Positions 1 through 52,683 of a stretch of 52,683 nt of DNA are shown here, in pieces. The position numbers were made by a program, and so were the translations under genes. Location: positions 1 to 52,683 of IMG/VR virus record IMGVR_UViG_3300033153_001326; one strand, written 5' to 3'. The number at the start of each line of letters is the position of its first letter. The stretch's first letter is position 1. The DNA comes from a virus. The notes beneath the pieces are model-generated. The model did not search any database. It saw nothing but the letters and a program-made list of their open reading frames with translations, and was not told the DNA's origin.

Positions 1-243
1 GGTTATCCTTACTTTATCAGTTCCAATCCATTTATGTGATACAGACTGTGGTTCTTCACGAAACATTGGTGTTCTGTAGTCTTCCATTGTTCTGATAAGA
101 ACTTGTCGTGCTTCATCGTATGGGAGAGCCTTTGCTTCTTTATGGCTTCCTCTCTTTGGATTAGCAACGATAACATCATACACAGATCCTTTCAGATTGC
201 GTACAAATGTATCTTTCACTTTTCTTATCTCAGCTAGTTTCAT
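1..243 (-). CDS. Hypothetical protein, partial (runs off left edge)
   Basis: The reading frame is open from an ATG at 243-241 to the window edge (81 codons seen). The start overlaps the stop of the next upstream gene (TAATG), the usual arrangement in this operon. The N-terminus contains VKDTFVRNLKGS, a version of the F-x-x-x-LKG motif that recurs in several small proteins of this phage. No function is recognised. It is the last visible gene of the minus-strand baseplate transcription unit. Confidence 0.6.
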   Translation of the reverse strand, partial: MKLAEIRKVKDTFVRNLKGSVYDVIVANPKRGSHKEAKALPYDEARQVLIRTMEDYRTPMFREEPQSVSHKWIGTDKVRIT

Positions 244-596
244 TATCTACCTTGTTTCGATAGTTGAGCCACGTTATCACTCATAGGATAGTCATCGTCA
301 TCGTTATTGTGCTTTGCTACTTCTGCTGATATATCAATCCCACCCTCAACTCTTGCTACTTCTTTGAAGCCTTTGACACCATCAACGAATACTAACACAA
401 CTACAGCAATATCATCAGAGTTATCTGCTGCAAGCTCAGTTGCTTGCTGCTTTGCATAGTTTATATCTGATGTAGCTACCCATCGTTCAATTGGATGCAT
501 GCCTTCATACGCTTCATCGTTTAAGCCAATGTATACTTTGCCGCCAGCTCCTGGTGCTTCGTCTACATACTGTTCTGTTATCTGTTCAATCTTCAT
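243..596 (-). CDS. Hypothetical protein, 117 aa
   Basis: A small soluble protein with no family recognised. The layout (short beta-rich start, a central W followed by an Ala-rich helix with NYAKQQATELA, then a hydrophobic strand VVVLVFVDG) vaguely resembles the small paralogue family in the early operon, but the match is weak. The C-terminus is polar with a run of Asp. It is in the minus-strand operon downstream of gp6, so it is probably expressed late. Confidence 0.65.
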   Translation of the reverse strand: MKIEQITEQYVDEAPGAGGKVYIGLNDEAYEGMHPIERWVATSDINYAKQQATELAADNSDDIAVVVLVFVDGVKGFKEVARVEGGIDISAEVAKHNNDDDDYPMSDNVAQLSKQGR

Positions 597-597
597 C

Positions 598-828
598 TTA
601 GAAGTTTCCGTATATCATATAGTTAATCAATGGTGCTGCGGCAGATACTACTGCTACGAACACAAATGGGTACAAATATATCTTAGTACCACGACCACCA
701 TTACCATATGGTAATAGATAGTGTATATCCATGAACTTACTCATCTTGGGTCCGCTAGTTAACTTAGCTATCACACTATGTAGTTTGCTGAATACTTTAT
801 CAATCCAGCTTTGCTTTTCTTCTGTCAT
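598..828 (-). CDS. Small membrane protein, 76 aa
   Basis: The start is supported by GGAGAAGAAGC just before the ATG. The N-terminal 50 residues are amphipathic and basic (WIDKVFSKLHSVIAKL). A single hydrophobic segment, roughly residues 52-72 (YLYPFVFVAVVSAAAPLI), predicts one membrane span near the C-terminus. The function is unknown. A holin or accessory membrane role is possible but not shown. It is co-transcribed with gp25 and gp6. Confidence 0.6.
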   Translation of the reverse strand: MTEEKQSWIDKVFSKLHSVIAKLTSGPKMSKFMDIHYLLPYGNGGRGTKIYLYPFVFVAVVSAAAPLINYMIYGNF

Positions 829-839
829 GCTTCTTCTCC

Positions 840-1091
840 TTATGGGCCTTCTGCGTACACTGTCTGTTGGTCAGCATCCATCACTCGCCAGAACTTAACT
901 GCTGTCCAGCGCATGAACAAATCTTTTGCTGCTGCTTCTGCCTCTTCAACTGTGTCATACTTTATTGCGTTGGATGCCCAGCTATCTTCTGGATCGCCGT
1001 GGGTATTAACGAATACTTTGTATATTCCTTTCTGATCTCGTACGCCTGTGGCATTACCTCTGCGCGCTTCTTCTATTTCTTTTAGCTTCAT
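840..1091 (-). CDS. Small paralogue-family protein, 83 aa
   Basis: The pattern is a beta strand IYKVFVN, a Trp, then AIKYDTVEEAEAAAKDLF and a closing strand. This resembles small proteins in the plus-strand early operon (for example those at 10041 and 10249, with AFDTFDEADAYF and LFDTIEEADAFF). I infer the same fold with unknown function. The start at 1091 overlaps the gp6 stop by 4 bases, implying translational coupling. Confidence 0.65.
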   Translation of the reverse strand: MKLKEIEEARRGNATGVRDQKGIYKVFVNTHGDPEDSWASNAIKYDTVEEAEAAAKDLFMRWTAVKFWRVMDADQQTVYAEGP

Positions 1092-4000
1092 GTTGATGCT
1101 CCAACTCTTAGGTTAGTATCTGTTAGATTACGTACAATCTCTACGTCTGCTACTGTGGCTGTACTGAGGAATAACTCATCAGTTTCACCCTTTACTTGGA
1201 ACAGATTACCAAATACTGAGTCATCTTTCTGTGGTACTATGACTACAGATGCTACGATCTTAGCCAATTTCTGGTGAATGTATGCAGATAGTTCAGTGTA
1301 AAAGAAACTCTCTCCGAAATCCCAGTTAGAAATGTCGAAGTACTCATCAATAGCTGTGATAATTTCAGATTTCACTTCGTTGTCTGTCTCTGTAGCTCCA
1401 TCAACTTTGACTACTTTGAACTTAGCTTGCAATTCATCTTCTGCGCCAGTACCAAACAATAGCTTGAACTGTCCAGGTTGGTAGATGATCTGGTCAGAGA
1501 GCATCTTGAAGTCGTTGAGTTCAGCGAACTGTACACGTAAATCTTCTGTTGTTGGTGCGTCAGGGAATGGTGCAGTTATATCGTTGCTACCCTTCCATGT
1601 TGTTACTTCGCCATAATAGCTATTTGTTAGTAGAACAGTATCAATGATGTTAGAGATACTTGGATCAATACGATTGCTACGTGGTGCAAAGTGCTTCCAC
1701 TTGAAGTACAATGGATTCTCTTGCGTTGCGTCTGTAATCGTGTCTAGCTCAAAGCTTCTGCCTACTCTAGCTTGGTGGTTCGTTGTCTGTACTATCTGTC
1801 CAGCAGTTGTTGTCAACTGTTCAAAAACATAGAAGTGTTCTACTGATGTATTCTCATCATAGAATACCATGCCTTCGAATGCCACGATTGAGTCTTCTGT
1901 TGTTCCTGTCACTGGATTCAAGATAGCATCAATGATTGTGTTCGCGCCAGTTGCAGATGGATCGTTTATCGTAACAACCAAGTCTACTAATGTAGTAGAC
2001 AATGACGTAGCTGATACATCTGCGGGGTCTGTTGCATGATCTGAGATAACGTAATCAGAACCAACTAGGTGTACATACATTTGGCTTGCGCCTATATCAT
2101 ACTCACCATGTTTCCATAGTCTGAAATACTCGTAGTTGTCGAAGTCAGTGAATCGTTCGAAATATACTGTATCTGGCAACCCACCATTATCAAGAAACTC
2201 CTCGATCTCTAGTGGTTCGTCTGGAATACCATCAGCGTTTGCATCTGGTGCAATGACTTCTATTTTACGTGGGTCTTTGTAACCATCTTCATACAGAACT
2301 AATGCGTTCAACTGTAGATTGACTGGATCAGCTAGTGCTGCGCCAGCCCCAATTGAAGCTGGGTTCGTAAGTGTATTGGTTCTTAGAATCTCAACTGTAT
2401 CTGTTAGTGGCAGACCAGTAGAAACATCAATAGTATTTCGTGTTGGGTCTTGGAAGAAACGTACATCTTCTAATGATTCAAAGATATAACGCTTGCCTCG
2501 TGTCCTGAATGTCCATAGATCATCAACAGCATCGTAAGTACAGAATACTAGCCAGCTTTCTGGTGTCAATGCAGTCATAGGGCCAGCAAAGTCTTCACTA
2601 CCAGTCGGTGCGGGAGCATCAATCACATACCATGCACCAGCCTTGAAGTTTGCGTCTACATCATAGCCTATACCAAAATCTGCTTGGTTAGTAATTGCTA
2701 GTTGAATAGCATTTGACTCTGCTGTGTCAAATGCTGTGCGGAACGTTGGGATCAAGTCAATCGCCCATCGGTTATCGTCTACTAGATCAGATAGCTCTAC
2801 AGGCCCAGTGTTTGTAAGGCTTTCTTCATCTGTTGCTATACCATTGTTAATGACTGAGTTAACTACTCTCCAATCAACCTTCGTTGCCGTTGCTAATACA
2901 GAATCATCGGCAAAGCGTACTGCTGCGCCAGTTGACATGAATGTACCAGCGCCGCCATTAGAAAGATCAATAGACGATCCTGCGCCGCCAGCATCAGTAT
3001 TTGTATAGAAACCAGTATCGTTTGTTGTGTTACGTGGCTGTGTCTGCCACTTCACTGTGCCGCCACCATAGTCTGATGCGCCATGCACATTGAAGTTGCC
3101 AGGGTTCAGTGTTAGATAGCTTGTGCGATAGTCACTGTAATAGAAGTTCTGTAGTTCTTGGTTATCAATGAATGCATCTAGATTCACGTTAACAATCGTA
3201 CCAGTACCAATGCTTGCGTCTACTGTTATACGATCAATCTCCTCATCAATATATAGTGCGCCATCATCACCAAACACTAATACATTCTGTGCAGTACCAG
3301 TTGGGTCGTTAATATCAATGTAACGAGAGTGGCCTGCGTGAGTACGATTGAGTGATTTGATTTTGGCAATCTCGTTGCCTCGTGTCAATGGGAATACATT
3401 GTAGTCCTCGCCATTAACCATTCTGTTTTGAGTATAGAATACTTGTGGTGCGCGCTCTTTAATCTGTTGGTTTGTTTCAGTTGGTGCGCCATTAGATATG
3501 GTTGAGTCCAGGCTGAATAGTAGTCGTAGATTGTACTCTAGCCCATCTGCACCAAAGTATGGAATGTTAATCTCAAAGTTCTGTACATCATCTGGGCGTA
3601 GTGTCAAATTCTTGTTAGCAGATACACGCAACCATGTACGGAAGATGCCAACTGGTGTATCACCAAAGTTACCATCAGCAAATTTCAATGTTATTTGATC
3701 GCTCAATCGTGGAATAACGTTGAAGATGTTTCGTATGTTATTATCTAGGCTGTTGAAGATAACGTTTGTACCAACAAGACTTGGAACTTTTGTCCACTGT
3801 TGTTGAACTGCGCCAGCTTCATCAATCTCTTGTACATACACATCAGTTTCGTTAACATTATTGGTATTAATATCCAAAGTCCTGTTTCTAACGGGCAATT
3901 CGAACAAAGTATCCTGTTTTTCAAGCGTTCCCTGCTTAAACATTAGGAAAAAGCCAGTGTTTTCCGACCCTAAGCCCTCTCCATCGTTGCGATAAACAAC

Positions 4001-4711
4001 ATGAAAGTTATCCGCTGGATCAGGTGATCGCTCGTAAAAGAACTCACCATCAGTGAAGTCAGGGTTAACAACATCAAAAGGTATTTGATCGCCACGTAAT
4101 GGAATACTAATGTTGTATGCTACTTCAACGTTTGGTACGTTGTTCATTCTGTATAGATCAGTTGGTATCTGTCCAATGGTTCCCGTCTTGAATGGGCGAC
4201 CAAATGGGTTATTAGAATTAAATGCTGCGTTAAGTATTGTAGTAAACTGTTCGAAACTATCTGGATTATTAACATCGTTCCAGAATACTGTTATATTATT
4301 CAAGTCACGATTCAAACTGTCTTGTACTGGTTCGTTTGTCTCTACGCCAGATAGCTTGAATAGTCCAGACAAAGCAATGTTACGACGAGGCGTGTACGAT
4401 AGCATACGTGCTAGACGAATGATAGAGTCACGACGTTCTGCTGTATCCAGGAAGTTTTCTCTTGTGTTCAAGTCTGCTCTGAAATTGAGTGATGTACCCA
4501 TGTATGCAAGCAACTCAATGGTTGCTACGAACTCACTTGATTGGATATAGTCATTAAAGTCTTCAGGATAGTGCGCTCTTACGTAGTCTATTAGTGAACT
4601 GCGGAGCGTATCGAAGTCGTAACTACGAAAATCTACATCACTGAATGATTTATAGATTGTTTGCCAATCTTCTGCCGTGAATAAGTTACTTTGTCTTACT
4701 GATTGTGACAT
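1088..4711 (-). CDS. 6: Baseplate wedge protein gp6-like (J family), extra long
   Basis: In T4, gp6 forms the iris-like ring of baseplate wedges and belongs to the P2 gpJ/Mu gp47 family. The N-terminal 120 residues carry the typical gp6 signature: a soluble helix, DYVRAHYPEDFNDY, then SEFVATIELLAYMGTSLNFR and NTRENFLDTAERRDSIIRLA. This protein is 1207 aa, against about 660 aa in T4. The extra length appears to be a central, low-similarity region of roughly residues 500-950, before a C-terminal part ending around FDISNWDFGESFFYTELSAY. The gene lies directly after gp25 with overlapping start and stop, as gp25 and gp6 often are in T4-like phages. Identity is confident; the nature of the insertion is not known. 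Confidence 0.9.
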   Translation of the reverse strand: MSQSVRQSNLFTAEDWQTIYKSFSDVDFRSYDFDTLRSSLIDYVRAHYPEDFNDYIQSSEFVATIELLAYMGTSLNFRADLNTRENFLDTAERRDSIIRLARMLSYTPRRNIALSGLFKLSGVETNEPVQDSLNRDLNNITVFWNDVNNPDSFEQFTTILNAAFNSNNPFGRPFKTGTIGQIPTDLYRMNNVPNVEVAYNISIPLRGDQIPFDVVNPDFTDGEFFYERSPDPADNFHVVYRNDGEGLGSENTGFFLMFKQGTLEKQDTLFELPVRNRTLDINTNNVNETDVYVQEIDEAGAVQQQWTKVPSLVGTNVIFNSLDNNIRNIFNVIPRLSDQITLKFADGNFGDTPVGIFRTWLRVSANKNLTLRPDDVQNFEINIPYFGADGLEYNLRLLFSLDSTISNGAPTETNQQIKERAPQVFYTQNRMVNGEDYNVFPLTRGNEIAKIKSLNRTHAGHSRYIDINDPTGTAQNVLVFGDDGALYIDEEIDRITVDASIGTGTIVNVNLDAFIDNQELQNFYYSDYRTSYLTLNPGNFNVHGASDYGGGTVKWQTQPRNTTNDTGFYTNTDAGGAGSSIDLSNGGAGTFMSTGAAVRFADDSVLATATKVDWRVVNSVINNGIATDEESLTNTGPVELSDLVDDNRWAIDLIPTFRTAFDTAESNAIQLAITNQADFGIGYDVDANFKAGAWYVIDAPAPTGSEDFAGPMTALTPESWLVFCTYDAVDDLWTFRTRGKRYIFESLEDVRFFQDPTRNTIDVSTGLPLTDTVEILRTNTLTNPASIGAGAALADPVNLQLNALVLYEDGYKDPRKIEVIAPDANADGIPDEPLEIEEFLDNGGLPDTVYFERFTDFDNYEYFRLWKHGEYDIGASQMYVHLVGSDYVISDHATDPADVSATSLSTTLVDLVVTINDPSATGANTIIDAILNPVTGTTEDSIVAFEGMVFYDENTSVEHFYVFEQLTTTAGQIVQTTNHQARVGRSFELDTITDATQENPLYFKWKHFAPRSNRIDPSISNIIDTVLLTNSYYGEVTTWKGSNDITAPFPDAPTTEDLRVQFAELNDFKMLSDQIIYQPGQFKLLFGTGAEDELQAKFKVVKVDGATETDNEVKSEIITAIDEYFDISNWDFGESFFYTELSAYIHQKLAKIVASVVIVPQKDDSVFGNLFQVKGETDELFLSTATVADVEIVRNLTDTNLRVGAST

Positions 4712-5091
4712 TATTGAGCCTCTGTATTTTGACGATCATATTCTACTGCTAAGGAATCGACAACATCTAGTGGTATGTAGCGTAGAGTTATGTCTAGTCG
4801 AACTGTCTGCTCTAGCTCACGCGCTTGAATATCAATTACATCGAAGCGTGGGTCTTGAGTAATGATACGTGCTGCATCTTCATAGATTGCTTCTATAGTG
4901 TTGTTATCAAATGGCTCAAACAACAGATCGAAGATAATTGAACCAAAGTTTGGGTGCATCACTCGCTCGCCGCGACGAGTGAGGAATGCAAACAATAGGT
5001 CTTGTTTAGCCAATTCGATACCCTCTTCTGTATATGGCGGAGTTCTCTTTCCATATGTGGAGAAACCAATGTTTGTACCGCGTAATGCCAT
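4711..5091 (-). CDS. 25: Baseplate wedge protein gp25-like
   Basis: Member of the gp25/W (lysozyme-like fold) baseplate family, which joins the wedge to the tail sheath. The diagnostic core is a loading segment DLLFAFLTRRGERVMHPNFG followed by IIFDLLFEP and an RxxR-type strand near the end. The length of 126 aa matches T4 gp25 (132 aa). I choose the ATG at 5091 because CAAGGA lies 7-8 bases upstream; a TTG one codon earlier is possible. The gene starts the minus-strand baseplate operon and has a GATAAATA late promoter about 28 bases upstream. Confidence 0.92.
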   Translation of the reverse strand: MALRGTNIGFSTYGKRTPPYTEEGIELAKQDLLFAFLTRRGERVMHPNFGSIIFDLLFEPFDNNTIEAIYEDAARIITQDPRFDVIDIQARELEQTVRLDITLRYIPLDVVDSLAVEYDRQNTEAQ

Positions 5092-5118
5092 CAAATATTC
5101 CTTGTAGTTATCTTATGT

Positions 5119-5126
5119 TATTTATC
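5119..5126 (-). promoter_or_regulatory. Late promoter octamer GATAAATA
   Basis: Exact GATAAATA on the minus strand, about 28 bases before the gp25 start. It is one of nine identical octamers seen upstream of late units. T4 late promoters have TATAAATA at -13 to -6, read by gp55-bearing polymerase, and gp55 is encoded at 18621. Confidence 0.75.
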
Positions 5127-5184
5127 ACTAAATTAACTATAGTTATAATATTGTAAGCCACTGATAGTAAAGGACATTTAGGAC

Positions 5185-5213
5185 TTGACATTTCCCTCAT
5201 TTTGCTCTATAAT
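5185..5213 (+). promoter_or_regulatory. Sigma70 promoter TTGACA-17-TATAAT
   Basis: Perfect consensus -35 (5185-5190) and -10 (5208-5213) with a 17-base spacer. It points into the plus-strand early operon, whose first gene begins at about 5237. Predicted transcription start is near 5220. Confidence 0.9.
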
Positions 5214-5236
5214 AGATACACTGATAGCAATAATAG

Positions 5237-5440
5237 GTGGCTGTGGTGGCTGAAAAGAGAGCATTTTGTGAACATGCCGACTGCGCAGGTGAATTCTTCG
5301 TGCGCGATATGGAAGAAATGTCTGACGGCGAAGGCGGTCGAATCTATGTCTGTCAGAATCATCTAGAACACATGCAAGATCAGTCTGGTTACTGCTCAAT
5401 GAGTTGCCAGCTTGGTTACGGCTGCGACCAGAGTTGTTGA
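5237..5440 (+). CDS. Small Cys/His-rich protein, probable zinc binder, 67 aa
   Basis: First gene after the perfect sigma70 promoter. It contains seven Cys and two His in spaced groups (FCEHADCAGEF, VCQNHLEHM, YCSMSCQLGYGCDQSC), suggesting one or two small zinc-binding sites. The start is one of three GTG codons at 5237, 5243 or 5246. The AGG at 5235 would best serve 5243 or 5246, so the true N-terminus may be 2-3 residues shorter. The function is unknown. Position suggests a very early protein, possibly one that acts on host machinery. Confidence 0.7.
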   Translation: MAVVAEKRAFCEHADCAGEFFVRDMEEMSDGEGGRIYVCQNHLEHMQDQSGYCSMSCQLGYGCDQSC

Positions 5441-5449
5441 GGAGATAAC

Positions 5450-5677
5450 ATGAAATCCATCGAACGCCCAGGGCTGTACATATTGGTAATCATCATCCTC
5501 TGTCAAACGTGGAACTCACATGGTCAGCGTTATAATCTGAAGGAAGATTTGGAAGCCACGAAAACCAAACTCAATTATGCAATCCATCTGCTAGAGGGTG
5601 GCGCGCCTCGTGAAGTAACCGAGCTAGATTGCAGTCGATCAACAAAAGAAATCATTGATTGCAGGCCAGTAGAATGA
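5450..5677 (+). CDS. Membrane-anchored small protein, 75 aa
   Basis: GGAG lies 6 bases before the ATG. Residues 8-20 (LYILVIIILCQTW) form a short N-terminal hydrophobic anchor, followed by a polar, helix-prone domain (LKEDLEATKTKLNYAIHLL) with two Cys near the end. An anchor plus short coiled coil is the general plan of inner-membrane spanins, but it is too short and too generic for that call. The stop overlaps the next start (ATGA). Confidence 0.65.
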   Translation: MKSIERPGLYILVIIILCQTWNSHGQRYNLKEDLEATKTKLNYAIHLLEGGAPREVTELDCSRSTKEIIDCRPVE

Positions 5678-5865
5678 TAGTATTTGGTATAATTTGGGCT
5701 GTACTAGGATTGGTCGGCTTTATTTTTGTGGTCCGCATGGAACGTGAGAGATTTCCACTTCGAATTCGTGATTATATAATTTTGATCCCCGCTTGGATGT
5801 TGATTGGCCCGCTTGGGCTTTACGGACTTTGGGCTGTCAAAGGCAGTTTATGGGAATGGAAGTAA
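5674..5865 (+). CDS. Two-span membrane protein, 63 aa
   Basis: The ATG at 5674 overlaps the previous TGA. Two hydrophobic segments, roughly residues 2-20 (VFGIIWAVLGLVGFIFVV) and 33-56 (YIILIPAWMLIGPLGLYGL), are separated by a short basic loop. The function is unknown. It is one of several tiny membrane proteins in this early operon. Confidence 0.65.
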   Translation: MIVFGIIWAVLGLVGFIFVVRMERERFPLRIRDYIILIPAWMLIGPLGLYGLWAVKGSLWEWK

Positions 5866-6077
5866 TGAGTAAAGAATATTCAACAGATGAAGTATTAACC
5901 ATGTTGCGTCAAACTGATGCAGGTCGCGGCCTTGCTCGTCTTGCAATCAAAGAGATTGAACGATTGGTTGAGCGAACAACAGAATTAGAAGGCGAGTTAG
6001 CAGAAGCAAACAGTGCTGCTGACTTCTATCAAAATGAAGCTGACCACTACTACGGGGTAAGTGAAGCTAATGAATGA
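5865..6077 (+). CDS. Small coiled-coil protein, 70 aa
   Basis: The start ATG at 5865 shares a base with the previous stop (TAATG). It is a charged, helical protein. Residues 27-58 (IKEIERLVERTTELEGELAE and following) fit a heptad coiled coil. No family recognised. Confidence 0.65.
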   Translation: MSKEYSTDEVLTMLRQTDAGRGLARLAIKEIERLVERTTELEGELAEANSAADFYQNEADHYYGVSEANE

Positions 6078-6546
6078 GCATAGAAATACACTAGCAGAAG
6101 ACTTCCAAGAAATGGGAGTATGGTTCACTGAATCATTCACTTGGTCGCCAGGTGGCGTGTTAATTCCATTGATTGGTTTGTCTTTGGGGTTGTGTTGGGG
6201 TTTGTATCGTTATGGACGATCCCTCAAGTATCTCTACTTCTATTACATCGAACATGGTGACGTTGTTTGGTCAATGGAGAGCAGATCATACAGAGAAAAC
6301 ATGATAGAGATTGTCAAGAAATATAAACTCTCTGAATTCTTTAAGCCACATGGTTATGTATCAGGATTAGGCATCATTCTTGCTTGTACTACTCTTGGGG
6401 CAATCGCTGGATCATTATGGCCGCTTACACTCGCCATTGGAGTACTAACTATTCCCAATATTGTACTACGTTTCATTGCTAGAGAGAAACGTGCGAAGGC
6501 TGTCTTTCAACAGAACTTGCAAGGTAACGCAGATGGCAACGCTTGA
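6070..6546 (+). CDS. Membrane protein, 158 aa
   Basis: Two hydrophobic regions are visible: about residues 26-48 (GGVLIPLIGLSLGLCWGLY) and a long stretch about 96-140 (GLGIILACTTLGAIAGSLW onward), which could hold two spans. A basic cytoplasmic-type tail ends the protein. The ATG at 6070 is preferred over a GTG three codons earlier. The function is unknown. Confidence 0.65.
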   Translation: MNEHRNTLAEDFQEMGVWFTESFTWSPGGVLIPLIGLSLGLCWGLYRYGRSLKYLYFYYIEHGDVVWSMESRSYRENMIEIVKKYKLSEFFKPHGYVSGLGIILACTTLGAIAGSLWPLTLAIGVLTIPNIVLRFIAREKRAKAVFQQNLQGNADGNA

Positions 6547-6820
6547 GAAACTAGACAACCTTGGTTATGTCGTTAAGATTAAAGGACGTAACCAATACGT
6601 AGTTAACGATTGCTTAGGACTTCATAGGTCAGAGATATGGGGCAACGATCTGGCTAAAATTATCGTGTACAAAACGATTCAAGAGGCCCAAGCTATCAAA
6701 AGAAGTTTCGATAATAGTAAGAAAGACTATTTTGAGGTACGAGACATAGAACTTGAAGTTCAACCAATGCACAAGAAAGCGATTATGGTCGCAAAGCTAA
6801 AAGGATCGAACGATGAGTAA
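6533..6820 (+). CDS. LKG-tail paralogue family protein, 95 aa
   Basis: The start at 6533 has AAGG about 9 bases upstream. It shows the shared layout of this phage's small paralogue family: an N-terminal strand, a segment with IVYKTIQEAQAIKRSF, a C-terminal beta strand, and a conserved tail (AIMVAKLKGSNDE). The codons for the tail's LKG contain AAAGGA, which sits 7 bases before the next ATG and so doubles as that gene's ribosome binding site. Function unknown. Confidence 0.7.
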   Translation: MATLEKLDNLGYVVKIKGRNQYVVNDCLGLHRSEIWGNDLAKIIVYKTIQEAQAIKRSFDNSKKDYFEVRDIELEVQPMHKKAIMVAKLKGSNDE

Positions 6821-7142
6821 ATTAATGACAGTCCATGAAAGCGAATGGGACAAGTTAGAAGATGAAATCAAACGACTCAATAAACTTGTCGATGATATTT
6901 CGTATACTGCGAAGAATCGCAAAAAGAAAATGCATCTGTATCGTGACGCACTCATTGAGATTGGTCACTGGACACCAGAAACACAAGAAAGTGCAAGAGA
7001 ATTGGATTCAGAGGGTGCGATGTGGCGCGGGTGTGTAGCACAAGCGAACATGGCATTAGAAGAGGGTGATGATGCTGTCGAAGGGCGAGTCAGGGTATAT
7101 CCAGAAGGATATCTTGAAAGGAAAGGAGAGAATAATGAGTAA
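6813..7142 (+). CDS. Coiled-coil protein, 109 aa
   Basis: The start overlaps the preceding gene by 8 bases and uses its AAAGGA as ribosome binding site. Residues 10-35 (KLEDEIKRLNKLVDDI) look like a coiled coil. The rest is charged and soluble. No family recognised. Confidence 0.65.
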   Translation: MSKLMTVHESEWDKLEDEIKRLNKLVDDISYTAKNRKKKMHLYRDALIEIGHWTPETQESARELDSEGAMWRGCVAQANMALEEGDDAVEGRVRVYPEGYLERKGENNE

Positions 7143-7434
7143 TTCACGAAACGTATATGTTTTAACAGCAACGCCAGCCCGTGGTGGAAGCAATGCTGAA
7201 GAAATGAAATTGTATTGGAATTCTGATGGTTATGCAGTCCAGCGTAGCGCATGGACTCCCAAACTTAGTGACTGTCTGACATTCGCTAAGGAAGCAGAAG
7301 CAATCGAACTAAAAGAAAAACTACAAAAGATGATTGATGATACTGAGGACGAGAAGCGTTTGATCGTGAAAGACGTAATAGTTGAAGTCCTTGATCGCAA
7401 GCAGTTGATGATCGCAAAGATGAAGGGACTATAA
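7135..7434 (+). CDS. LKG-tail paralogue family protein, 99 aa
   Basis: ATG at 7135 with GGAGAG just upstream. It starts VYVLTATPARGG, as does the paralogue at 8729 (IYVLSASYNSGDGG). The middle has LSDCLTFAKEAEAIELKEKL, and the tail LMIAKMKGL is the family ending. Similarity to its neighbours is visible by eye; the family function is not known. Confidence 0.7.
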   Translation: MSNSRNVYVLTATPARGGSNAEEMKLYWNSDGYAVQRSAWTPKLSDCLTFAKEAEAIELKEKLQKMIDDTEDEKRLIVKDVIVEVLDRKQLMIAKMKGL

Positions 7435-7580
7435 TGTATAAGGATAAATGGTTTTCAATATTCATGTGTGTGGTGGCATTGACGATTGGTTCATGCACAG
7501 CATTTGATAATTACAACGGCACACAGTATAGGCTCGCACAACTTGAGTGCCAACGGGTGACAAATGAATCCAATGACTAA
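7434..7580 (+). CDS. Short lipoprotein, 48 aa (candidate o-spanin)
   Basis: The ATG at 7434 shares a base with the previous stop. It has a basic N-terminus, a hydrophobic stretch (FSIFMCVVALTIG) and a lipobox IGSC with the modified Cys at residue 21. The mature peptide is only 28 residues. That size and design match outer-membrane spanin lipoproteins of other phages, but no inner-membrane partner is embedded or clearly adjacent, so this is tentative. It overlaps the next lipoprotein gene by 17 bases. Confidence 0.6.
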   Translation: MYKDKWFSIFMCVVALTIGSCTAFDNYNGTQYRLAQLECQRVTNESND

Positions 7581-8106
7581 GTTCAGGCCAGGCCACAGCA
7601 TTGCAAGAGCAATCATATTTGTTGTATGCCTTGCTGCGTTCTTGAGTCTGTTTGGGTGTTCATCTGGTGGTGAGTACGGTTCTGCTCATTCTTATTTGCA
7701 CGACCAGTATGACCCTGCAACAGGCGTGACACTGAAAGCGAACACAGGAGATAACTATTCGTTTCTCACATTTGAACAGATGGTGGCTGAGTATGTAGAC
7801 TTGGAGCGATGTATGGCTGACAATGCTACGCCTGGCCCTACTATAATTTTTGAGAGCTTCAATCACATTGGTATAGGCGGGTTGGCATTCTATGTGTATG
7901 TGTCGCAGACAGCATACATTAATACAGATCAAGATGAATACTCGCCGCAGCGAAATCATATCTCAGATAGAGAATTTCTGCGACACGAATACGGACATCA
8001 TGTGCTATACTTGAATGGGTTAGATGAAACACACAACAACCCACTCTTTGTACAATGTTCAGCACTTGGCCCTAAGTCCTGTAATGGAGAATACTGTGAG
8101 AAATAG
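7564..8106 (+). CDS. Lipoprotein with HExxH zinc-protease motif, 180 aa
   Basis: N-terminal signal (IIFVVCLAAFLSLF) ends in a lipobox with Cys32, so it should be exported and lipid-anchored. Near the C-terminus is EFLRHEYGHHVLYLNG: His141, Glu142 and His145 form a classic HExxH zinc-peptidase motif, and His157 (DETH) is a possible third ligand. The region around 85-125 is hydrophobic and beta-rich. A metallopeptidase of the cell envelope is the best reading; the substrate is unknown. It is the middle of three consecutive lipoprotein genes transcribed early, which suggests action on the host envelope (for example receptor removal or superinfection exclusion) rather than lysis. Confidence 0.7.
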   Translation: MNPMTKFRPGHSIARAIIFVVCLAAFLSLFGCSSGGEYGSAHSYLHDQYDPATGVTLKANTGDNYSFLTFEQMVAEYVDLERCMADNATPGPTIIFESFNHIGIGGLAFYVYVSQTAYINTDQDEYSPQRNHISDREFLRHEYGHHVLYLNGLDETHNNPLFVQCSALGPKSCNGEYCEK

Positions 8107-8374
8107 TTTAATTGTTGTGGGCTTGTTGCTCACTGGTTGTACTAACAATGCAATGCGAACACCAGAACCAATGATCGACTACGATCAAATAGCGAGTGAG
8201 ATTACTGTCACGCATCGTGAGTTTATCACGTTACGTACTGGTCAGATATGTGAGGTCAAAGGTACAAAAATTGTTGCTTGCGAACGAAACACGTTCCGTT
8301 ATGCTGAGAACAAAGCAGACCTTCGACAGATGGACGCACTCGCAGAATCAGAGGAAAACAAGAATGAAAATTAA
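8096..8374 (+). CDS. Lipoprotein, 92 aa
   Basis: I place the start at GTG 8096 because GGAG lies 6 bases upstream; an ATG at 8084 in the same frame has no ribosome binding site. The signal VVGLLLTGC gives a lipobox with Cys about residue 13. The mature part is soluble and charged (IASEITVTHREF, GQICEVKGTKIVAC) with two further Cys that could form a disulphide. Third lipoprotein in a row. Function unknown. Confidence 0.65.
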   Translation: MRNSLIVVGLLLTGCTNNAMRTPEPMIDYDQIASEITVTHREFITLRTGQICEVKGTKIVACERNTFRYAENKADLRQMDALAESEENKNEN

Positions 8375-8732
8375 ACGCAGATGGAAAGTAATGGCAGTAT
8401 TACCGATGGTTTGGTGCATAGTTGGATTAGCAATTAGCATCCCACTATATGAATATGGTTACGAAGCATGGATAGAAGCGTATGGTAGCGCATTGCTCTT
8501 GTTCGGTGGCTGGTTTCTCGGCACAATAACAGGCGTTATTATGTTTGTGGGTGCTATCGACGCTGAGGAGCGCGAGAATGCAGACTGGAAATTCCAAGAC
8601 GATGTTTTTACGATGTACGAAGATTGTCGAGTGCATAAAATATCTAAGGAAGATAGCATCAATAAAACAGCTATCTATTACGATTCATCGCCGTCAAGAA
8701 TACGAAACATTATAAAGGTTTATCAAACATGA
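8364..8732 (+). CDS. Two-span membrane protein, 122 aa
   Basis: ATG 8364 follows GAGGAAAACAAGA. There are two hydrophobic segments, about residues 9-27 (VMAVLPMVWCIVGLAISI) and 40-62 (ALLLFGGWFLGTITGVIMF), with a charged cytoplasmic C-terminal half. It follows the lipoprotein trio and may belong to the same envelope set. No family recognised. Confidence 0.65.
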   Translation: MKIKRRWKVMAVLPMVWCIVGLAISIPLYEYGYEAWIEAYGSALLLFGGWFLGTITGVIMFVGAIDAEERENADWKFQDDVFTMYEDCRVHKISKEDSINKTAIYYDSSPSRIRNIIKVYQT

Positions 8733-8977
8733 GTGATAACATATATGTTTTATCTGCATCTTACAACAGCGGAGATGGTGGTGGATCAATGTATCTTGGA
8801 GAATCATACATAACAGCGGCTGGTGATATAGCAGATACAATCGCAGACTTGTCAGATTGCTTGGTGTTTGATACTGAGAGCGATGCATGGGAATACAGAG
8901 AAACACGACCAAGTACGGGCTGGCAGATAACGCCACTACCAAGAAAACGAATATTTAAGCATAGGTTGAAAGGATAA
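8729..8977 (+). CDS. LKG-tail paralogue family protein, 82 aa
   Basis: The start overlaps the previous stop (ATGA). It begins IYVLSASYNSGDGG, contains LSDCLVFDTESDAWEY (compare LSDCLTFAKEAEA in the protein from 7135), and ends RIFKHRLKG. This supports common ancestry with its neighbours. Function unknown. Confidence 0.7.
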   Translation: MSDNIYVLSASYNSGDGGGSMYLGESYITAAGDIADTIADLSDCLVFDTESDAWEYRETRPSTGWQITPLPRKRIFKHRLKG

Positions 8978-9120
8978 TGGAAGTACTCACTAAAGACGAA
9001 ATCATTAAGGATCTTCGCGCAAGGATTGTTGACTTGGAGTTGAGGAACTATTGGAAAGAATGGCGTGAAGACATAACTCCTGAAGTATTTAAACATTATG
9101 GCTGGAGGGATTTTCGATGA
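8977..9120 (+). CDS. Very small protein, 47 aa
   Basis: Open frame exactly filling the gap between two genes. ATG 8977 shares a base with the previous stop and its own TGA overlaps the next start. The AAAGGA that encodes the preceding LKG tail lies directly upstream. The sequence is charged and helical (LTKDEIIKDLRARIVDLEL). Its tight packing supports it as a real gene. Function unknown. Confidence 0.55.
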   Translation: MEVLTKDEIIKDLRARIVDLELRNYWKEWREDITPEVFKHYGWRDFR

Positions 9121-9548
9121 AGGTAGGATTTGACATACATGGTGTAATTGACACGTTTCCAGCGTTCAGGATGATGATCGAAAAGTACATTGACGATCCC
9201 GAAGTGGAAGTTCATGTGATTACTGGCCTATCCCAAGAGTCGGCCGCAAAAGAGATAGGCCACTTGGTTGACTTAGATCGCATCGACGGTTACTTTTCAA
9301 TTGCAGATTACTTAGTACAACGGCCAGACGTTAACGTTAGCTGGATAGATGGTCTTCCGTGGTCTGGTGAGATTGCATGGAACGAGGCTAAAGCAACATA
9401 CTGTTACGAAAACCAAATTGATATACTCTTTGATGATAGTCCTATCTACTCAGACTCATTCAAAGACATTGACACGATTTATGTACAGATTCATAATGCA
9501 GATAGGAAGTCATACAAGACTCGACCAAACACAGGGTACACAAAATGA
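9117..9548 (+). CDS. HAD-like hydrolase, variant motif I, 143 aa
   Basis: It begins KVGFDIHGVIDTFPAF, a HAD superfamily motif I with the nucleophile position Asp6, but the usual second Asp (general acid) is His8. VHVITG fits motif II, a Lys in NEAKATYCYE fits motif III, and ILFDDSPIYSD fits the acidic motif IV. Related small HAD proteins in phages are annotated as phosphatases or 5'-nucleotidases. The His substitution makes the exact activity uncertain. Confidence 0.7.
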   Translation: MKVGFDIHGVIDTFPAFRMMIEKYIDDPEVEVHVITGLSQESAAKEIGHLVDLDRIDGYFSIADYLVQRPDVNVSWIDGLPWSGEIAWNEAKATYCYENQIDILFDDSPIYSDSFKDIDTIYVQIHNADRKSYKTRPNTGYTK

Positions 9549-9796
9549 TTACGAAAAAAGAACTGAAAACAAGATTGTTTCACATGGTAAGCATCTTTCT
9601 TATTAGCGGGTTGATTACAATGTGTGGATTCATTATTATACCAGAGTTAACTATTGCAGAAATAGATCAAAACACGCTGACAGTGTTTAAGTTTCTGATT
9701 ATCTCAGCGTTCGTTGTGCATATCATGGGCATGGTGTCAATGTGTGTCTTGCTAGTTGGCGACACAATGGAACGCATACAGAATATTGGTGAGTAA
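9545..9796 (+). CDS. Two-span membrane protein, 83 aa
   Basis: ATGA overlap with the HAD-like gene. Hydrophobic segments at about residues 13-34 (MVSIFLISGLITMCGFIII) and 49-72 (FLIISAFVVHIMGMVSMCVLL). Short and without known domains; function unknown. Confidence 0.65.
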   Translation: MITKKELKTRLFHMVSIFLISGLITMCGFIIIPELTIAEIDQNTLTVFKFLIISAFVVHIMGMVSMCVLLVGDTMERIQNIGE

Positions 9797-10044
9797 TGGC
9801 TACAACAAGAGAATTGGTTGAGGATGGTAAAATCTATGTGCTGCGTGAAAATCCACAACACGCTGGGTGTCACAGAGGACGGTACTACACTGGCAAGAAT
9901 CCTGCATCAAGCATCAAAGATGCAAAACTGTTTAAATTACAGAATGCAAAGAATGTGAGGAAGTTTGCACACACTGGCTGGTGTTATGATGTTGTAAGAG
10001 TGACAAACAAGCAGATGTTCGTAATGTTACTGAGTGGCGAATGA
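9796..10044 (+). CDS. LKG-tail paralogue family protein, 82 aa
   Basis: The start shares a base with the previous stop. It opens with the strand KIYVLRENP, has an Ala/Lys helix segment (DAKLFKLQNAKNVRKF) and ends with a strand plus QMFVMLLSGE. The ending is a divergent form of the family tail (LSGE instead of LKGE). It heads three family members in a row (9796, 10041, 10249). Confidence 0.65.
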   Translation: MATTRELVEDGKIYVLRENPQHAGCHRGRYYTGKNPASSIKDAKLFKLQNAKNVRKFAHTGWCYDVVRVTNKQMFVMLLSGE

Positions 10045-10256
10045 AATACGTAATAGAAAGAACTGATGGTTTCTGGAATAATGCTTATGTAAGTGAACCA
10101 ATGTGTGTACATGAATGTATAAGCAAAGCCATAGCATTTGATACGTTTGATGAAGCAGACGCATACTTCGAACGTCCATCCATGTCTACTTATAAGTATC
10201 GTATAGTAAACATAGATGATAAAGAGTTATTCGAAGCGAGATTGAAAGGTGAGTGA
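10041..10256 (+). CDS. LKG-tail paralogue family protein, 71 aa
   Basis: Clear family pattern: KYVIERTDGFWNN, then AIAFDTFDEADAYFERP, a strand YKYRIVNI, and tail ELFEARLKGE. The start and previous stop overlap by 4 bases. Closest by eye to the next gene at 10249. Confidence 0.7.
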   Translation: MKYVIERTDGFWNNAYVSEPMCVHECISKAIAFDTFDEADAYFERPSMSTYKYRIVNIDDKELFEARLKGE

Positions 10257-10551
10257 CAAATACGTAATTGCTTGGGGTGCATCACCAATGGAACAACCAT
10301 TGACGATAATCTATTTTAGAGAACTGTGGTTCAAAGGCCATGACTATGATACATATGGATCAAGCCCTGAGCCTACAGTGGTGAGAACTGGATTACTGAA
10401 CCAAGCAAGACTATTTGATACGATTGAAGAAGCTGATGCGTTTTTCCACAAAGTAAATGAACACGTTAAAGTTGAATCACCAGATGATATATCATTCGTG
10501 CTGCCAGTGTCAGAGAAAGACATATTCAGTGCGAAGTTAAAGGATGAGTAA
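10249..10551 (+). CDS. LKG-tail paralogue family protein, 100 aa
   Basis: Starts at GTG inside the LKG codons of the previous gene, so initiation is probably coupled. It carries DKYVIAWGAS, ARLFDTIEEADAFFHKV, a strand, and tail DIFSAKLKDE, aligning with the gene before it. It has about 30 additional residues in the middle relative to the 71-aa paralogue. Function unknown. Confidence 0.68.
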   Translation: MSDKYVIAWGASPMEQPLTIIYFRELWFKGHDYDTYGSSPEPTVVRTGLLNQARLFDTIEEADAFFHKVNEHVKVESPDDISFVLPVSEKDIFSAKLKDE

Positions 10552-10691
10552 TGCTTGCATTTGTAATATACATATTGATTGCAATTGCTGTGGTCATAGC
10601 AGCAATGGCAATATGGATTAAAGCATCAATATGGATAATGGGTTTAGGAATTGACGATGATGGCCGAATAGCTTGGCCTTGGAGAGAATAA
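10551..10691 (+). CDS. Single-span membrane peptide, 46 aa
   Basis: Open frame filling the gap between two genes with one-base TAATG overlaps at both ends. AAGGATGAG lies just upstream. Residues 2-24 are strongly hydrophobic (AFVIYILIAIAVVIAAMA), followed by a short polar tail. Function unknown. Confidence 0.55.
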   Translation: MLAFVIYILIAIAVVIAAMAIWIKASIWIMGLGIDDDGRIAWPWRE

Positions 10692-11005
10692 TGGGTAACA
10701 AGATTAAAACATATATCGCAAACCACATTGTATCGTGGATAATCGAAATAGTTGCGATTAGCATTGTTGGTGTGATAACTGTATCTGAGATACGAAAGAC
10801 CAACGAACAAACAAGAGAAATGCTTACGTCTATCTCGGCATTTGCAGCAGATCGACAAGAAGCTGTTGGTGATGCAATTGATTCGATTGCTGGTGAAGCA
10901 CAGAACATAGAGATTGGGGGCAAGGTTGACATTAACACACTCGGCTCAAAGGCAAAAGAGATGTGGGACAATCGTAAGCAGGAAGAGGACGAAGAGGAAG
11001 ACTAA
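10691..11005 (+). CDS. Membrane-anchored protein with acidic tail, 104 aa
   Basis: One span near the N-terminus, about residues 12-31 (HIVSWIIEIVAISIVGVITV), a helical middle (KTNEQTREMLTSISAFAA) and an acidic C-terminal tail rich in Glu and Asp. A bitopic membrane protein of unknown function; the start is a TAATG overlap. Confidence 0.63.
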   Translation: MGNKIKTYIANHIVSWIIEIVAISIVGVITVSEIRKTNEQTREMLTSISAFAADRQEAVGDAIDSIAGEAQNIEIGGKVDINTLGSKAKEMWDNRKQEEDEEED

Positions 11006-11106
11006 TGAAATTTCCATTATATTTTTTCGGTATCGTATTTGTTATTGCTGGTAATCCACTCGCTGGATTGTTTCTAATGTTTTTGGGATTCTTGGCAGCA
11101 GAATGA
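11005..11106 (+). CDS. Very small membrane peptide, 33 aa
   Basis: Open frame between two genes, overlapping both by one to four bases. Almost entirely hydrophobic (YFFGIVFVIAGNPLAGLFLM), so probably a single-span peptide. Support rests on the tight packing only. Confidence 0.5.
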   Translation: MKFPLYFFGIVFVIAGNPLAGLFLMFLGFLAAE

Positions 11107-11342
11107 TTGAGAAAGTACTACTATCTATATCATGGTATGTCATAGGATTGCTCTCTATGCTAGTGATACAGTGTTGGATTGATAAACACAACGTTGATGA
11201 TAGAAAAGTGTTCCCACTTCATAAGCCAAGTCCTGAACTTGGCGCGCAAGAAGTTTGGGTGCTAGGATTGTGCGGACCATTCGTACTTGCTGCTGTCGTA
11301 TATTTCGTAGTTATTATTTGGTGGTTACAGAGACAAGAGTGA
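11103..11342 (+). CDS. Two-span membrane protein, 79 aa
   Basis: Hydrophobic segments at residues 5-25 (VLLSISWYVIGLLSMLVI) and 50-74 (VWVLGLCGPFVLAAVVYF). ATGA overlap with the preceding peptide. No known family. Confidence 0.63.
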   Translation: MIEKVLLSISWYVIGLLSMLVIQCWIDKHNVDDRKVFPLHKPSPELGAQEVWVLGLCGPFVLAAVVYFVVIIWWLQRQE

Positions 11343-11572
11343 TGAAAAGACTTGACGTAGGTAAAGCATCGTTTCGTAAGCGTAGAGGCAAATGGGTAGA
11401 AGTGCCAGAAGAATGGGTTGGCGTGTGTGCTAGTCCACAGACAATACGTAAGCGTCAAAGCAAAACGACACGTAAGAATAAGAACGATGATATTAAGAAC
11501 AATCGTCGTGATTTTGGTAATGGTACGTACTTAAAGTACAAGAGGGGCGCGGATGTCTTCGGAGAAACGTAA
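11342..11572 (+). CDS. Small highly basic protein, 76 aa
   Basis: Very rich in Lys and Arg (FRKRRGKWVEVPEEW, TIRKRQSKTTRKNKND), which suggests nucleic-acid binding, but no motif is recognised. The ATG shares two bases with the previous stop. The gene overlaps the next by 20 bases. Confidence 0.6.
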   Translation: MKRLDVGKASFRKRRGKWVEVPEEWVGVCASPQTIRKRQSKTTRKNKNDDIKNNRRDFGNGTYLKYKRGADVFGET

Positions 11573-11822
11573 ATTTAAATACAAGCTATCTGGTTTCGAA
11601 CAGATGTGGACTGAGATTGAGCGTCTTGAGGAGCGAGAAGAATTACTTATTCGCACACTACAAACATTGGCGCAAGATGATTTACCTCTGCCTCGCTCAG
11701 AATACATACAAGCTGCACTGACTAACTTGCAGAAGATTCCAGGCAAGTCGGCTGGATACAAAATGATCGAGAACATGGGAATAGATTTTTACGAGAAGGC
11801 AAAGTGCCAGTTTAGCGATTGA
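11553..11822 (+). CDS. Small helical protein, 89 aa
   Basis: Soluble and charged, with a coiled-coil-like stretch (MWTEIERLEEREELLIRTL). It overlaps the preceding gene and is the last before a new sigma70 promoter. No family recognised. Confidence 0.62.
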   Translation: MSSEKRKFKYKLSGFEQMWTEIERLEEREELLIRTLQTLAQDDLPLPRSEYIQAALTNLQKIPGKSAGYKMIENMGIDFYEKAKCQFSD

Positions 11823-11836
11823 AAACAGGAAATAGC

Positions 11837-11865
11837 TTGCAATTGTTGCGAAATAGTGTTATAAT
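11837..11865 (+). promoter_or_regulatory. Sigma70 promoter TTGCAA-17-TATAAT
   Basis: -35 TTGCAA (one mismatch) at 11837-11842, a 17-base spacer and perfect -10 TATAAT at 11860-11865. It lies in the 67-base gap before the gene at 11890 and restarts early transcription. Confidence 0.8.
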
Positions 11866-11889
11866 TTAACTTTAAAGAAGGGTACAGTA

Positions 11890-12150
11890 ATGTCCAAAAC
11901 TAGAATGACCAAGAAAGAAATCTCTGTCGCGTTTGCAGCATTAGAAGATTTAGCAGGCGAGAAGAATCGTGAACTCAAGAAGCGGAAAGAAGAACTTCGT
12001 TTCATTCCAATGAAGCAAGTTCGTAAGGACAGGCTTCAAGAGTTTGGTCTTTACGACTACAAGACTAAGCGTTATACGCTTGGTAGTATCCACTCAGGCA
12101 AGGCTGTAAAGATTCTTGCTGAAATGAGGTCAATGCTCAATAAGGTGTAA
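11890..12150 (+). CDS. Small basic protein, 86 aa
   Basis: First gene after its own sigma70 promoter, with AAGAAGGG as ribosome binding site. Basic and helical (LAGEKNRELKKRKEELRF). It ends with SGKAVKILAEMRSML. Possibly nucleic-acid or polymerase binding, but that is only inference from charge and early expression. Confidence 0.65.
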   Translation: MSKTRMTKKEISVAFAALEDLAGEKNRELKKRKEELRFIPMKQVRKDRLQEFGLYDYKTKRYTLGSIHSGKAVKILAEMRSMLNKV

Positions 12151-12152
12151 TC

Positions 12153-12419
12153 ATGTCTGACGAGACTGAAAAAGACCCGAATGATCCAGTAAGAATTTCT
12201 ATATTCGTCAAAGACGGCGATGATAATGAAGATTGGGTGTACGACAAATTACGTACACTCGATGATTATGACCCTGGGTTCTACTATCGTGAAATGCCTA
12301 CTAGAACTGGCACAATATTCATAATTGATACTAAGGCCAGAAACATGGAACACCAAGACTTCAAGAAGTTTTTGTTCCAAGCACGTATCAAGTTTGCTGA
12401 GAATGTTAAGATAAGATGA
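12153..12419 (+). CDS. Paralogue trio member 1, 88 aa
   Basis: First of three adjacent genes with the same ending: here QDFKKFLFQARIKFAENVKI; next, IEKFLFKVKLKFPNFK; third, DLKKVFFKLLLKYPDMK. The middle also shares an acidic, Trp-containing helix (DNEDWVYDKL). A tandem gene family of unknown function. Confidence 0.65.
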   Translation: MSDETEKDPNDPVRISIFVKDGDDNEDWVYDKLRTLDDYDPGFYYREMPTRTGTIFIIDTKARNMEHQDFKKFLFQARIKFAENVKIR

Positions 12420-12748
12420 GTAGAATAATAGCACAGAAAAAGTATTACAAGCTTGCATTCTCTGTTGATATAGAGACAGCAGAAGATGTAACTTGGATCA
12501 GGGAGCAAATGGAAAAGTTAGAAGCTGAACCACTCATCATGCGATGCTTCCAGAATGTTCGTGTCTATGATGCGTTCAGTAACAATCCAAAAATTAGTCA
12601 AACTGATTGGACAAGCGACGTTAATGCGTTTGCAATATATTATCGTGAAGAACATAACATCACCATAGAAAAATTCTTATTCAAAGTGAAACTAAAGTTT
12701 CCAAACTTCAAACACGAATTCACACAGACAGTCAAAGAGTACAACTAA
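12416..12748 (+). CDS. Paralogue trio member 2, 110 aa
   Basis: Shares the helix pattern ETAEDVTWIREQMEKL and the tail IEKFLFKVKLKFPNFK with its two neighbours. ATGA overlap upstream, and TAATG overlap with member 3. Function unknown. Confidence 0.65.
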   Translation: MSRIIAQKKYYKLAFSVDIETAEDVTWIREQMEKLEAEPLIMRCFQNVRVYDAFSNNPKISQTDWTSDVNAFAIYYREEHNITIEKFLFKVKLKFPNFKHEFTQTVKEYN

Positions 12749-13038
12749 TGAGTTGGTCATGTGATACCACAACGAATTCTAGTGCTACTACGTTTATGAG
12801 CATAAAAACAACCTCCATAACTATTGCAGAGATTGATGCAGCAGATGAAAAATTCATATGGAATGCATTTGATGCTGCTGACTTGAAAGCAACAATGATT
12901 CTTAAACAGAATTGGGGTAAAGTCTTGCCAGATGCAATATTCACATTCACTTACGTTTATGAACAGCAATTGAAAGACCTCAAGAAAGTTTTCTTCAAGC
13001 TACTGTTAAAGTATCCTGATATGAAATATTCGTATTAG
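12748..13038 (+). CDS. Paralogue trio member 3, 96 aa
   Basis: Contains IAEIDAADEKFIWNAFDAAD and ends DLKKVFFKLLLKYPDMKYSY, matching the trio pattern. The stop overlaps by 4 bases the end of the convergent gp5-like gene; no terminator hairpin was seen between them, so early and late transcripts may overlap here. Confidence 0.65.
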   Translation: MSWSCDTTTNSSATTFMSIKTTSITIAEIDAADEKFIWNAFDAADLKATMILKQNWGKVLPDAIFTFTYVYEQQLKDLKKVFFKLLLKYPDMKYSY

Positions 13039-14723
13039 ATTCCTGGTATACTTCCGCCAATACTACCAATAGTAGCTGGACTGCCGACTGCGTGTTCAGG
13101 ACACGGCTCAAACGTTAAGAATCTTCCAACCATTGTTAATACTGGCTGTTGAATGCGATCAGTGTTGAGCGGTGGAACAAACAATGCCAAGTTGTTTATT
13201 TTTGGTAATGGCACAGTAGGTATTCCAGGTATTGCTGGTGTAGCAACGGCTGCTATCGGCCCACACACAGGGCCAGTAGTACCGCCTGCGCCTACGAATG
13301 GTAGTGTGCTGCCTGCTGATGATCCTGATGCAATCTTATGTGTGTGCGCTTGCAATCCTTCTAACGACATTGTTGTTGATTTTACATCGGCCCCGAACAC
13401 AATACCCGCTGCCTTGATATTGCCCAGCGTTCCGATGCCTGCAGATGCAATACCTATATTAGTGGCACATACTCCGAATTCAGCGGGGGTTGACATTGTA
13501 ATACCAGCAGCAGCACCCAATTCAAGTGAGCCTGTTGTTGTCATTGTCTGCCCACCACCAATGAGTAAGCTATCGTCGCCCACAATATTTGTGTTACGAT
13601 TGCCCGTGACTGTAGTTTCCATATCACCGATTAATACAGTAGTTGTTATGCTGCCTTGCATAGAGGTTAGTGTCATGTTATTTGCTGCTTCAATAATTAC
13701 TGCGCCACCATCACCCACCAATGGAGGACCAACTTGTCCACCAGCAATTGGTGCTGCGCCTTCTGCAGGAATTGGAATCTTATCTGCTGCTGCTTTAATT
13801 GTTATGTTATGTCCAGCTTCCATTACAATGTCATTGTCTGCACGTAAGTTAATATCTTCTTGTGAACGAACACTCACGCTCTTAGCACCAAAGATGTCGA
13901 AGTTGCCTTCTGCATCCATTTGCATCCAGCTTGTTCCTGCTGCGTTGATTGCATAGACAAGTCCATTCGTTTCATCAATGAGCATCTGTGCTCCGCTTCT
14001 GGTGCGTAAACGTATGTGTTCACTGCCGCGAGCATCATCCATGTAGAATTGTGAGCCGCCAAGTCGCTTGCCTGGAACATCTGAATTCTCAGGGCCAGGA
14101 GTTAACATACCATATACTTGAGATGGTGCTTCGCGTCTTGCTCCACTCCTAGATGGGCCGCGCACTGTGTCTTTGATTAAGCCTTGTGCATTGATTCCTT
14201 CTGCCGCTTCTACTAATGCAGGTCGAGTAATATCTTCTGTTACTGTTTGCTTGGTACGTTTGTTATACTCAGCAACAGGTACATCCACTGTAGGAAACTG
14301 AATGCTCTTATCTGATGGCATTCCAGGAACCATTTTGTTCATAAATTGTTGGAACAGACAACCCATCATCACGCCGCGCGATGGATCACCACTCGCAAAC
14401 ATAATTATAACTTGATTATCTAGATCAGGTGGCACAGCCCAAAAACCATAACTGGTTTGTGTTGCTTCTGCTGTTTGGTCATTGTTACCCACAAGCTTTG
14501 GACTTGTTGCACCAGCAAATGGTGACGCATACGATACATTGAACCATGACTTCTCATCACTCTCTAATGATCCGAAGTCTGGAATCCAAACCTTTAGTCT
14601 TCCCATGCGTTGTACATCTCTGTTGTCTTTTACAAACCCAACGTACATTCCCTCGTATTTAACTGTGCGGCCACTCGGGGTATAATTTTTATCTGGGCCT
14701 ATTGTGCGTGTAACTTTAGCCAT
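13035..14723 (-). CDS. 5: Baseplate central spike gp5-like (no lysozyme domain), 562 aa
   Basis: gp5/VgrG/gpV-type spikes form the membrane-piercing needle. Residues 22-160 look like the OB-fold domain (YEGMYVGFVKDNRDVQRMGR and GRLKVWIPDFG; FWAVPPDLDNQVIIMFASGD). From about 225 on there are short repeated strands typical of the triple beta-helix (NINLRAD-type, DNDIVMEAGHNITIKA, NNMTLTSMQGSITT, NRNTNIVGDD). The T4 gp5 lysozyme domain between OB-fold and helix is absent. The Gly/Pro-rich C-terminus may be a tip. It ends the minus-strand operon that starts at 18466. Confidence 0.85.
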   Translation of the reverse strand: MAKVTRTIGPDKNYTPSGRTVKYEGMYVGFVKDNRDVQRMGRLKVWIPDFGSLESDEKSWFNVSYASPFAGATSPKLVGNNDQTAEATQTSYGFWAVPPDLDNQVIIMFASGDPSRGVMMGCLFQQFMNKMVPGMPSDKSIQFPTVDVPVAEYNKRTKQTVTEDITRPALVEAAEGINAQGLIKDTVRGPSRSGARREAPSQVYGMLTPGPENSDVPGKRLGGSQFYMDDARGSEHIRLRTRSGAQMLIDETNGLVYAINAAGTSWMQMDAEGNFDIFGAKSVSVRSQEDINLRADNDIVMEAGHNITIKAAADKIPIPAEGAAPIAGGQVGPPLVGDGGAVIIEAANNMTLTSMQGSITTTVLIGDMETTVTGNRNTNIVGDDSLLIGGGQTMTTTGSLELGAAAGITMSTPAEFGVCATNIGIASAGIGTLGNIKAAGIVFGADVKSTTMSLEGLQAHTHKIASGSSAGSTLPFVGAGGTTGPVCGPIAAVATPAIPGIPTVPLPKINNLALFVPPLNTDRIQQPVLTMVGRFLTFEPCPEHAVGSPATIGSIGGSIPGI

Positions 14724-14728
14724 GTGTG

Positions 14729-17431
14729 TTAACCCTCATCATCTGATTGTGTTGGGCCGACTGATTGTGTAAATCGAGTAGTGTCTTCTGTAGTATTGCC
14801 TTGCCCACTGATTCTAGTGCCAAACAAATCATCAATACTTACAAATTCAGGAATGTCAGGCAGATCAAGATTCAATCCCCCGTTGCTGAAGAATTCATTT
14901 ACTTCGGTTTGCTGACTTCCATCTGTTGCGAGGAAACTAGTTTGGCCTGCAGTTGTCAAACCAAGACCAGAGCCAAGACTATTACTTTCGAGGTATTCTG
15001 ATACAGTTGGTTTGTATTCGCCACCAATAATACCAGATATATCAGTATCCAAATCAACATCTCTGATATTGATATTAACATCTCTGATACCATGTAACGT
15101 TTGTGTAAACTCGCCACCAGCGAATGAATGTGTTACTTCCTTGACTGCATATAAGCCTGCAATAGAATTAACATTCCTGCGACCAGGTGGTGTTAGTCCA
15201 GTGTCGGGATCAAAGGCTTGTGGTGTAAAGCTTCTGAATACCATTAATGTCTGTCGTGATGTAGTGTCAGCAGAGACTATATCATCATGCTCTGCGGCGG
15301 TTATATCAATTTCTCTAATACCACTTTCATCACCACCGCTATCTTCTGGATCAATGCCTCTGGTGGTTAATATTCTACGAAATGAAGATGTTGGTGGTGT
15401 GTTTAGCGTATGGGGATTAGGCTCAAGCCAATATGGATCACCCTTTACTCTCAGTTCAATATTCAAAAGATCGCCAGAAATTGGTGATTCAGCTTGTTCA
15501 AATAAAGCACTCAATAATGTTTGTCCAGGACTATCTGCATACTGTTGTCCTTTACCAAACTTGTCTTGTGTTTTAGCTTCAGTCATGGTTACTGCAATAT
15601 TAAATTCATGTTCTGTTGTGCCAATGTCATCTAACTGAAGGTCAATTGATCGCAGTTGTTTTTGTGCAGACTTTTGAGGATCAACAGGGGAATGTGGTAG
15701 CGTTCTTTCAGCTTTTTTGGTTAACGTTATGCCACCAAGCGTGGTTGGTGTGTTGGGTATGGCGGGCGACTGAAGTGGTGTTATTACTCCACCAGTATAT
15801 TGATTAGTAAATGCAACACCATCTTGCACAAGACCACCAGCAGTGCCAGTTACTTGTCCAGCAGCATTTTCTGCTTGTCCAATTACATCATTTGCTTGAT
15901 TCTCTATATTCTTTATATCACCCATCGCATCATCAATAGCAGAAGTATCAAAGCTACCAACTGATACACTCTGCGCTGCACTTTTAAGCATCTCTATGAG
16001 TTGAGCTATTGGATCAAAGCCTGGTAACGCGCCAGAGGGCAAACCATCCAATGCATTTTGAACACTAGTGTATTGTTGTTGCCAACTAGGACTATTTTTC
16101 AATGCTTCAGCAATTGCTTCTTGTTGGCCTGGTGTTTGTTTTGCTGCCGCTTCTGCTTTTCTTATCTGCTGGGGAATTCCGCCGAGAATTGGTAATGCAA
16201 CAAACCAGTTGAAATTAAAGTTCAACTCAAAATCAAACACTTGGTCATTCATTCCACTATAAATGTAATCATATTTCTTTCTTACGATTCCTTTGTTTAT
16301 ATGGGAACGAACTCTACCTGCGCTAGTCATATTAGATAGTTGATTTGATGGAGTCAAATTGGATGTCATCTCGTATGGGATAATTAAATATTTATAATGA
16401 CGTTGATAATCTCGTCTGTTAAAATCATAGTCGCCTAGTTCAACGTCAGCAACGACCCTCCACAATTTGGAGTATATTGCCTTTTCGCCGCCGCCCGCTT
16501 CGCCAGCAGCGTCGGGGTCAGTGGTTTGTTTCATTTCCTTATGGAAGAAACTAGTTTTAGATAGAATCGTCCTCACAATCATTTCAATTGAGTCGCCTGG
16601 GTTGATTGGAAAATCCATCTTACCAGAACTTTCTAAGTAGTCTGCTGCTCTATTCTCACGTTCTTCTTTATTATCGGGTACAATACTAGCATTTAGAATA
16701 TCATCATCAATCCAAAATGTATATGTATCAGTAAGCGCATAGTTACTTGATTTCACTTTTTTAGCTTCGCGCTCAGTTAGCTGTGTTTGCAATTGACTAA
16801 AGAAATCTTTAACAGTAGACGTTGTTATTGAATGTAGTTGCTCTGTATCGGATGCTTGGTTTGTATATGCCAAGTCCGAATATGCAACTGCTGACATTGC
16901 ATATGTAGATCCGCCCGTGTTCACATTCATCGCCATTGATGTTAGTTGTAAAGGCCAAGTCCATACCAATGTAGATAATGAGGCGTCAGCAGCACTCCCC
17001 AAATCAGATGATAGTCTTCCTTTGAATGATAACTCTAAGTAAAATGGAAACTTTTGAAAATTCTGAATTCCTAGCGCCAAGCCTGCTCTCTGAATTTGAT
17101 CGAGCAATTCTGCACCATATGGTTCACGCAACGTGAAGCTTATATTTGTGGCGACGCCTGTTCCTGCTTCTTTGGTGATACTACCAGTGGTTGTTATTTC
17201 TACATTATCAATATCAATTGGGGAGACACCACTTTCAGCAATCACAACCCGTTCGTTCTCATTACCAAACTGGGCGCTACTGCCCTTAAGTGCATTGGGA
17301 GATACCATATACAATCGGAAATGATACGTTGGATTCTCATAACTATCCAACACATTCTTTAAGAAGGCTGTTTCTTTTACACTTACTGGTGGCTGTGTGC
17401 CACCTTTGCGCGCTTGGGTGTTATCTGTCAC
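14729..17431 (-). CDS. Large baseplate hub protein (gp27/gpD-like role), 900 aa
   Basis: Too long for T4 gp27 (391 aa), but placed directly upstream of the spike as gp27 is. The C-terminal third holds LYAVKEVTHSFAGGEFTQTL, a phrase typical of hub/late-control D-type proteins. The N-terminal region (TYHFRLYMVSP, ISFTLREPYGAELLDQI) resembles hub domains that contact the tail tube. A helical, Ala/Gln-rich segment (about 420-560) separates the two. The hub assignment is inferred from context and motifs. Overlap with neighbours is minimal; one operon. Confidence 0.65.
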   Translation of the reverse strand: MTDNTQARKGGTQPPVSVKETAFLKNVLDSYENPTYHFRLYMVSPNALKGSSAQFGNENERVVIAESGVSPIDIDNVEITTTGSITKEAGTGVATNISFTLREPYGAELLDQIQRAGLALGIQNFQKFPFYLELSFKGRLSSDLGSAADASLSTLVWTWPLQLTSMAMNVNTGGSTYAMSAVAYSDLAYTNQASDTEQLHSITTSTVKDFFSQLQTQLTEREAKKVKSSNYALTDTYTFWIDDDILNASIVPDNKEERENRAADYLESSGKMDFPINPGDSIEMIVRTILSKTSFFHKEMKQTTDPDAAGEAGGGEKAIYSKLWRVVADVELGDYDFNRRDYQRHYKYLIIPYEMTSNLTPSNQLSNMTSAGRVRSHINKGIVRKKYDYIYSGMNDQVFDFELNFNFNWFVALPILGGIPQQIRKAEAAAKQTPGQQEAIAEALKNSPSWQQQYTSVQNALDGLPSGALPGFDPIAQLIEMLKSAAQSVSVGSFDTSAIDDAMGDIKNIENQANDVIGQAENAAGQVTGTAGGLVQDGVAFTNQYTGGVITPLQSPAIPNTPTTLGGITLTKKAERTLPHSPVDPQKSAQKQLRSIDLQLDDIGTTEHEFNIAVTMTEAKTQDKFGKGQQYADSPGQTLLSALFEQAESPISGDLLNIELRVKGDPYWLEPNPHTLNTPPTSSFRRILTTRGIDPEDSGGDESGIREIDITAAEHDDIVSADTTSRQTLMVFRSFTPQAFDPDTGLTPPGRRNVNSIAGLYAVKEVTHSFAGGEFTQTLHGIRDVNINIRDVDLDTDISGIIGGEYKPTVSEYLESNSLGSGLGLTTAGQTSFLATDGSQQTEVNEFFSNGGLNLDLPDIPEFVSIDDLFGTRISGQGNTTEDTTRFTQSVGPTQSDDEG

Positions 17432-17432
17432 C

Positions 17433-17729
17433 TTATGTTAATCCTTGCACCGTTTCTATGGCTGGCACGAAGATTTCTGTCCCTGCTGTAAAGTCTTCGA
17501 TTGGATCAATTAGTATATCCATATTGCGTTGAACAAGTATCCACCAAAGACGAGGCGAACCATAAAAATCATTTGCAAATAGATCAGGTCTTTTGTCGTA
17601 CTTGTTTTCAATAGCAACTACCCTATCATTAGAACTAGGAGTAATTGGTCTTGGTGTTAACAAATCTAGATAAAAGTCCTTGATTGGTGTACTCAGATAG
17701 TGAGATGTATTCTTATGTATGCGAGCCAT
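17433..17729 (-). CDS. 53: Baseplate wedge protein gp53-like, 98 aa
   Basis: The core RPDLFANDFYGSPRLWWILV followed by RNMDILIDPIEDFTAGTEIF matches the LysM-like core of T4 gp53 family wedge proteins (F-x-G-x-x-LWW, then DP-x-x-DF-x-AG). T4 gp53 is 196 aa; this is a minimal version. It binds the gp6-gp25 wedge in T4. Neighbours are baseplate genes on both sides. Confidence 0.8.
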   Translation of the reverse strand: MARIHKNTSHYLSTPIKDFYLDLLTPRPITPSSNDRVVAIENKYDKRPDLFANDFYGSPRLWWILVQRNMDILIDPIEDFTAGTEIFVPAIETVQGLT

Positions 17730-18466
17730 TAGATGAATCCTCTAGTTATCAAATCTCCACTCTTGAATTTGTCAAGATCAAAGTTTTCTCTTGTATTTCT
17801 AGGATTTTGCTGTACTCCAAGAAGCATTGTTATTACTATTTGCGTTGGCATGAATGTAGTTGTTCCTGCTCTTGGTGGCAACTTGGGCAACACGGCATCG
17901 AAAAACGCACCCTGCAGACCGCCTCGTCGTGAGCTACTGTCGGACCCTTGCTTAGTTATCGCAACATAATCCATTTCTCGTTCTAGCAAATAGCTATAGT
18001 TTTGTAGCACTACGGGAACGTTATTAAACATTTGATCGCCAAGATAGTTGAATCTTAGTACTGGTGGTGGTGTTCCAGCAGTATTATTTCTGACAGCAGC
18101 ATTGCCGAATTCCATCATCGTTGATGCTCTCAAAAATGTAAGTACTGCAAGCATATATTCCGCTTCCGCATTTGTTTGTGCTGTAAACGTTGCTGTCACT
18201 TGTATCTCAGACGGCATCGAGTTTTGAAATTGAAACGATTGATAGTTGCTGTGCGTAAAATGCCAGCTATTGTAATTAGCTGCGCCACCGTAAGTAACAT
18301 CGGGAGTATATGGAAATATAATTCCTCGTGTTTTTTGCAATGGTCGTAGTATGTGGTCACAATCAAGTGGATCACCCAATATTTTCATTGCGCCTGCCGC
18401 TGGTCCTAGTTTTGCTCTGCGATCAGTTCGGTTTGATTGCACATTAGCTTGTTGGTTCTCAGTCAT
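17729..18466 (-). CDS. Baseplate/tail-tube cap structural protein, 245 aa
   Basis: Contains RGIIFPYTPDVTYGGAANY, FQFQNSMPSEIQVTATFTAQ and AEAEYMLAVLTFLRASTMM, a pattern I associate with tail-tube-like or tube-initiation proteins of myoviruses (beta strands plus a helix, then TPPPVLRFNYLGD). A gp48/gp54-like role at the base of the tail tube is plausible but not proven. GGAG lies about 10 bases before the ATG, and a GATAAATA late promoter is at 18488-18495. First gene of the minus-strand baseplate operon. Confidence 0.65.
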   Translation of the reverse strand: MTENQQANVQSNRTDRRAKLGPAAGAMKILGDPLDCDHILRPLQKTRGIIFPYTPDVTYGGAANYNSWHFTHSNYQSFQFQNSMPSEIQVTATFTAQTNAEAEYMLAVLTFLRASTMMEFGNAAVRNNTAGTPPPVLRFNYLGDQMFNNVPVVLQNYSYLLEREMDYVAITKQGSDSSSRRGGLQGAFFDAVLPKLPPRAGTTTFMPTQIVITMLLGVQQNPRNTRENFDLDKFKSGDLITRGFI

Positions 18467-18487
18467 AATACTACTCCTAGTTACACT

Positions 18488-18495
18488 TATTTATC
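18488..18495 (-). promoter_or_regulatory. Late promoter octamer GATAAATA
   Basis: Exact octamer on the minus strand, about 22 bases upstream of the ATG at 18466, at the head of the 18.5-13.0 kb baseplate operon. It is arranged back to back with the sigma70 promoter of gp55. Confidence 0.75.
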
Positions 18496-18536
18496 TCGTT
18501 TTTATAATGGGTTTTAATAAAAAGTCGGATAAGTGC

Positions 18537-18565
18537 TTGACAAAGCAAGCAATACTTGTTATAAT
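18537..18565 (+). promoter_or_regulatory. Sigma70 promoter TTGACA-17-TATAAT for gp55 operon
   Basis: Perfect -35 (18537-18542), 17-base spacer and perfect -10 (18560-18565). Predicted start of transcription is about 18572, giving a leader of about 50 bases before the gp55 start with AGGAGG at 18611-18616. Confidence 0.92.
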
Positions 18566-18591
18566 GTCTAAAGACATTATATAAAATGTCT
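18563..18591 (+). promoter_or_regulatory. Triple alternating repeat at gp55 promoter (operator or 5' hairpin)
   Basis: AATGTCT (18563-18569), its reverse complement AGACATT (18572-18578), then AATGTCT again (18585-18591). The first pair overlaps the -10 and start site. The second pair would form a 7-bp stem with loop ATATAA exactly at the 5' end of the mRNA. It could be a repressor site or an mRNA-stabilising hairpin. Confidence 0.6.
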
Positions 18592-18620
18592 ACAATAATA
18601 AAAATAAAATAGGAGGCCAA

Positions 18621-19553
18621 ATGGCAGCCCGTAACAAATATCTAAACAACAAAGAGTTGTTGAAAGAAATTCATAACAGTAAAATATCATACAGCGAGTT
18701 TGACAAGCCTGGATATGATAAGTTTGATGCTATCGTAGAAAGCTTTGACGACCTATTCAATGAAATTGAGGAAGTCGAAGACATCATTGATGAAAAAACT
18801 GGTGAAATCGTTGATACCAAAGGGACTGGTGTTATGTACTGCTTTGCATTACGTAGCGCACAGGAAGCCAAAGCAAAGCGTATAGGCCAATCAAACTACG
18901 AACAGGCTCGTGACTCATACGAGGGGCCTGTTTCTGGCAAGCCTCGTCAAATTGATTACAAGATTGATCCCCAATCGCTCGTTGAAAACGAGCTAATATT
19001 CAGATGTATGACGTATGAGCATATCCCACTTGAGCCTGGTCGTAAGAAGAATCCGCGCAAAGAAGCGGAATATTACGTCAAGCTTAACTTTATTCCGTTC
19101 AAGCACTACATTGTTGAAGATCGTGCTACAAAAAAGGTAAAAGAGATTGGCCGCAGTCACAGCAAGGACGGAGAGTTTTGCCAAACACACGGCGCAATGA
19201 CTGATAAGCTTGCAACTATGTTTATGTTGCTCGTAGAACGATATAGTCAACGTGCTAACTGGCGTGGCTATACATACATTGATGAAATGCGCGGCCAGAG
19301 TTTGTTACAGCTATCGTCAATGGGCCTGCAATTCAACGAAGCAAAGAGCAACAACCCGTTCGCATACTACACACAAGCGTTGACGCACAGTTTCACTCGC
19401 GTACTTAACTTGGAAAAGAAACACCAGGATGTTAAGGATAAGATTCTTGTCGAAAAAGGATTGACTCCAAGCTGGAAGAAACAGATCGAACACGAAGACA
19501 AGTTACGTAAGATTCGCGAGGAAGCTAAAGCAGCCGATAACGAGTCACAGTAA
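18621..19553 (+). CDS. 55: Late-transcription sigma factor gp55-like, 310 aa
   Basis: gp55 replaces sigma70 on host RNA polymerase and recognises the T4 late promoter octamer. The C-terminal half carries the sigma region 2-like core: LATMFMLLVERYSQRANWRG, YIDEMRGQSLLQLSSMG, then SNNPFAYYTQALTHSFTRVL (about residues 244-264) and EKKHQDVKDKIL, the strongly conserved gp55 block. At 310 aa it is longer than T4 gp55 (185 aa); the extra N-terminal 130 residues are acidic and of unknown function. Driven by a perfect sigma70 promoter, consistent with early/middle expression before the late GATAAATA promoters are used. Confidence 0.88.
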   Translation: MAARNKYLNNKELLKEIHNSKISYSEFDKPGYDKFDAIVESFDDLFNEIEEVEDIIDEKTGEIVDTKGTGVMYCFALRSAQEAKAKRIGQSNYEQARDSYEGPVSGKPRQIDYKIDPQSLVENELIFRCMTYEHIPLEPGRKKNPRKEAEYYVKLNFIPFKHYIVEDRATKKVKEIGRSHSKDGEFCQTHGAMTDKLATMFMLLVERYSQRANWRGYTYIDEMRGQSLLQLSSMGLQFNEAKSNNPFAYYTQALTHSFTRVLNLEKKHQDVKDKILVEKGLTPSWKKQIEHEDKLRKIREEAKAADNESQ

Positions 19554-19804
19554 TGGTCGAAACTAAAAAGGAAAAGTTCACAAGAGTATTGTCTGGTGAG
19601 CCCGTAAGTTGGAAAGAATATGCGTTGCAACAAATACACGTATTGGTACTGGCAGAAGTGCGGGATAAAGAAACAAACAAAGACAGTACTTACTTCATGG
19701 ATTTAGAGCAAAAGATACATGAAGATATGGAATTAACAGGAGATCAAATCGACGCTATAGGACAACTGTACGTCGAATGGGCAAAGACTAAAGGCCACGT
19801 ATGA
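19553..19804 (+). CDS. Hypothetical protein, 83 aa
   Basis: TAATG overlap with gp55. The N-terminus KKEKFTRVLSGEPVSW resembles the FVxxLKG motif seen in other small proteins of this phage. The rest is helical (LQQIHVLVLAEVRDKE, MDLEQKIHEDMELTGDQI). It sits between gp55 and gp47 and may help regulate one of them; no family recognised. Confidence 0.65.
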   Translation: MVETKKEKFTRVLSGEPVSWKEYALQQIHVLVLAEVRDKETNKDSTYFMDLEQKIHEDMELTGDQIDAIGQLYVEWAKTKGHV

Positions 19805-20064
19805 CAAATGATCCCAAGAAAGATTTTGTAAAGAACTTGAAGGGGACACATCTATCAGAATCAGATCACGATGAGATTGTGTTAGAAATAACTAGTACAA
19901 TCAGAATAATTTCTGGTATCTGCTACATGGATTTGCCTGATGATGAAAAAGTCAAGCGAATACTAGAAATGATAGACTATGCGAACGGCATATTAAAAGA
20001 TGCATCGTATGCTGAACGATATGCTCGCGCATTAGAAAACTATGAAAAGGCAAATAATGACTGA
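19801..20064 (+). CDS. Hypothetical protein, 87 aa
   Basis: Begins DPKKDFVKNLKGTHLSE, again the FVxxLKG motif at the N-terminus, as in the partial gene at the left window edge. The remainder is a helical, acidic domain (DDEKVKRILEMIDYANGILK). It overlaps the preceding gene by 4 bases and gp47 by 8 bases. Function unknown. Confidence 0.65.
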   Translation: MTNDPKKDFVKNLKGTHLSESDHDEIVLEITSTIRIISGICYMDLPDDEKVKRILEMIDYANGILKDASYAERYARALENYEKANND

Positions 20065-21073
20065 CAATAATTTGTTTAAGAATGTCGCTTGTTTCACGGA
20101 CATTCACTTTGGGTTAAAACATAACAGTCGCCAACACAATCAAGATTGTTTAGACTTTCTAGATTGGTTTATTGCGGAAGCGAAATTACGGAATTCGGAA
20201 ACGTGCATCATGCTGGGTGACTGGCATCATCATCGCGCAACCATTAACGTATCGACGCTAAACTACAGTATGACAGCCCTCGCTAAACTCAGTGAAGCAT
20301 TCGACAATATGTATTTCATTGTAGGCAATCACGATCTTTACTATAAAGAGAAGCGTGAGCTTAACTCAATCCCTATGGCTGAGTTGTATTCAAACATACA
20401 CCTCATTGATGAAATTACCACAGAGAGTGACGTTGCTATAGTTCCTTGGTTGGTTGGTAACGAGTGGACAAAGGTAGCCCAGATAGAATCCAAGTATATG
20501 TTTGGTCACTTCGAATTCCCTCGTTTCAAAATGAATGCTAGTGTAGAAATGCCAGATCATGGACAGCTACAAGCAGAAGACTTCCAACACCAAGACTATA
20601 TCTTTTCTGGTCACTTCCATAAGCGACAACAGAAAGGCATCATTCATTATATCGGAAATCCATTTGGTCACAATTTTGCTGACATAGATGATTCTGATAG
20701 AGGGGCAATGTTTCTTGAATGGGATGGTGAACCAGAGTATATGAATTGGGAAGGCCCAAGATATATTAAGATGAGTCTGTCTGCCTTGTTAGAAGATCCT
20801 GACAAGCATCTTTTACCAAAGACATTCGCTAAGATTGAACTGGACGTTGATCTATCTTACGAAGATGCAAACTTCATACGTGAAACACTATCAGAGAATT
20901 ATGAAATACGAGACCTCAATTTGATTCCTCGTAATGAATCAGAACACGAAGCAGAAGAACATGGTGATATTAAATTTGTGACAGTCGATCAGATTGTCAT
21001 AGATAGTATCAAAACGATGGATTCAGAATCATTTGATATAGGAAAACTTCAGCAGATATATAACGACTTATGA
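20057..21073 (+). CDS. 47: Recombination endonuclease subunit gp47 (Mre11/SbcD-like)
   Basis: Nuclease subunit of the gp46-gp47 complex that resects DNA ends for recombination-dependent replication and host DNA degradation. The calcineurin-type metallophosphoesterase motifs are all visible: FTDIHFG (Asp15, His17), GDWHHH (Asp55), GNHD (Asn91-His92-Asp93) and SGHFHKRQ. The length of 338 aa equals T4 gp47 (339 aa). I choose ATG 20057, which overlaps the previous stop, rather than an upstream codon. It overlaps gp46 by 4 bases. Confidence 0.94.
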   Translation: MTDNNLFKNVACFTDIHFGLKHNSRQHNQDCLDFLDWFIAEAKLRNSETCIMLGDWHHHRATINVSTLNYSMTALAKLSEAFDNMYFIVGNHDLYYKEKRELNSIPMAELYSNIHLIDEITTESDVAIVPWLVGNEWTKVAQIESKYMFGHFEFPRFKMNASVEMPDHGQLQAEDFQHQDYIFSGHFHKRQQKGIIHYIGNPFGHNFADIDDSDRGAMFLEWDGEPEYMNWEGPRYIKMSLSALLEDPDKHLLPKTFAKIELDVDLSYEDANFIRETLSENYEIRDLNLIPRNESEHEAEEHGDIKFVTVDQIVIDSIKTMDSESFDIGKLQQIYNDL

Positions 21074-22836
21074 TACGCATAAAAAATATAACAATAAAAA
21101 ACTTTATGAGTGTAGGCAATGTCACACAAAGCATAAGCTTTGATGATAAAGACCTCGTTCTTGTGTTGGGTGAGAATCTAGATCAAGGTGGGCTTGACGC
21201 ACGTAATGGTGTGGGTAAGAGTACCATCGTCAATGCATTGTCGTATGCATTGTATGGCACAGCACTCACGAAGATCAAAGTGGATAACCTAGTCAACAAG
21301 ACGAATGGTAAGAACATGGTTGTTACTCTTGAGTTTGAAAAAAACGGAACTGAATATCTAATCGAACGTGGGCGCAAGCCAGTCAAGTTTGCATTCATGG
21401 TGGCGGGAACAGAAGCTAGTGTTGATGAGGCGGACGAAGCGCAGGGCGACAATCGCGTGACACAGCGCGAGCTTGAGCGCGAGCTTGGCTTGAGTCATAC
21501 CATGTTCAAGAATATTGTGGCTCTCAACACATACAGTGAGCCATTCCTTGCTATGAAAGCAGCAGAGCAACGTGAACTTATTGAGCAGTTGCTTGGTATC
21601 ACGCAGCTTTCAGAGAAAGCAGAGATACTTAAAGAACAGTTAAAGAATACGAAAGATAAAATAAAAGAGGAAGAGTTTCGTGTCGAAGCTATCAAGGAAG
21701 CGAACAGTCGAATTGAAAAGAACATCACTAGTCTCGTAACAAAATCGGACAAGTGGGTTGAAGATCAAGAGACATTGGTAACTGATGCAGCAGAAGCTAT
21801 CATTGTGCTTGAGGGTATCAATGTTGAGGAAGAAATAGAAAAGCACAAAGACCTCGTTATCATTAAAGAAGATCAAGCAAAGTTTGATAAGTTAGAGGCC
21901 GAGCGTAAACAGTATGTACGCAAGATAGCTTCTCGAACACTATCAAGGAACAAGGATGATGAAAAACTGGCGACGTTAGAACATCAGAAGTGCTATACTT
22001 GCGATCAAGAACTACAGGGTGATACACATAAGAAACTCGTAGACGAAGCAGAGACAAGCAGAAAAGAATTTACAGAAATCATTGAGACAACAGAAAAACT
22101 TCTTGAAGAAAAGGAAGCAGAGTTGGCTGACATTGAAGTAGAGACAACACCAGACACATTCTATGATGACATAGAAGATGTGTACAACCACAGATCAAGC
22201 TTGGAGAGTCTACAGACTACACTGGAAGTAGAGTCTGTAAGAGAGAACCTCTTCATCGACCAGATAGAAAGCTTAAAGAAAACAGGATTGCAAACCATAG
22301 ACTACACTTCGATGAATGATCTGGTGTCGTTGCGCGATCATCAAGACTTCTTGGTACGATTGCTCACAAGCAAAGACAGTTTCATTCGTAAGAAGATCAT
22401 CAATCAAAATCTCGCATACTTGAATGCACGACTAGAATATTATCTTGATCGTGTTGGTTTACCACACAAAATCAAGTTTATGTCTGACCTCACAGTAGAG
22501 ATTCGTGAGCATGGTCGTGACTTAGACTTCGATAACCTAAGTCGTGGTGAGCGTACACGTTTGATACTTGGTCTTAGCTGGTCATTCAGAGATGTATATG
22601 AAAGCTTGAATACACCTATCAGTCTGCTATTCATTGATGAGCTTATTGATAATGGGCTTGATCCAGCGGGCGTAGAGAGCGCACTGTCTGTATTGAAACA
22701 GATGGCGCGAGAAGCAAACAGAAACATATTCCTTATCAGTCACAGAGATGAACTGGTTGGTCGAGTTGGTTCTGTACTTAAAGTTATTAAAGAGTCGGGC
22801 TTCACTTCATTTGAAAATGAGGTAGACTTAGAATGA
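21070..22836 (+). CDS. 46: Recombination endonuclease ATPase gp46 (Rad50/SbcC-like)
   Basis: ABC-type ATPase partner of gp47. Walker A NGVGKST at about residue 47; Q-loop near VALNTYSEPF; central coiled coil interrupted by a zinc hook CYTC (Cys308, Cys311); ABC signature NLSRGERTRLIL at about 490; Walker B LLFIDELID at about 520; and an H-loop ISHRDE. The length of 588 aa compares with 560 in T4. ATGA overlap with gp47 and with the next gene indicates one operon. Confidence 0.95.
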   Translation: MIRIKNITIKNFMSVGNVTQSISFDDKDLVLVLGENLDQGGLDARNGVGKSTIVNALSYALYGTALTKIKVDNLVNKTNGKNMVVTLEFEKNGTEYLIERGRKPVKFAFMVAGTEASVDEADEAQGDNRVTQRELERELGLSHTMFKNIVALNTYSEPFLAMKAAEQRELIEQLLGITQLSEKAEILKEQLKNTKDKIKEEEFRVEAIKEANSRIEKNITSLVTKSDKWVEDQETLVTDAAEAIIVLEGINVEEEIEKHKDLVIIKEDQAKFDKLEAERKQYVRKIASRTLSRNKDDEKLATLEHQKCYTCDQELQGDTHKKLVDEAETSRKEFTEIIETTEKLLEEKEAELADIEVETTPDTFYDDIEDVYNHRSSLESLQTTLEVESVRENLFIDQIESLKKTGLQTIDYTSMNDLVSLRDHQDFLVRLLTSKDSFIRKKIINQNLAYLNARLEYYLDRVGLPHKIKFMSDLTVEIREHGRDLDFDNLSRGERTRLILGLSWSFRDVYESLNTPISLLFIDELIDNGLDPAGVESALSVLKQMAREANRNIFLISHRDELVGRVGSVLKVIKESGFTSFENEVDLE

Positions 22837-23231
22837 AACGAAGAAAGACACAACAAACATTAAGAGCAGAGAGTCGTGGGCTACGGAAAGTACAAAACGA
22901 GCAAAATGTGTGGACGTTCATTCAAGGCGATGATGTTCTGCATCAGTGGGGAACATTCTCGGGCAGTACAACATTTGCTGTTAATGATGCACTTTCAGTT
23001 GGTGACATCATTACTATCAATGCATCTGATACAACATCATGTGCATTTGGTCTTGACTTGGCATACAAGAATATTAACCCAAAGCGCGTACATCCTGCTA
23101 GAAGAAGAAAAGTTATACAAGATCAAAAAGACATGATGGACGATCAAATGGTAGTTGTATCTGGTGGTACCTCATTAACTTGTACAAAGATAGACAATGT
23201 AACGTGGGTAGTCAACGGAGTCGTATCTTAA
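22833..23231 (+). CDS. Hypothetical protein, 132 aa
   Basis: Unrecognised. It has basic ends (KRRKTQQTLRAESRG; PARRRKVIQDQKD) and a beta-rich middle with several Thr/Ser (WTFIQGDDVLHQWGTFSGS, SVGDIITINASDTTS). Position between gp46 and purF and ATGA/TAATG overlaps on both sides make it a firm gene of the operon. A small nucleic-acid-binding beta protein is possible; nothing more can be said. Confidence 0.7.
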   Translation: MKRRKTQQTLRAESRGLRKVQNEQNVWTFIQGDDVLHQWGTFSGSTTFAVNDALSVGDIITINASDTTSCAFGLDLAYKNINPKRVHPARRRKVIQDQKDMMDDQMVVVSGGTSLTCTKIDNVTWVVNGVVS

Positions 23232-24685
23232 TGTGTGGAGTCGTTGGAATCTTTGGAAGGCAACCAGTGAATCAAGCACTATATGATTCATTGACTATGT
23301 TGCAACACAGAGGACAAGACGCCGCTGGTATTGTTACGTGCGATAGTAGTGGACTTCACACAAGAAAGGGTACGGGGCTAGTACGTGACGTATTCCATAC
23401 AAGACACATGAGACGGTTAAAAGGCAACGTTGGCATAGGCCATGTACGTTACCCAACAGCAGGCGCGAAGACACCCAAAGAAACGCAACCTCTGTACGTC
23501 AATAGTCCGTATGGAATATGTCTAGCCCACAATGGTAATCTCGTCAACTATGATGAGTTAGCTGAGATGCTTTCAAGCACAGACTTGAGACATTTGAATA
23601 CACATTCAGACAGCGAAGTACTACTAAACGTATTCGCACATGAATTACAGAAAGGCAATCACAATGAAATGATGGCAGAGCGTATATTCACAGCTATTAC
23701 TGAGCTACATAAACGTGTGAGTGGTGGCTACGCAGTTGTCTCGTTGATTGCAAATAACGGAATCGTAGCGTTTCGTGATCCACATGGCATTCGTCCATTG
23801 GTTCTTGGGCGCAGAGAAACTACACATGGGCTAGAATATATAATAGCCAGTGAAAGTGTGGCACTTGATGTGCTAGACTTTGAGCGAGTGCGCGACGTAG
23901 AGCCTGGTGAATGCATATACATAGACAACAAAGGTAGACTGCATTCAAAGATGTGCGCGAAGAAGACACAGCTATCGCCATGCATATTCGAGTATGTCTA
24001 CCTAGCTAGACCAGACTCCATCATTGATGGACTATCAGTGTACAAGTCTCGTCTACGCATTGGTGAACAGTTAGGTGAGAAGATTCTAGAAGAATGGCCT
24101 GACCATGATATAGATGTAGTAATTCCTATTCCCGATACGAGTCGTGTGTCTGCTGTGCAAGTAGCACACAGACTTGGACTAAAGTTGCGCGATGGGTTTG
24201 TAAAGAATAGATATGTTCCTCGCACGTTTATTATGCCTGGTCAAGAACTCCGAGAGAAGTCTGTGAAGCAAAAGCTAAACACGATTGATCTAGAGTTCGC
24301 TGGTAAAAATGTGTTACTCGTTGACGATAGTATCGTGCGAGGAACTACTTCACGCGAAATCATAAAAATAGCTAGACAAGCGGGCGCAAATATGGTATAC
24401 TTTGCAGTAGCAGCACCACCAGTTAGATACCAAAATGTATATGGTATCAACATACCATCATCAGATGAGCTAATCGCACATGATTGCACAGAAGAGGAAG
24501 TAGAAGAATTAATTGGTGCAGACAAGTTGATCTATCTTGACTTGCCTTCACTGATACAAGCAGTACAATACGAAGGCGTAAGCATAAACAAGTTTGATAC
24601 GTCATGCTTCTCTGGTGAATATGTCACTGGTGATGTAACAGAAGAATACTTAAAACAACTCGCAGACAAGAGAGAGGAAAAATGA
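23231..24685 (+). CDS. purF: Amidophosphoribosyltransferase PurF
   Basis: Catalyses glutamine + PRPP to phosphoribosylamine, the first committed step of purine synthesis. Met1 is followed directly by the nucleophile Cys2 (MCGVVGIFG), which fixes the start at 23231. The N-terminal Ntn glutaminase domain continues with LQHRGQDAAG, RYPTAG and NGNL. The C-terminal phosphoribosyltransferase domain has the PRPP loop LLVDDSIVRGTTS at about residue 361. At 484 aa it is full length (E. coli 505 aa) with no missing motif. It overlaps the glutamine synthetase gene by 4 bases. This is a phage-borne metabolic gene that could raise purine supply during DNA replication. Confidence 0.95.
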   Translation: MCGVVGIFGRQPVNQALYDSLTMLQHRGQDAAGIVTCDSSGLHTRKGTGLVRDVFHTRHMRRLKGNVGIGHVRYPTAGAKTPKETQPLYVNSPYGICLAHNGNLVNYDELAEMLSSTDLRHLNTHSDSEVLLNVFAHELQKGNHNEMMAERIFTAITELHKRVSGGYAVVSLIANNGIVAFRDPHGIRPLVLGRRETTHGLEYIIASESVALDVLDFERVRDVEPGECIYIDNKGRLHSKMCAKKTQLSPCIFEYVYLARPDSIIDGLSVYKSRLRIGEQLGEKILEEWPDHDIDVVIPIPDTSRVSAVQVAHRLGLKLRDGFVKNRYVPRTFIMPGQELREKSVKQKLNTIDLEFAGKNVLLVDDSIVRGTTSREIIKIARQAGANMVYFAVAAPPVRYQNVYGINIPSSDELIAHDCTEEEVEELIGADKLIYLDLPSLIQAVQYEGVSINKFDTSCFSGEYVTGDVTEEYLKQLADKREEK

Positions 24686-25707
24686 AAGTAACGAAATTGA
24701 GATACCTTTGGCTAGATGCTAATGGACACATACGAAACAAACTGAAGATCGTCAAGGGCGGGTTCGTACATGCACTTAGCGATATAGAACAGTGGAGCTA
24801 TGATGGTTCATCAACTGGACAAGCAGTGACAGGTGATTCAGATTTGTTCCTCAATCCAGTAAAAACATACCGTTCAACGAACCACGATGAAACTCTTGTG
24901 CTGTGTTCTGTCACAGACTTTGGTGACAACCCCGTGAAATCAGAAAAGCGATACCAACTTGCAGAACTAGCAGACAAGTACGAAACTAACGGATGGCTGT
25001 TTGGTATAGAACAGGAATATGCGTTGATGGATGATACTGGTACTAGATTATATCGTTGGCCTGATGCAGCATTCCCTGGTGAGCAAGGCCCATACTATTG
25101 TGGTGTTGGTTATGATGAGGCGTATGGTGCAGATATTATAGATGAACACACTGACACTTGTATAGATTATGGTCTTGCTATTTGTGGAACTAATGCAGAA
25201 GTGATGCCGTCACAATGGGAATTCCAGATTGGTGCAGAAGACCCGTTGACTGTTGCTGATGATCTTATAGTTGCGCGCTATTTATTGTATCGTGTTGCTG
25301 CACACTATGCTGCAACTGCAACACTACACCCTAAGCCAGTTAAAGGCAACTGGAATGGTAGTGGTGCGCACACTAACTTCTCAACAGCAGCAATGATGAA
25401 TGAAAAAACTGGTGCAAGAGCAATTGAACTCGCAGTTGTTAATCTAGAAAAGACACATGATGCATGTATCGAGCTATATGGCGAAGACATTCATCACAGA
25501 ATGACAGGTGAACTTGAAACTTCTGACATTAGTACGTTCACATATGGTGACAGCGACAGAGCCTGCAGTATTCGTAAGCCAATTGGTGTGCGTAGAGATG
25601 GTTATGGCTATCTAGAAGATCGCCGCCCATGCGCAAACATCAACCCATACACTGTATGTGCAGCAATCATACAAAGTGTCGAAGAAGGAGTTTGCACAGT
25701 AAAATAA
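24682..25707 (+). CDS. glnA: Glutamine synthetase, type II (eukaryote-like GSII)
   Basis: ATP-dependent ligation of ammonia to glutamate. The 341-aa length and motifs are those of GSII rather than the 450-470 aa GSI: WSYDGSSTGQA (residues 38-48, ammonium-site Asp), GIEQEYAL, PSQWEFQIG, NWNGSGAHTNFST (about 223-235), and a C-terminal SDRACSIRKP followed by GYLEDRRPCANINPY. All key elements look intact. It follows purF with an ATGA overlap, so the two are translated together; the product glutamine is PurF's nitrogen donor. Type II enzymes are common in eukaryotes and some bacteria (rhizobia, actinomycetes), so acquisition from such a host is possible. Confidence 0.93.
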   Translation: MKVTKLRYLWLDANGHIRNKLKIVKGGFVHALSDIEQWSYDGSSTGQAVTGDSDLFLNPVKTYRSTNHDETLVLCSVTDFGDNPVKSEKRYQLAELADKYETNGWLFGIEQEYALMDDTGTRLYRWPDAAFPGEQGPYYCGVGYDEAYGADIIDEHTDTCIDYGLAICGTNAEVMPSQWEFQIGAEDPLTVADDLIVARYLLYRVAAHYAATATLHPKPVKGNWNGSGAHTNFSTAAMMNEKTGARAIELAVVNLEKTHDACIELYGEDIHHRMTGELETSDISTFTYGDSDRACSIRKPIGVRRDGYGYLEDRRPCANINPYTVCAAIIQSVEEGVCTVK

Positions 25708-26009
25708 TGGATGAAAAAGCACAATTCTTACTAAAGTTGAAGGGCAAGAGAGATGGTGGACACTTGCACCATTGGTCTGAGGTTGATGGTGAGATAGTGG
25801 GCTTGCATAGTGAAACAGATACTTACACGATGGTAGCTAGGTCGTTGCGCTATGAAATAATTGATGACTACATTGTTGGGACAACAGACTATTATACATT
25901 AGGAAAGAAATGTCCACACAGCGATCTAGTAGAAATATTACAGAGGAAAGCACCAAGAGAGAAATTGCTCTTGGCATATAGATACGAAAAGGATACAGAT
26001 GGGAGTTAA
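25707..26009 (+). CDS. Hypothetical protein, 100 aa
   Basis: ATG at 25707 in a TAATG overlap with the glutamine synthetase stop. It starts DEKAQFLLKLKGKRDGG, again the FxxxLKG element, here at the N-terminus. It then has HLHHWSEVDGE and beta strands (YEIIDDYIVGTTDYY), with a basic end. No family recognised; it belongs to the same operon. Confidence 0.65.
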   Translation: MDEKAQFLLKLKGKRDGGHLHHWSEVDGEIVGLHSETDTYTMVARSLRYEIIDDYIVGTTDYYTLGKKCPHSDLVEILQRKAPREKLLLAYRYEKDTDGS

Positions 26010-26511
26010 TGGAAAACAGAAAGGCAACACATTTGAGAGAGACATAGCTAATATGTTCTCTGATCGTTTTGCTGAACACACAGGAATTGAGAAGTCTTTC
26101 CGCAGAAATCCTGATTCTGGGAGTTTCTTCGGTGGGACTAACATTGATCGTAAAGAGATATACGATACAGATTGGGCAATCTATGGAGACTTGATATGTC
26201 CGAGAGACTTTGGATTCACTATTGAATGCAAACATTATAAGACACCACCTACGCTGAATGCTATTCTCAAAGGAGAAGTAACAGAGTGGGACAAGTGGAT
26301 TGAACAAGCAAGACAAGATGCAAAAGCATGTGAGAAAGAAATGCTTATCATCATAAAATATAACAGAACTAAAATACTAACCATTACGGAAGAAGACACA
26401 ATAAAATCAGCATTTCCTATTATAAACTATAAAAAATTAGAGATACACACCCTGGAAGATGTACTACAAGAGAGTAATCCTTTTTTCTTTCCTGTAGTTC
26501 AACAAACTTGA
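25999..26511 (+). CDS. Putative PD-(D/E)XK nuclease (resolvase/RecB-like), 170 aa
   Basis: The N-terminus KQKGNTFERDIANMFSDRF is typical of Hjc/RecB-type nucleases (KGxxFERxI with a catalytic Glu). It is followed by RRNPDSGSFFGG and the core GDLICPRDFGFTIECKHYK, giving the Asp and Glu-x-Lys of a PD-(D/E)XK site at about residues 65-80. The role could be a Holliday-junction or repair nuclease working with gp46/gp47 in the same operon. The overlap with the upstream gene is 11 bases. Last gene before the structured non-coding region. Confidence 0.72.
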   Translation: MGVNGKQKGNTFERDIANMFSDRFAEHTGIEKSFRRNPDSGSFFGGTNIDRKEIYDTDWAIYGDLICPRDFGFTIECKHYKTPPTLNAILKGEVTEWDKWIEQARQDAKACEKEMLIIIKYNRTKILTITEEDTIKSAFPIINYKKLEIHTLEDVLQESNPFFFPVVQQT

Positions 26512-26535
26512 TATATATACATAGAACACTAAAAT
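26508..26535 (+). promoter_or_regulatory. Candidate sigma70 promoter TTGATA-16-TAAAAT
   Basis: -35 TTGATA (26508-26513) and -10 TAAAAT (26530-26535), each one mismatch from consensus, with a 16-base spacer. It lies at the end of the nuclease gene and just ahead of the hairpin-rich region, so it could drive a separate RNA starting near 26542. Confidence 0.45.
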
Positions 26536-26539
26536 AAAA

Positions 26540-27006
26540 CACATTACGGTAACACACAGAACCCTTCATTATGGCACACAACTAGCCTCGATGGGACACA
26601 CCTTCCTTGAACGTGCAATGGAATACTTGCGCGTAGATACTGGAATGCTAGACATATAAACAAAGATGATGCTCTGAGAAAAAGTCAACATCAGCTTGTA
26701 TAACATCCTCATGTAGTGGTGTTATATGGGTCGCGGTATTGTGGTAAAACACACGGAGAGATTAATTGGTCAATGGTACCCGCCAAGCGAATAAGCTTTT
26801 TACTATGTGATGTGGTGACGACATAAGCAAACCACTAGCTCTGCTGAACTAGCGGAGCTATGGCTGATACAATAGCAAATTAAAAATGAAACAAACAAAA
26901 AGATTGAACTTTATCCGAAGCTGAAAAGAACTTTACGAAGCGAAGCGAGAGTAAAGTTGTTGAAAGCTTTGATGGTCGTAAGACCATCATGCTTTGATCT
27001 ACACTT
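26540..27006 (+). ncRNA. Candidate large structured RNA or long leader, ~470 nt
   Basis: No credible gene in this gap of about 500 bases, but many strong stems: CTAGC/GCTAG (26582-26586 with 26647-26651) enclosing ACGTGCAA/TTGCGCGT (26611-26618, 26627-26634); TATAACATC/GGTGTTATA (26699-26707, 26718-26726); TAGCTCTGC/GCGGAGCTA extended by CCA/TGG (26832-26863); AACTTTAC/GTAAAGTT (26929-26936, 26951-26958); and GATGGTC-GTAA-GACCATC (26971-26988), capped by a GNRA-type tetraloop and flanked by AAAGC/GCTTT. Such density is unlike the other gaps here. It could be a free RNA or the leader of the gene at 27016. I cannot assign it to a known class. Confidence 0.55.
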
Positions 27007-27015
27007 GGAGATACA

Positions 27016-27321
27016 ATGAGAGAGTTACAATGGGGATTAACAATTGGTACTAGGAATCTTACTGCACTTGCTGTAGTAGATGACATATATACCAGATTTA
27101 CAGTATTTAAGAAAGATAAGCATTATCGTGTATCCGAGCTTGATGTTGATACTGGTGAATTGAATTACTATGATTATGACTTTGATAGTGAATCAGATGC
27201 AATAGCCTCTGTTGAGAAAGAATATCTATTACGATGTGAGGATCTGAATAAAGATCATTATACTGGTAATGACTACGGGGTTCACGCCTATACTGGACAG
27301 AAGGAGTGGTGGGATACTTAA
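27016..27321 (+). CDS. Hypothetical protein, 101 aa
   Basis: GGAG 6 bases before the ATG. It is acidic, with strands HYRVSELDVDTGELNYYDYD and a helix ESDAIASVEKEYLL, a layout somewhat like the small paralogue family (strand, then acidic residues, then an EA-type helix). It follows the hairpin-rich region and may be controlled by it. It converges with the gene at 27318, overlapping by 4 bases. Confidence 0.65.
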   Translation: MRELQWGLTIGTRNLTALAVVDDIYTRFTVFKKDKHYRVSELDVDTGELNYYDYDFDSESDAIASVEKEYLLRCEDLNKDHYTGNDYGVHAYTGQKEWWDT

Positions 27322-27578
27322 TCTTTTCGTTTAGCTTTCAAGGCTAACATTCCTTGTTCAATCAATTCTTTATTATCTTCTATATACTCTACCCACTGAG
27401 CCATCTTCTCTCCATCTATCATCAGTCCTGATCCATTACATGAAGGACAGGGATAAACTCCAATCGGTTTCAGCATCATAGGCATATCTTCCATACCCAT
27501 ATCTCTAGCAGCAGATGCGTACCCGCCGCCGTTGCAGCGTGTGCATACTACATCGTCAGGATGATTCTTAGTTGCCAT
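27318..27578 (-). CDS. DnaJ-type zinc-finger small protein, 86 aa
   Basis: Two CxxCxGxG-like motifs: CTRCNGGGY (Cys12, Cys15) and CPSCNGSGL (Cys44, Cys47), which together can hold one zinc ion as in the DnaJ cysteine-rich domain. The J-domain is absent. The start at ATG 27578 overlaps the upstream gene by 11 bases; an upstream in-frame extension is less likely. The C-terminal end GMLALKAKRKD recalls the LKG tail of other small proteins. Possible chaperone or regulator; the role is unknown. Confidence 0.7.
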   Translation of the reverse strand: MATKNHPDDVVCTRCNGGGYASAARDMGMEDMPMMLKPIGVYPCPSCNGSGLMIDGEKMAQWVEYIEDNKELIEQGMLALKAKRKD

Positions 27579-27897
27579 TATCCATTGCCTCGTATACTTG
27601 AGCCATTTCATCATTAGCACCTTTGAGTTTTAATACGAATTTTTCTTTCCCTTCTATCAAACGACATTCGCTTTCTAATGCAGTATGGGTTGACCCATCT
27701 AAGAATTCGATTCTGTACCATGTATCAGATCGTGTTAGGCCATGAAATCCAGAACTCTTTGTACCAGCTAATGTTTGTTTATGCCATCTTCCTCGTTGAG
27801 CGTGTAACGTACCCATGTACTGATCTTCTGTGACAATTTGTCCTCTCGCCACTAAGCCCATTCCAATGTCTACTTCAACGTAGTCGCCTATCTTCAT
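27568..27897 (-). CDS. Hypothetical protein with SH3-like start, 109 aa
   Basis: N-terminus GDYVEVDIGMGLVARGQIV and WYRIEFLDGSTHTALESECR look like a small SH3-type barrel. Near the end comes KFVLKLKGANDE, the family tail, but here followed by 13 more residues starting with Met. This suggests an old gene end that was extended or fused to the next start. TAATG overlap upstream. Confidence 0.65.
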   Translation of the reverse strand: MKIGDYVEVDIGMGLVARGQIVTEDQYMGTLHAQRGRWHKQTLAGTKSSGFHGLTRSDTWYRIEFLDGSTHTALESECRLIEGKEKFVLKLKGANDEMAQVYEAMDNGN

Positions 27898-28214
27898 TAT
27901 TTGTTCTCTGGTGCGAGTACACTACCTATGAACAACACGCGCCGTACAATACAACCATCTTCTGTAAGATCAAGTCGCGTCATATAACATCTAGTTGGAT
28001 AGCCTGTTTTGTCGTGTAATTCAAACGTTAGCGGATCCATTACTGGTACTGTTTCTAGCTCAGTTGATATTTCTTTGTAGTGTAGTTTAAAAGATTTGGT
28101 GTCCTCAGTAACATCTGAGGAAAGATCAACCACTACATTACCATAGTTCATCTTTATTTCGTTAAGAATTCCTTCTGGAATCTCTGTTAGTACGCTTTGT
28201 TCAATGTTATTCAT
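27897..28214 (-). CDS. Hypothetical protein, 105 aa
   Basis: Soluble, mixed alpha/beta, no motif known. It starts one base after the stop of the larger gene upstream and overlaps the downstream start. Part of the minus-strand operon behind gp26, so probably expressed late. Confidence 0.65.
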   Translation of the reverse strand: MNNIEQSVLTEIPEGILNEIKMNYGNVVVDLSSDVTEDTKSFKLHYKEISTELETVPVMDPLTFELHDKTGYPTRCYMTRLDLTEDGCIVRRVLFIGSVLAPENK

Positions 28215-28805
28215 TTACTTTCCCCAAGGTCTGCGGTTATAGATGCGAAGTACTCTCTTGAGCCAGTCCTCTTCGTACTGGTCTACTATGTCAGCAGTCA
28301 TGCATAGACGTACACCAACGATAGCGTTACCAATAGTATCTACTGAGATAACACCAGCAAATTTGCGGAAGTGCATCGTAGCTAGTGCTGAGATACGTAG
28401 CTCAATGTCACCACGTAGCTCGTCTAGTACTACCTTCTCACCATCAACTACGTTGTGGTGCTTTGCCCATTTGATTGAGCCTTTCATAATAGCTATGTCA
28501 GTAGTCAGTACATCACCAGCGGGTTCTTTAATATAGATACTACCTGCTTCGTGACCATATTTGTTTAGTGGTTGATTTCCTGTTGCCACGCCACTGAATG
28601 GAAACTCTCGTAGTCGATAAGTCAAATCTCCCATTTCGAACGGTGCCCATTCGATATTCTGGAAATCGAGTAGACGAGAGGTAGAGTACACCCAATTGTA
28701 CTTAGGGTATAGCTTGTATGCTACTTCGTCGTTTAAAGGTATGTCGATGTTTGTCTCGACGTCCTCGAATATTGTGTCTTTTGTGTCTATGCCTAAAAAT
28801 GTCAT
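28215..28805 (-). CDS. Hypothetical protein, 196 aa
   Basis: AAGG precedes the ATG by about 8 bases. It is a mostly beta protein with conserved-looking segments (LYPKYNWVYSTSRLLDFQ, FSGVATGNQPLNKYGHEAGS) and a helical end (DIVDQYEEDWLKRVLRIYNR). It lies directly after gp26 and its frameshift extension, in the late operon. A tail-assembly role is possible by position only. Confidence 0.68.
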   Translation of the reverse strand: MTFLGIDTKDTIFEDVETNIDIPLNDEVAYKLYPKYNWVYSTSRLLDFQNIEWAPFEMGDLTYRLREFPFSGVATGNQPLNKYGHEAGSIYIKEPAGDVLTTDIAIMKGSIKWAKHHNVVDGEKVVLDELRGDIELRISALATMHFRKFAGVISVDTIGNAIVGVRLCMTADIVDQYEEDWLKRVLRIYNRRPWGK

Positions 28806-28820
28806 TATGTTTTACCTTGG

Positions 28821-29059
28821 TTACAATTGTTCCTTGCCTGATATTGCCGCTGCTTCGCGTTTCTTAATGTCTGTCATAAATTCTAGTATGTTACCGCGTT
28901 GTTTTGGACTCATTCCCCATGCTTCAGTATATGAAACTCCATTCATGTGATAACAAGTGAGTATAATTTCTTGTTCAATCTGTTCAGAAGCATCTTTTAA
29001 GGTTTCTAACTGTGTTTGTATCTCCTCTGGTGTCGCTTGCGTGAGAAACCTTAAGAAAA
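28821..29059 (-). CDS. 51: gp51-like extension reached only by -1 frameshift from gp26
   Basis: This open frame has no ATG, GTG or TTG until residue 38, inside the part that looks conserved (ILTCYHMNGVSYTEAWGMS). In the -1 frame it follows exactly from the slippery heptamer AAATTTT at the end of gp26, adding 78 residues to give a 359-aa fusion. The helix plus CYxM-NG-VSYTEAW block resembles the short gp51-type or T-type tail-assembly-chaperone domain. The layout is the same as lambda G/GT. The gene call rests on the frame and motif; the frameshift itself is not demonstrated. Confidence 0.7.
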
Positions 29060-29899
29060 ATTTACAGGATTAAATTCAATCCTGGCTTCCCAAGTGTGTT
29101 CGCACTTAGTACACGTTGCTGTCAGCGTCTTTTCAATGCCAACCTTGTTTATCTCTGCAATCTTTTCTTCGATCTTATCAGAAGTTGCTTTACCAATGTT
29201 CATCAACCAATCACCAATATGATTTTTATTTGTGATCTCAACTAGCTCACCTTCATCATCTGTGAATAATACCTTCTGTACAGCTTCGTGAACTATTTCA
29301 AAATTAAACTTTGATACCTGTTCAAACACCCTAGATAGAATCTTCATTCTCTGCTCATCTGATAAATCAGGATTGATTATTGCTTGTTCTAATTTTGTAT
29401 TCTGAAATGCTGCTTTCTGTTGTTTCACTAGTCCATCAAATCTACCAGGGGTTATGTACACAGTCAAGTTATTATCAAGTATTACTTCATAACTGTCTTC
29501 TAATGTTTCTGTATGATTCAATAGAGTATCAAGATTTAATGTAAATGTATTTTCAGTTCCACATTTAGGACAATCTGCATCCATTGACGCATTATCACCA
29601 TATGATGCAACACGCACGGCGATCATCAATACGTCAATATCGCAGCTTAGTAGTTTCTTTGGGTTAGACACATCAGGAACGCAACTCTTAATTACTTTTG
29701 TTACAGCTTCACCACTTAATAGTGCATCTGGATTCTGTAATGTGATTTCATCTTGTGCTGTCATTGGAAATATAGAAATTTCTCCGTCATCATTCAGAGT
29801 TACTGTATTTTCCTCATAATATCTGCCTCTAGATGGCAACTTAACAGATGTTGTTGCTGTTCTGTAAAATTTAGTTAACGGATTTTCAGTTTTGCTCAT
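29051..29899 (-). CDS. 26: gp26-like baseplate hub / tail assembly protein, 282 aa
   Basis: Signature regions: LPSRGRYYEENTVTL, ISIFPMTAQDEITLQNPDAL, then KSCVPDVSNPKKLLSCDIDV and AVRVASYGDNASM, all typical of the gp26 family of T4-like phages. Two CxxC pairs (Cys110/Cys113 and Cys263/Cys266) suggest a zinc ribbon. The gene ends in a -1 slippery site, so a minority of product may carry the gp51-like extension. It is divergent from the tape measure gene, as tail chaperones often adjoin it. A GATAAATA late promoter lies at 29977-29984. Confidence 0.85.
   Translation of the reverse strand: MSKTENPLTKFYRTATTSVKLPSRGRYYEENTVTLNDDGEISIFPMTAQDEITLQNPDALLSGEAVTKVIKSCVPDVSNPKKLLSCDIDVLMIAVRVASYGDNASMDADCPKCGTENTFTLNLDTLLNHTETLEDSYEVILDNNLTVYITPGRFDGLVKQQKAAFQNTKLEQAIINPDLSDEQRMKILSRVFEQVSKFNFEIVHEAVQKVLFTDDEGELVEITNKNHIGDWLMNIGKATSDKIEEKIAEINKVGIEKTLTATCTKCEHTWEARIEFNPVNFS
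29057..29063 (-). other. Programmed -1 frameshift site A AAT TTT
   Basis: On the minus strand, codons GTA AAT TTT TCT TAA end gp26. A-AAT-TTT fits the canonical X-XXY-YYZ rule (X=A, Y=T, Z=T). Slipping back one base leads into TTC TTA AGG and an open frame of 78 codons. No strong downstream pseudoknot was recognised by eye. Confidence 0.7.
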
Positions 29900-29917
29900 T
29901 GTTTTCCCTCTATAGTA

Positions 29918-29981
29918 AAATACTACTATAATTCATGTGATAAATAATGATGTATTGTAATACTGCATTATAGTAGTATTT
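29918..29981. repeat. 15-bp inverted repeat between divergent late promoters
   Basis: AAATACTACTATAAT (29918-29932) and its exact reverse complement ATTATAGTAGTATTT (29967-29981) flank a 34-base centre. The centre contains one late octamer, and the right arm overlaps the other. It lies between gp26 and the tape measure gene, and could be a protein-binding site or a bidirectional hairpin. Confidence 0.7.
29939..29946 (+). promoter_or_regulatory. Late promoter octamer GATAAATA
   Basis: Exact octamer on the plus strand, 66 bases before the tape measure start at 30013, at the centre of the 15-bp inverted repeat. Confidence 0.72.
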
Positions 29982-29984
29982 ATC
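29977..29984 (-). promoter_or_regulatory. Late promoter octamer GATAAATA
   Basis: Exact octamer on the minus strand, 77 bases before the gp26 start at 29899. It overlaps the right arm of the inverted repeat, which would form a hairpin in the gp26 leader RNA. Confidence 0.72.
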
Positions 29985-30012
29985 TAATAATTAACTGGGG
30001 CTTTAAAATACT

Positions 30013-32085
30013 GTGGCAGATCAAGATGTAAACATAATTGGCTTTGATGGTGCAACCCCTCCACTGTGGGCTACAGAGCAAACGCTAGAAGCAATGCTCG
30101 AAAAGATCGAGGATCTTGTAAAGATAAGTGAAGGTCAGCGACGAGAGTTGAAAAGCGGCATTCGGGGCGGCGGTAAGGGTGGTAAAGGTGGAAGCAGTAG
30201 TAAAGAAGAAAAGGACGCTGCTAATCTTCTTGGAAAACTATCAAAAGGATTGAAAAGTTCAGCAATGGGTGCTGCTGAATCTGCTGCAGGGTTTGACAAG
30301 CTACCTGGCCCTCTAGCTAAGTTTGGCAAAGAACTAAAGAATACTTCAGGCGCTACTAAGATGGCAGCACTTGGTATCGGTATGATAGGCAACCAGATTG
30401 GCAAGGCCATTTCCACAGTTAAAGAATCAGTGAGTACATTGAGGGATCTATCTGATAGCGGTATACGATTAGAAGGTGGAATATTAGAAATTCAAAAAGG
30501 CCTTGCAGAAACGGGCATGACGCTTTCCCAATTTGGTGAAACAGCAGCACAATATGCCCAAATAATAAATCAAAAAGGCTGGTCATCAATTTCCAATCTA
30601 GCTAGTGTGGTAAACAAATCTGCTGGTGGGTTTGAGAAATGGGGTCTAACAACAGCAGAAGGTATTGACATTACTGCTGAATACTTAGATCAACAGCGGC
30701 GTGTTGGTGTGTTCCAAGCAATGGATCAAGTCAAACAGTCAAGTCTGATTGCTGAAACGATGGATAGACTTACTGCGTACTCCAAAGTCTTGAATGTATC
30801 ACGTAAAGACATGATGGATTCACGTAAAGAAATGAAGACAAGTCGTGACGTACAAGCGCAGTTGGCACAACTGGATCAAGCATCCAGAATGAAAGCGAAC
30901 CAAGGGCTGGATCATCTATCTGATGCTGTATCATCACTTGGTCCTGATTTTGGTTTTGTAGGTGACGCACTAACTGACTTTGCAGGAACCAGAATTAATC
31001 AGCTTTCAGAAACATTCAAGACTATGGCAGAAGGTGGTGGCGCAGACGCAGCACTAGCATTGGCAGAATTTGCAGATTCAGCTATGGAAGGCGGCAAAGT
31101 CAACCAAGAAACAATTAAACAGTGGGTTTTGACAAATGCTGCAAATGACAATTTTATGCAGAACTTGATTAATGCTGGCGGCCCAGCCAAAGAATTCGCT
31201 ACTAATATGTTACTTGCTCGCAAAGCAACAGAAGAAGCTACTGCGCAAGAAGCACGACTACGTGAGCGTGGTGGTAAAGATTTTCAAGAATCAGTAGATA
31301 AGAATGTACAAGAACTTACTGGATTTGAAGATATGTTGCAAAAAGTTCAAGCATCATTTGAGTACAAGAGAATGGAAACATTCTTAGACTTGATGGGTGG
31401 TACTGGATCAGAAGCAGTAAGACTGGCAACTGAAGGGTTGAAAGCATTACATGAAAAGATTATGGCATTCAACAATGATGGTCAAGTAGGAAAATTTCGG
31501 GCAATGGTTATTGATAACCCAATACTAGCAGCAGGCGCGCTAGTAACTGCATTTGGAATACTAAAAGCTGCGAGTTGGGCTACTTCAGCAGCAATGGTAA
31601 AAATGGGCCCGTCAATGATGAAACTTGCTAGTGGCATTGGTAAACTTGGTGCAGTTGGTGCAGCAGCAGCGGCTGGTTATGCAATCGGCACTGGTTTAAA
31701 TGCGTTACCAACGCTATTTGGTGCTGATTCAATAAGTACAAATATTGGCGATCTAATAGATCGTGCGAAAGGTGTTCACCCAGGTGGTAGAAATGATCCA
31801 ATGGCGATGGCTAACACAGCAGAAGGCCGAATGGCAGCACTTGATCCAGCACAACGAGAAGTACTCAAGTTGGCTAGAGAGAGACAAGCAGCCGCTAGAC
31901 AAAAGGAAACTGCTGCAAAAACATCAGAGATGGTAAGCACACCACAAGCAGTAACACCAGCCGAACCATCTATGTCTCCTGCAGATGTAGCCAAGTTAGA
32001 TCAAGCAGCCCAAACAAATTACTACCTATCTGAGCTACTTAAAGTCAATAAGAAAACAGGAAGGGCACTTACTGGCGAAATGTAA
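30013..32085 (+). CDS. Tape measure-like tail protein, 690 aa
   Basis: The tape measure sets tail length and passes through the tail tube (gp29 in T4, 590 aa). Features: acidic start, a Gly/Lys-rich linker at about 48-62, long helical stretches rich in Ala, Gln and Glu (MKANQGLDHLSDAVSSLG, KATEEATAQEARLRERGG), and two hydrophobic segments at about 497-525 and 545-565 (AVGAAAAAGYAIGTGLNALP). The start is a GTG with GGGG upstream. It lies beside gp26 (tail chaperone), the usual context for this gene. Assignment is by composition and position, not by strong motifs. Confidence 0.75.
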   Translation: MADQDVNIIGFDGATPPLWATEQTLEAMLEKIEDLVKISEGQRRELKSGIRGGGKGGKGGSSSKEEKDAANLLGKLSKGLKSSAMGAAESAAGFDKLPGPLAKFGKELKNTSGATKMAALGIGMIGNQIGKAISTVKESVSTLRDLSDSGIRLEGGILEIQKGLAETGMTLSQFGETAAQYAQIINQKGWSSISNLASVVNKSAGGFEKWGLTTAEGIDITAEYLDQQRRVGVFQAMDQVKQSSLIAETMDRLTAYSKVLNVSRKDMMDSRKEMKTSRDVQAQLAQLDQASRMKANQGLDHLSDAVSSLGPDFGFVGDALTDFAGTRINQLSETFKTMAEGGGADAALALAEFADSAMEGGKVNQETIKQWVLTNAANDNFMQNLINAGGPAKEFATNMLLARKATEEATAQEARLRERGGKDFQESVDKNVQELTGFEDMLQKVQASFEYKRMETFLDLMGGTGSEAVRLATEGLKALHEKIMAFNNDGQVGKFRAMVIDNPILAAGALVTAFGILKAASWATSAAMVKMGPSMMKLASGIGKLGAVGAAAAAGYAIGTGLNALPTLFGADSISTNIGDLIDRAKGVHPGGRNDPMAMANTAEGRMAALDPAQREVLKLARERQAAARQKETAAKTSEMVSTPQAVTPAEPSMSPADVAKLDQAAQTNYYLSELLKVNKKTGRALTGEM

Positions 32086-32118
32086 TTCCGCGATTCATAT
32101 GAAAAGCTACCAGTTATT

Positions 32119-32126
32119 GATAAATA
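32119..32126 (+). promoter_or_regulatory. Late promoter octamer GATAAATA
   Basis: Exact octamer, 28 bases before the portal start at 32155, in the short gap after the tape measure gene. Confidence 0.75.
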
Positions 32127-32154
32127 CACATAACAATAACAGAGTAGATACAAT

Positions 32155-32352
32155 ATGTGGACAAAACATTTTAAGCCAGTCAATTCAGTACTGCCAAAGC
32201 AAGTAAACGCAGCAAGCTCAGGCTCAGCATCATCGTTGAGTAAGTTTTCTAGTTGGTTACCTGAATTTTATCAAGGCCCACCAAACAGACTCATGCGTTA
32301 TCAACAATATGAGCAGATGGACTTAGACAACAATATGAGCAGATGGACTTAG
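32155..32352 (+). CDS. 20: Portal protein gp20, N-terminal fragment
   Basis: Codes for MWTKHFKPVNSVLP... and the typical LPEFYQGPPNRLMRYQQYEQ of gp20, then stops after 65 residues because a 26-base segment is exactly repeated at 32302-32353. Without the second copy the frame runs straight into the next fragment as YEQMDLDHEVAAALD. A truncated portal would not work, so either the duplication is an assembly artefact or translation resumes at the ATG 32343. A late promoter at 32119 precedes it. Confidence 0.75.
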   Translation: MWTKHFKPVNSVLPKQVNAASSGSASSLSKFSSWLPEFYQGPPNRLMRYQQYEQMDLDNNMSRWT

Positions 32353-32353
32353 A
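32302..32353. repeat. 26-bp exact tandem duplication in portal gene
   Basis: Copy 1 at 32302-32327 and copy 2 at 32328-32353 are identical and adjacent. 26 is not a multiple of 3, so it shifts the frame of gp20. Deleting one copy restores a 569-codon open frame. Confidence 0.95.
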
Positions 32354-33890
32354 TCATGAGGTAGCAGCAGCACTAGATACTATTGCCGACTTCTCTACTC
32401 ACTTAGACGAAACAACAAAGACTCCATTCAATATCAAATTCAATGATGATCCAAGTGAATCAGAGAAAGAGATTCTAACTCGCGCACTAAAGCAATGGTC
32501 TAATCTTAACGAATTCCCTAAGCGTATGTTCCGCTTGTTCCGCTCTACTCTAATGTATGGCGATCAGTTTATGATTCGTGATCCAGAGACATTCAAACTG
32601 TATTGGGTTGATCCATCAACAGTTGACAAAGTACTGGTAAACGAGAGTGAAGGAAAGAAGATCGAAGCATACTTCATTCGTGAGCTAGACTTGAACTTGC
32701 AACAGAACGTAGCTACCAATACCAGTAAGAAAACTGAAATGGGCTACAACGCACAAGACACAATCTTCCCTAATGCACCATTCACTGGTCAAGCTAACTA
32801 CTCGACAGGTAGTGCATCAGCAGCAATCAGTACTCAAGGACAAGCATACTCAAGTGGTGAAGCATTTCCAGTAGATGCTGAACACGTAGTACAGCTATCA
32901 ATGACTGAAGGAATGAACAACTCATGGCCTTTTGGTATCAGTATTCTTGAAGCTATTTTCAAAGTATACAAGCAGAAAGAACTACTAGAAGATAGTATTC
33001 TTATCTATCGTGTGCATCGTGCGCCAGAACGTCGTGTGTTCTTTATCGACGTAGGCTCAATGCCACCAAACAAAGCAGCACAGTATCTAGAGCGCATTCG
33101 CTATGAAGTACAGCAGAAGCGTATCCCATCACGAACTGGTGGTGGTGAGAGCATTGCTGACTCAGCATACAATCCGATGTCAATGCTTGAAGATTACTTT
33201 TTTGCACAGACAGCAGATGGTCGTGGCTCTAAAGTAGAGACACTTCCAGGTGGTGAGAATCTTGGTCAGATTGATGATCTAAAATACTTCAACAACAAAA
33301 TGCTACGTGGTCTTGGTGTACCAAGCAGTTATCTACCAACTGGCCCTGATGATGGTTCAGCCACATTCAATGATGGTCGTGTAGGCACAGCATTCATTCA
33401 AGAGTTTAGATTCTCTCGCGTATGTCAACGTCACCAACGTTTAATATGCCCAACGTTTGATGAAGAATTCAAGCTATTCTTGAAGTTTAGAGGGTTCACC
33501 ATTGATAGCTCTATCTTCTCACTAGAACTGAACGAGCCACAGAACTTCTCTGAGTATCGTCAGATCGAAATTGATGCAGCATATGCTAATCTATTCAACA
33601 GTGTCAAAGATAATCCATACATCAGCAAGCGTTTCGCACTGAAACGTTACTTGGGTTGGAATGAAGATGACATTCTGGAGAACGAGAAGATGTGGAGAGC
33701 AGAACAAGCGTATCAATCAGCAACAGATGAAGGCGGTGGTGCTGGTGCAGACTTGCGCTCCGTTGGTGTTGGTGGAGAGGGCTTTGACTTTGGCGACGAA
33801 GAAGACTTCGAAGGCGAAGAAGGTATGGATGAAGTACCACCAGAAGGTGAAGACATCCCAGGTGGTGAGATTGATCTAGAGGCTGAGTAA
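32343..33890 (+). CDS. 20: Portal protein gp20, main fragment, 515 aa
   Basis: The portal dodecamer at the head vertex joins head and tail and serves as packaging channel. Conserved gp20 regions: ADFSTHLDETTKTPFNI, MFRLFRSTLMYGDQFMI, QLSMTEGMNNSWPFGISILE, YRVHRAPERRVFFIDVGSMP, NKMLRGLGVPSSYLP and the aspartate-rich tail. It is in frame with the N-terminal piece once one copy of the 26-bp repeat is removed, giving 569 aa (T4 524 aa). The ATG 32343 overlaps the stop of the first piece by 10 bases, so reinitiation is possible but unlikely to make a working portal. Confidence 0.9.
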   Translation: MDLDHEVAAALDTIADFSTHLDETTKTPFNIKFNDDPSESEKEILTRALKQWSNLNEFPKRMFRLFRSTLMYGDQFMIRDPETFKLYWVDPSTVDKVLVNESEGKKIEAYFIRELDLNLQQNVATNTSKKTEMGYNAQDTIFPNAPFTGQANYSTGSASAAISTQGQAYSSGEAFPVDAEHVVQLSMTEGMNNSWPFGISILEAIFKVYKQKELLEDSILIYRVHRAPERRVFFIDVGSMPPNKAAQYLERIRYEVQQKRIPSRTGGGESIADSAYNPMSMLEDYFFAQTADGRGSKVETLPGGENLGQIDDLKYFNNKMLRGLGVPSSYLPTGPDDGSATFNDGRVGTAFIQEFRFSRVCQRHQRLICPTFDEEFKLFLKFRGFTIDSSIFSLELNEPQNFSEYRQIEIDAAYANLFNSVKDNPYISKRFALKRYLGWNEDDILENEKMWRAEQAYQSATDEGGGAGADLRSVGVGGEGFDFGDEEDFEGEEGMDEVPPEGEDIPGGEIDLEAE

Positions 33891-34276
33891 TGACTGAAGA
33901 TTATAAAAAAACTATAGCCGAAATGGAAAAATGCATGTCTGACATTGATAACATGGTTAGAGTACGACTTGAACAGGCAGACTCTATACGTGGTGATGTT
34001 AGTGACTATGAGAAAGGCGTAATAGAAATGCGCAGATTGGCAAATAAGCTTGATGAGATTAATCAACCAAAGAAACGATGGTATGAATATCTAGGAGTTA
34101 AACCAGTTCCACGAAGATTCACGTTTGAAATCAAAGATCGCCCAACATTCACAGAACAAGAACTAGCTGAAAGACGAGCATTCCTCGATGGATTCGATGC
34201 TGGTCGTACAGATGGTGATGCACATACTGCGTACAAACTATGGCGCAAACTAACAGGAAAAACAGATGAACATTAA
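33890..34276 (+). CDS. Hypothetical protein, 128 aa
   Basis: TAATG overlap with the portal gene. N-terminal coiled coil (AEMEKCMSDIDNMVRVRLEQ) and a basic/aromatic C-terminal half (RRAFLDGFDAGRTDGDAH). The C-terminal FLDGFDAGRTDG resembles a small repeat seen in phage proteins, but I do not recognise a family. Confidence 0.65.
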   Translation: MTEDYKKTIAEMEKCMSDIDNMVRVRLEQADSIRGDVSDYEKGVIEMRRLANKLDEINQPKKRWYEYLGVKPVPRRFTFEIKDRPTFTEQELAERRAFLDGFDAGRTDGDAHTAYKLWRKLTGKTDEH

Positions 34277-34583
34277 TGAAACATACGTAAAATATGGACT
34301 AGCAGGAGTTACAGCACTACAAGCACTTGCAATTCTATTTGGAATATACGATGGTGGAACACTACTTTCACTAGTTGTATTAGCAGCACTTGCTTTCGTA
34401 GCAGCAGAACGATTTGATCTTGTAAAAGTGAAGGTTGATCTATGTGATGCACACATCTACAAGAACAAAGAAGACGGCTCACTATTGTATTGCGACAGCA
34501 AGCAAGCTAGTCACGCAAATCACGATTATCTTGGCACATCGAAAGTCGATTGCAAGAATGTAAATCGTTGTAGCTTATCGTAA
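34266..34583 (+). CDS. Membrane protein, 105 aa
   Basis: Overlaps the preceding gene by 11 bases. Two hydrophobic segments at about residues 10-28 (YGLAGVTALQALAILFGI) and 31-50 (GTLLSLVVLAALAFVAAE), followed by a Cys/His-containing soluble tail. It ends just before a strong bidirectional terminator. Function unknown. Confidence 0.65.
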   Translation: MNINETYVKYGLAGVTALQALAILFGIYDGGTLLSLVVLAALAFVAAERFDLVKVKVDLCDAHIYKNKEDGSLLYCDSKQASHANHDYLGTSKVDCKNVNRCSLS

Positions 34584-34591
34584 GACACAAA

Positions 34592-34614
34592 AAACCCCGC
34601 ACTCGGCGGGGTTT
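34592..34614. terminator. Bidirectional terminator hairpin
   Basis: AAACCCCGC (34592-34600), loop ACTCG, then GCGGGGTTT (34606-34614): a GC-rich 9-bp stem with A-rich and T-rich flanks. It sits between two convergent genes (plus ending 34583, minus ending 34634) and can stop transcription both ways. Confidence 0.92.
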
Positions 34615-34633
34615 CTTATTCATACCAATCATA

Positions 34634-34942
34634 TCAATCAGTAAGTAATTCAACGATTCGATTATAGATCGCAGCTTTCTGCTGGTAGTACTCATAATTC
34701 TCGTCACCAGGACGGAAGTTGAGCCACTGGTTATTGCTTGAATTCGCAAGAATGTCATGCTTGAGAGAATTACGTTCGTAGTAGTCTTTGAATCCATTCA
34801 GATTGTAATGTGCAATGAATCCAGAAGCCAGATTGATGAATTTGTAACCAGTTCCATTCAATTTGGTAATGTCTTCACATGCGCGAACAACATTCTTGAC
34901 GATTAGAACTGCGCGATCTGCGGTGATTGTTTCCAGTGACAT
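34634..34942 (-). CDS. Hypothetical protein, 102 aa
   Basis: Second gene of an early-type minus-strand pair. ATG 34942 follows the stop of the upstream gene closely (2-base gap). Charged, helical (ADRAVLIVKNVVRACEDITK) with an aromatic C-terminal half (NNQWLNFRPGDENYEYYQQK). No family recognised. Confidence 0.65.
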   Translation of the reverse strand: MSLETITADRAVLIVKNVVRACEDITKLNGTGYKFINLASGFIAHYNLNGFKDYYERNSLKHDILANSSNNQWLNFRPGDENYEYYQQKAAIYNRIVELLTD

Positions 34943-34944
34943 GA

Positions 34945-35343
34945 TTATGCTCCCAACTGATAAGGTTTGTTGTATGAACCAACATTCACATCGACATACC
35001 AACCAACGCAAAAGTAATCAGATTGAACGTCAGACTTGTCGTAGTTGCCAATGTTCATACGCTCAAGCAGACCAACAAGAAAATCACGGCAATCGCCAGT
35101 GAAATGCTCATGCGCCCAATACGTGTTGACTTGGATATGAGTCGGCACTTGTGAAGTGATCGGATGCTTTTCAGAAGCAACATCAAAGTAGTTCTGGCAA
35201 AAATCCAGTGAACCACTTTTGATATTGACTACGAGTTTGGAATGATTGCGAACTGCAATCGAAGCTTTCACGCCATGAGACTTACACCATGCGCGGATAG
35301 CTGGTGCTAATTCTGCTTTGTTTTCTTGGGACATATAAGCCAT
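34945..35343 (-). CDS. Hypothetical protein, 132 aa (LPD29-like start)
   Basis: I choose ATG 35343 because it lies downstream of a perfect sigma70 promoter and has AGAGAG before it; the longer frame would start inside the promoter. The N-terminal half (IRAWCKSHGVKASIAVRNHS, LVVNIKSGSLDF) recalls the LPD29 domain found in mobile-element proteins; that is unverified. The C-terminal part is aromatic-rich (YFCVGWYVDVNVGSYN). It is an early gene inside a late head cluster. Confidence 0.7.
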   Translation of the reverse strand: MAYMSQENKAELAPAIRAWCKSHGVKASIAVRNHSKLVVNIKSGSLDFCQNYFDVASEKHPITSQVPTHIQVNTYWAHEHFTGDCRDFLVGLLERMNIGNYDKSDVQSDYFCVGWYVDVNVGSYNKPYQLGA

Positions 35344-35374
35344 TTGTTTCTCTCTTTTCTCAGTGTATAATACC

Positions 35375-35403
35375 ATTATACGCACCTTTTCCTCTTTTGT
35401 CAA
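35375..35403 (-). promoter_or_regulatory. Sigma70 promoter TTGACA-17-TATAAT (minus)
   Basis: On the minus strand: TTGACA at 35403-35398, a 17-base spacer, and TATAAT at 35380-35375. Perfect consensus. It drives the two-gene unit 35343-34634. Confidence 0.92.
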
Positions 35404-35429
35404 ATCTATATTCCTTTGCAAATCAATGA

Positions 35430-35461
35430 CTTAGCAAAAACAGGAAAATACTTTTGCTAAG
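35430..35461. repeat. 10-bp inverted repeat between divergent sigma70 promoters
   Basis: CTTAGCAAAA (35430-35439) and its exact complement TTTTGCTAAG (35452-35461), 12 bases apart, lying midway between the minus promoter at 35403 and the plus promoter at 35488. It has the form of an operator serving both. Confidence 0.65.
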
Positions 35462-35487
35462 GATATCAACGGGTTACGAAAATTCCG

Positions 35488-35516
35488 TTGACAAACACCG
35501 CCATATATGTTATTAT
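35488..35516 (+). promoter_or_regulatory. Sigma70 promoter TTGACA-17-TATTAT for leaderless HNH gene
   Basis: TTGACA (35488-35493), 17-base spacer, TATTAT (35511-35516, one mismatch). The expected start of transcription, 7 bases after the -10, is 35523, which is the A of the gene's ATG. Confidence 0.88.
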
Positions 35517-35522
35517 GTTAAT

Positions 35523-36302
35523 ATGGATTACCATGCACACTACGACAAGCTTATCGCCCGTTCACGCGGGCGTTTGCTTGAGTGTTATACTGAAAAGCAC
35601 CATATCATTCCACGGTGCATGGGCGGTGGTGATGAACAGAAAAATCTCGCTGTTCTAACAGCAGAAGAACACTACGTAGCACACCAGTTGCTCGTCAAGA
35701 TGCACCCAGGAAACAAATCTTTAGTTTACGCAACAGTAATGATGGGTAGCGCAAGACCAAATAGTAATAACAAGATTTATGGGTGGGTGCGTAGAAAGTT
35801 TGCAGAGACTCAACGAGGTAAAATAGTATCAGAAGAAACTAGAGCCAAAATGAGAGCAGCACACTTGGGTAAATCTAAGCACACCCCAGAATCTCGTAAA
35901 AAGATAGCAGAAGCACGAACTGGTGTACCTTGGACTGCTGCACAACGAGCCGCACGACCAGTATTTGAGTATACAGTTGATGATAAAACTTGGAATTCAA
36001 TTACTGAATGTGCAACGCATTATGGTGTTTCTGAGCCTACCATCTATGGTTGGCGTTTGAAAGGCTATACTAAATCTCGACTGCAACGAGATTTCACTGT
36101 AACGTATGATGGTGTTGAGTATCCAAGTACTGCTGCCGCAGCAAGAGCGCATGGCATATCCAAACAAGGCATGGCTAAACGGTTAGTAAGACTGAAATCT
36201 GGTAAGAAGCCAGGCAACACGCCGTGGAATTCTGGCACAAGTGTACAAGTGGGCAAGAAGAAAAGAAACACAAGGGCTAGATCAGTAAACTCTGCTAAAT
36301 AG
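35523..36302 (+). CDS. HNH homing endonuclease with C-terminal DNA-binding modules
   Basis: Residues 24-57 hold an HNH fold: TEKHHIIPRCMGGGDEQKNL (His26, His27, Asn41) and AEEHYVAHQLL (His50/His54). The middle has basic NUMOD3-like helices (SEETRAKMRAAHLGKSKHT), and the C-terminus two modules resembling NUMOD1/IENR helix-turn-helix (SITECATHYGVSEPTIYGW; STAAAARAHGISKQGMAKRL). It is a free-standing homing enzyme inserted between portal and capsid genes. The start is ATG 35523, not an upstream in-frame codon, since the promoter occupies that part. The transcript appears leaderless. Confidence 0.88.
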   Translation: MDYHAHYDKLIARSRGRLLECYTEKHHIIPRCMGGGDEQKNLAVLTAEEHYVAHQLLVKMHPGNKSLVYATVMMGSARPNSNNKIYGWVRRKFAETQRGKIVSEETRAKMRAAHLGKSKHTPESRKKIAEARTGVPWTAAQRAARPVFEYTVDDKTWNSITECATHYGVSEPTIYGWRLKGYTKSRLQRDFTVTYDGVEYPSTAAAARAHGISKQGMAKRLVRLKSGKKPGNTPWNSGTSVQVGKKKRNTRARSVNSAK

Positions 36303-36306
36303 TAGT

Positions 36307-36561
36307 ATGACTGACAAAGACAACATTCACGAATCTCTCCAAGAAACGTACAAGCGTATCATAAATGAACACTATGAGCCAGAAGACGATCAACAGAATC
36401 AAGCTTCGCTGACTGATACACGGAGACCTAGGTTGACATTACGCCATTTGAACAAACTTCGCAAAATTCAAGAACTCAAGAAACTCGAATCTGAGTCTCA
36501 TGCTGAATTTGTTAGAACAATGTACGCAGAACCAGACGAAGGCGGCGAGCCAGAATTTTAA
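36307..36561 (+). CDS. Conserved small head-cluster protein, 84 aa
   Basis: Acidic N-terminus, then RRPRLTLRHLNKLRKIQELK and HAEFVRTMYAEPDEGGEPEF. The phrase TLRHLNKLRKI followed by a short helix and MY is, from memory, shared by small proteins next to the portal in T4-like phages of water. Function unknown, perhaps prohead core. Confidence 0.68.
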   Translation: MTDKDNIHESLQETYKRIINEHYEPEDDQQNQASLTDTRRPRLTLRHLNKLRKIQELKKLESESHAEFVRTMYAEPDEGGEPEF

Positions 36562-36667
36562 CATAGTTTAACTGCGCACTCACGCTACTAAATACAAAAA
36601 CGAACGTTTTTGGGTCGTTTATCCCCTATTCCCCTCTATTCTTGTAAATACTATCTGTAATACTTAC

Positions 36668-36681
36668 GGGTAGTAATACCC
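36668..36681 (+). other. Small hairpin in leader of prohead core gene
   Basis: GGGTA-GTAA-TACCC (36668-36681), a 5-bp stem with a GTAA tetraloop, 39 bases before the ATG at 36720. The gap 36562-36719 also holds AAAAACG/CGTTTTT at 36596-36611 (weak, loop only 2 bases) and degenerate AAATAC sequences that could be weak late promoters. Confidence 0.4.
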
Positions 36682-36719
36682 AATGCCTATTAATCAATAT
36701 TAAAAGGAGATAGAAGAAA

Positions 36720-37541
36720 ATGTCACATCGACAAAAGCTAGAGCAAGTTCTTGAACTTCTAATTAACGAAGAACAAGACGCAGCAGCCGACCTCCTTCAC
36801 TCAGTAATCGTTGAAAAGGCTCGTACAATGTACGAAGACCTAGTTGACGAGGATTTTGGTGGCGACGAGAAAGAAGACTTTGCAAGCGACATTGAAGCTG
36901 ACAAAGAAGAAATCGAGTCCGACGAAATCTTTGATGGTGAAGACGAAGAAGGCGAAGAAGAATTTTCAGATGAACCAGCCGAAGAAGAAGAGGTTGAAGA
37001 CCGTTTAGAAGATGTTGAAGCAAATCTTGCAGAACTACGTGCAGAGTTTGACGCACTATTGGGTGCTGAAGAAGGCGAAGCAGAGCTAGGTGGTGAAGAA
37101 GAAGTAGAATTTGGTGGCGAAGAAGGTTTCGGTGACGAAGCTGGATTTGGCGGAGAAGAAGTTGAAGTTGAAAGCATGTACGAAGAGGAAGATGCTGATG
37201 AAGATTTGGACGAAGCTACTAAGCTTCAGGACGAAGTTTCTGGCAACCCACTTGGCAATGAAGGCGATCTAGCTGGAACTGGCAAGAACTCTAAGAAAGG
37301 TGCTGTAAACAAGAAAAGTCTTTTCACAAAAGCACCATCTAAAGCAGATCACGGTGGTTCACCACATGAGACAGGCAAGGGTGGCGACGAGTCTACAAAG
37401 AAAGTAGGCGAAGGCGAAGATAACACACCTACATCTAACGTTAATGTTAAGCAGGGCAAAGAATCTGCAAAGCTTGACGCTAAAGATGACAAAGCAGCAA
37501 AATCACCACTTGGAAGCTCAAGCTCTCCAAAAGGTAATTAA
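36720..37541 (+). CDS. Acidic prohead core protein (gp67/gp68-like), 273 aa
   Basis: Extremely acidic middle (about 45-165, rich in Glu, Asp and Gly-Glu-Glu repeats), containing DRLEDVEANLAELRAEFDAL, the recognisable core segment of T4-like prohead core proteins, and ending in a basic, Ser/Gly/Lys-rich tail. Located immediately before the protease gp21 and scaffold gp22, as gp67/gp68 are. AAAGGAG ribosome binding site 10 bases upstream. It probably fills the prohead and is cleaved by gp21. Confidence 0.72.
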   Translation: MSHRQKLEQVLELLINEEQDAAADLLHSVIVEKARTMYEDLVDEDFGGDEKEDFASDIEADKEEIESDEIFDGEDEEGEEEFSDEPAEEEEVEDRLEDVEANLAELRAEFDALLGAEEGEAELGGEEEVEFGGEEGFGDEAGFGGEEVEVESMYEEEDADEDLDEATKLQDEVSGNPLGNEGDLAGTGKNSKKGAVNKKSLFTKAPSKADHGGSPHETGKGGDESTKKVGEGEDNTPTSNVNVKQGKESAKLDAKDDKAAKSPLGSSSSPKGN

Positions 37542-37556
37542 GGTATAATTTAAAAC

Positions 37557-38177
37557 ATGAATAAACTCTATGAATTTATGTCGTTTGATGAAGCTGGTCT
37601 AGTACTAGAATCATCAGAGAATGGGAAGGACCTTTATATGAAGGGAATTTTCATTCAAGGCGACGTAAAGAATCAGAACCAGCGAGTCTACCCAATACAG
37701 GAAATTAATAAGGCTGTTATCCAAATTAATGAACGTATACAAGGCGGGGAGACTGTGCTTGGTGAGTTAGATCATCCAGAGGAGCTATCTATTAATCTTG
37801 ATCGTGTTAGTCACATCATTGAAGAAATGGGTATGCAAGGCAAAGATGGTCATGGCAAACTTAAAATTATTCCAACACCAACAGGCAATATCGTAAAGAC
37901 ATTGCTGGAAAGCGGCGCAAAACTTGGCGTAAGCTCTCGCGGTTCTGGTAACGTAGGTAATGATGGAGGTGTGAGCGATTTCGAAATAGTAACAGTAGAC
38001 ATCGTAGCACAACCATCAGCACCAAACGCTTATCCACGTACCATTTACGAAAGCTTATTTAATATGCGCGGTGGATCAGCAATGTACGATCTTGCAGCAG
38101 ACGCAACACATGATAAAATAGCACAACGGTATCTTTCACAGGATATCGCCAAGTTTATTAAAGACCTAAAGATATAA
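37557..38177 (+). CDS. 21: Prohead protease gp21
   Basis: Serine protease (MEROPS S80) that matures the T4-type prohead. Visible motifs: GKDLYMKGIFIQGDVKNQNQ near the start, catalytic His73 in GELDHPEEL, and the catalytic Ser in LGVSSRGSGNVG (Ser126/Ser127), followed by DFEIVTVDIVAQPSAPNA. The 206-aa length matches T4 gp21 (212 aa). Order gp21-gp22-gp23 is as in T4. Confidence 0.94.
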   Translation: MNKLYEFMSFDEAGLVLESSENGKDLYMKGIFIQGDVKNQNQRVYPIQEINKAVIQINERIQGGETVLGELDHPEELSINLDRVSHIIEEMGMQGKDGHGKLKIIPTPTGNIVKTLLESGAKLGVSSRGSGNVGNDGGVSDFEIVTVDIVAQPSAPNAYPRTIYESLFNMRGGSAMYDLAADATHDKIAQRYLSQDIAKFIKDLKI

Positions 38178-38189
38178 GGAGAACGACAC

Positions 38190-39305
38190 ATGACAAAGTT
38201 CGCAGATATCCTAGCCGAGAACACTTCTCTTTCAGAAGAGGGGCGTACTCAAGTTCAGGAAGCATGGGATGCCAAGCTACTTGAAGCAAGGGAAGAGCTA
38301 ACTTCTGAACTCCGCGAAGAGTTTGCCCAAAAGTTCGAGCATGATAAATCTATTATGATCGAGTCAATGGACAAGTTCCTCAACGATAAAGTTCAGACTG
38401 AAATTGCTGAGTTCGCCGAAGATAAGAAAGCACTAGCAGAAGATAGAGTTACGTACAAAGCGAAAGTTGCAGAACACGTTAAAGTACTTGAGCAGTTCAT
38501 CACACAAACACTTGTAAAAGAAGTTAAAGAACTGCATGAGGAACGTTCAACAGCTAAAACTAACGTACATAAGCTTGAGGATTTCGTACTGAAGCAGCTT
38601 GCTGAAGAAGTTAAAGATTTCCACCAAGATAAAGTAGCACTAGCAGAGCAACGTGTTAAAATCGTTCGCGAAGGTAAGCAAGAGTTGGTTAAGACCAAAC
38701 GTGATTTCGTTACTAAGGCTGCGTCTACAATTGAGCAGTCAATTACTGAATCGCTAAAGAATGAAATTGGTTCTTTCCGTGCAGATATTAAGAAGGCACG
38801 TGAGAACGACTTTGGCCGTCGTATTTTCGAGTCATTCGTAAGTGAATACATGACATCACACTTGAACGAGAGTGGTGAAGTGCGTAAACTTCAAGATGCA
38901 GTAGCATCTCTAAACGAGTCACTAGAAGCTACACAGGTTAAAGCAGCAGAACAAAAGCAACTAACTGAGTCAGTAGAACTGAAACTTAACGCAGCTAATG
39001 ATCGTATTAGTCGTGAAAATAAGATGAATGAGCTACTCTCACCATTGGGCAAGAAGGAACGAGCTATAATGGAAGAATTGCTACAGACAGTCAAAACAGA
39101 CAAGTTGAACGAAGGATTTAAGAAGTATATTGGATCAGTCCTTAACGAGGATACACAGACAGTCAGCACGAAACGCAGTACACTGAAGGAATCAGTAAGA
39201 ACTGCAAAAACTGGTAACAAGAGGGCCTCAGTTGCCCAACAACAAGAGGATAAAGATTCCCTCGCAGAAATTCAGCAGCTACAAAAAGCGGCTGGAATCA
39301 TTTAA
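38190..39305 (+). CDS. 22: Prohead scaffolding core protein gp22
   Basis: Long, charged coiled-coil protein (371 aa; T4 gp22 269 aa) between protease and capsid gene. Helical repeats such as VKELHEERSTAKTNVHKLED and VKDFHQDKVALAEQRVKIV follow each other with similar spacing. The FGRRIFESFVSEYMTSHLNE region and the end AEIQQLQKAAGI match gp22-type scaffolds. GGAG upstream. Degraded by gp21 during maturation in T4. Confidence 0.88.
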   Translation: MTKFADILAENTSLSEEGRTQVQEAWDAKLLEAREELTSELREEFAQKFEHDKSIMIESMDKFLNDKVQTEIAEFAEDKKALAEDRVTYKAKVAEHVKVLEQFITQTLVKEVKELHEERSTAKTNVHKLEDFVLKQLAEEVKDFHQDKVALAEQRVKIVREGKQELVKTKRDFVTKAASTIEQSITESLKNEIGSFRADIKKARENDFGRRIFESFVSEYMTSHLNESGEVRKLQDAVASLNESLEATQVKAAEQKQLTESVELKLNAANDRISRENKMNELLSPLGKKERAIMEELLQTVKTDKLNEGFKKYIGSVLNEDTQTVSTKRSTLKESVRTAKTGNKRASVAQQQEDKDSLAEIQQLQKAAGII

Positions 39306-39329
39306 CTATAATAAGTAAGGAGAAAGATA

Positions 39330-40499
39330 ATGGCCGATAAGCTATTTGAAAGCAAGTGGGCAGCGACTAAAGAGGCACTTCTAGAAGGACTTTCTGGATC
39401 CCGTCGTGATTCACTAGGCGTGGTACTTGAAAATACACGCAAACAGCAACTATCTGAGTCTGCAACAGCAGGCGCAACAGGTGCTGGTAACATCGCTACG
39501 CTAAACAAGGTAATGCTACCTTTGATCCGTCGTGTAATGCCAACAGTTATTGCTAACGAAATCCTGGGCGTACAGCCAATGACAGGACCAGTTGGACAGA
39601 TTCACACTCTACGTGTTCGCTATGCAGACACAGCAAGTGGTATCTCAGCAGGAACTGAAGCACTAGGTCCTTTCGATCTAGCGCGTGGCTACGCTGGTGA
39701 CGAAGTAACGCCTAATGGCGCAGCAGCAGGCACAGCAGCACTTGAAGGCGCTGCAGGTAACCGCCTAAGCATCCAAATCTTGAAAGAAACAGTAGAAGCT
39801 CGCACACGTAAGCTATCTGCTCGTTGGACTTTCGAGGCAGCACAGGATGCACAGTCAGTTCATGGAATTGATATTGAAGCAGAAATCATGCAAGCACTAG
39901 CCCAAGAGATTACTGTTGAAATTGACCAAGAGTTGATTAACAACCTTCGCGCTCTAACAGGCGCAGCACCAGTAACGTTTGACCAGGCTACTGTTTCAGG
40001 TACAGCTACATACGTTGGTGATGAGCATGCGGCACTAGCTGTTCTTATCAACCAGCAAGCTAACCTTGTTGCAGCACGTACTCGTCGTGGCGCAGCTAAC
40101 TGGGCGGTTGTATCTCCACAGGCTCTAACGATCCTACAGAGTGCAACAACGTCTTCGTTCGCACGTACTACAGAAGGTACATTCGAAGCTCCAACAAACA
40201 CCAAGTTTGTAGGTACTTTGAACAACAGCATGAAGGTCTATTCTGACCAGTATGCTAACGATGGTACAGCAGTACTAATTGGCTACAAAGGCCCAACAGA
40301 GACAGATGCAGCGGCGTTCTATTGCCCTTACATTCCTTTGATGAGTACAGGACCAGTAATGGATCCTACAACTTTCGAGCCAGTAGTAAGCTTTATGACA
40401 CGTTACGGCTACCAAGAGCTATCTAACACAGCTAACTCTTTGGGTAACGCGGCAGACTACCTATCGTCCGTTGGTGTATCAAACGTACAATTCTTCTAA
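39330..40499 (+). CDS. 23: Major capsid protein gp23
   Basis: T4-type HK97-fold capsid protein. Signature LNKVMLPLIRRVMPTVIANE and VQPMTGPVGQIHTLRVRY; later TRRGAANWAVVSPQALTIL and a C-terminal FMTRYGYQELSNTANSLGNA. At 389 aa it is much shorter than T4 gp23 (521 aa) and lacks the T4 insertion domain. Likely gp21 cleavage sites near the N-terminus are LSE43 or VLE34. Strong AAGGAG ribosome binding site and a strong terminator after the gene fit high expression. The codons are regular and the gene is intact. Confidence 0.95.
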   Translation: MADKLFESKWAATKEALLEGLSGSRRDSLGVVLENTRKQQLSESATAGATGAGNIATLNKVMLPLIRRVMPTVIANEILGVQPMTGPVGQIHTLRVRYADTASGISAGTEALGPFDLARGYAGDEVTPNGAAAGTAALEGAAGNRLSIQILKETVEARTRKLSARWTFEAAQDAQSVHGIDIEAEIMQALAQEITVEIDQELINNLRALTGAAPVTFDQATVSGTATYVGDEHAALAVLINQQANLVAARTRRGAANWAVVSPQALTILQSATTSSFARTTEGTFEAPTNTKFVGTLNNSMKVYSDQYANDGTAVLIGYKGPTETDAAAFYCPYIPLMSTGPVMDPTTFEPVVSFMTRYGYQELSNTANSLGNAADYLSSVGVSNVQFF

Positions 40500-40521
40500 G
40501 TCGAAGATTAAAAGGCAAAAG

Positions 40522-40550
40522 AAGAAAGGGACGCTTGCGTCCCTTTCTTT
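40522..40550 (+). terminator. Strong terminator after capsid gene
   Basis: AAGAAAGGGACGC (40522-40534) and GCGTCCCTTTCTT (40537-40549) form a 13-bp stem, followed by T residues. It lies 22 bases after the gp23 stop and should end the head-gene transcript. Confidence 0.93.
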
Positions 40551-40579
40551 ATGCCTGTAATAAAAATATATGATTTCTT

Positions 40580-40587
40580 GATAAATA
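40580..40587 (+). promoter_or_regulatory. Late promoter octamer GATAAATA
   Basis: Exact octamer just after the gp23 terminator, 24 bases before the ATG at 40612; restarts late transcription for the tail-fibre genes. Confidence 0.78.
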
Positions 40588-40611
40588 CATGCATAACAAC
40601 GTAGGTATATT

Positions 40612-40848
40612 ATGACTAATCAAGAAAAATTAGATATGTTCCAGAGCAAGGTAACTGCATTCCTCAATGGTGGCAGAACAAATAACAGGATAGTTTGGCA
40701 ACGTTCGGGTATAACACGAACATACATGATACTCTCTGATGAACTAACGGGAGCAGACCTCACTAGCTTGCATAGTATAGCATTAGCAGCAGTACCACAG
40801 CTAAATGCTGGATTTGCTGCTAGACTTACTGCGATAAACGAGAGATAA
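40612..40848 (+). CDS. Small protein ahead of tail fibres, 78 aa
   Basis: First gene of the fibre unit with AGG 6 bases before the ATG. Mixed alpha/beta (MFQSKVTAFLNGGRTNNRIV, SLHSIALAAVPQLNAGFAAR). No family known; it may be structural or a fibre assembly helper. Confidence 0.65.
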   Translation: MTNQEKLDMFQSKVTAFLNGGRTNNRIVWQRSGITRTYMILSDELTGADLTSLHSIALAAVPQLNAGFAARLTAINER

Positions 40849-40851
40849 TAA

Positions 40852-42414
40852 ATGTCTAAATTAATAACAGTCCAAGACGGCAATCTTGTATTAACAGCAG
40901 CAGGAACGGATGTCATTGGCGACAACGCCAATGTTGCTAGTTTCCAAGATGAGTTTATAACAACTGATAATGACAATATAACATTTCTTGATACAGGCAA
41001 TGGTGGATTTTACGACACGATAACTAGTGACGATACGGGTGTTTTCTTTGGAACTGCTGGCTTTAGGCCAGGCATGGTGATAACAGTCTCAGGATCTACA
41101 TTCAATGATGGAACATATACTATTGGTGAAGCAGGAGTTACAGACACAGTAATTACTATTCTCGGTGGCTTTACTAATGAAGGCCCAATTAGTACTGCAA
41201 CAGTAACATTGCTTGGTATTGATAAAGCAGAAGAATTAACAACAGGATCATTTCTAAATATTCACAGCACGGACGGCCTAGAAGAATTCTCATTAAGTGT
41301 GTCAAATGAAGGCTGGATGGAAATACGTGAGCAGGCCGCGGCTGGCTCTGGCTTGTACGTATACGGCAACGGACACTTAGGCGTATTTGATTATACAGAA
41401 GGTACTGCTGATCCGACCCTAGTTCCCGTAGATGCTACTGATACAGCATATGCTACAGTTGGCGGCTGGAACGATGGTCAATGGCAACTATGGGAAGTAG
41501 GTACGTTCAGTGTAGCTGATATGGATTTGACAATCCACAACTATGTACCTGATGCTGCTATTACTATGTGGGTCGATGATATAACAGATACCAACTATCG
41601 TCGTGTGTTCGAAGGTGACTATGCTACAGGCGCAAATTTATTCTGGCCTGCTACAAATGCAATTGCACTGTCTACGGATGTTGCAGGCATATACTCTCCG
41701 CTTGGTTCTGTATACTTAGCAGAGAAAACAACTCCAGGCGGCGACACAGCAACACGCGGCCAGCTTTGGGTTCGTAATGATAACCCACAAACACTAATGT
41801 TTACTGATGGTGATAGCACAGACTTTACTGTTGCTGGCGCATTATCAGGTGCGGTCAGTGCAACAGGAACTCCACTCAATAATGAAATAGCAGTATTTGT
41901 AGACGGCACAACAATTGACAGTGATTCTACGTTTACATGGGATGGTCTTTGGGTACGTGAAGATTCGCCTAATACGATGATGTACACTGATGACGACGGT
42001 CAACATTTTACCGTTCAAAACATTCACGAAATTGAGTATTACTATCTTAATGACATTACTTCAACTGACCCAGGCGCTGGCAGAATTAAATTCGACAGTC
42101 TTACACCTGCTTCAATTACTACAATGTATATTAGTGACTCTGACAATACTGGCAGAGAGAACAGTTACCTAGTAGCAAACTTAGCTATTAATGATGTATT
42201 ATCAATCCGTTGCTCACAGGACGAGGCAGACTATATTGTAGCAAGAGTAACGTCTGTAACTGATAGCACAGGATTCTGGACAATTGGATTAGCGATAATC
42301 CATTCAGGAACAATACCTTCAGTTAATAATCAAGTACGCATACTTGTTGAATGGCAGTCAGTCAGAAGCTATAGCACAAGCAGATGCAGCGTCTATTGGC
42401 GGTTCTATTACTGA
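40852..42414 (+). CDS. Tail fibre protein, N-terminal part (frame broken)
   Basis: Beta-rich, Gly/Thr/Asp-rich virion protein with repeated fibre phrases (GQLWVRNDNPQTLMFTDGDS, SATGTPLNNEIAVFVDGTTI). The genuine frame ends at about 42362, where a duplicated CAGT (42355-42362) shifts it and leads to a stop at 42414. With one CAGT removed it continues in the next fragment as WQSEAIAQADAASIGG. Same family as the gene at 43230. Confidence 0.8.
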   Translation: MSKLITVQDGNLVLTAAGTDVIGDNANVASFQDEFITTDNDNITFLDTGNGGFYDTITSDDTGVFFGTAGFRPGMVITVSGSTFNDGTYTIGEAGVTDTVITILGGFTNEGPISTATVTLLGIDKAEELTTGSFLNIHSTDGLEEFSLSVSNEGWMEIREQAAAGSGLYVYGNGHLGVFDYTEGTADPTLVPVDATDTAYATVGGWNDGQWQLWEVGTFSVADMDLTIHNYVPDAAITMWVDDITDTNYRRVFEGDYATGANLFWPATNAIALSTDVAGIYSPLGSVYLAEKTTPGGDTATRGQLWVRNDNPQTLMFTDGDSTDFTVAGALSGAVSATGTPLNNEIAVFVDGTTIDSDSTFTWDGLWVREDSPNTMMYTDDDGQHFTVQNIHEIEYYYLNDITSTDPGAGRIKFDSLTPASITTMYISDSDNTGRENSYLVANLAINDVLSIRCSQDEADYIVARVTSVTDSTGFWTIGLAIIHSGTIPSVNNQVRILVEWQSVRSYSTSRCSVYWRFYY

Positions 42415-42637
42415 TAATCAAATTGCTGTTGGCGCCGCCGCAGCAAACGATATTGAAGGCGATGCTAACCTTACATGGGATGGAACTAATCTAGCACTTA
42501 CTGGCACTACTCATATTGTCTTGCCGCTTACAGACGATTCAGCAACTCCAACACTAGCATTTGGTGATGCTGACACAGGATTTTACGAGCTTGCCGCTTA
42601 CAGACGATTCAGCAACTCCAACACTAGCATTTGGTGA
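42344..42637 (+). CDS. Tail fibre protein, middle fragment
   Basis: The real content starts at about 42359 (SEAIAQADAASIGGSITD, NDIEGDANLTWDGTNLAL) and is the continuation of the gene from 40852. It ends early at a stop created by the second copy of a 70-base exact repeat (42520-42659). It has no ribosome binding site and is not a separate gene. Confidence 0.7.
   Translation: MLNGSQSEAIAQADAASIGGSITDNQIAVGAAAANDIEGDANLTWDGTNLALTGTTHIVLPLTDDSATPTLAFGDADTGFYELAAYRRFSNSNTSIW
42355..42362. repeat. 4-bp tandem duplication CAGT in tail fibre gene
   Basis: CAGTCAGT at 42355-42362; removing four bases restores the fibre reading frame across this point. The sequence alone cannot tell mutation from sequencing or assembly error. 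Confidence 0.75.
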
Positions 42638-42659
42638 TGCTGACACAGGATTTTACGAG
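42520..42659. repeat. 70-bp exact tandem duplication in tail fibre gene
   Basis: Copy 1 (42520-42589) and copy 2 (42590-42659) are identical and adjacent. 70 is not a multiple of 3, so the fibre frame is broken. Removing one copy restores DADTGFYESIDDTLKVAV. With the 4-bp fix the full gene has 767 codons including the stop. Confidence 0.96.
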
Positions 42660-43226
42660 TCAATAGACGATACACTAAAAGTAGCAGTTGCTACTACAGA
42701 TCGTTTTTATTGGGTAAGCGATCAATATAGAGCAGAAACAACAGGTGGTGCTTCAATGCTCAACGAAGTAACAAGTGCCACTAACCCTACACTAATACCT
42801 GACAACGCGAATTTGAGTACAGGCATCGGCTCACCAGCAGCAGATGTGCTTTCATTTACAACTAACGGAGTAGAAGCTAAGAGACTTGTCGCAGCAACAC
42901 TTCAAACAACAACAGCAGCACAGGAAGAAATCATTAGTGTTGCAGTAGCGTCTGGCACAGCGGCTGGCTTTAGAATAAACATTGTCGGCACGCATGATAG
43001 CACACAAGATACAGTGTTTGAAAGCATCTTCGGTGCTGTTCGCAACCCATCAGGCACAGCAGCACTAGTAGGCAGCAATATTGTTGATAGAACAGACGAT
43101 GCAGGTGCAAGTGGCTGGGTAGTTACTGTAGGTGTAGCCACAGGCAACTTAACAGTTGATGTAACTGGCGAAGCAGCACATAATATTGATTGGAAAGTAA
43201 GCGTAGAGCTACTAAACACGGAGTAA
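42561..43226 (+). CDS. Tail fibre protein, C-terminal part
   Basis: Continuation after the 70-bp repeat: GFYESIDDTLKVAVATTDRF, then LIPDNANLSTGIGSPAADVL and a C-terminal head of beta strands (GFRINIVGTHDSTQDTVFES, NLTVDVTGEAAHNIDWKVSV) that resembles chaperone-independent fibre tips or peptidase-free fibre ends. It shares wording with the fibre gene at 51842. Confidence 0.75.
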   Translation: MVMLTQDFTSLPLTDDSATPTLAFGDADTGFYESIDDTLKVAVATTDRFYWVSDQYRAETTGGASMLNEVTSATNPTLIPDNANLSTGIGSPAADVLSFTTNGVEAKRLVAATLQTTTAAQEEIISVAVASGTAAGFRINIVGTHDSTQDTVFESIFGAVRNPSGTAALVGSNIVDRTDDAGASGWVVTVGVATGNLTVDVTGEAAHNIDWKVSVELLNTE

Positions 43227-43229
43227 GAA

Positions 43230-46088
43230 ATGGGAATAAGATTTAACGCTAGAACAAGTGCTATCGAAACAGATGCAGCATCAATTGGCTTTACGCAGCC
43301 AGTATCGACACCTGCGTCTACAACATCTCTCGCAGGAATAAACATTGCAGAAGCCGTTGCAGCACCATCAGCACCAGTTGACGGCGATGTTTGGGTTACG
43401 GCTGCTGGTGCGTTTAACGCTCGCTTAAATGGCTCAACTGTTGATCTATCTGTAACAGGCGGTTCAGGAACAGTAACATCATCTGGTTCGCCACTTGTTA
43501 ACGAAGTTGCAGTATTTACAACAGCAACAGATATTGATAGTGACGCTACATTTAGTTGGGATGGCAGTACACTAACAGCAGGCGATATTGTAGCCACTAG
43601 TGCTGCGGCAAGTGTATATGTTAGAGAAACAGGTGCTACAGCAGAGGAAGGCAATTGGATCATGCGTGCAGACGGCGATGACTTTACTATTAGTACAGCA
43701 TCAGATGCCGCACCAACTGTGCCAGTTCAATCTCCAATTACAATGACTAGATCAGGCACAACGTCATCACTATTACAATTTCGTGTTGGCAGTAACCTAA
43801 CATACAGCGCAGCAAACATAGGAGCTACATTCTATTATAGTGGTTCGCCCATTGCTAATACAGCAAGCGGCACAGCAGGCGGCTGGGCAATCGACAATGA
43901 CTTATCATCTGGCACAGCAGGAACAGAACGAGTATTAACAATTGCTGACTTAGAAGCTGGTCAACCAAAATTACGTTACAACTTTAGTGCAACTATAACA
44001 TCAGGTGACCCAGGCGCTGGAACTATACGCTATAATAATGCAACAATGGCATCTGTTACTAGCTTATTTATAAATGACACATCTGATAATAGTTTAGATG
44101 GCGGTCGTGTTCTTGACAATCTTGCTGATGGCGATATAATTACTTTGGGTGCGGAAGTAGACCCTGACGAATACTTAGTTGTATCAGTTAACGGCGCGCC
44201 AACTGACAATGTTGGCTGGTGGACAGTTCCTGTTACTGTTATTCATAGTGGCCTACTTCCATCAGGCATACTAAACATTGACGTACAGTGGTTCTCGCAA
44301 GGCGGCGGTGGAAGCGGCACGGTAACGTCTATAGGAATCACGGCAGGCACACTGGTTGATGTAAGTGGTAGTCCAGTGACTACATCTGGCAACATAACAG
44401 TTAACGTTGATCTAAGTGAAGCGACGGGTGCTGTCTACGCGCCAGGAACAGATTATTTGCTGTTCTTGGACGGTGGTGTTACTGGTACGGCTGCGAAAGA
44501 ATCGGGCATTGATTTTGCGGCAGCAATAGCTGGCACTGGCTTAACAGCAACATCAGGTGTATTGGCAGCAGATAACAACGGTACAGTCACCGCTGTCAAT
44601 AACGGCAGCGGCATGGACTTCACTAACTTCACCACTTCAGGCACAGTTACAATGGGTACGCCTGGATCGTTAACTGCATCAACGACAAATGGTATTTCAG
44701 CTTCTAGTCACACTCACTCTATTACTGGATTTGCTGAGATTGGTGCAGGCCCAGTAGACAATCGAATTGCAATATGGACAGGCACTACTGATATTGAAGG
44801 TGATGCTAACTTTACTTTTGATGGCACAAACCTTACAGTTGGTACTTCAGCATCAGCAATACAACGTTCTATAGAGATACTAGAAAATTCAGGTGGTATC
44901 GGTTTGACAGTTGATACGGCTGGTTCTGGTGGTATCAATCAGCTAACGGCTGCTGGTGCTATTGAAGACTCTTGGATTTCTATGACTCGTAATGCGGGCG
45001 TAGCTCTAAAATACAATAACATTAGTCATATATGGACTATGTCCGATGGTGTACAAATAACTGGCACAATCAACATGTCGGAACAAGCTGATAGCGGTTC
45101 ATCAATAGCAACTCTCGGCCAGTTTTGGATACATGATACTGCGCCAAATACACCGATGTTCACAGATGATACAGGTAACGATTTAAGTTTATCATCATCT
45201 TTGTATGATAGTGCTGCAACTCTCAGATTAGCAGCAAACACTACAGGTGTTGCAACACTATACAGTAATGCAAGTACTGATACAGAAATTCGCAACCTTA
45301 GCTTCGCACATCAAAATGGTACACAACGCGCAGCAATAGGATATACAGCAGCAGGCGCAACATTTTATATCAGAAGTGAGATACACGGAGCACCACTTAC
45401 TATTACTGCTGAAGATGCTGGCGGCACGCCTCGCCCAGGTTTTAGTTTCGATCCAGATGCCGACACAGATGTTACAGGTGATGTTAATATAACACTCTGG
45501 AACGCAGCAGGCGTAGATAGAGTAGTCGAAGGGCTTGCAAATGCCGCCACAACAGTTTATTACAACGGCGCTGCAAAAATCGCAACAACTACTACAGGTG
45601 TACAGGTAACATCGTCACTATTCTTAACTGAACAAGCATCATCAGCAGCAGATGTAGGTGGTGACGGCCAGGTTTGGGTTGAAAACAAAGCACCAAATAG
45701 ACTCATGTTCACAAATGATGCTGGCAACGATTATGTAGTTGCCATAGCAGGTGGTACTTCTGCTGGAAACGTCAACGTCAACGGCAGCTTCAACTTCAAT
45801 ACGGCCAATAACTTCGCAGACAACTACATTGGGCATCACTTCGATGGGGGCGCTGACACGATCACGCTTGAGGACAGCACCAGTACAACTAACTGGCCGC
45901 TCTACTCCACGATTACTATGATATGTCCTGGTAGTGGTGTAATAACGGTTACTGAAGGATCTGGCACAACACTCTATGACGATACTGGTACTGACACAGT
46001 TGGTGGCGTAACAGTTTCACAGGGTGTAGTATCTATCACACGACAATCAACTACAAACTATATCATTTGGGGTAGTGGAATAACATAA
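43230..46088 (+). CDS. Large tail fibre protein, 952 aa
   Basis: Starts 4 bases after the previous fibre gene with AGTAAGAA upstream. Repeated modules of shallow beta repeats with Gly, Ser, Thr and Asp: GTVTSSGSPLVNEVAVFTTA, GTVTSIGITAGTLVDVSGSP, RIAIWTGTTDIEGDANFTFD, and two copies of a GQ-W-x-x-x-APN-x-MFT-D block (ATLGQFWIHDTAPNTPMFTD; GQVWVENKAPNRLMFTND). The C-terminus has ITLEDSTSTTNWPLYSTIT. Such modular fibres usually recognise the host and vary quickly. The frame is intact, unlike the upstream fibre. Confidence 0.82.
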   Translation: MGIRFNARTSAIETDAASIGFTQPVSTPASTTSLAGINIAEAVAAPSAPVDGDVWVTAAGAFNARLNGSTVDLSVTGGSGTVTSSGSPLVNEVAVFTTATDIDSDATFSWDGSTLTAGDIVATSAAASVYVRETGATAEEGNWIMRADGDDFTISTASDAAPTVPVQSPITMTRSGTTSSLLQFRVGSNLTYSAANIGATFYYSGSPIANTASGTAGGWAIDNDLSSGTAGTERVLTIADLEAGQPKLRYNFSATITSGDPGAGTIRYNNATMASVTSLFINDTSDNSLDGGRVLDNLADGDIITLGAEVDPDEYLVVSVNGAPTDNVGWWTVPVTVIHSGLLPSGILNIDVQWFSQGGGGSGTVTSIGITAGTLVDVSGSPVTTSGNITVNVDLSEATGAVYAPGTDYLLFLDGGVTGTAAKESGIDFAAAIAGTGLTATSGVLAADNNGTVTAVNNGSGMDFTNFTTSGTVTMGTPGSLTASTTNGISASSHTHSITGFAEIGAGPVDNRIAIWTGTTDIEGDANFTFDGTNLTVGTSASAIQRSIEILENSGGIGLTVDTAGSGGINQLTAAGAIEDSWISMTRNAGVALKYNNISHIWTMSDGVQITGTINMSEQADSGSSIATLGQFWIHDTAPNTPMFTDDTGNDLSLSSSLYDSAATLRLAANTTGVATLYSNASTDTEIRNLSFAHQNGTQRAAIGYTAAGATFYIRSEIHGAPLTITAEDAGGTPRPGFSFDPDADTDVTGDVNITLWNAAGVDRVVEGLANAATTVYYNGAAKIATTTTGVQVTSSLFLTEQASSAADVGGDGQVWVENKAPNRLMFTNDAGNDYVVAIAGGTSAGNVNVNGSFNFNTANNFADNYIGHHFDGGADTITLEDSTSTTNWPLYSTITMICPGSGVITVTEGSGTTLYDDTGTDTVGGVTVSQGVVSITRQSTTNYIIWGSGIT

Positions 46089-46771
46089 TGGCTAGTAAAA
46101 TAATAGTTTCAGATATAGATCCTAATAACTTGTTTGCTATGTTTTTGTATCCGTTCGCGTATAGTAAACGCCTTAAAGAGACTCGATTTAAACAGAATTG
46201 GAACTTATCTCATTTTGAATATTGTTGTCTAATGATGAATTGGAATGGCGAAGGTGATCCAAAGCAATGGATAATACAGCACATGAAACACTTTGTCGGG
46301 CCAAAATATCAACGTGGAAACTTTTCGGTGTTTCCAGCGGGTACAGTGATGCTAGCCGCACCTACTGGTGGCAACGTAGTATTAACAAACCATACATTCG
46401 CATCTACTGATACCAGCAACCTAGTAACTAGCCGCGCTGTTTTTCAAAGTGACGGCACACTAGTACATCGAGATGACGGAGTTGATGCTGACGTACAAGC
46501 AGGCGAATGGGCTGATAACGAACCATCGACAATAGGTGCTAACTTTGAAGTACGCTATACATCCGTTAGCAAAACAGGAACTGCATATAACAACCCAGCC
46601 GAAGCTGCTGATATTTGGATCACAATTGACGCTGAAAGAACTTGGGGTCATAGAATTGTTGCAAAAAGTTCACCTGCCTCCCATTCATCATCAGCTATAT
46701 TTGAACTCGGTGCCGATGGCGCAGAAAGTGCAGATGACAGCGCGACTTTAACAATTTCAGCAGACAACTAG
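46088..46771 (+). CDS. Fibre-associated protein, 227 aa
   Basis: TAATG overlap with the large fibre. Unlike the fibres, it begins with a helical domain rich in aromatic residues (LFAMFLYPFAYSKRLKETRF, HFEYCCLMMNWNGEG), then becomes a beta sandwich with Ser/Thr/Asp. It may be an adhesin tip or chaperone; no family recognised. Confidence 0.68.
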   Translation: MASKIIVSDIDPNNLFAMFLYPFAYSKRLKETRFKQNWNLSHFEYCCLMMNWNGEGDPKQWIIQHMKHFVGPKYQRGNFSVFPAGTVMLAAPTGGNVVLTNHTFASTDTSNLVTSRAVFQSDGTLVHRDDGVDADVQAGEWADNEPSTIGANFEVRYTSVSKTGTAYNNPAEAADIWITIDAERTWGHRIVAKSSPASHSSSAIFELGADGAESADDSATLTISADN

Positions 46772-46782
46772 GAATAAAAAAA

Positions 46783-47475
46783 ATGATTACACTACCACCA
46801 TACATACTTGAACGCGATGCTTACCATTTAACACCAGTCATTGATCGTTGGATTTTTAACAAACTTCAAGTAGCAGAACGCATGGGTTACGAATGTGGTC
46901 CTGCTGGAACTTGGTTTACTCCACAAGATGTTATTGTACGACCAATAATGAATTTAGCTGGTATGGGTACAGGCGGCGTTTATCCACGCACACTACCAGT
47001 TGGAGGCCCAGACGCAGATCGGGAAGGCAGTTTCATTGCTGGTAAGCATCATCCTGGTCATTGTTGGGTAGAAAAGTTTACAGGCGCATGGGAGTTCGCT
47101 ACTTATATTAATGATGTTGCTATCGGTGGGTGTTCAGGCGCACCAGATCAAAGTCAAGACGGCAATCCAAATCACTTTATCTTTACTGAACTTGATCCAG
47201 GTTTGTTGCCTGCGTTACCTGTAGAGTTTCACGGCCTCTCTCGTTACATGATGGCTGAATTTCGTGGTGGTAATGTCCTCGAAGTTGCTCCACGTTCATA
47301 CGTAATGAACATGCGACAATATGTAATAGATGATTACTTAACAATTGATCCTAGTTATACAGTAAAAGCAGGACAACTAGGCTTAACTGATATGTTGAAA
47401 GTATATATTGGTAACGGCGGCTATCGTTGGTCTAGCATGGAAGAAACGCGCCGACCATTTGTTAATAATCCATAA
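46783..47475 (+). CDS. Hypothetical fibre-cluster protein, 230 aa
   Basis: Starts after GGAATAAAAAAA. Globular, with RPIMNLAGMGTGGVYPRTLP and HHPGHCWVEKFTGAWEFATY as distinctive phrases, also known to me from unassigned proteins in other aquatic T4-like phages. Several Cys, His and Trp. An enzyme of the ATP-grasp type is conceivable but I see no confirming motif. Confidence 0.66.
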   Translation: MITLPPYILERDAYHLTPVIDRWIFNKLQVAERMGYECGPAGTWFTPQDVIVRPIMNLAGMGTGGVYPRTLPVGGPDADREGSFIAGKHHPGHCWVEKFTGAWEFATYINDVAIGGCSGAPDQSQDGNPNHFIFTELDPGLLPALPVEFHGLSRYMMAEFRGGNVLEVAPRSYVMNMRQYVIDDYLTIDPSYTVKAGQLGLTDMLKVYIGNGGYRWSSMEETRRPFVNNP

Positions 47476-47478
47476 ATA
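47471..47478 (+). promoter_or_regulatory. Late promoter variant CATAAATA
   Basis: One mismatch from the GATAAATA octamer, overlapping the stop of the previous gene and 33 bases before the ATG at 47511. Confidence 0.45.
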
Positions 47479-47510
47479 AACGTATACACACGATAACAAA
47501 GGAAAATACT

Positions 47511-47705
47511 ATGACATACACAAAAGAAGAACAAGTTGTTTGGGACGATTTCTTCTGCACACTAGTTGGATGGACAATGCATCCTGGCTACTACAGAGAG
47601 AATGCGTTTCCAACTAAACCATCTCACGAAGAATGCGCAGAGATGGCGACTAACATGATGGAAGTCAGGCGAAAACAAATGGAATCTAGTGCTGTCCAAC
47701 TATAA
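47511..47705 (+). CDS. Hypothetical protein, 64 aa
   Basis: AAAGGAAAATACT before the ATG. Acidic, helical, with several aromatic residues (EQVVWDDFFCTLVGWTMHPG) and two Cys. It converges with the Nudix gene and overlaps it by 20 bases. Function unknown. Confidence 0.62.
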   Translation: MTYTKEEQVVWDDFFCTLVGWTMHPGYYRENAFPTKPSHEECAEMATNMMEVRRKQMESSAVQL

Positions 47706-48120
47706 TCTCTAATAGTGCTGTAGCTTTCTTACTGCATAAGCTATTACGTGCGCCAATGTGCATTGGCTTAGGCCAAACTCCAAAATCAAACCAACCATAG
47801 CCTAATGATTCATTATTGATGATTGGTTGGAACTCATCTTCAACAATACAGATGAACGTGTAGTAACGAAAGTTCTTGTCTCTAGATTCGTATATATCGA
47901 ATGGATAGATTTTACTAATTTCTGGAAACATACCCATTTCTTCTGTACACTCTCTTACGAAAGTATCGCTGGGAGTCTCACCATCCTTAGCCATGCCACC
48001 AAACAGTGACCATTCACTTCGGTGTGTTGATTTATATGAAGCTCGCATCTGTAGTAAGACACGGTTGGTGGAGGATGTTATGAATAAAGCTCCTGCAGCA
48101 ATTTTCTGTTCGTCAGTCAT
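47686..48120 (-). CDS. Nudix hydrolase, 144 aa
   Basis: The Nudix box is complete: GX5EX7REUXEEXGU fits Gly42 to Met64 (GMAKDGETPSDTFVRECTEE). The N-terminal AAGALFITSSTNRVLLQMRA and SEWSLFGG match the fold. Nudix enzymes hydrolyse nucleoside diphosphate derivatives such as oxidised dNTPs, ADP-ribose or capped RNA; substrate cannot be read from the sequence. The predicted late transcript starts at the ATG itself (leaderless). Confidence 0.92.
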   Translation of the reverse strand: MTDEQKIAAGALFITSSTNRVLLQMRASYKSTHRSEWSLFGGMAKDGETPSDTFVRECTEEMGMFPEISKIYPFDIYESRDKNFRYYTFICIVEDEFQPIINNESLGYGWFDFGVWPKPMHIGARNSLCSKKATALLEIIVGQH

Positions 48121-48125
48121 ACACG

Positions 48126-48133
48126 TATTTATC
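48126..48133 (-). promoter_or_regulatory. Late promoter octamer GATAAATA
   Basis: Minus strand, ending 5 bases before the Nudix ATG at 48120. By the T4 spacing (octamer at -13 to -6), +1 would be 48120. Confidence 0.65.
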
Positions 48134-48147
48134 TACGTAGTTAACTC

Positions 48148-49554
48148 TTAGTTGATAGAAATGCGCCAGTAGCCAGGATTATATGTTGCTAGATACGTGT
48201 ATACCCATTGATCGTCAGCAAATCTGTAATGCTGCGCGTCTGTAAGATTCACTACATACTGTGATACACTAATGGTAGATGCGTCAAAGCTAACGAACCA
48301 GTTAGTACCATTGTATTCAATGATGTCGTTCTCATACGCCACAATATCTCCCCACGGATTCAATCCATTACCTGTTTGGGCAATCAATTGCTCACCATCG
48401 TAGTCTTGATTGTTAGTCAGAAGTAGATAGCGTTGACCAACAGCCGCCGCTGGTAATGTACCACCTGGAAAGCTAGTGATTGGATTGATTATGTCATTGA
48501 CGGGCCCACTACCAATGGTGGTTGGCAATGTATCAGCATCGACAACAAACGTTGCAATGTTTTGTTCGGTGGCACTGACTTCTAATGAACCAAGTATATC
48601 ACCAAATGTTTCTTCAATATCATCTTCAGTCTTGAGTGTCATTACCGTGGTTTCAGGATCAATTTTGCCATACGTAGCAAACAAGTCTTCCCATGCTAAT
48701 GTAGTATCGGTTTGACCATACTCGTTCAATAGTTCAACTCTGCTAGTTGTAGAAGTGACAGGACTTACGTCGATACGATAGTTCCCTGGAGATATAATGA
48801 CTTGATCTAGTTCATCAAACACGCTACCAAGTGGATCGAAGATGCGATCTGTGTCTATGTTACTTACGTCAGTGTTATAGATATTCGTAACGATCTGTTC
48901 GATAATGGACTGACGCTTAACTTTGGCTGGTGGACTAATCCATGCAGTCATTTTGAATGTGAATGATGAGAAGTCATTAGCAATGTCTGTGCCCGCTGGC
49001 ACACCACGATTAGAGTAGTTCATATCAGTCATTTCAATCTCAGTGATTGACCCCCAATCCAACGGATTGTCATTTGTTTGAAGTTGAATTCCTGGATTGA
49101 ATATTGGAATGATCTGTTCCCATAGCTGTAGCTTATCTGTTGTGTTTGTTGTCCATAAGTCAAGTGCCATAGTTAAGTTGATTGGTACTGGCATGTGTCT
49201 CTCGACAGTATAGCGATTGCCCATTGTGTTTTCGTACAGGCCTGTTTGACCGTTGTATGTACGTTCAATTGCGCGAACTGGATTTACGTTAGTAGGATCT
49301 TGGCGACGATCATTCGCTATTTCTACTGCACGAATATATCCACTGAACATTGGTGCAGCGATAGAAGTATTCTGATCGTTGTTGCGTAGAATCTGCGCTA
49401 CCATTCTGCTCATGTCTCCATAAACAATAGGCACACGCTTTTGAGCTACCACACCATTTTCATCTGGTGCTAGTTCTATGCTGAAATCAGAGAAGATACG
49501 TAGAAACTGTAGTATGTATCGCCTGATCTGTTCGTCGTAAAAGAATGTTGACAT
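48148..49554 (-). CDS. 15: Tail sheath terminator/stabiliser gp15-like, 468 aa
   Basis: T4 gp15 caps the tail and joins it to the neck. The N-terminus STFFYDEQIRRYILQFLRIF followed by RVPIVYGDMSRMVAQIL and the later MPVPINLTMALDLWTTNTTD, WEQIIPIFNPGIQLQTND and FTFKMTAWISPPAKVK are typical of the gp15 family. It is longer than T4 gp15 (272 aa), with an added C-terminal beta domain ending in DDQWVYTYLATYNPGYW. ATG 49554 is used; it follows the previous stop directly. Confidence 0.82.
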   Translation of the reverse strand: MSTFFYDEQIRRYILQFLRIFSDFSIELAPDENGVVAQKRVPIVYGDMSRMVAQILRNNDQNTSIAAPMFSGYIRAVEIANDRRQDPTNVNPVRAIERTYNGQTGLYENTMGNRYTVERHMPVPINLTMALDLWTTNTTDKLQLWEQIIPIFNPGIQLQTNDNPLDWGSITEIEMTDMNYSNRGVPAGTDIANDFSSFTFKMTAWISPPAKVKRQSIIEQIVTNIYNTDVSNIDTDRIFDPLGSVFDELDQVIISPGNYRIDVSPVTSTTSRVELLNEYGQTDTTLAWEDLFATYGKIDPETTVMTLKTEDDIEETFGDILGSLEVSATEQNIATFVVDADTLPTTIGSGPVNDIINPITSFPGGTLPAAAVGQRYLLLTNNQDYDGEQLIAQTGNGLNPWGDIVAYENDIIEYNGTNWFVSFDASTISVSQYVVNLTDAQHYRFADDQWVYTYLATYNPGYWRISIN

Positions 49555-49555
49555 A

Positions 49556-50194
49556 TTAAAGTACACTAGCTCCTGGCATAGGGTTAAAGATACGAATTCC
49601 TGTCAGTGTGATTTGAGAAATATCTACATCGTTGCCGTGTGAGTTAATAATAAATACTCCACCGTTTGCAGCAAAGTCTCCACCGATAAACAATGGAATA
49701 ATAAAGTTGAATGCTTGCGGATCACCAGTAGCTTTTGCAAAGTTTGGTGAGTCAGTATAGATAATGTTACTTGCTGTCCCACCACCAGCAGGAGCAATTG
49801 GATCACTACCAACGTCAAGTTTTAAATCAAGATGGGGTGCCGTTCCACCTGTGAACTCACCAAACATTGATAGTCGAAGAACACCTGCACCATTAAGAAA
49901 AGGAGGAAAAAGTCTATCGTTTGCCTGATCCCATATTCCTGCAAAGCCAGGTGGATAACGCAATTCTTCTGCTGGATTAGAATTAATTGTAAGTTGTTGT
50001 GGAACACCATCTGCTAGTGTTGTAGCACCTGTTCCGTCGTCAAAGACGAACTCCCAACCTCCAGAAGTTGCAATCCAATCTGGAACACTAGTTACAAAGT
50101 CGCGTATGTCCTGTGCTGTAATAGATCCTGCCGCTTGATTGTCAGGAAAAATATTATTTTTTAAATCTGATTCTGTTCTTTTTGTATCTGCCAT
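49556..50194 (-). CDS. Virion structural protein, 212 aa
   Basis: The N-terminus (RTESDLKNNIFPDNQAAGSI, AQDIRDFVTSVPDW) is a short fibre-type helix motif often placed at the start of phage collar or fibre proteins. The rest is a single beta-sandwich-like domain. It lies between gp14 and gp15 and might be a neck or collar component. No firm family. Confidence 0.68.
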   Translation of the reverse strand: MADTKRTESDLKNNIFPDNQAAGSITAQDIRDFVTSVPDWIATSGGWEFVFDDGTGATTLADGVPQQLTINSNPAEELRYPPGFAGIWDQANDRLFPPFLNGAGVLRLSMFGEFTGGTAPHLDLKLDVGSDPIAPAGGGTASNIIYTDSPNFAKATGDPQAFNFIIPLFIGGDFAANGGVFIINSHGNDVDISQITLTGIRIFNPMPGASVL

Positions 50195-50205
50195 TGTATT
50201 ATCTC

Positions 50206-51411
50206 TTAGTCAAATTCTTCGCCAAAGATTGGGTCGAATAAGTTAGCTTCGTTACCCAGCGATGGTGCGTTAGGGTTTGTTGGTACTTCTTGTGGTGAGT
50301 CAGTGGGTTTAGCTTTTATCACTTTACTCAATGCTTGTCGTTGAGTAATGACTGTGCCATCATCCAACGTACTCGTACTCTCATTGTCAATAAATGTATC
50401 TAGCAATTGGTTTGCTCCTGTCCACGGTAACTTGCATTGATCGACTTCAATCTTCTTGAATGTAGACCCTTGCTTTTGGTATAGCACTGGACTATCAAAG
50501 TCTGTGCGTAACCAGTAGTCATTCTCCACTAATGTTTCAGGGAACGTTGATCCACTTCCAGCTAGTGTTAATCCATTTGGTGGAATGCCATCGCCCGTCT
50601 TAAACCATATAAGCTGATGCTCTTGTGTATTTGGATCAATCGTAATATACAAATTTGATGCATCATACCAAAGTGGGTCGCATCTTACGTTCTTTGCAGC
50701 CTCTTCAATGATAGCATCTGTAATTTCATCCAGCTTATCTTTATTACTTAGCGAATCTTCAAGTGTTTCATCACAACAATCATCATCGCCAGGTGGCAAT
50801 GATTCTAGTGTCTGACCATCTCCTGCTAGTCGATCAAGAATATCTTGATACTCAGTAGATGCTGGCATTTGCTTCGCACGTACTCTCCATAGATGTGAAT
50901 GCCAACGCGGGCCATAGCCTTCTGCGCTGTGTGATGCATCCTCAACCACATAGAAGCGATTGGTTGCTGCCTTTTCTTCATCCAGTCCATGATACTCTCT
51001 CAAGTGTGGGAGTTCAAGAACATCACCATTCATTAGCTTACGACCTAAGCGTTCCACATTCTCGTTCAAGTGGAATGTCATAAAGATTGTATCATCTGAT
51101 AAGAAGATACCAAACTGTGTCAAGTCAAAATCAGTATCAGATAGTGTATATGCTCCACGCATCTCAATAATGTCTGGTGCGTATTTACGATTACGATTCT
51201 CTAGAAACAGGACATCACCAATCGTCAATTCGTCAGTTGTTATACCATCACCAATATTGCTCTTGTTATCATCGCCTATCTGCTCAGTTGGGCCGATATA
51301 CTTGTGAACATATACGCCAGTACCGCCAAGATTTAGAAATTCCTTAGCGATGCGATCAATATACTTATAATCGTTCCCTTGTTCTGGTTTCCATAAACTG
51401 ATTTTTGGCAT
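50206..51411 (-). CDS. 14: Neck protein gp14-like, 401 aa
   Basis: T4 gp14 joins head and tail with gp13. Recognisable block: DIIEMRGAYTLSDTDFDLTQ, LGRKLMNGDVLELPHLREYH, then NRFYVVEDASHSAEGYGPRW and HLWRVRAKQMPASTEYQDIL, as in neck proteins of aquatic T4-like phages. The longer C-terminal half has an acidic linker (PGDDDCCDETLEDS) and a separate domain. I choose ATG 51411 with AGGA 9 bases upstream, downstream of the late promoter at 51435. Confidence 0.8.
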   Translation of the reverse strand: MPKISLWKPEQGNDYKYIDRIAKEFLNLGGTGVYVHKYIGPTEQIGDDNKSNIGDGITTDELTIGDVLFLENRNRKYAPDIIEMRGAYTLSDTDFDLTQFGIFLSDDTIFMTFHLNENVERLGRKLMNGDVLELPHLREYHGLDEEKAATNRFYVVEDASHSAEGYGPRWHSHLWRVRAKQMPASTEYQDILDRLAGDGQTLESLPPGDDDCCDETLEDSLSNKDKLDEITDAIIEEAAKNVRCDPLWYDASNLYITIDPNTQEHQLIWFKTGDGIPPNGLTLAGSGSTFPETLVENDYWLRTDFDSPVLYQKQGSTFKKIEVDQCKLPWTGANQLLDTFIDNESTSTLDDGTVITQRQALSKVIKAKPTDSPQEVPTNPNAPSLGNEANLFDPIFGEEFD

Positions 51412-51434
51412 TATTAATTCCTGGTTATATGTGT

Positions 51435-51442
51435 TATTTATC
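51435..51442 (-). promoter_or_regulatory. Late promoter octamer GATAAATA
   Basis: Exact octamer on the minus strand, 24 bases upstream of the gp14 start; serves the gp14-gp15 unit. Confidence 0.77.
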
Positions 51443-51462
51443 ACATTCTCTGCTATTTTGCC

Positions 51463-51491
51463 TTGACAAACGCCCGTAGATGTAGTATCAT
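51463..51491 (+). promoter_or_regulatory. Sigma70 promoter TTGACA-17-TATCAT
   Basis: TTGACA (51463-51468), 17-base spacer, TATCAT (51486-51491, one mismatch). T4-type TATAAATA lies at 51492-51499 as well. Both point to a short unit ending at the terminator at 51713. Confidence 0.75.
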
Positions 51492-51567
51492 TATAAATAA
51501 TACTGAAGCAGGAGTATTTATTATACAGGAAATTTATAGAGAATGACTTAACTAATAGAGACAACAA

Positions 51568-51660
51568 ATGTTTCCCGTTAGCATACTAGATAAGACGGGG
51601 CCACTGCCACATAGCGTAATAGACTTAACTATTTTACAGGCATGCAATACAAAGGTATGA
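51568..51660 (+). CDS. Possible 30-aa peptide in short early unit
   Basis: ATG 51568 to TGA 51660, coding VSILDKTGPLPHSVIDLTIL and ending in NTKV. Only a weak GAG lies upstream. It is the only notable open frame between the promoter at 51463 and the terminator at 51713, but the RNA itself may be the product. Confidence 0.3.
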   Translation: MFPVSILDKTGPLPHSVIDLTILQACNTKV

Positions 51661-51712
51661 TACTTGACGTTAAGGCTCAATTGAGTGAGTATTAATTTTA
51701 TAGAAATAACTA

Positions 51713-51738
51713 AGTCATCTTCGGATGGCTTTTTCTTT
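51713..51738 (+). terminator. Terminator hairpin with TTCG loop
   Basis: AGTCATC-TTCG-GATGGCT (51713-51730) followed by TTTTCTTT. A 7-bp stem with a stable TTCG tetraloop; ends the short plus-strand unit from 51463 before the next fibre gene. Confidence 0.88.
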
Positions 51739-51768
51739 GCCTAATGTATTCACAGTTTACAATTTTTA

Positions 51769-51776
51769 GATAAATA
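51769..51776 (+). promoter_or_regulatory. Late promoter octamer GATAAATA
   Basis: Exact octamer after the terminator and 66 bases before the fibre gene start at 51842. Confidence 0.76.
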
Positions 51777-51841
51777 CTGTTATAAAATCCCTGACTGTAA
51801 CCCCATGTTGCAGACATAATATGACAGGAGAAGAATAAGAA

Positions 51842-52683
51842 GTGGCTACGGTACACAATATCAAAGGCACCAGCGTATCCTCGTTTCAAATCGGCAAAGC
51901 TGGCCCGACAATAACAGCAACAGGTGATGATCTTGATGTAGGTACTGCGGTATTAACAGCAGCACAGATGATTGCTGGCGACCCAGGAACGGAAGCTGCT
52001 GGAGTTACAGTCAATGGCGGCACTTACCAGGCATCAGCTAAAGTGTCAGACATTGGTGGTACAAACGCAGCACAGCTTCTTTTGCATCGTCATTCTACTA
52101 CTCTGCAATCAGTTCTCATAGGTGTTAGGTCCAAGAGTGATACGTCTGGTCATACAATAGTAGCTGATAATGATGTGTTAATGTCAGTTCTCGCTGCAGG
52201 CTGGGACGGCACTTCAACTTATTCGCTGTCGTCAGGAATTAATTTCGAAGTCGATGGCACTCCAGGCACAACAGACATGCCAGGCCAGATTACGTTTACG
52301 ACCGCAGCAGATGGTACGCAAACACTAGTTGAGCGTATGCGTATTCGAGCTACTGGTGATGTTGAGATTGATAATGCATTGGATGTTGCTGGTACAATAA
52401 CAGCAGCTAGTCTTGTACTTGATACAACACCACTAGCAGAAACATCAGGCGGCACAGGTACAGCGACATATGCAATTGGTGAGATACTTTATGCAGACGC
52501 ATCTAACTCATTAGCTAAATTAGCAGCAGGTACTGACGGTGATGTATTAACAGCGGCAGGTGCTGGCGTAATTCCAGCTTGGGAAACACCAACAGCAGGC
52601 ACAGTAACATCAGTTACAGGTGGCGTTGGTATTGATAGTACTGGCGGCGCAACACCAGACCTTACTGTTGATCTTGGCGAAGT
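51842..52683 (+). CDS. Tail fibre protein, partial (runs off right edge)
   Basis: GTG start with GGAG 11 bases upstream; open for 280 codons to the window end. N-terminal VATVHNIKGTSVSSFQIGKA, followed by fibre modules rich in Gly, Thr and Ala (LAETSGGTGTATYAIGEILY, AGTDGDVLTAAGAGVIPAWE, GTVTSVTGGVGIDSTGG). The last phrases match repeats in the large fibre at 43230 (GTVTSIG...), so these fibres share modules. Likely another host-binding fibre; the C-terminus is outside the window. Confidence 0.8.
   Translation, partial: MATVHNIKGTSVSSFQIGKAGPTITATGDDLDVGTAVLTAAQMIAGDPGTEAAGVTVNGGTYQASAKVSDIGGTNAAQLLLHRHSTTLQSVLIGVRSKSDTSGHTIVADNDVLMSVLAAGWDGTSTYSLSSGINFEVDGTPGTTDMPGQITFTTAADGTQTLVERMRIRATGDVEIDNALDVAGTITAASLVLDTTPLAETSGGTGTATYAIGEILYADASNSLAKLAAGTDGDVLTAAGAGVIPAWETPTAGTVTSVTGGVGIDSTGGATPDLTVDLGE

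Follow-up and report, generated by a model that had tools for sequence, protein, structure and literature searches.

A probable frameshifted tail-assembly chaperone locus, with its slip site one codon further upstream, in an uncultivated T4-related myovirus

In the window, which is a complete IMG/VR record (52,683 bases), the gp26-like gene and the -1 frame that overlaps its end very probably encode the chaperones for tail assembly in a T4-related myovirus, namely a short form, TAC-N, and a -1-frameshifted long form, TAC-NC, of the lambda G/GT type. Frameshifting in the TAC genes of T4-like phages was published in 2022, and the locus is therefore a new example of a phenomenon already known rather than a new phenomenon; its particular feature is a relocated slip site. 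Sequence comparison establishes how this site is laid out, that slip site and -1 frame are conserved, and that the fused product is homologous to T4 gp51.

Table 1. Coordinates of the chaperone locus and of other features of the window.
Feature	Position	Strand	Remarks
gp47/gp46-like recombination pair	20042-22836	plus	Metallophos PF00149, AAA_23 PF13476
PurF-like gene	23180-24685	plus	Glutamine amidotransferase and phosphoribosyltransferase domains
Short glutamine synthetase	24682-25707	plus	PF00120/PF03951, PHROG 21628; adjoins the PurF-like gene
196-aa ORF	28215-28805	minus	Directly downstream of the extension
-1 frame extension (putative TAC-C domain)	28821-29057	minus	78 codons plus stop; aligned with 18 relatives
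Slippery heptamer A_AAT_TTT	29057-29063	minus	3 nt upstream of the gp26 stop codon
gp26-like gene, putative short tail-assembly chaperone (TAC-N)	29051-29899	minus	282 aa; PF12322, PHROG 150
Probable tape-measure protein gene	30013-32085	plus	690 aa; adjoins gp26, divergent from it
T4-type portal gp20	32343-33890	plus	PF07230, E 7.7e-104; syntenic landmark
T4 gp15-like tail sheath stabiliser	48148-49566	minus	PF16724, E 2.5e-28

Results

The product of the gp26-like gene matches the Pfam family T4_baseplate (E 2.9e-21, 76.6 bits against a cut-off of 24.5) and the PHROG family of the baseplate hub (E 3.5e-28), and it carries two CxxC pairs (C110/C113 and C263/C266), all four cysteines of which are invariant in an alignment of 12 sequences. 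The gene closes with the codons CCT GTA AAT TTT TCT TAA, and the short form ends in NPVNFS. The initial annotation had placed a slippery heptamer, A_AAT_TTT, within these last codons; the position proved exact, and the phase of the heptamer is the correct one for -1 slippage. From the slip, the -1 frame runs for 78 codons to a TAA at 28821 and holds no ATG, GTG or TTG in its first 37 codons, while reading through the site yields a fusion of 359 aa with the junction NPVNF/FLRF; the reading frames confirm the open frame, its lack of early start codons and the fusion length, all of which had been noted at the outset.

Relative to the extension of the related locus L001, that of the window shows 29, 23 and 47 differences at codon positions 1, 2 and 3, with a dN of 0.49 and a dN/dS of about 0.16, where dS (about 3) is saturated. 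From this ratio, and from the preponderance of third-position differences, we conclude that purifying selection acts on the extension. A search of IMG/VR for the extension on its own found none. With regard to a stimulatory RNA structure, the region downstream of the site folds no better than shuffled sequences in either the window or L001 (z of -0.5 and +0.5, respectively). A perfect 11-bp inverted repeat, TTAAGGTTTCT ... AGAAACCTTAA (28997-29054, minus strand), begins 2 nt past the slip site; since it is weak by energy and missing in L001, it is probably no conserved stimulator.

A tblastn search with the fusion matched 66 phage records, mostly of giant T4-like phages, and many of these match as two pieces, one for gp26 and one for the extension. 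The initial annotation had proposed that related loci be read for the slip site and the -1 frame. In the first comparison set, which comprises 18 gp26 homologues (two IMG/VR contigs and 16 giant T4-like phage loci), every member has an in-phase X_XXY_YYZ heptamer near the end of gp26, 3-33 nt upstream of its stop, and a -1 extension with the alignable domain. The heptamer is T_TTT_TTC in 15 of these, T_TTT_TTT in two (CM1 and XacN1) and A_AAT_TTT in L001. The same arrangement is found further afield, in the cyanophages S-PM2 and P-SSM2, the pelagiphage HTVC008M, KVP40, phiM12 and phiW-14, as well as in those further IMG/VR contigs that reach the end of gp26. All 23 representatives have the T-wobble and TTT codons that build T_TTT_TT[CT], with T in every case where C would be synonymous; multiplying the probabilities of these codons, as given by the codon usage of each genome, yields about 2e-10, which is an overstatement because the phages are related. 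The window gp26 found no match in bacterial and archaeal genomes.

The slip sites of the window and L001 lie one codon upstream of the usual site of their relatives, which consists of the last base of the preceding codon followed by TTT TT[C/T]. The fused product of both nevertheless keeps an FF motif, the second F being read from TTC in the -1 frame; as a consequence of the upstream position, FF is kept in the fusion and lost from the short form. In a third locus, L053, gp26 ends in CAA AAT TTT TTC GTC TAA, where A_AAT_TTT and T_TTT_TTC overlap and are both in phase, and this locus is possibly an intermediate between the two types of site. On balance we favour the interpretation that, in the clade of the window and L001, T_TTT_TT[CT] was replaced by the upstream A_AAT_TTT, with FF retained in the fusion and given up in the short form. 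Were this so, the target of selection would be the fused product, together with the proportion in which the two forms are made, and not one particular heptamer.

The 690-aa protein encoded next to gp26 is homologous to the neighbours of gp26 in L001 (E 1e-89), MIJ3 (E 8e-11) and 121Q (E 2e-7), and its gene occupies the same position in relatives, between the portal gene and gp26. It has no match in Pfam; the RaK2 protein at this position is annotated as similar to tail tape measure protein. Synteny, length and the RaK2 annotation make it the probable tape-measure gene. The initial annotation had likewise counted a neighbouring tape-measure gene as part of a lambda-like layout, and this part of the claim stands as probable, although the gene is transcribed divergently from gp26, unlike in lambda. 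The gp15-like gene of the window is further evidence for a contractile tail of the T4 type.

The initial annotation had also taken gp26 and gp51 of T4-type phages to be the two halves of a single frameshifted chaperone. Individual T4 sequences gave matches too weak to settle the relationship, and family profiles were therefore used in their place. T4 gp26 matches PF12322 over its full extent (positions 1-219 of 219), and so does T4 gp51. The cyanophage fusions align with the T4 gp51 family from end to end (hhalign 99.5%, E 7e-23), and the window-type fusions align with the cyanophage fusions in both the N and the C domain (hhalign 99.2%, E 1.1e-19). A direct comparison of the window-type fusions with the T4 gp51 profile gives a weak match (57%), and the homology between the window fusion and gp51 is thus carried by the cyanophage intermediates. 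The full-length PF12322 match of gp51 and the end-to-end alignment of its family with the cyanophage fusions show, on these profile comparisons, that T4 gp51 has the N domain in full as well as the C-domain and corresponds to the fusion as a whole (TAC-NC), and gp26 to the short form (TAC-N). The assignment of gp51 to a C-terminal half alone is contradicted by the same two observations.

Genes 26 and 51 are reportedly the TAC-N and TAC-NC genes of T4. Like the short form and the fusion of the window, T4 gp26 consists of the N domain and T4 gp51 of the N domain plus the C-domain; T4 differs in that each form has a gene of its own, the two genes being oriented divergently, and in that there is no slip site. 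The T4 gp26 gene ends in GAG TTC TTT GAG TTA CTA TAA and has no heptamer. T4 itself has the separate gp51 gene, with its own start and no heptamer, that the initial annotation had regarded as contrary to a frameshifted chaperone; this is a lineage-specific alternative, and it leaves the site of the window unrefuted.

Discussion

In lambda, the G/GT region yields a short chaperone when translation terminates normally and, by -1 slippage, a smaller amount of a long form, and the tape-measure gene is adjacent. The window locus is similar in its two-form layout, in having its -1 site close to where the short gene ends and in the probable tape-measure gene next to it, whereas it differs in that the lambda tape-measure gene lies downstream on the same strand and the probable one of the window is divergent. 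We know of no sequence similarity between lambda gpG/gpGT and the putative window chaperones. The lambda-like layout suggested by the initial annotation is supported by the slip site, the -1 frame and the aligned domain in relatives. By analogy with lambda, most ribosomes would terminate at the gp26 TAA and release TAC-N, while a minority would slip by -1 on A_AAT_TTT and read the further codons to give TAC-NC. TAC-N would then coat the tape-measure protein, while tail-tube subunits would be recruited by the C-domain of TAC-NC, as proposed from gpG and gpGT, the outcome being a tail of the right length. We infer the slippage, its efficiency and hence the ratio of the forms, and the chaperone function from this analogy.

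An alternative reading is that gp26 is a structural subunit of the baseplate hub, with the extension as a rare variant, rather than a chaperone of the tape-measure protein. PF12322 and PHROG 150 have traditionally been annotated as a baseplate protein or hub, which agrees with such a role, but the production of two forms by a -1 slip beside a tape-measure gene is a hallmark of TACs, and the TAC genes of T4-like phages have been identified (Vladimirov et al., 2022, as cited in PMC10885494 and PMC12846349); we therefore consider a hub subunit unlikely. An AlphaFold model of the window gp26, built from 4 sequences, has a pLDDT of 72.7, and Foldseek returned no significant match to it; in VIA-align the HK97 tail-assembly chaperone 2ob9_A ranks 24 against the model (Z 5.9, 94 of its 107 residues, rmsd 4.9), which is within background. 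Sequence searches for relatives of solved structure yielded none for gp51 and chance-level matches only for the gp26 profile.

It is also conceivable that the heptamer is incidental and that the extension forms a small gene in its own right, reached by reinitiation or through its own start codon. Annotators call small ORFs here in several relatives, some of them from an ATG that overlaps or just follows the gp26 stop, and such an ATG is present in 121Q, Kaldavass, KVP40, P-SSM2 and S-PM2, so that reinitiation is possible in those phages. However, the earliest start codon of the window extension is codon 38, which lies inside the conserved block and is preceded by no Shine-Dalgarno-like sequence, and the extension of Pseudomonas phage MIJ3 contains no ATG, GTG or TTG at all. 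If the extension began where it is annotated to begin in SCTP-2, CBB, GAP32, Munch and XaC1, the conserved beginning of the domain would be lost, and an in-phase heptamer is present in every relative read as far as the end of gp26. Together these observations make a separate gene very improbable. Chance, the remaining account, has in its favour that poly-A/T heptamers are frequent in A+T-rich DNA such as that of this gene, and that, of the 172 ORFs with 60 aa or more on the two strands of the window, 8 have an in-phase heptamer within their last 15 codons, but it is extremely improbable and already refuted by the comparative data, as only gp26 (1/172) combines the heptamer with a -1 frame that stays open for 60 codons or more, the slip site and C-domain are conserved in distant phages, and purifying selection acts on the extension.

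The frameshifted chaperone remains our preferred reading, and it places the window among loci described before. The initial annotation knew of no such description for T4-like phages; on this point it is superseded by Vladimirov, Gautam and Davidson (Virology 2022, 566:9-15), who identified the TAC genes of these phages according to PMC12846349 and PMC10885494. The first of these papers credits them with polyT frameshift signals in T4-like TAC-N genes, and the second with T4-like phages bearing separate short and fused copies. As far as these accounts go, the window shares with the published loci a gp26-family TAC-N, a -1 TAC-NC and a slip site of the polyT type; it differs in its A_AAT_TTT, one codon further upstream, and in belonging to an uncultivated lineage related to giant T4-like phages. 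The TAC locus of Vandenendeviridae and Andersonviridae, as presented in PMC12846349, has the same two-form logic and a conserved polyT slip motif, in other phage families and with the motif GTTTTT. Our comparison, which sampled giant phages, cyanophages, a pelagiphage, KVP40 and a rhizobial phage, supports the view that frameshifted two-form chaperones are the usual arrangement among these T4-like phages, with the two genes of T4 as the exception.

In the Vandenendeviridae and Andersonviridae, the C-domain is misannotated as a separate hypothetical protein (PMC12846349), and we see comparable problems in the public records of the phages compared here. The extension is unannotated in those of MIJ3 and RaK2, and in those of SCTP-2 and GAP32 it begins at an internal ATG, so that the beginning of the conserved domain is lost. 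Many public records thus lack the C-domain or give it a wrong start, which a simple rule can correct.

Other genes in the window

For the 196-aa ORF that follows the extension, Pfam gave no match and PHROG none that was convincing; it equals T4 gp53 in length, a likeness of length alone. The PurF-like and glutamine synthetase genes are probably phage-borne genes of nitrogen and purine metabolism, and an ORF with a PurF-like start is also present in L001. A gp46-like gene, as in the recombination pair of the window, likewise lies a few kb from gp26 in giant T4-like relatives.
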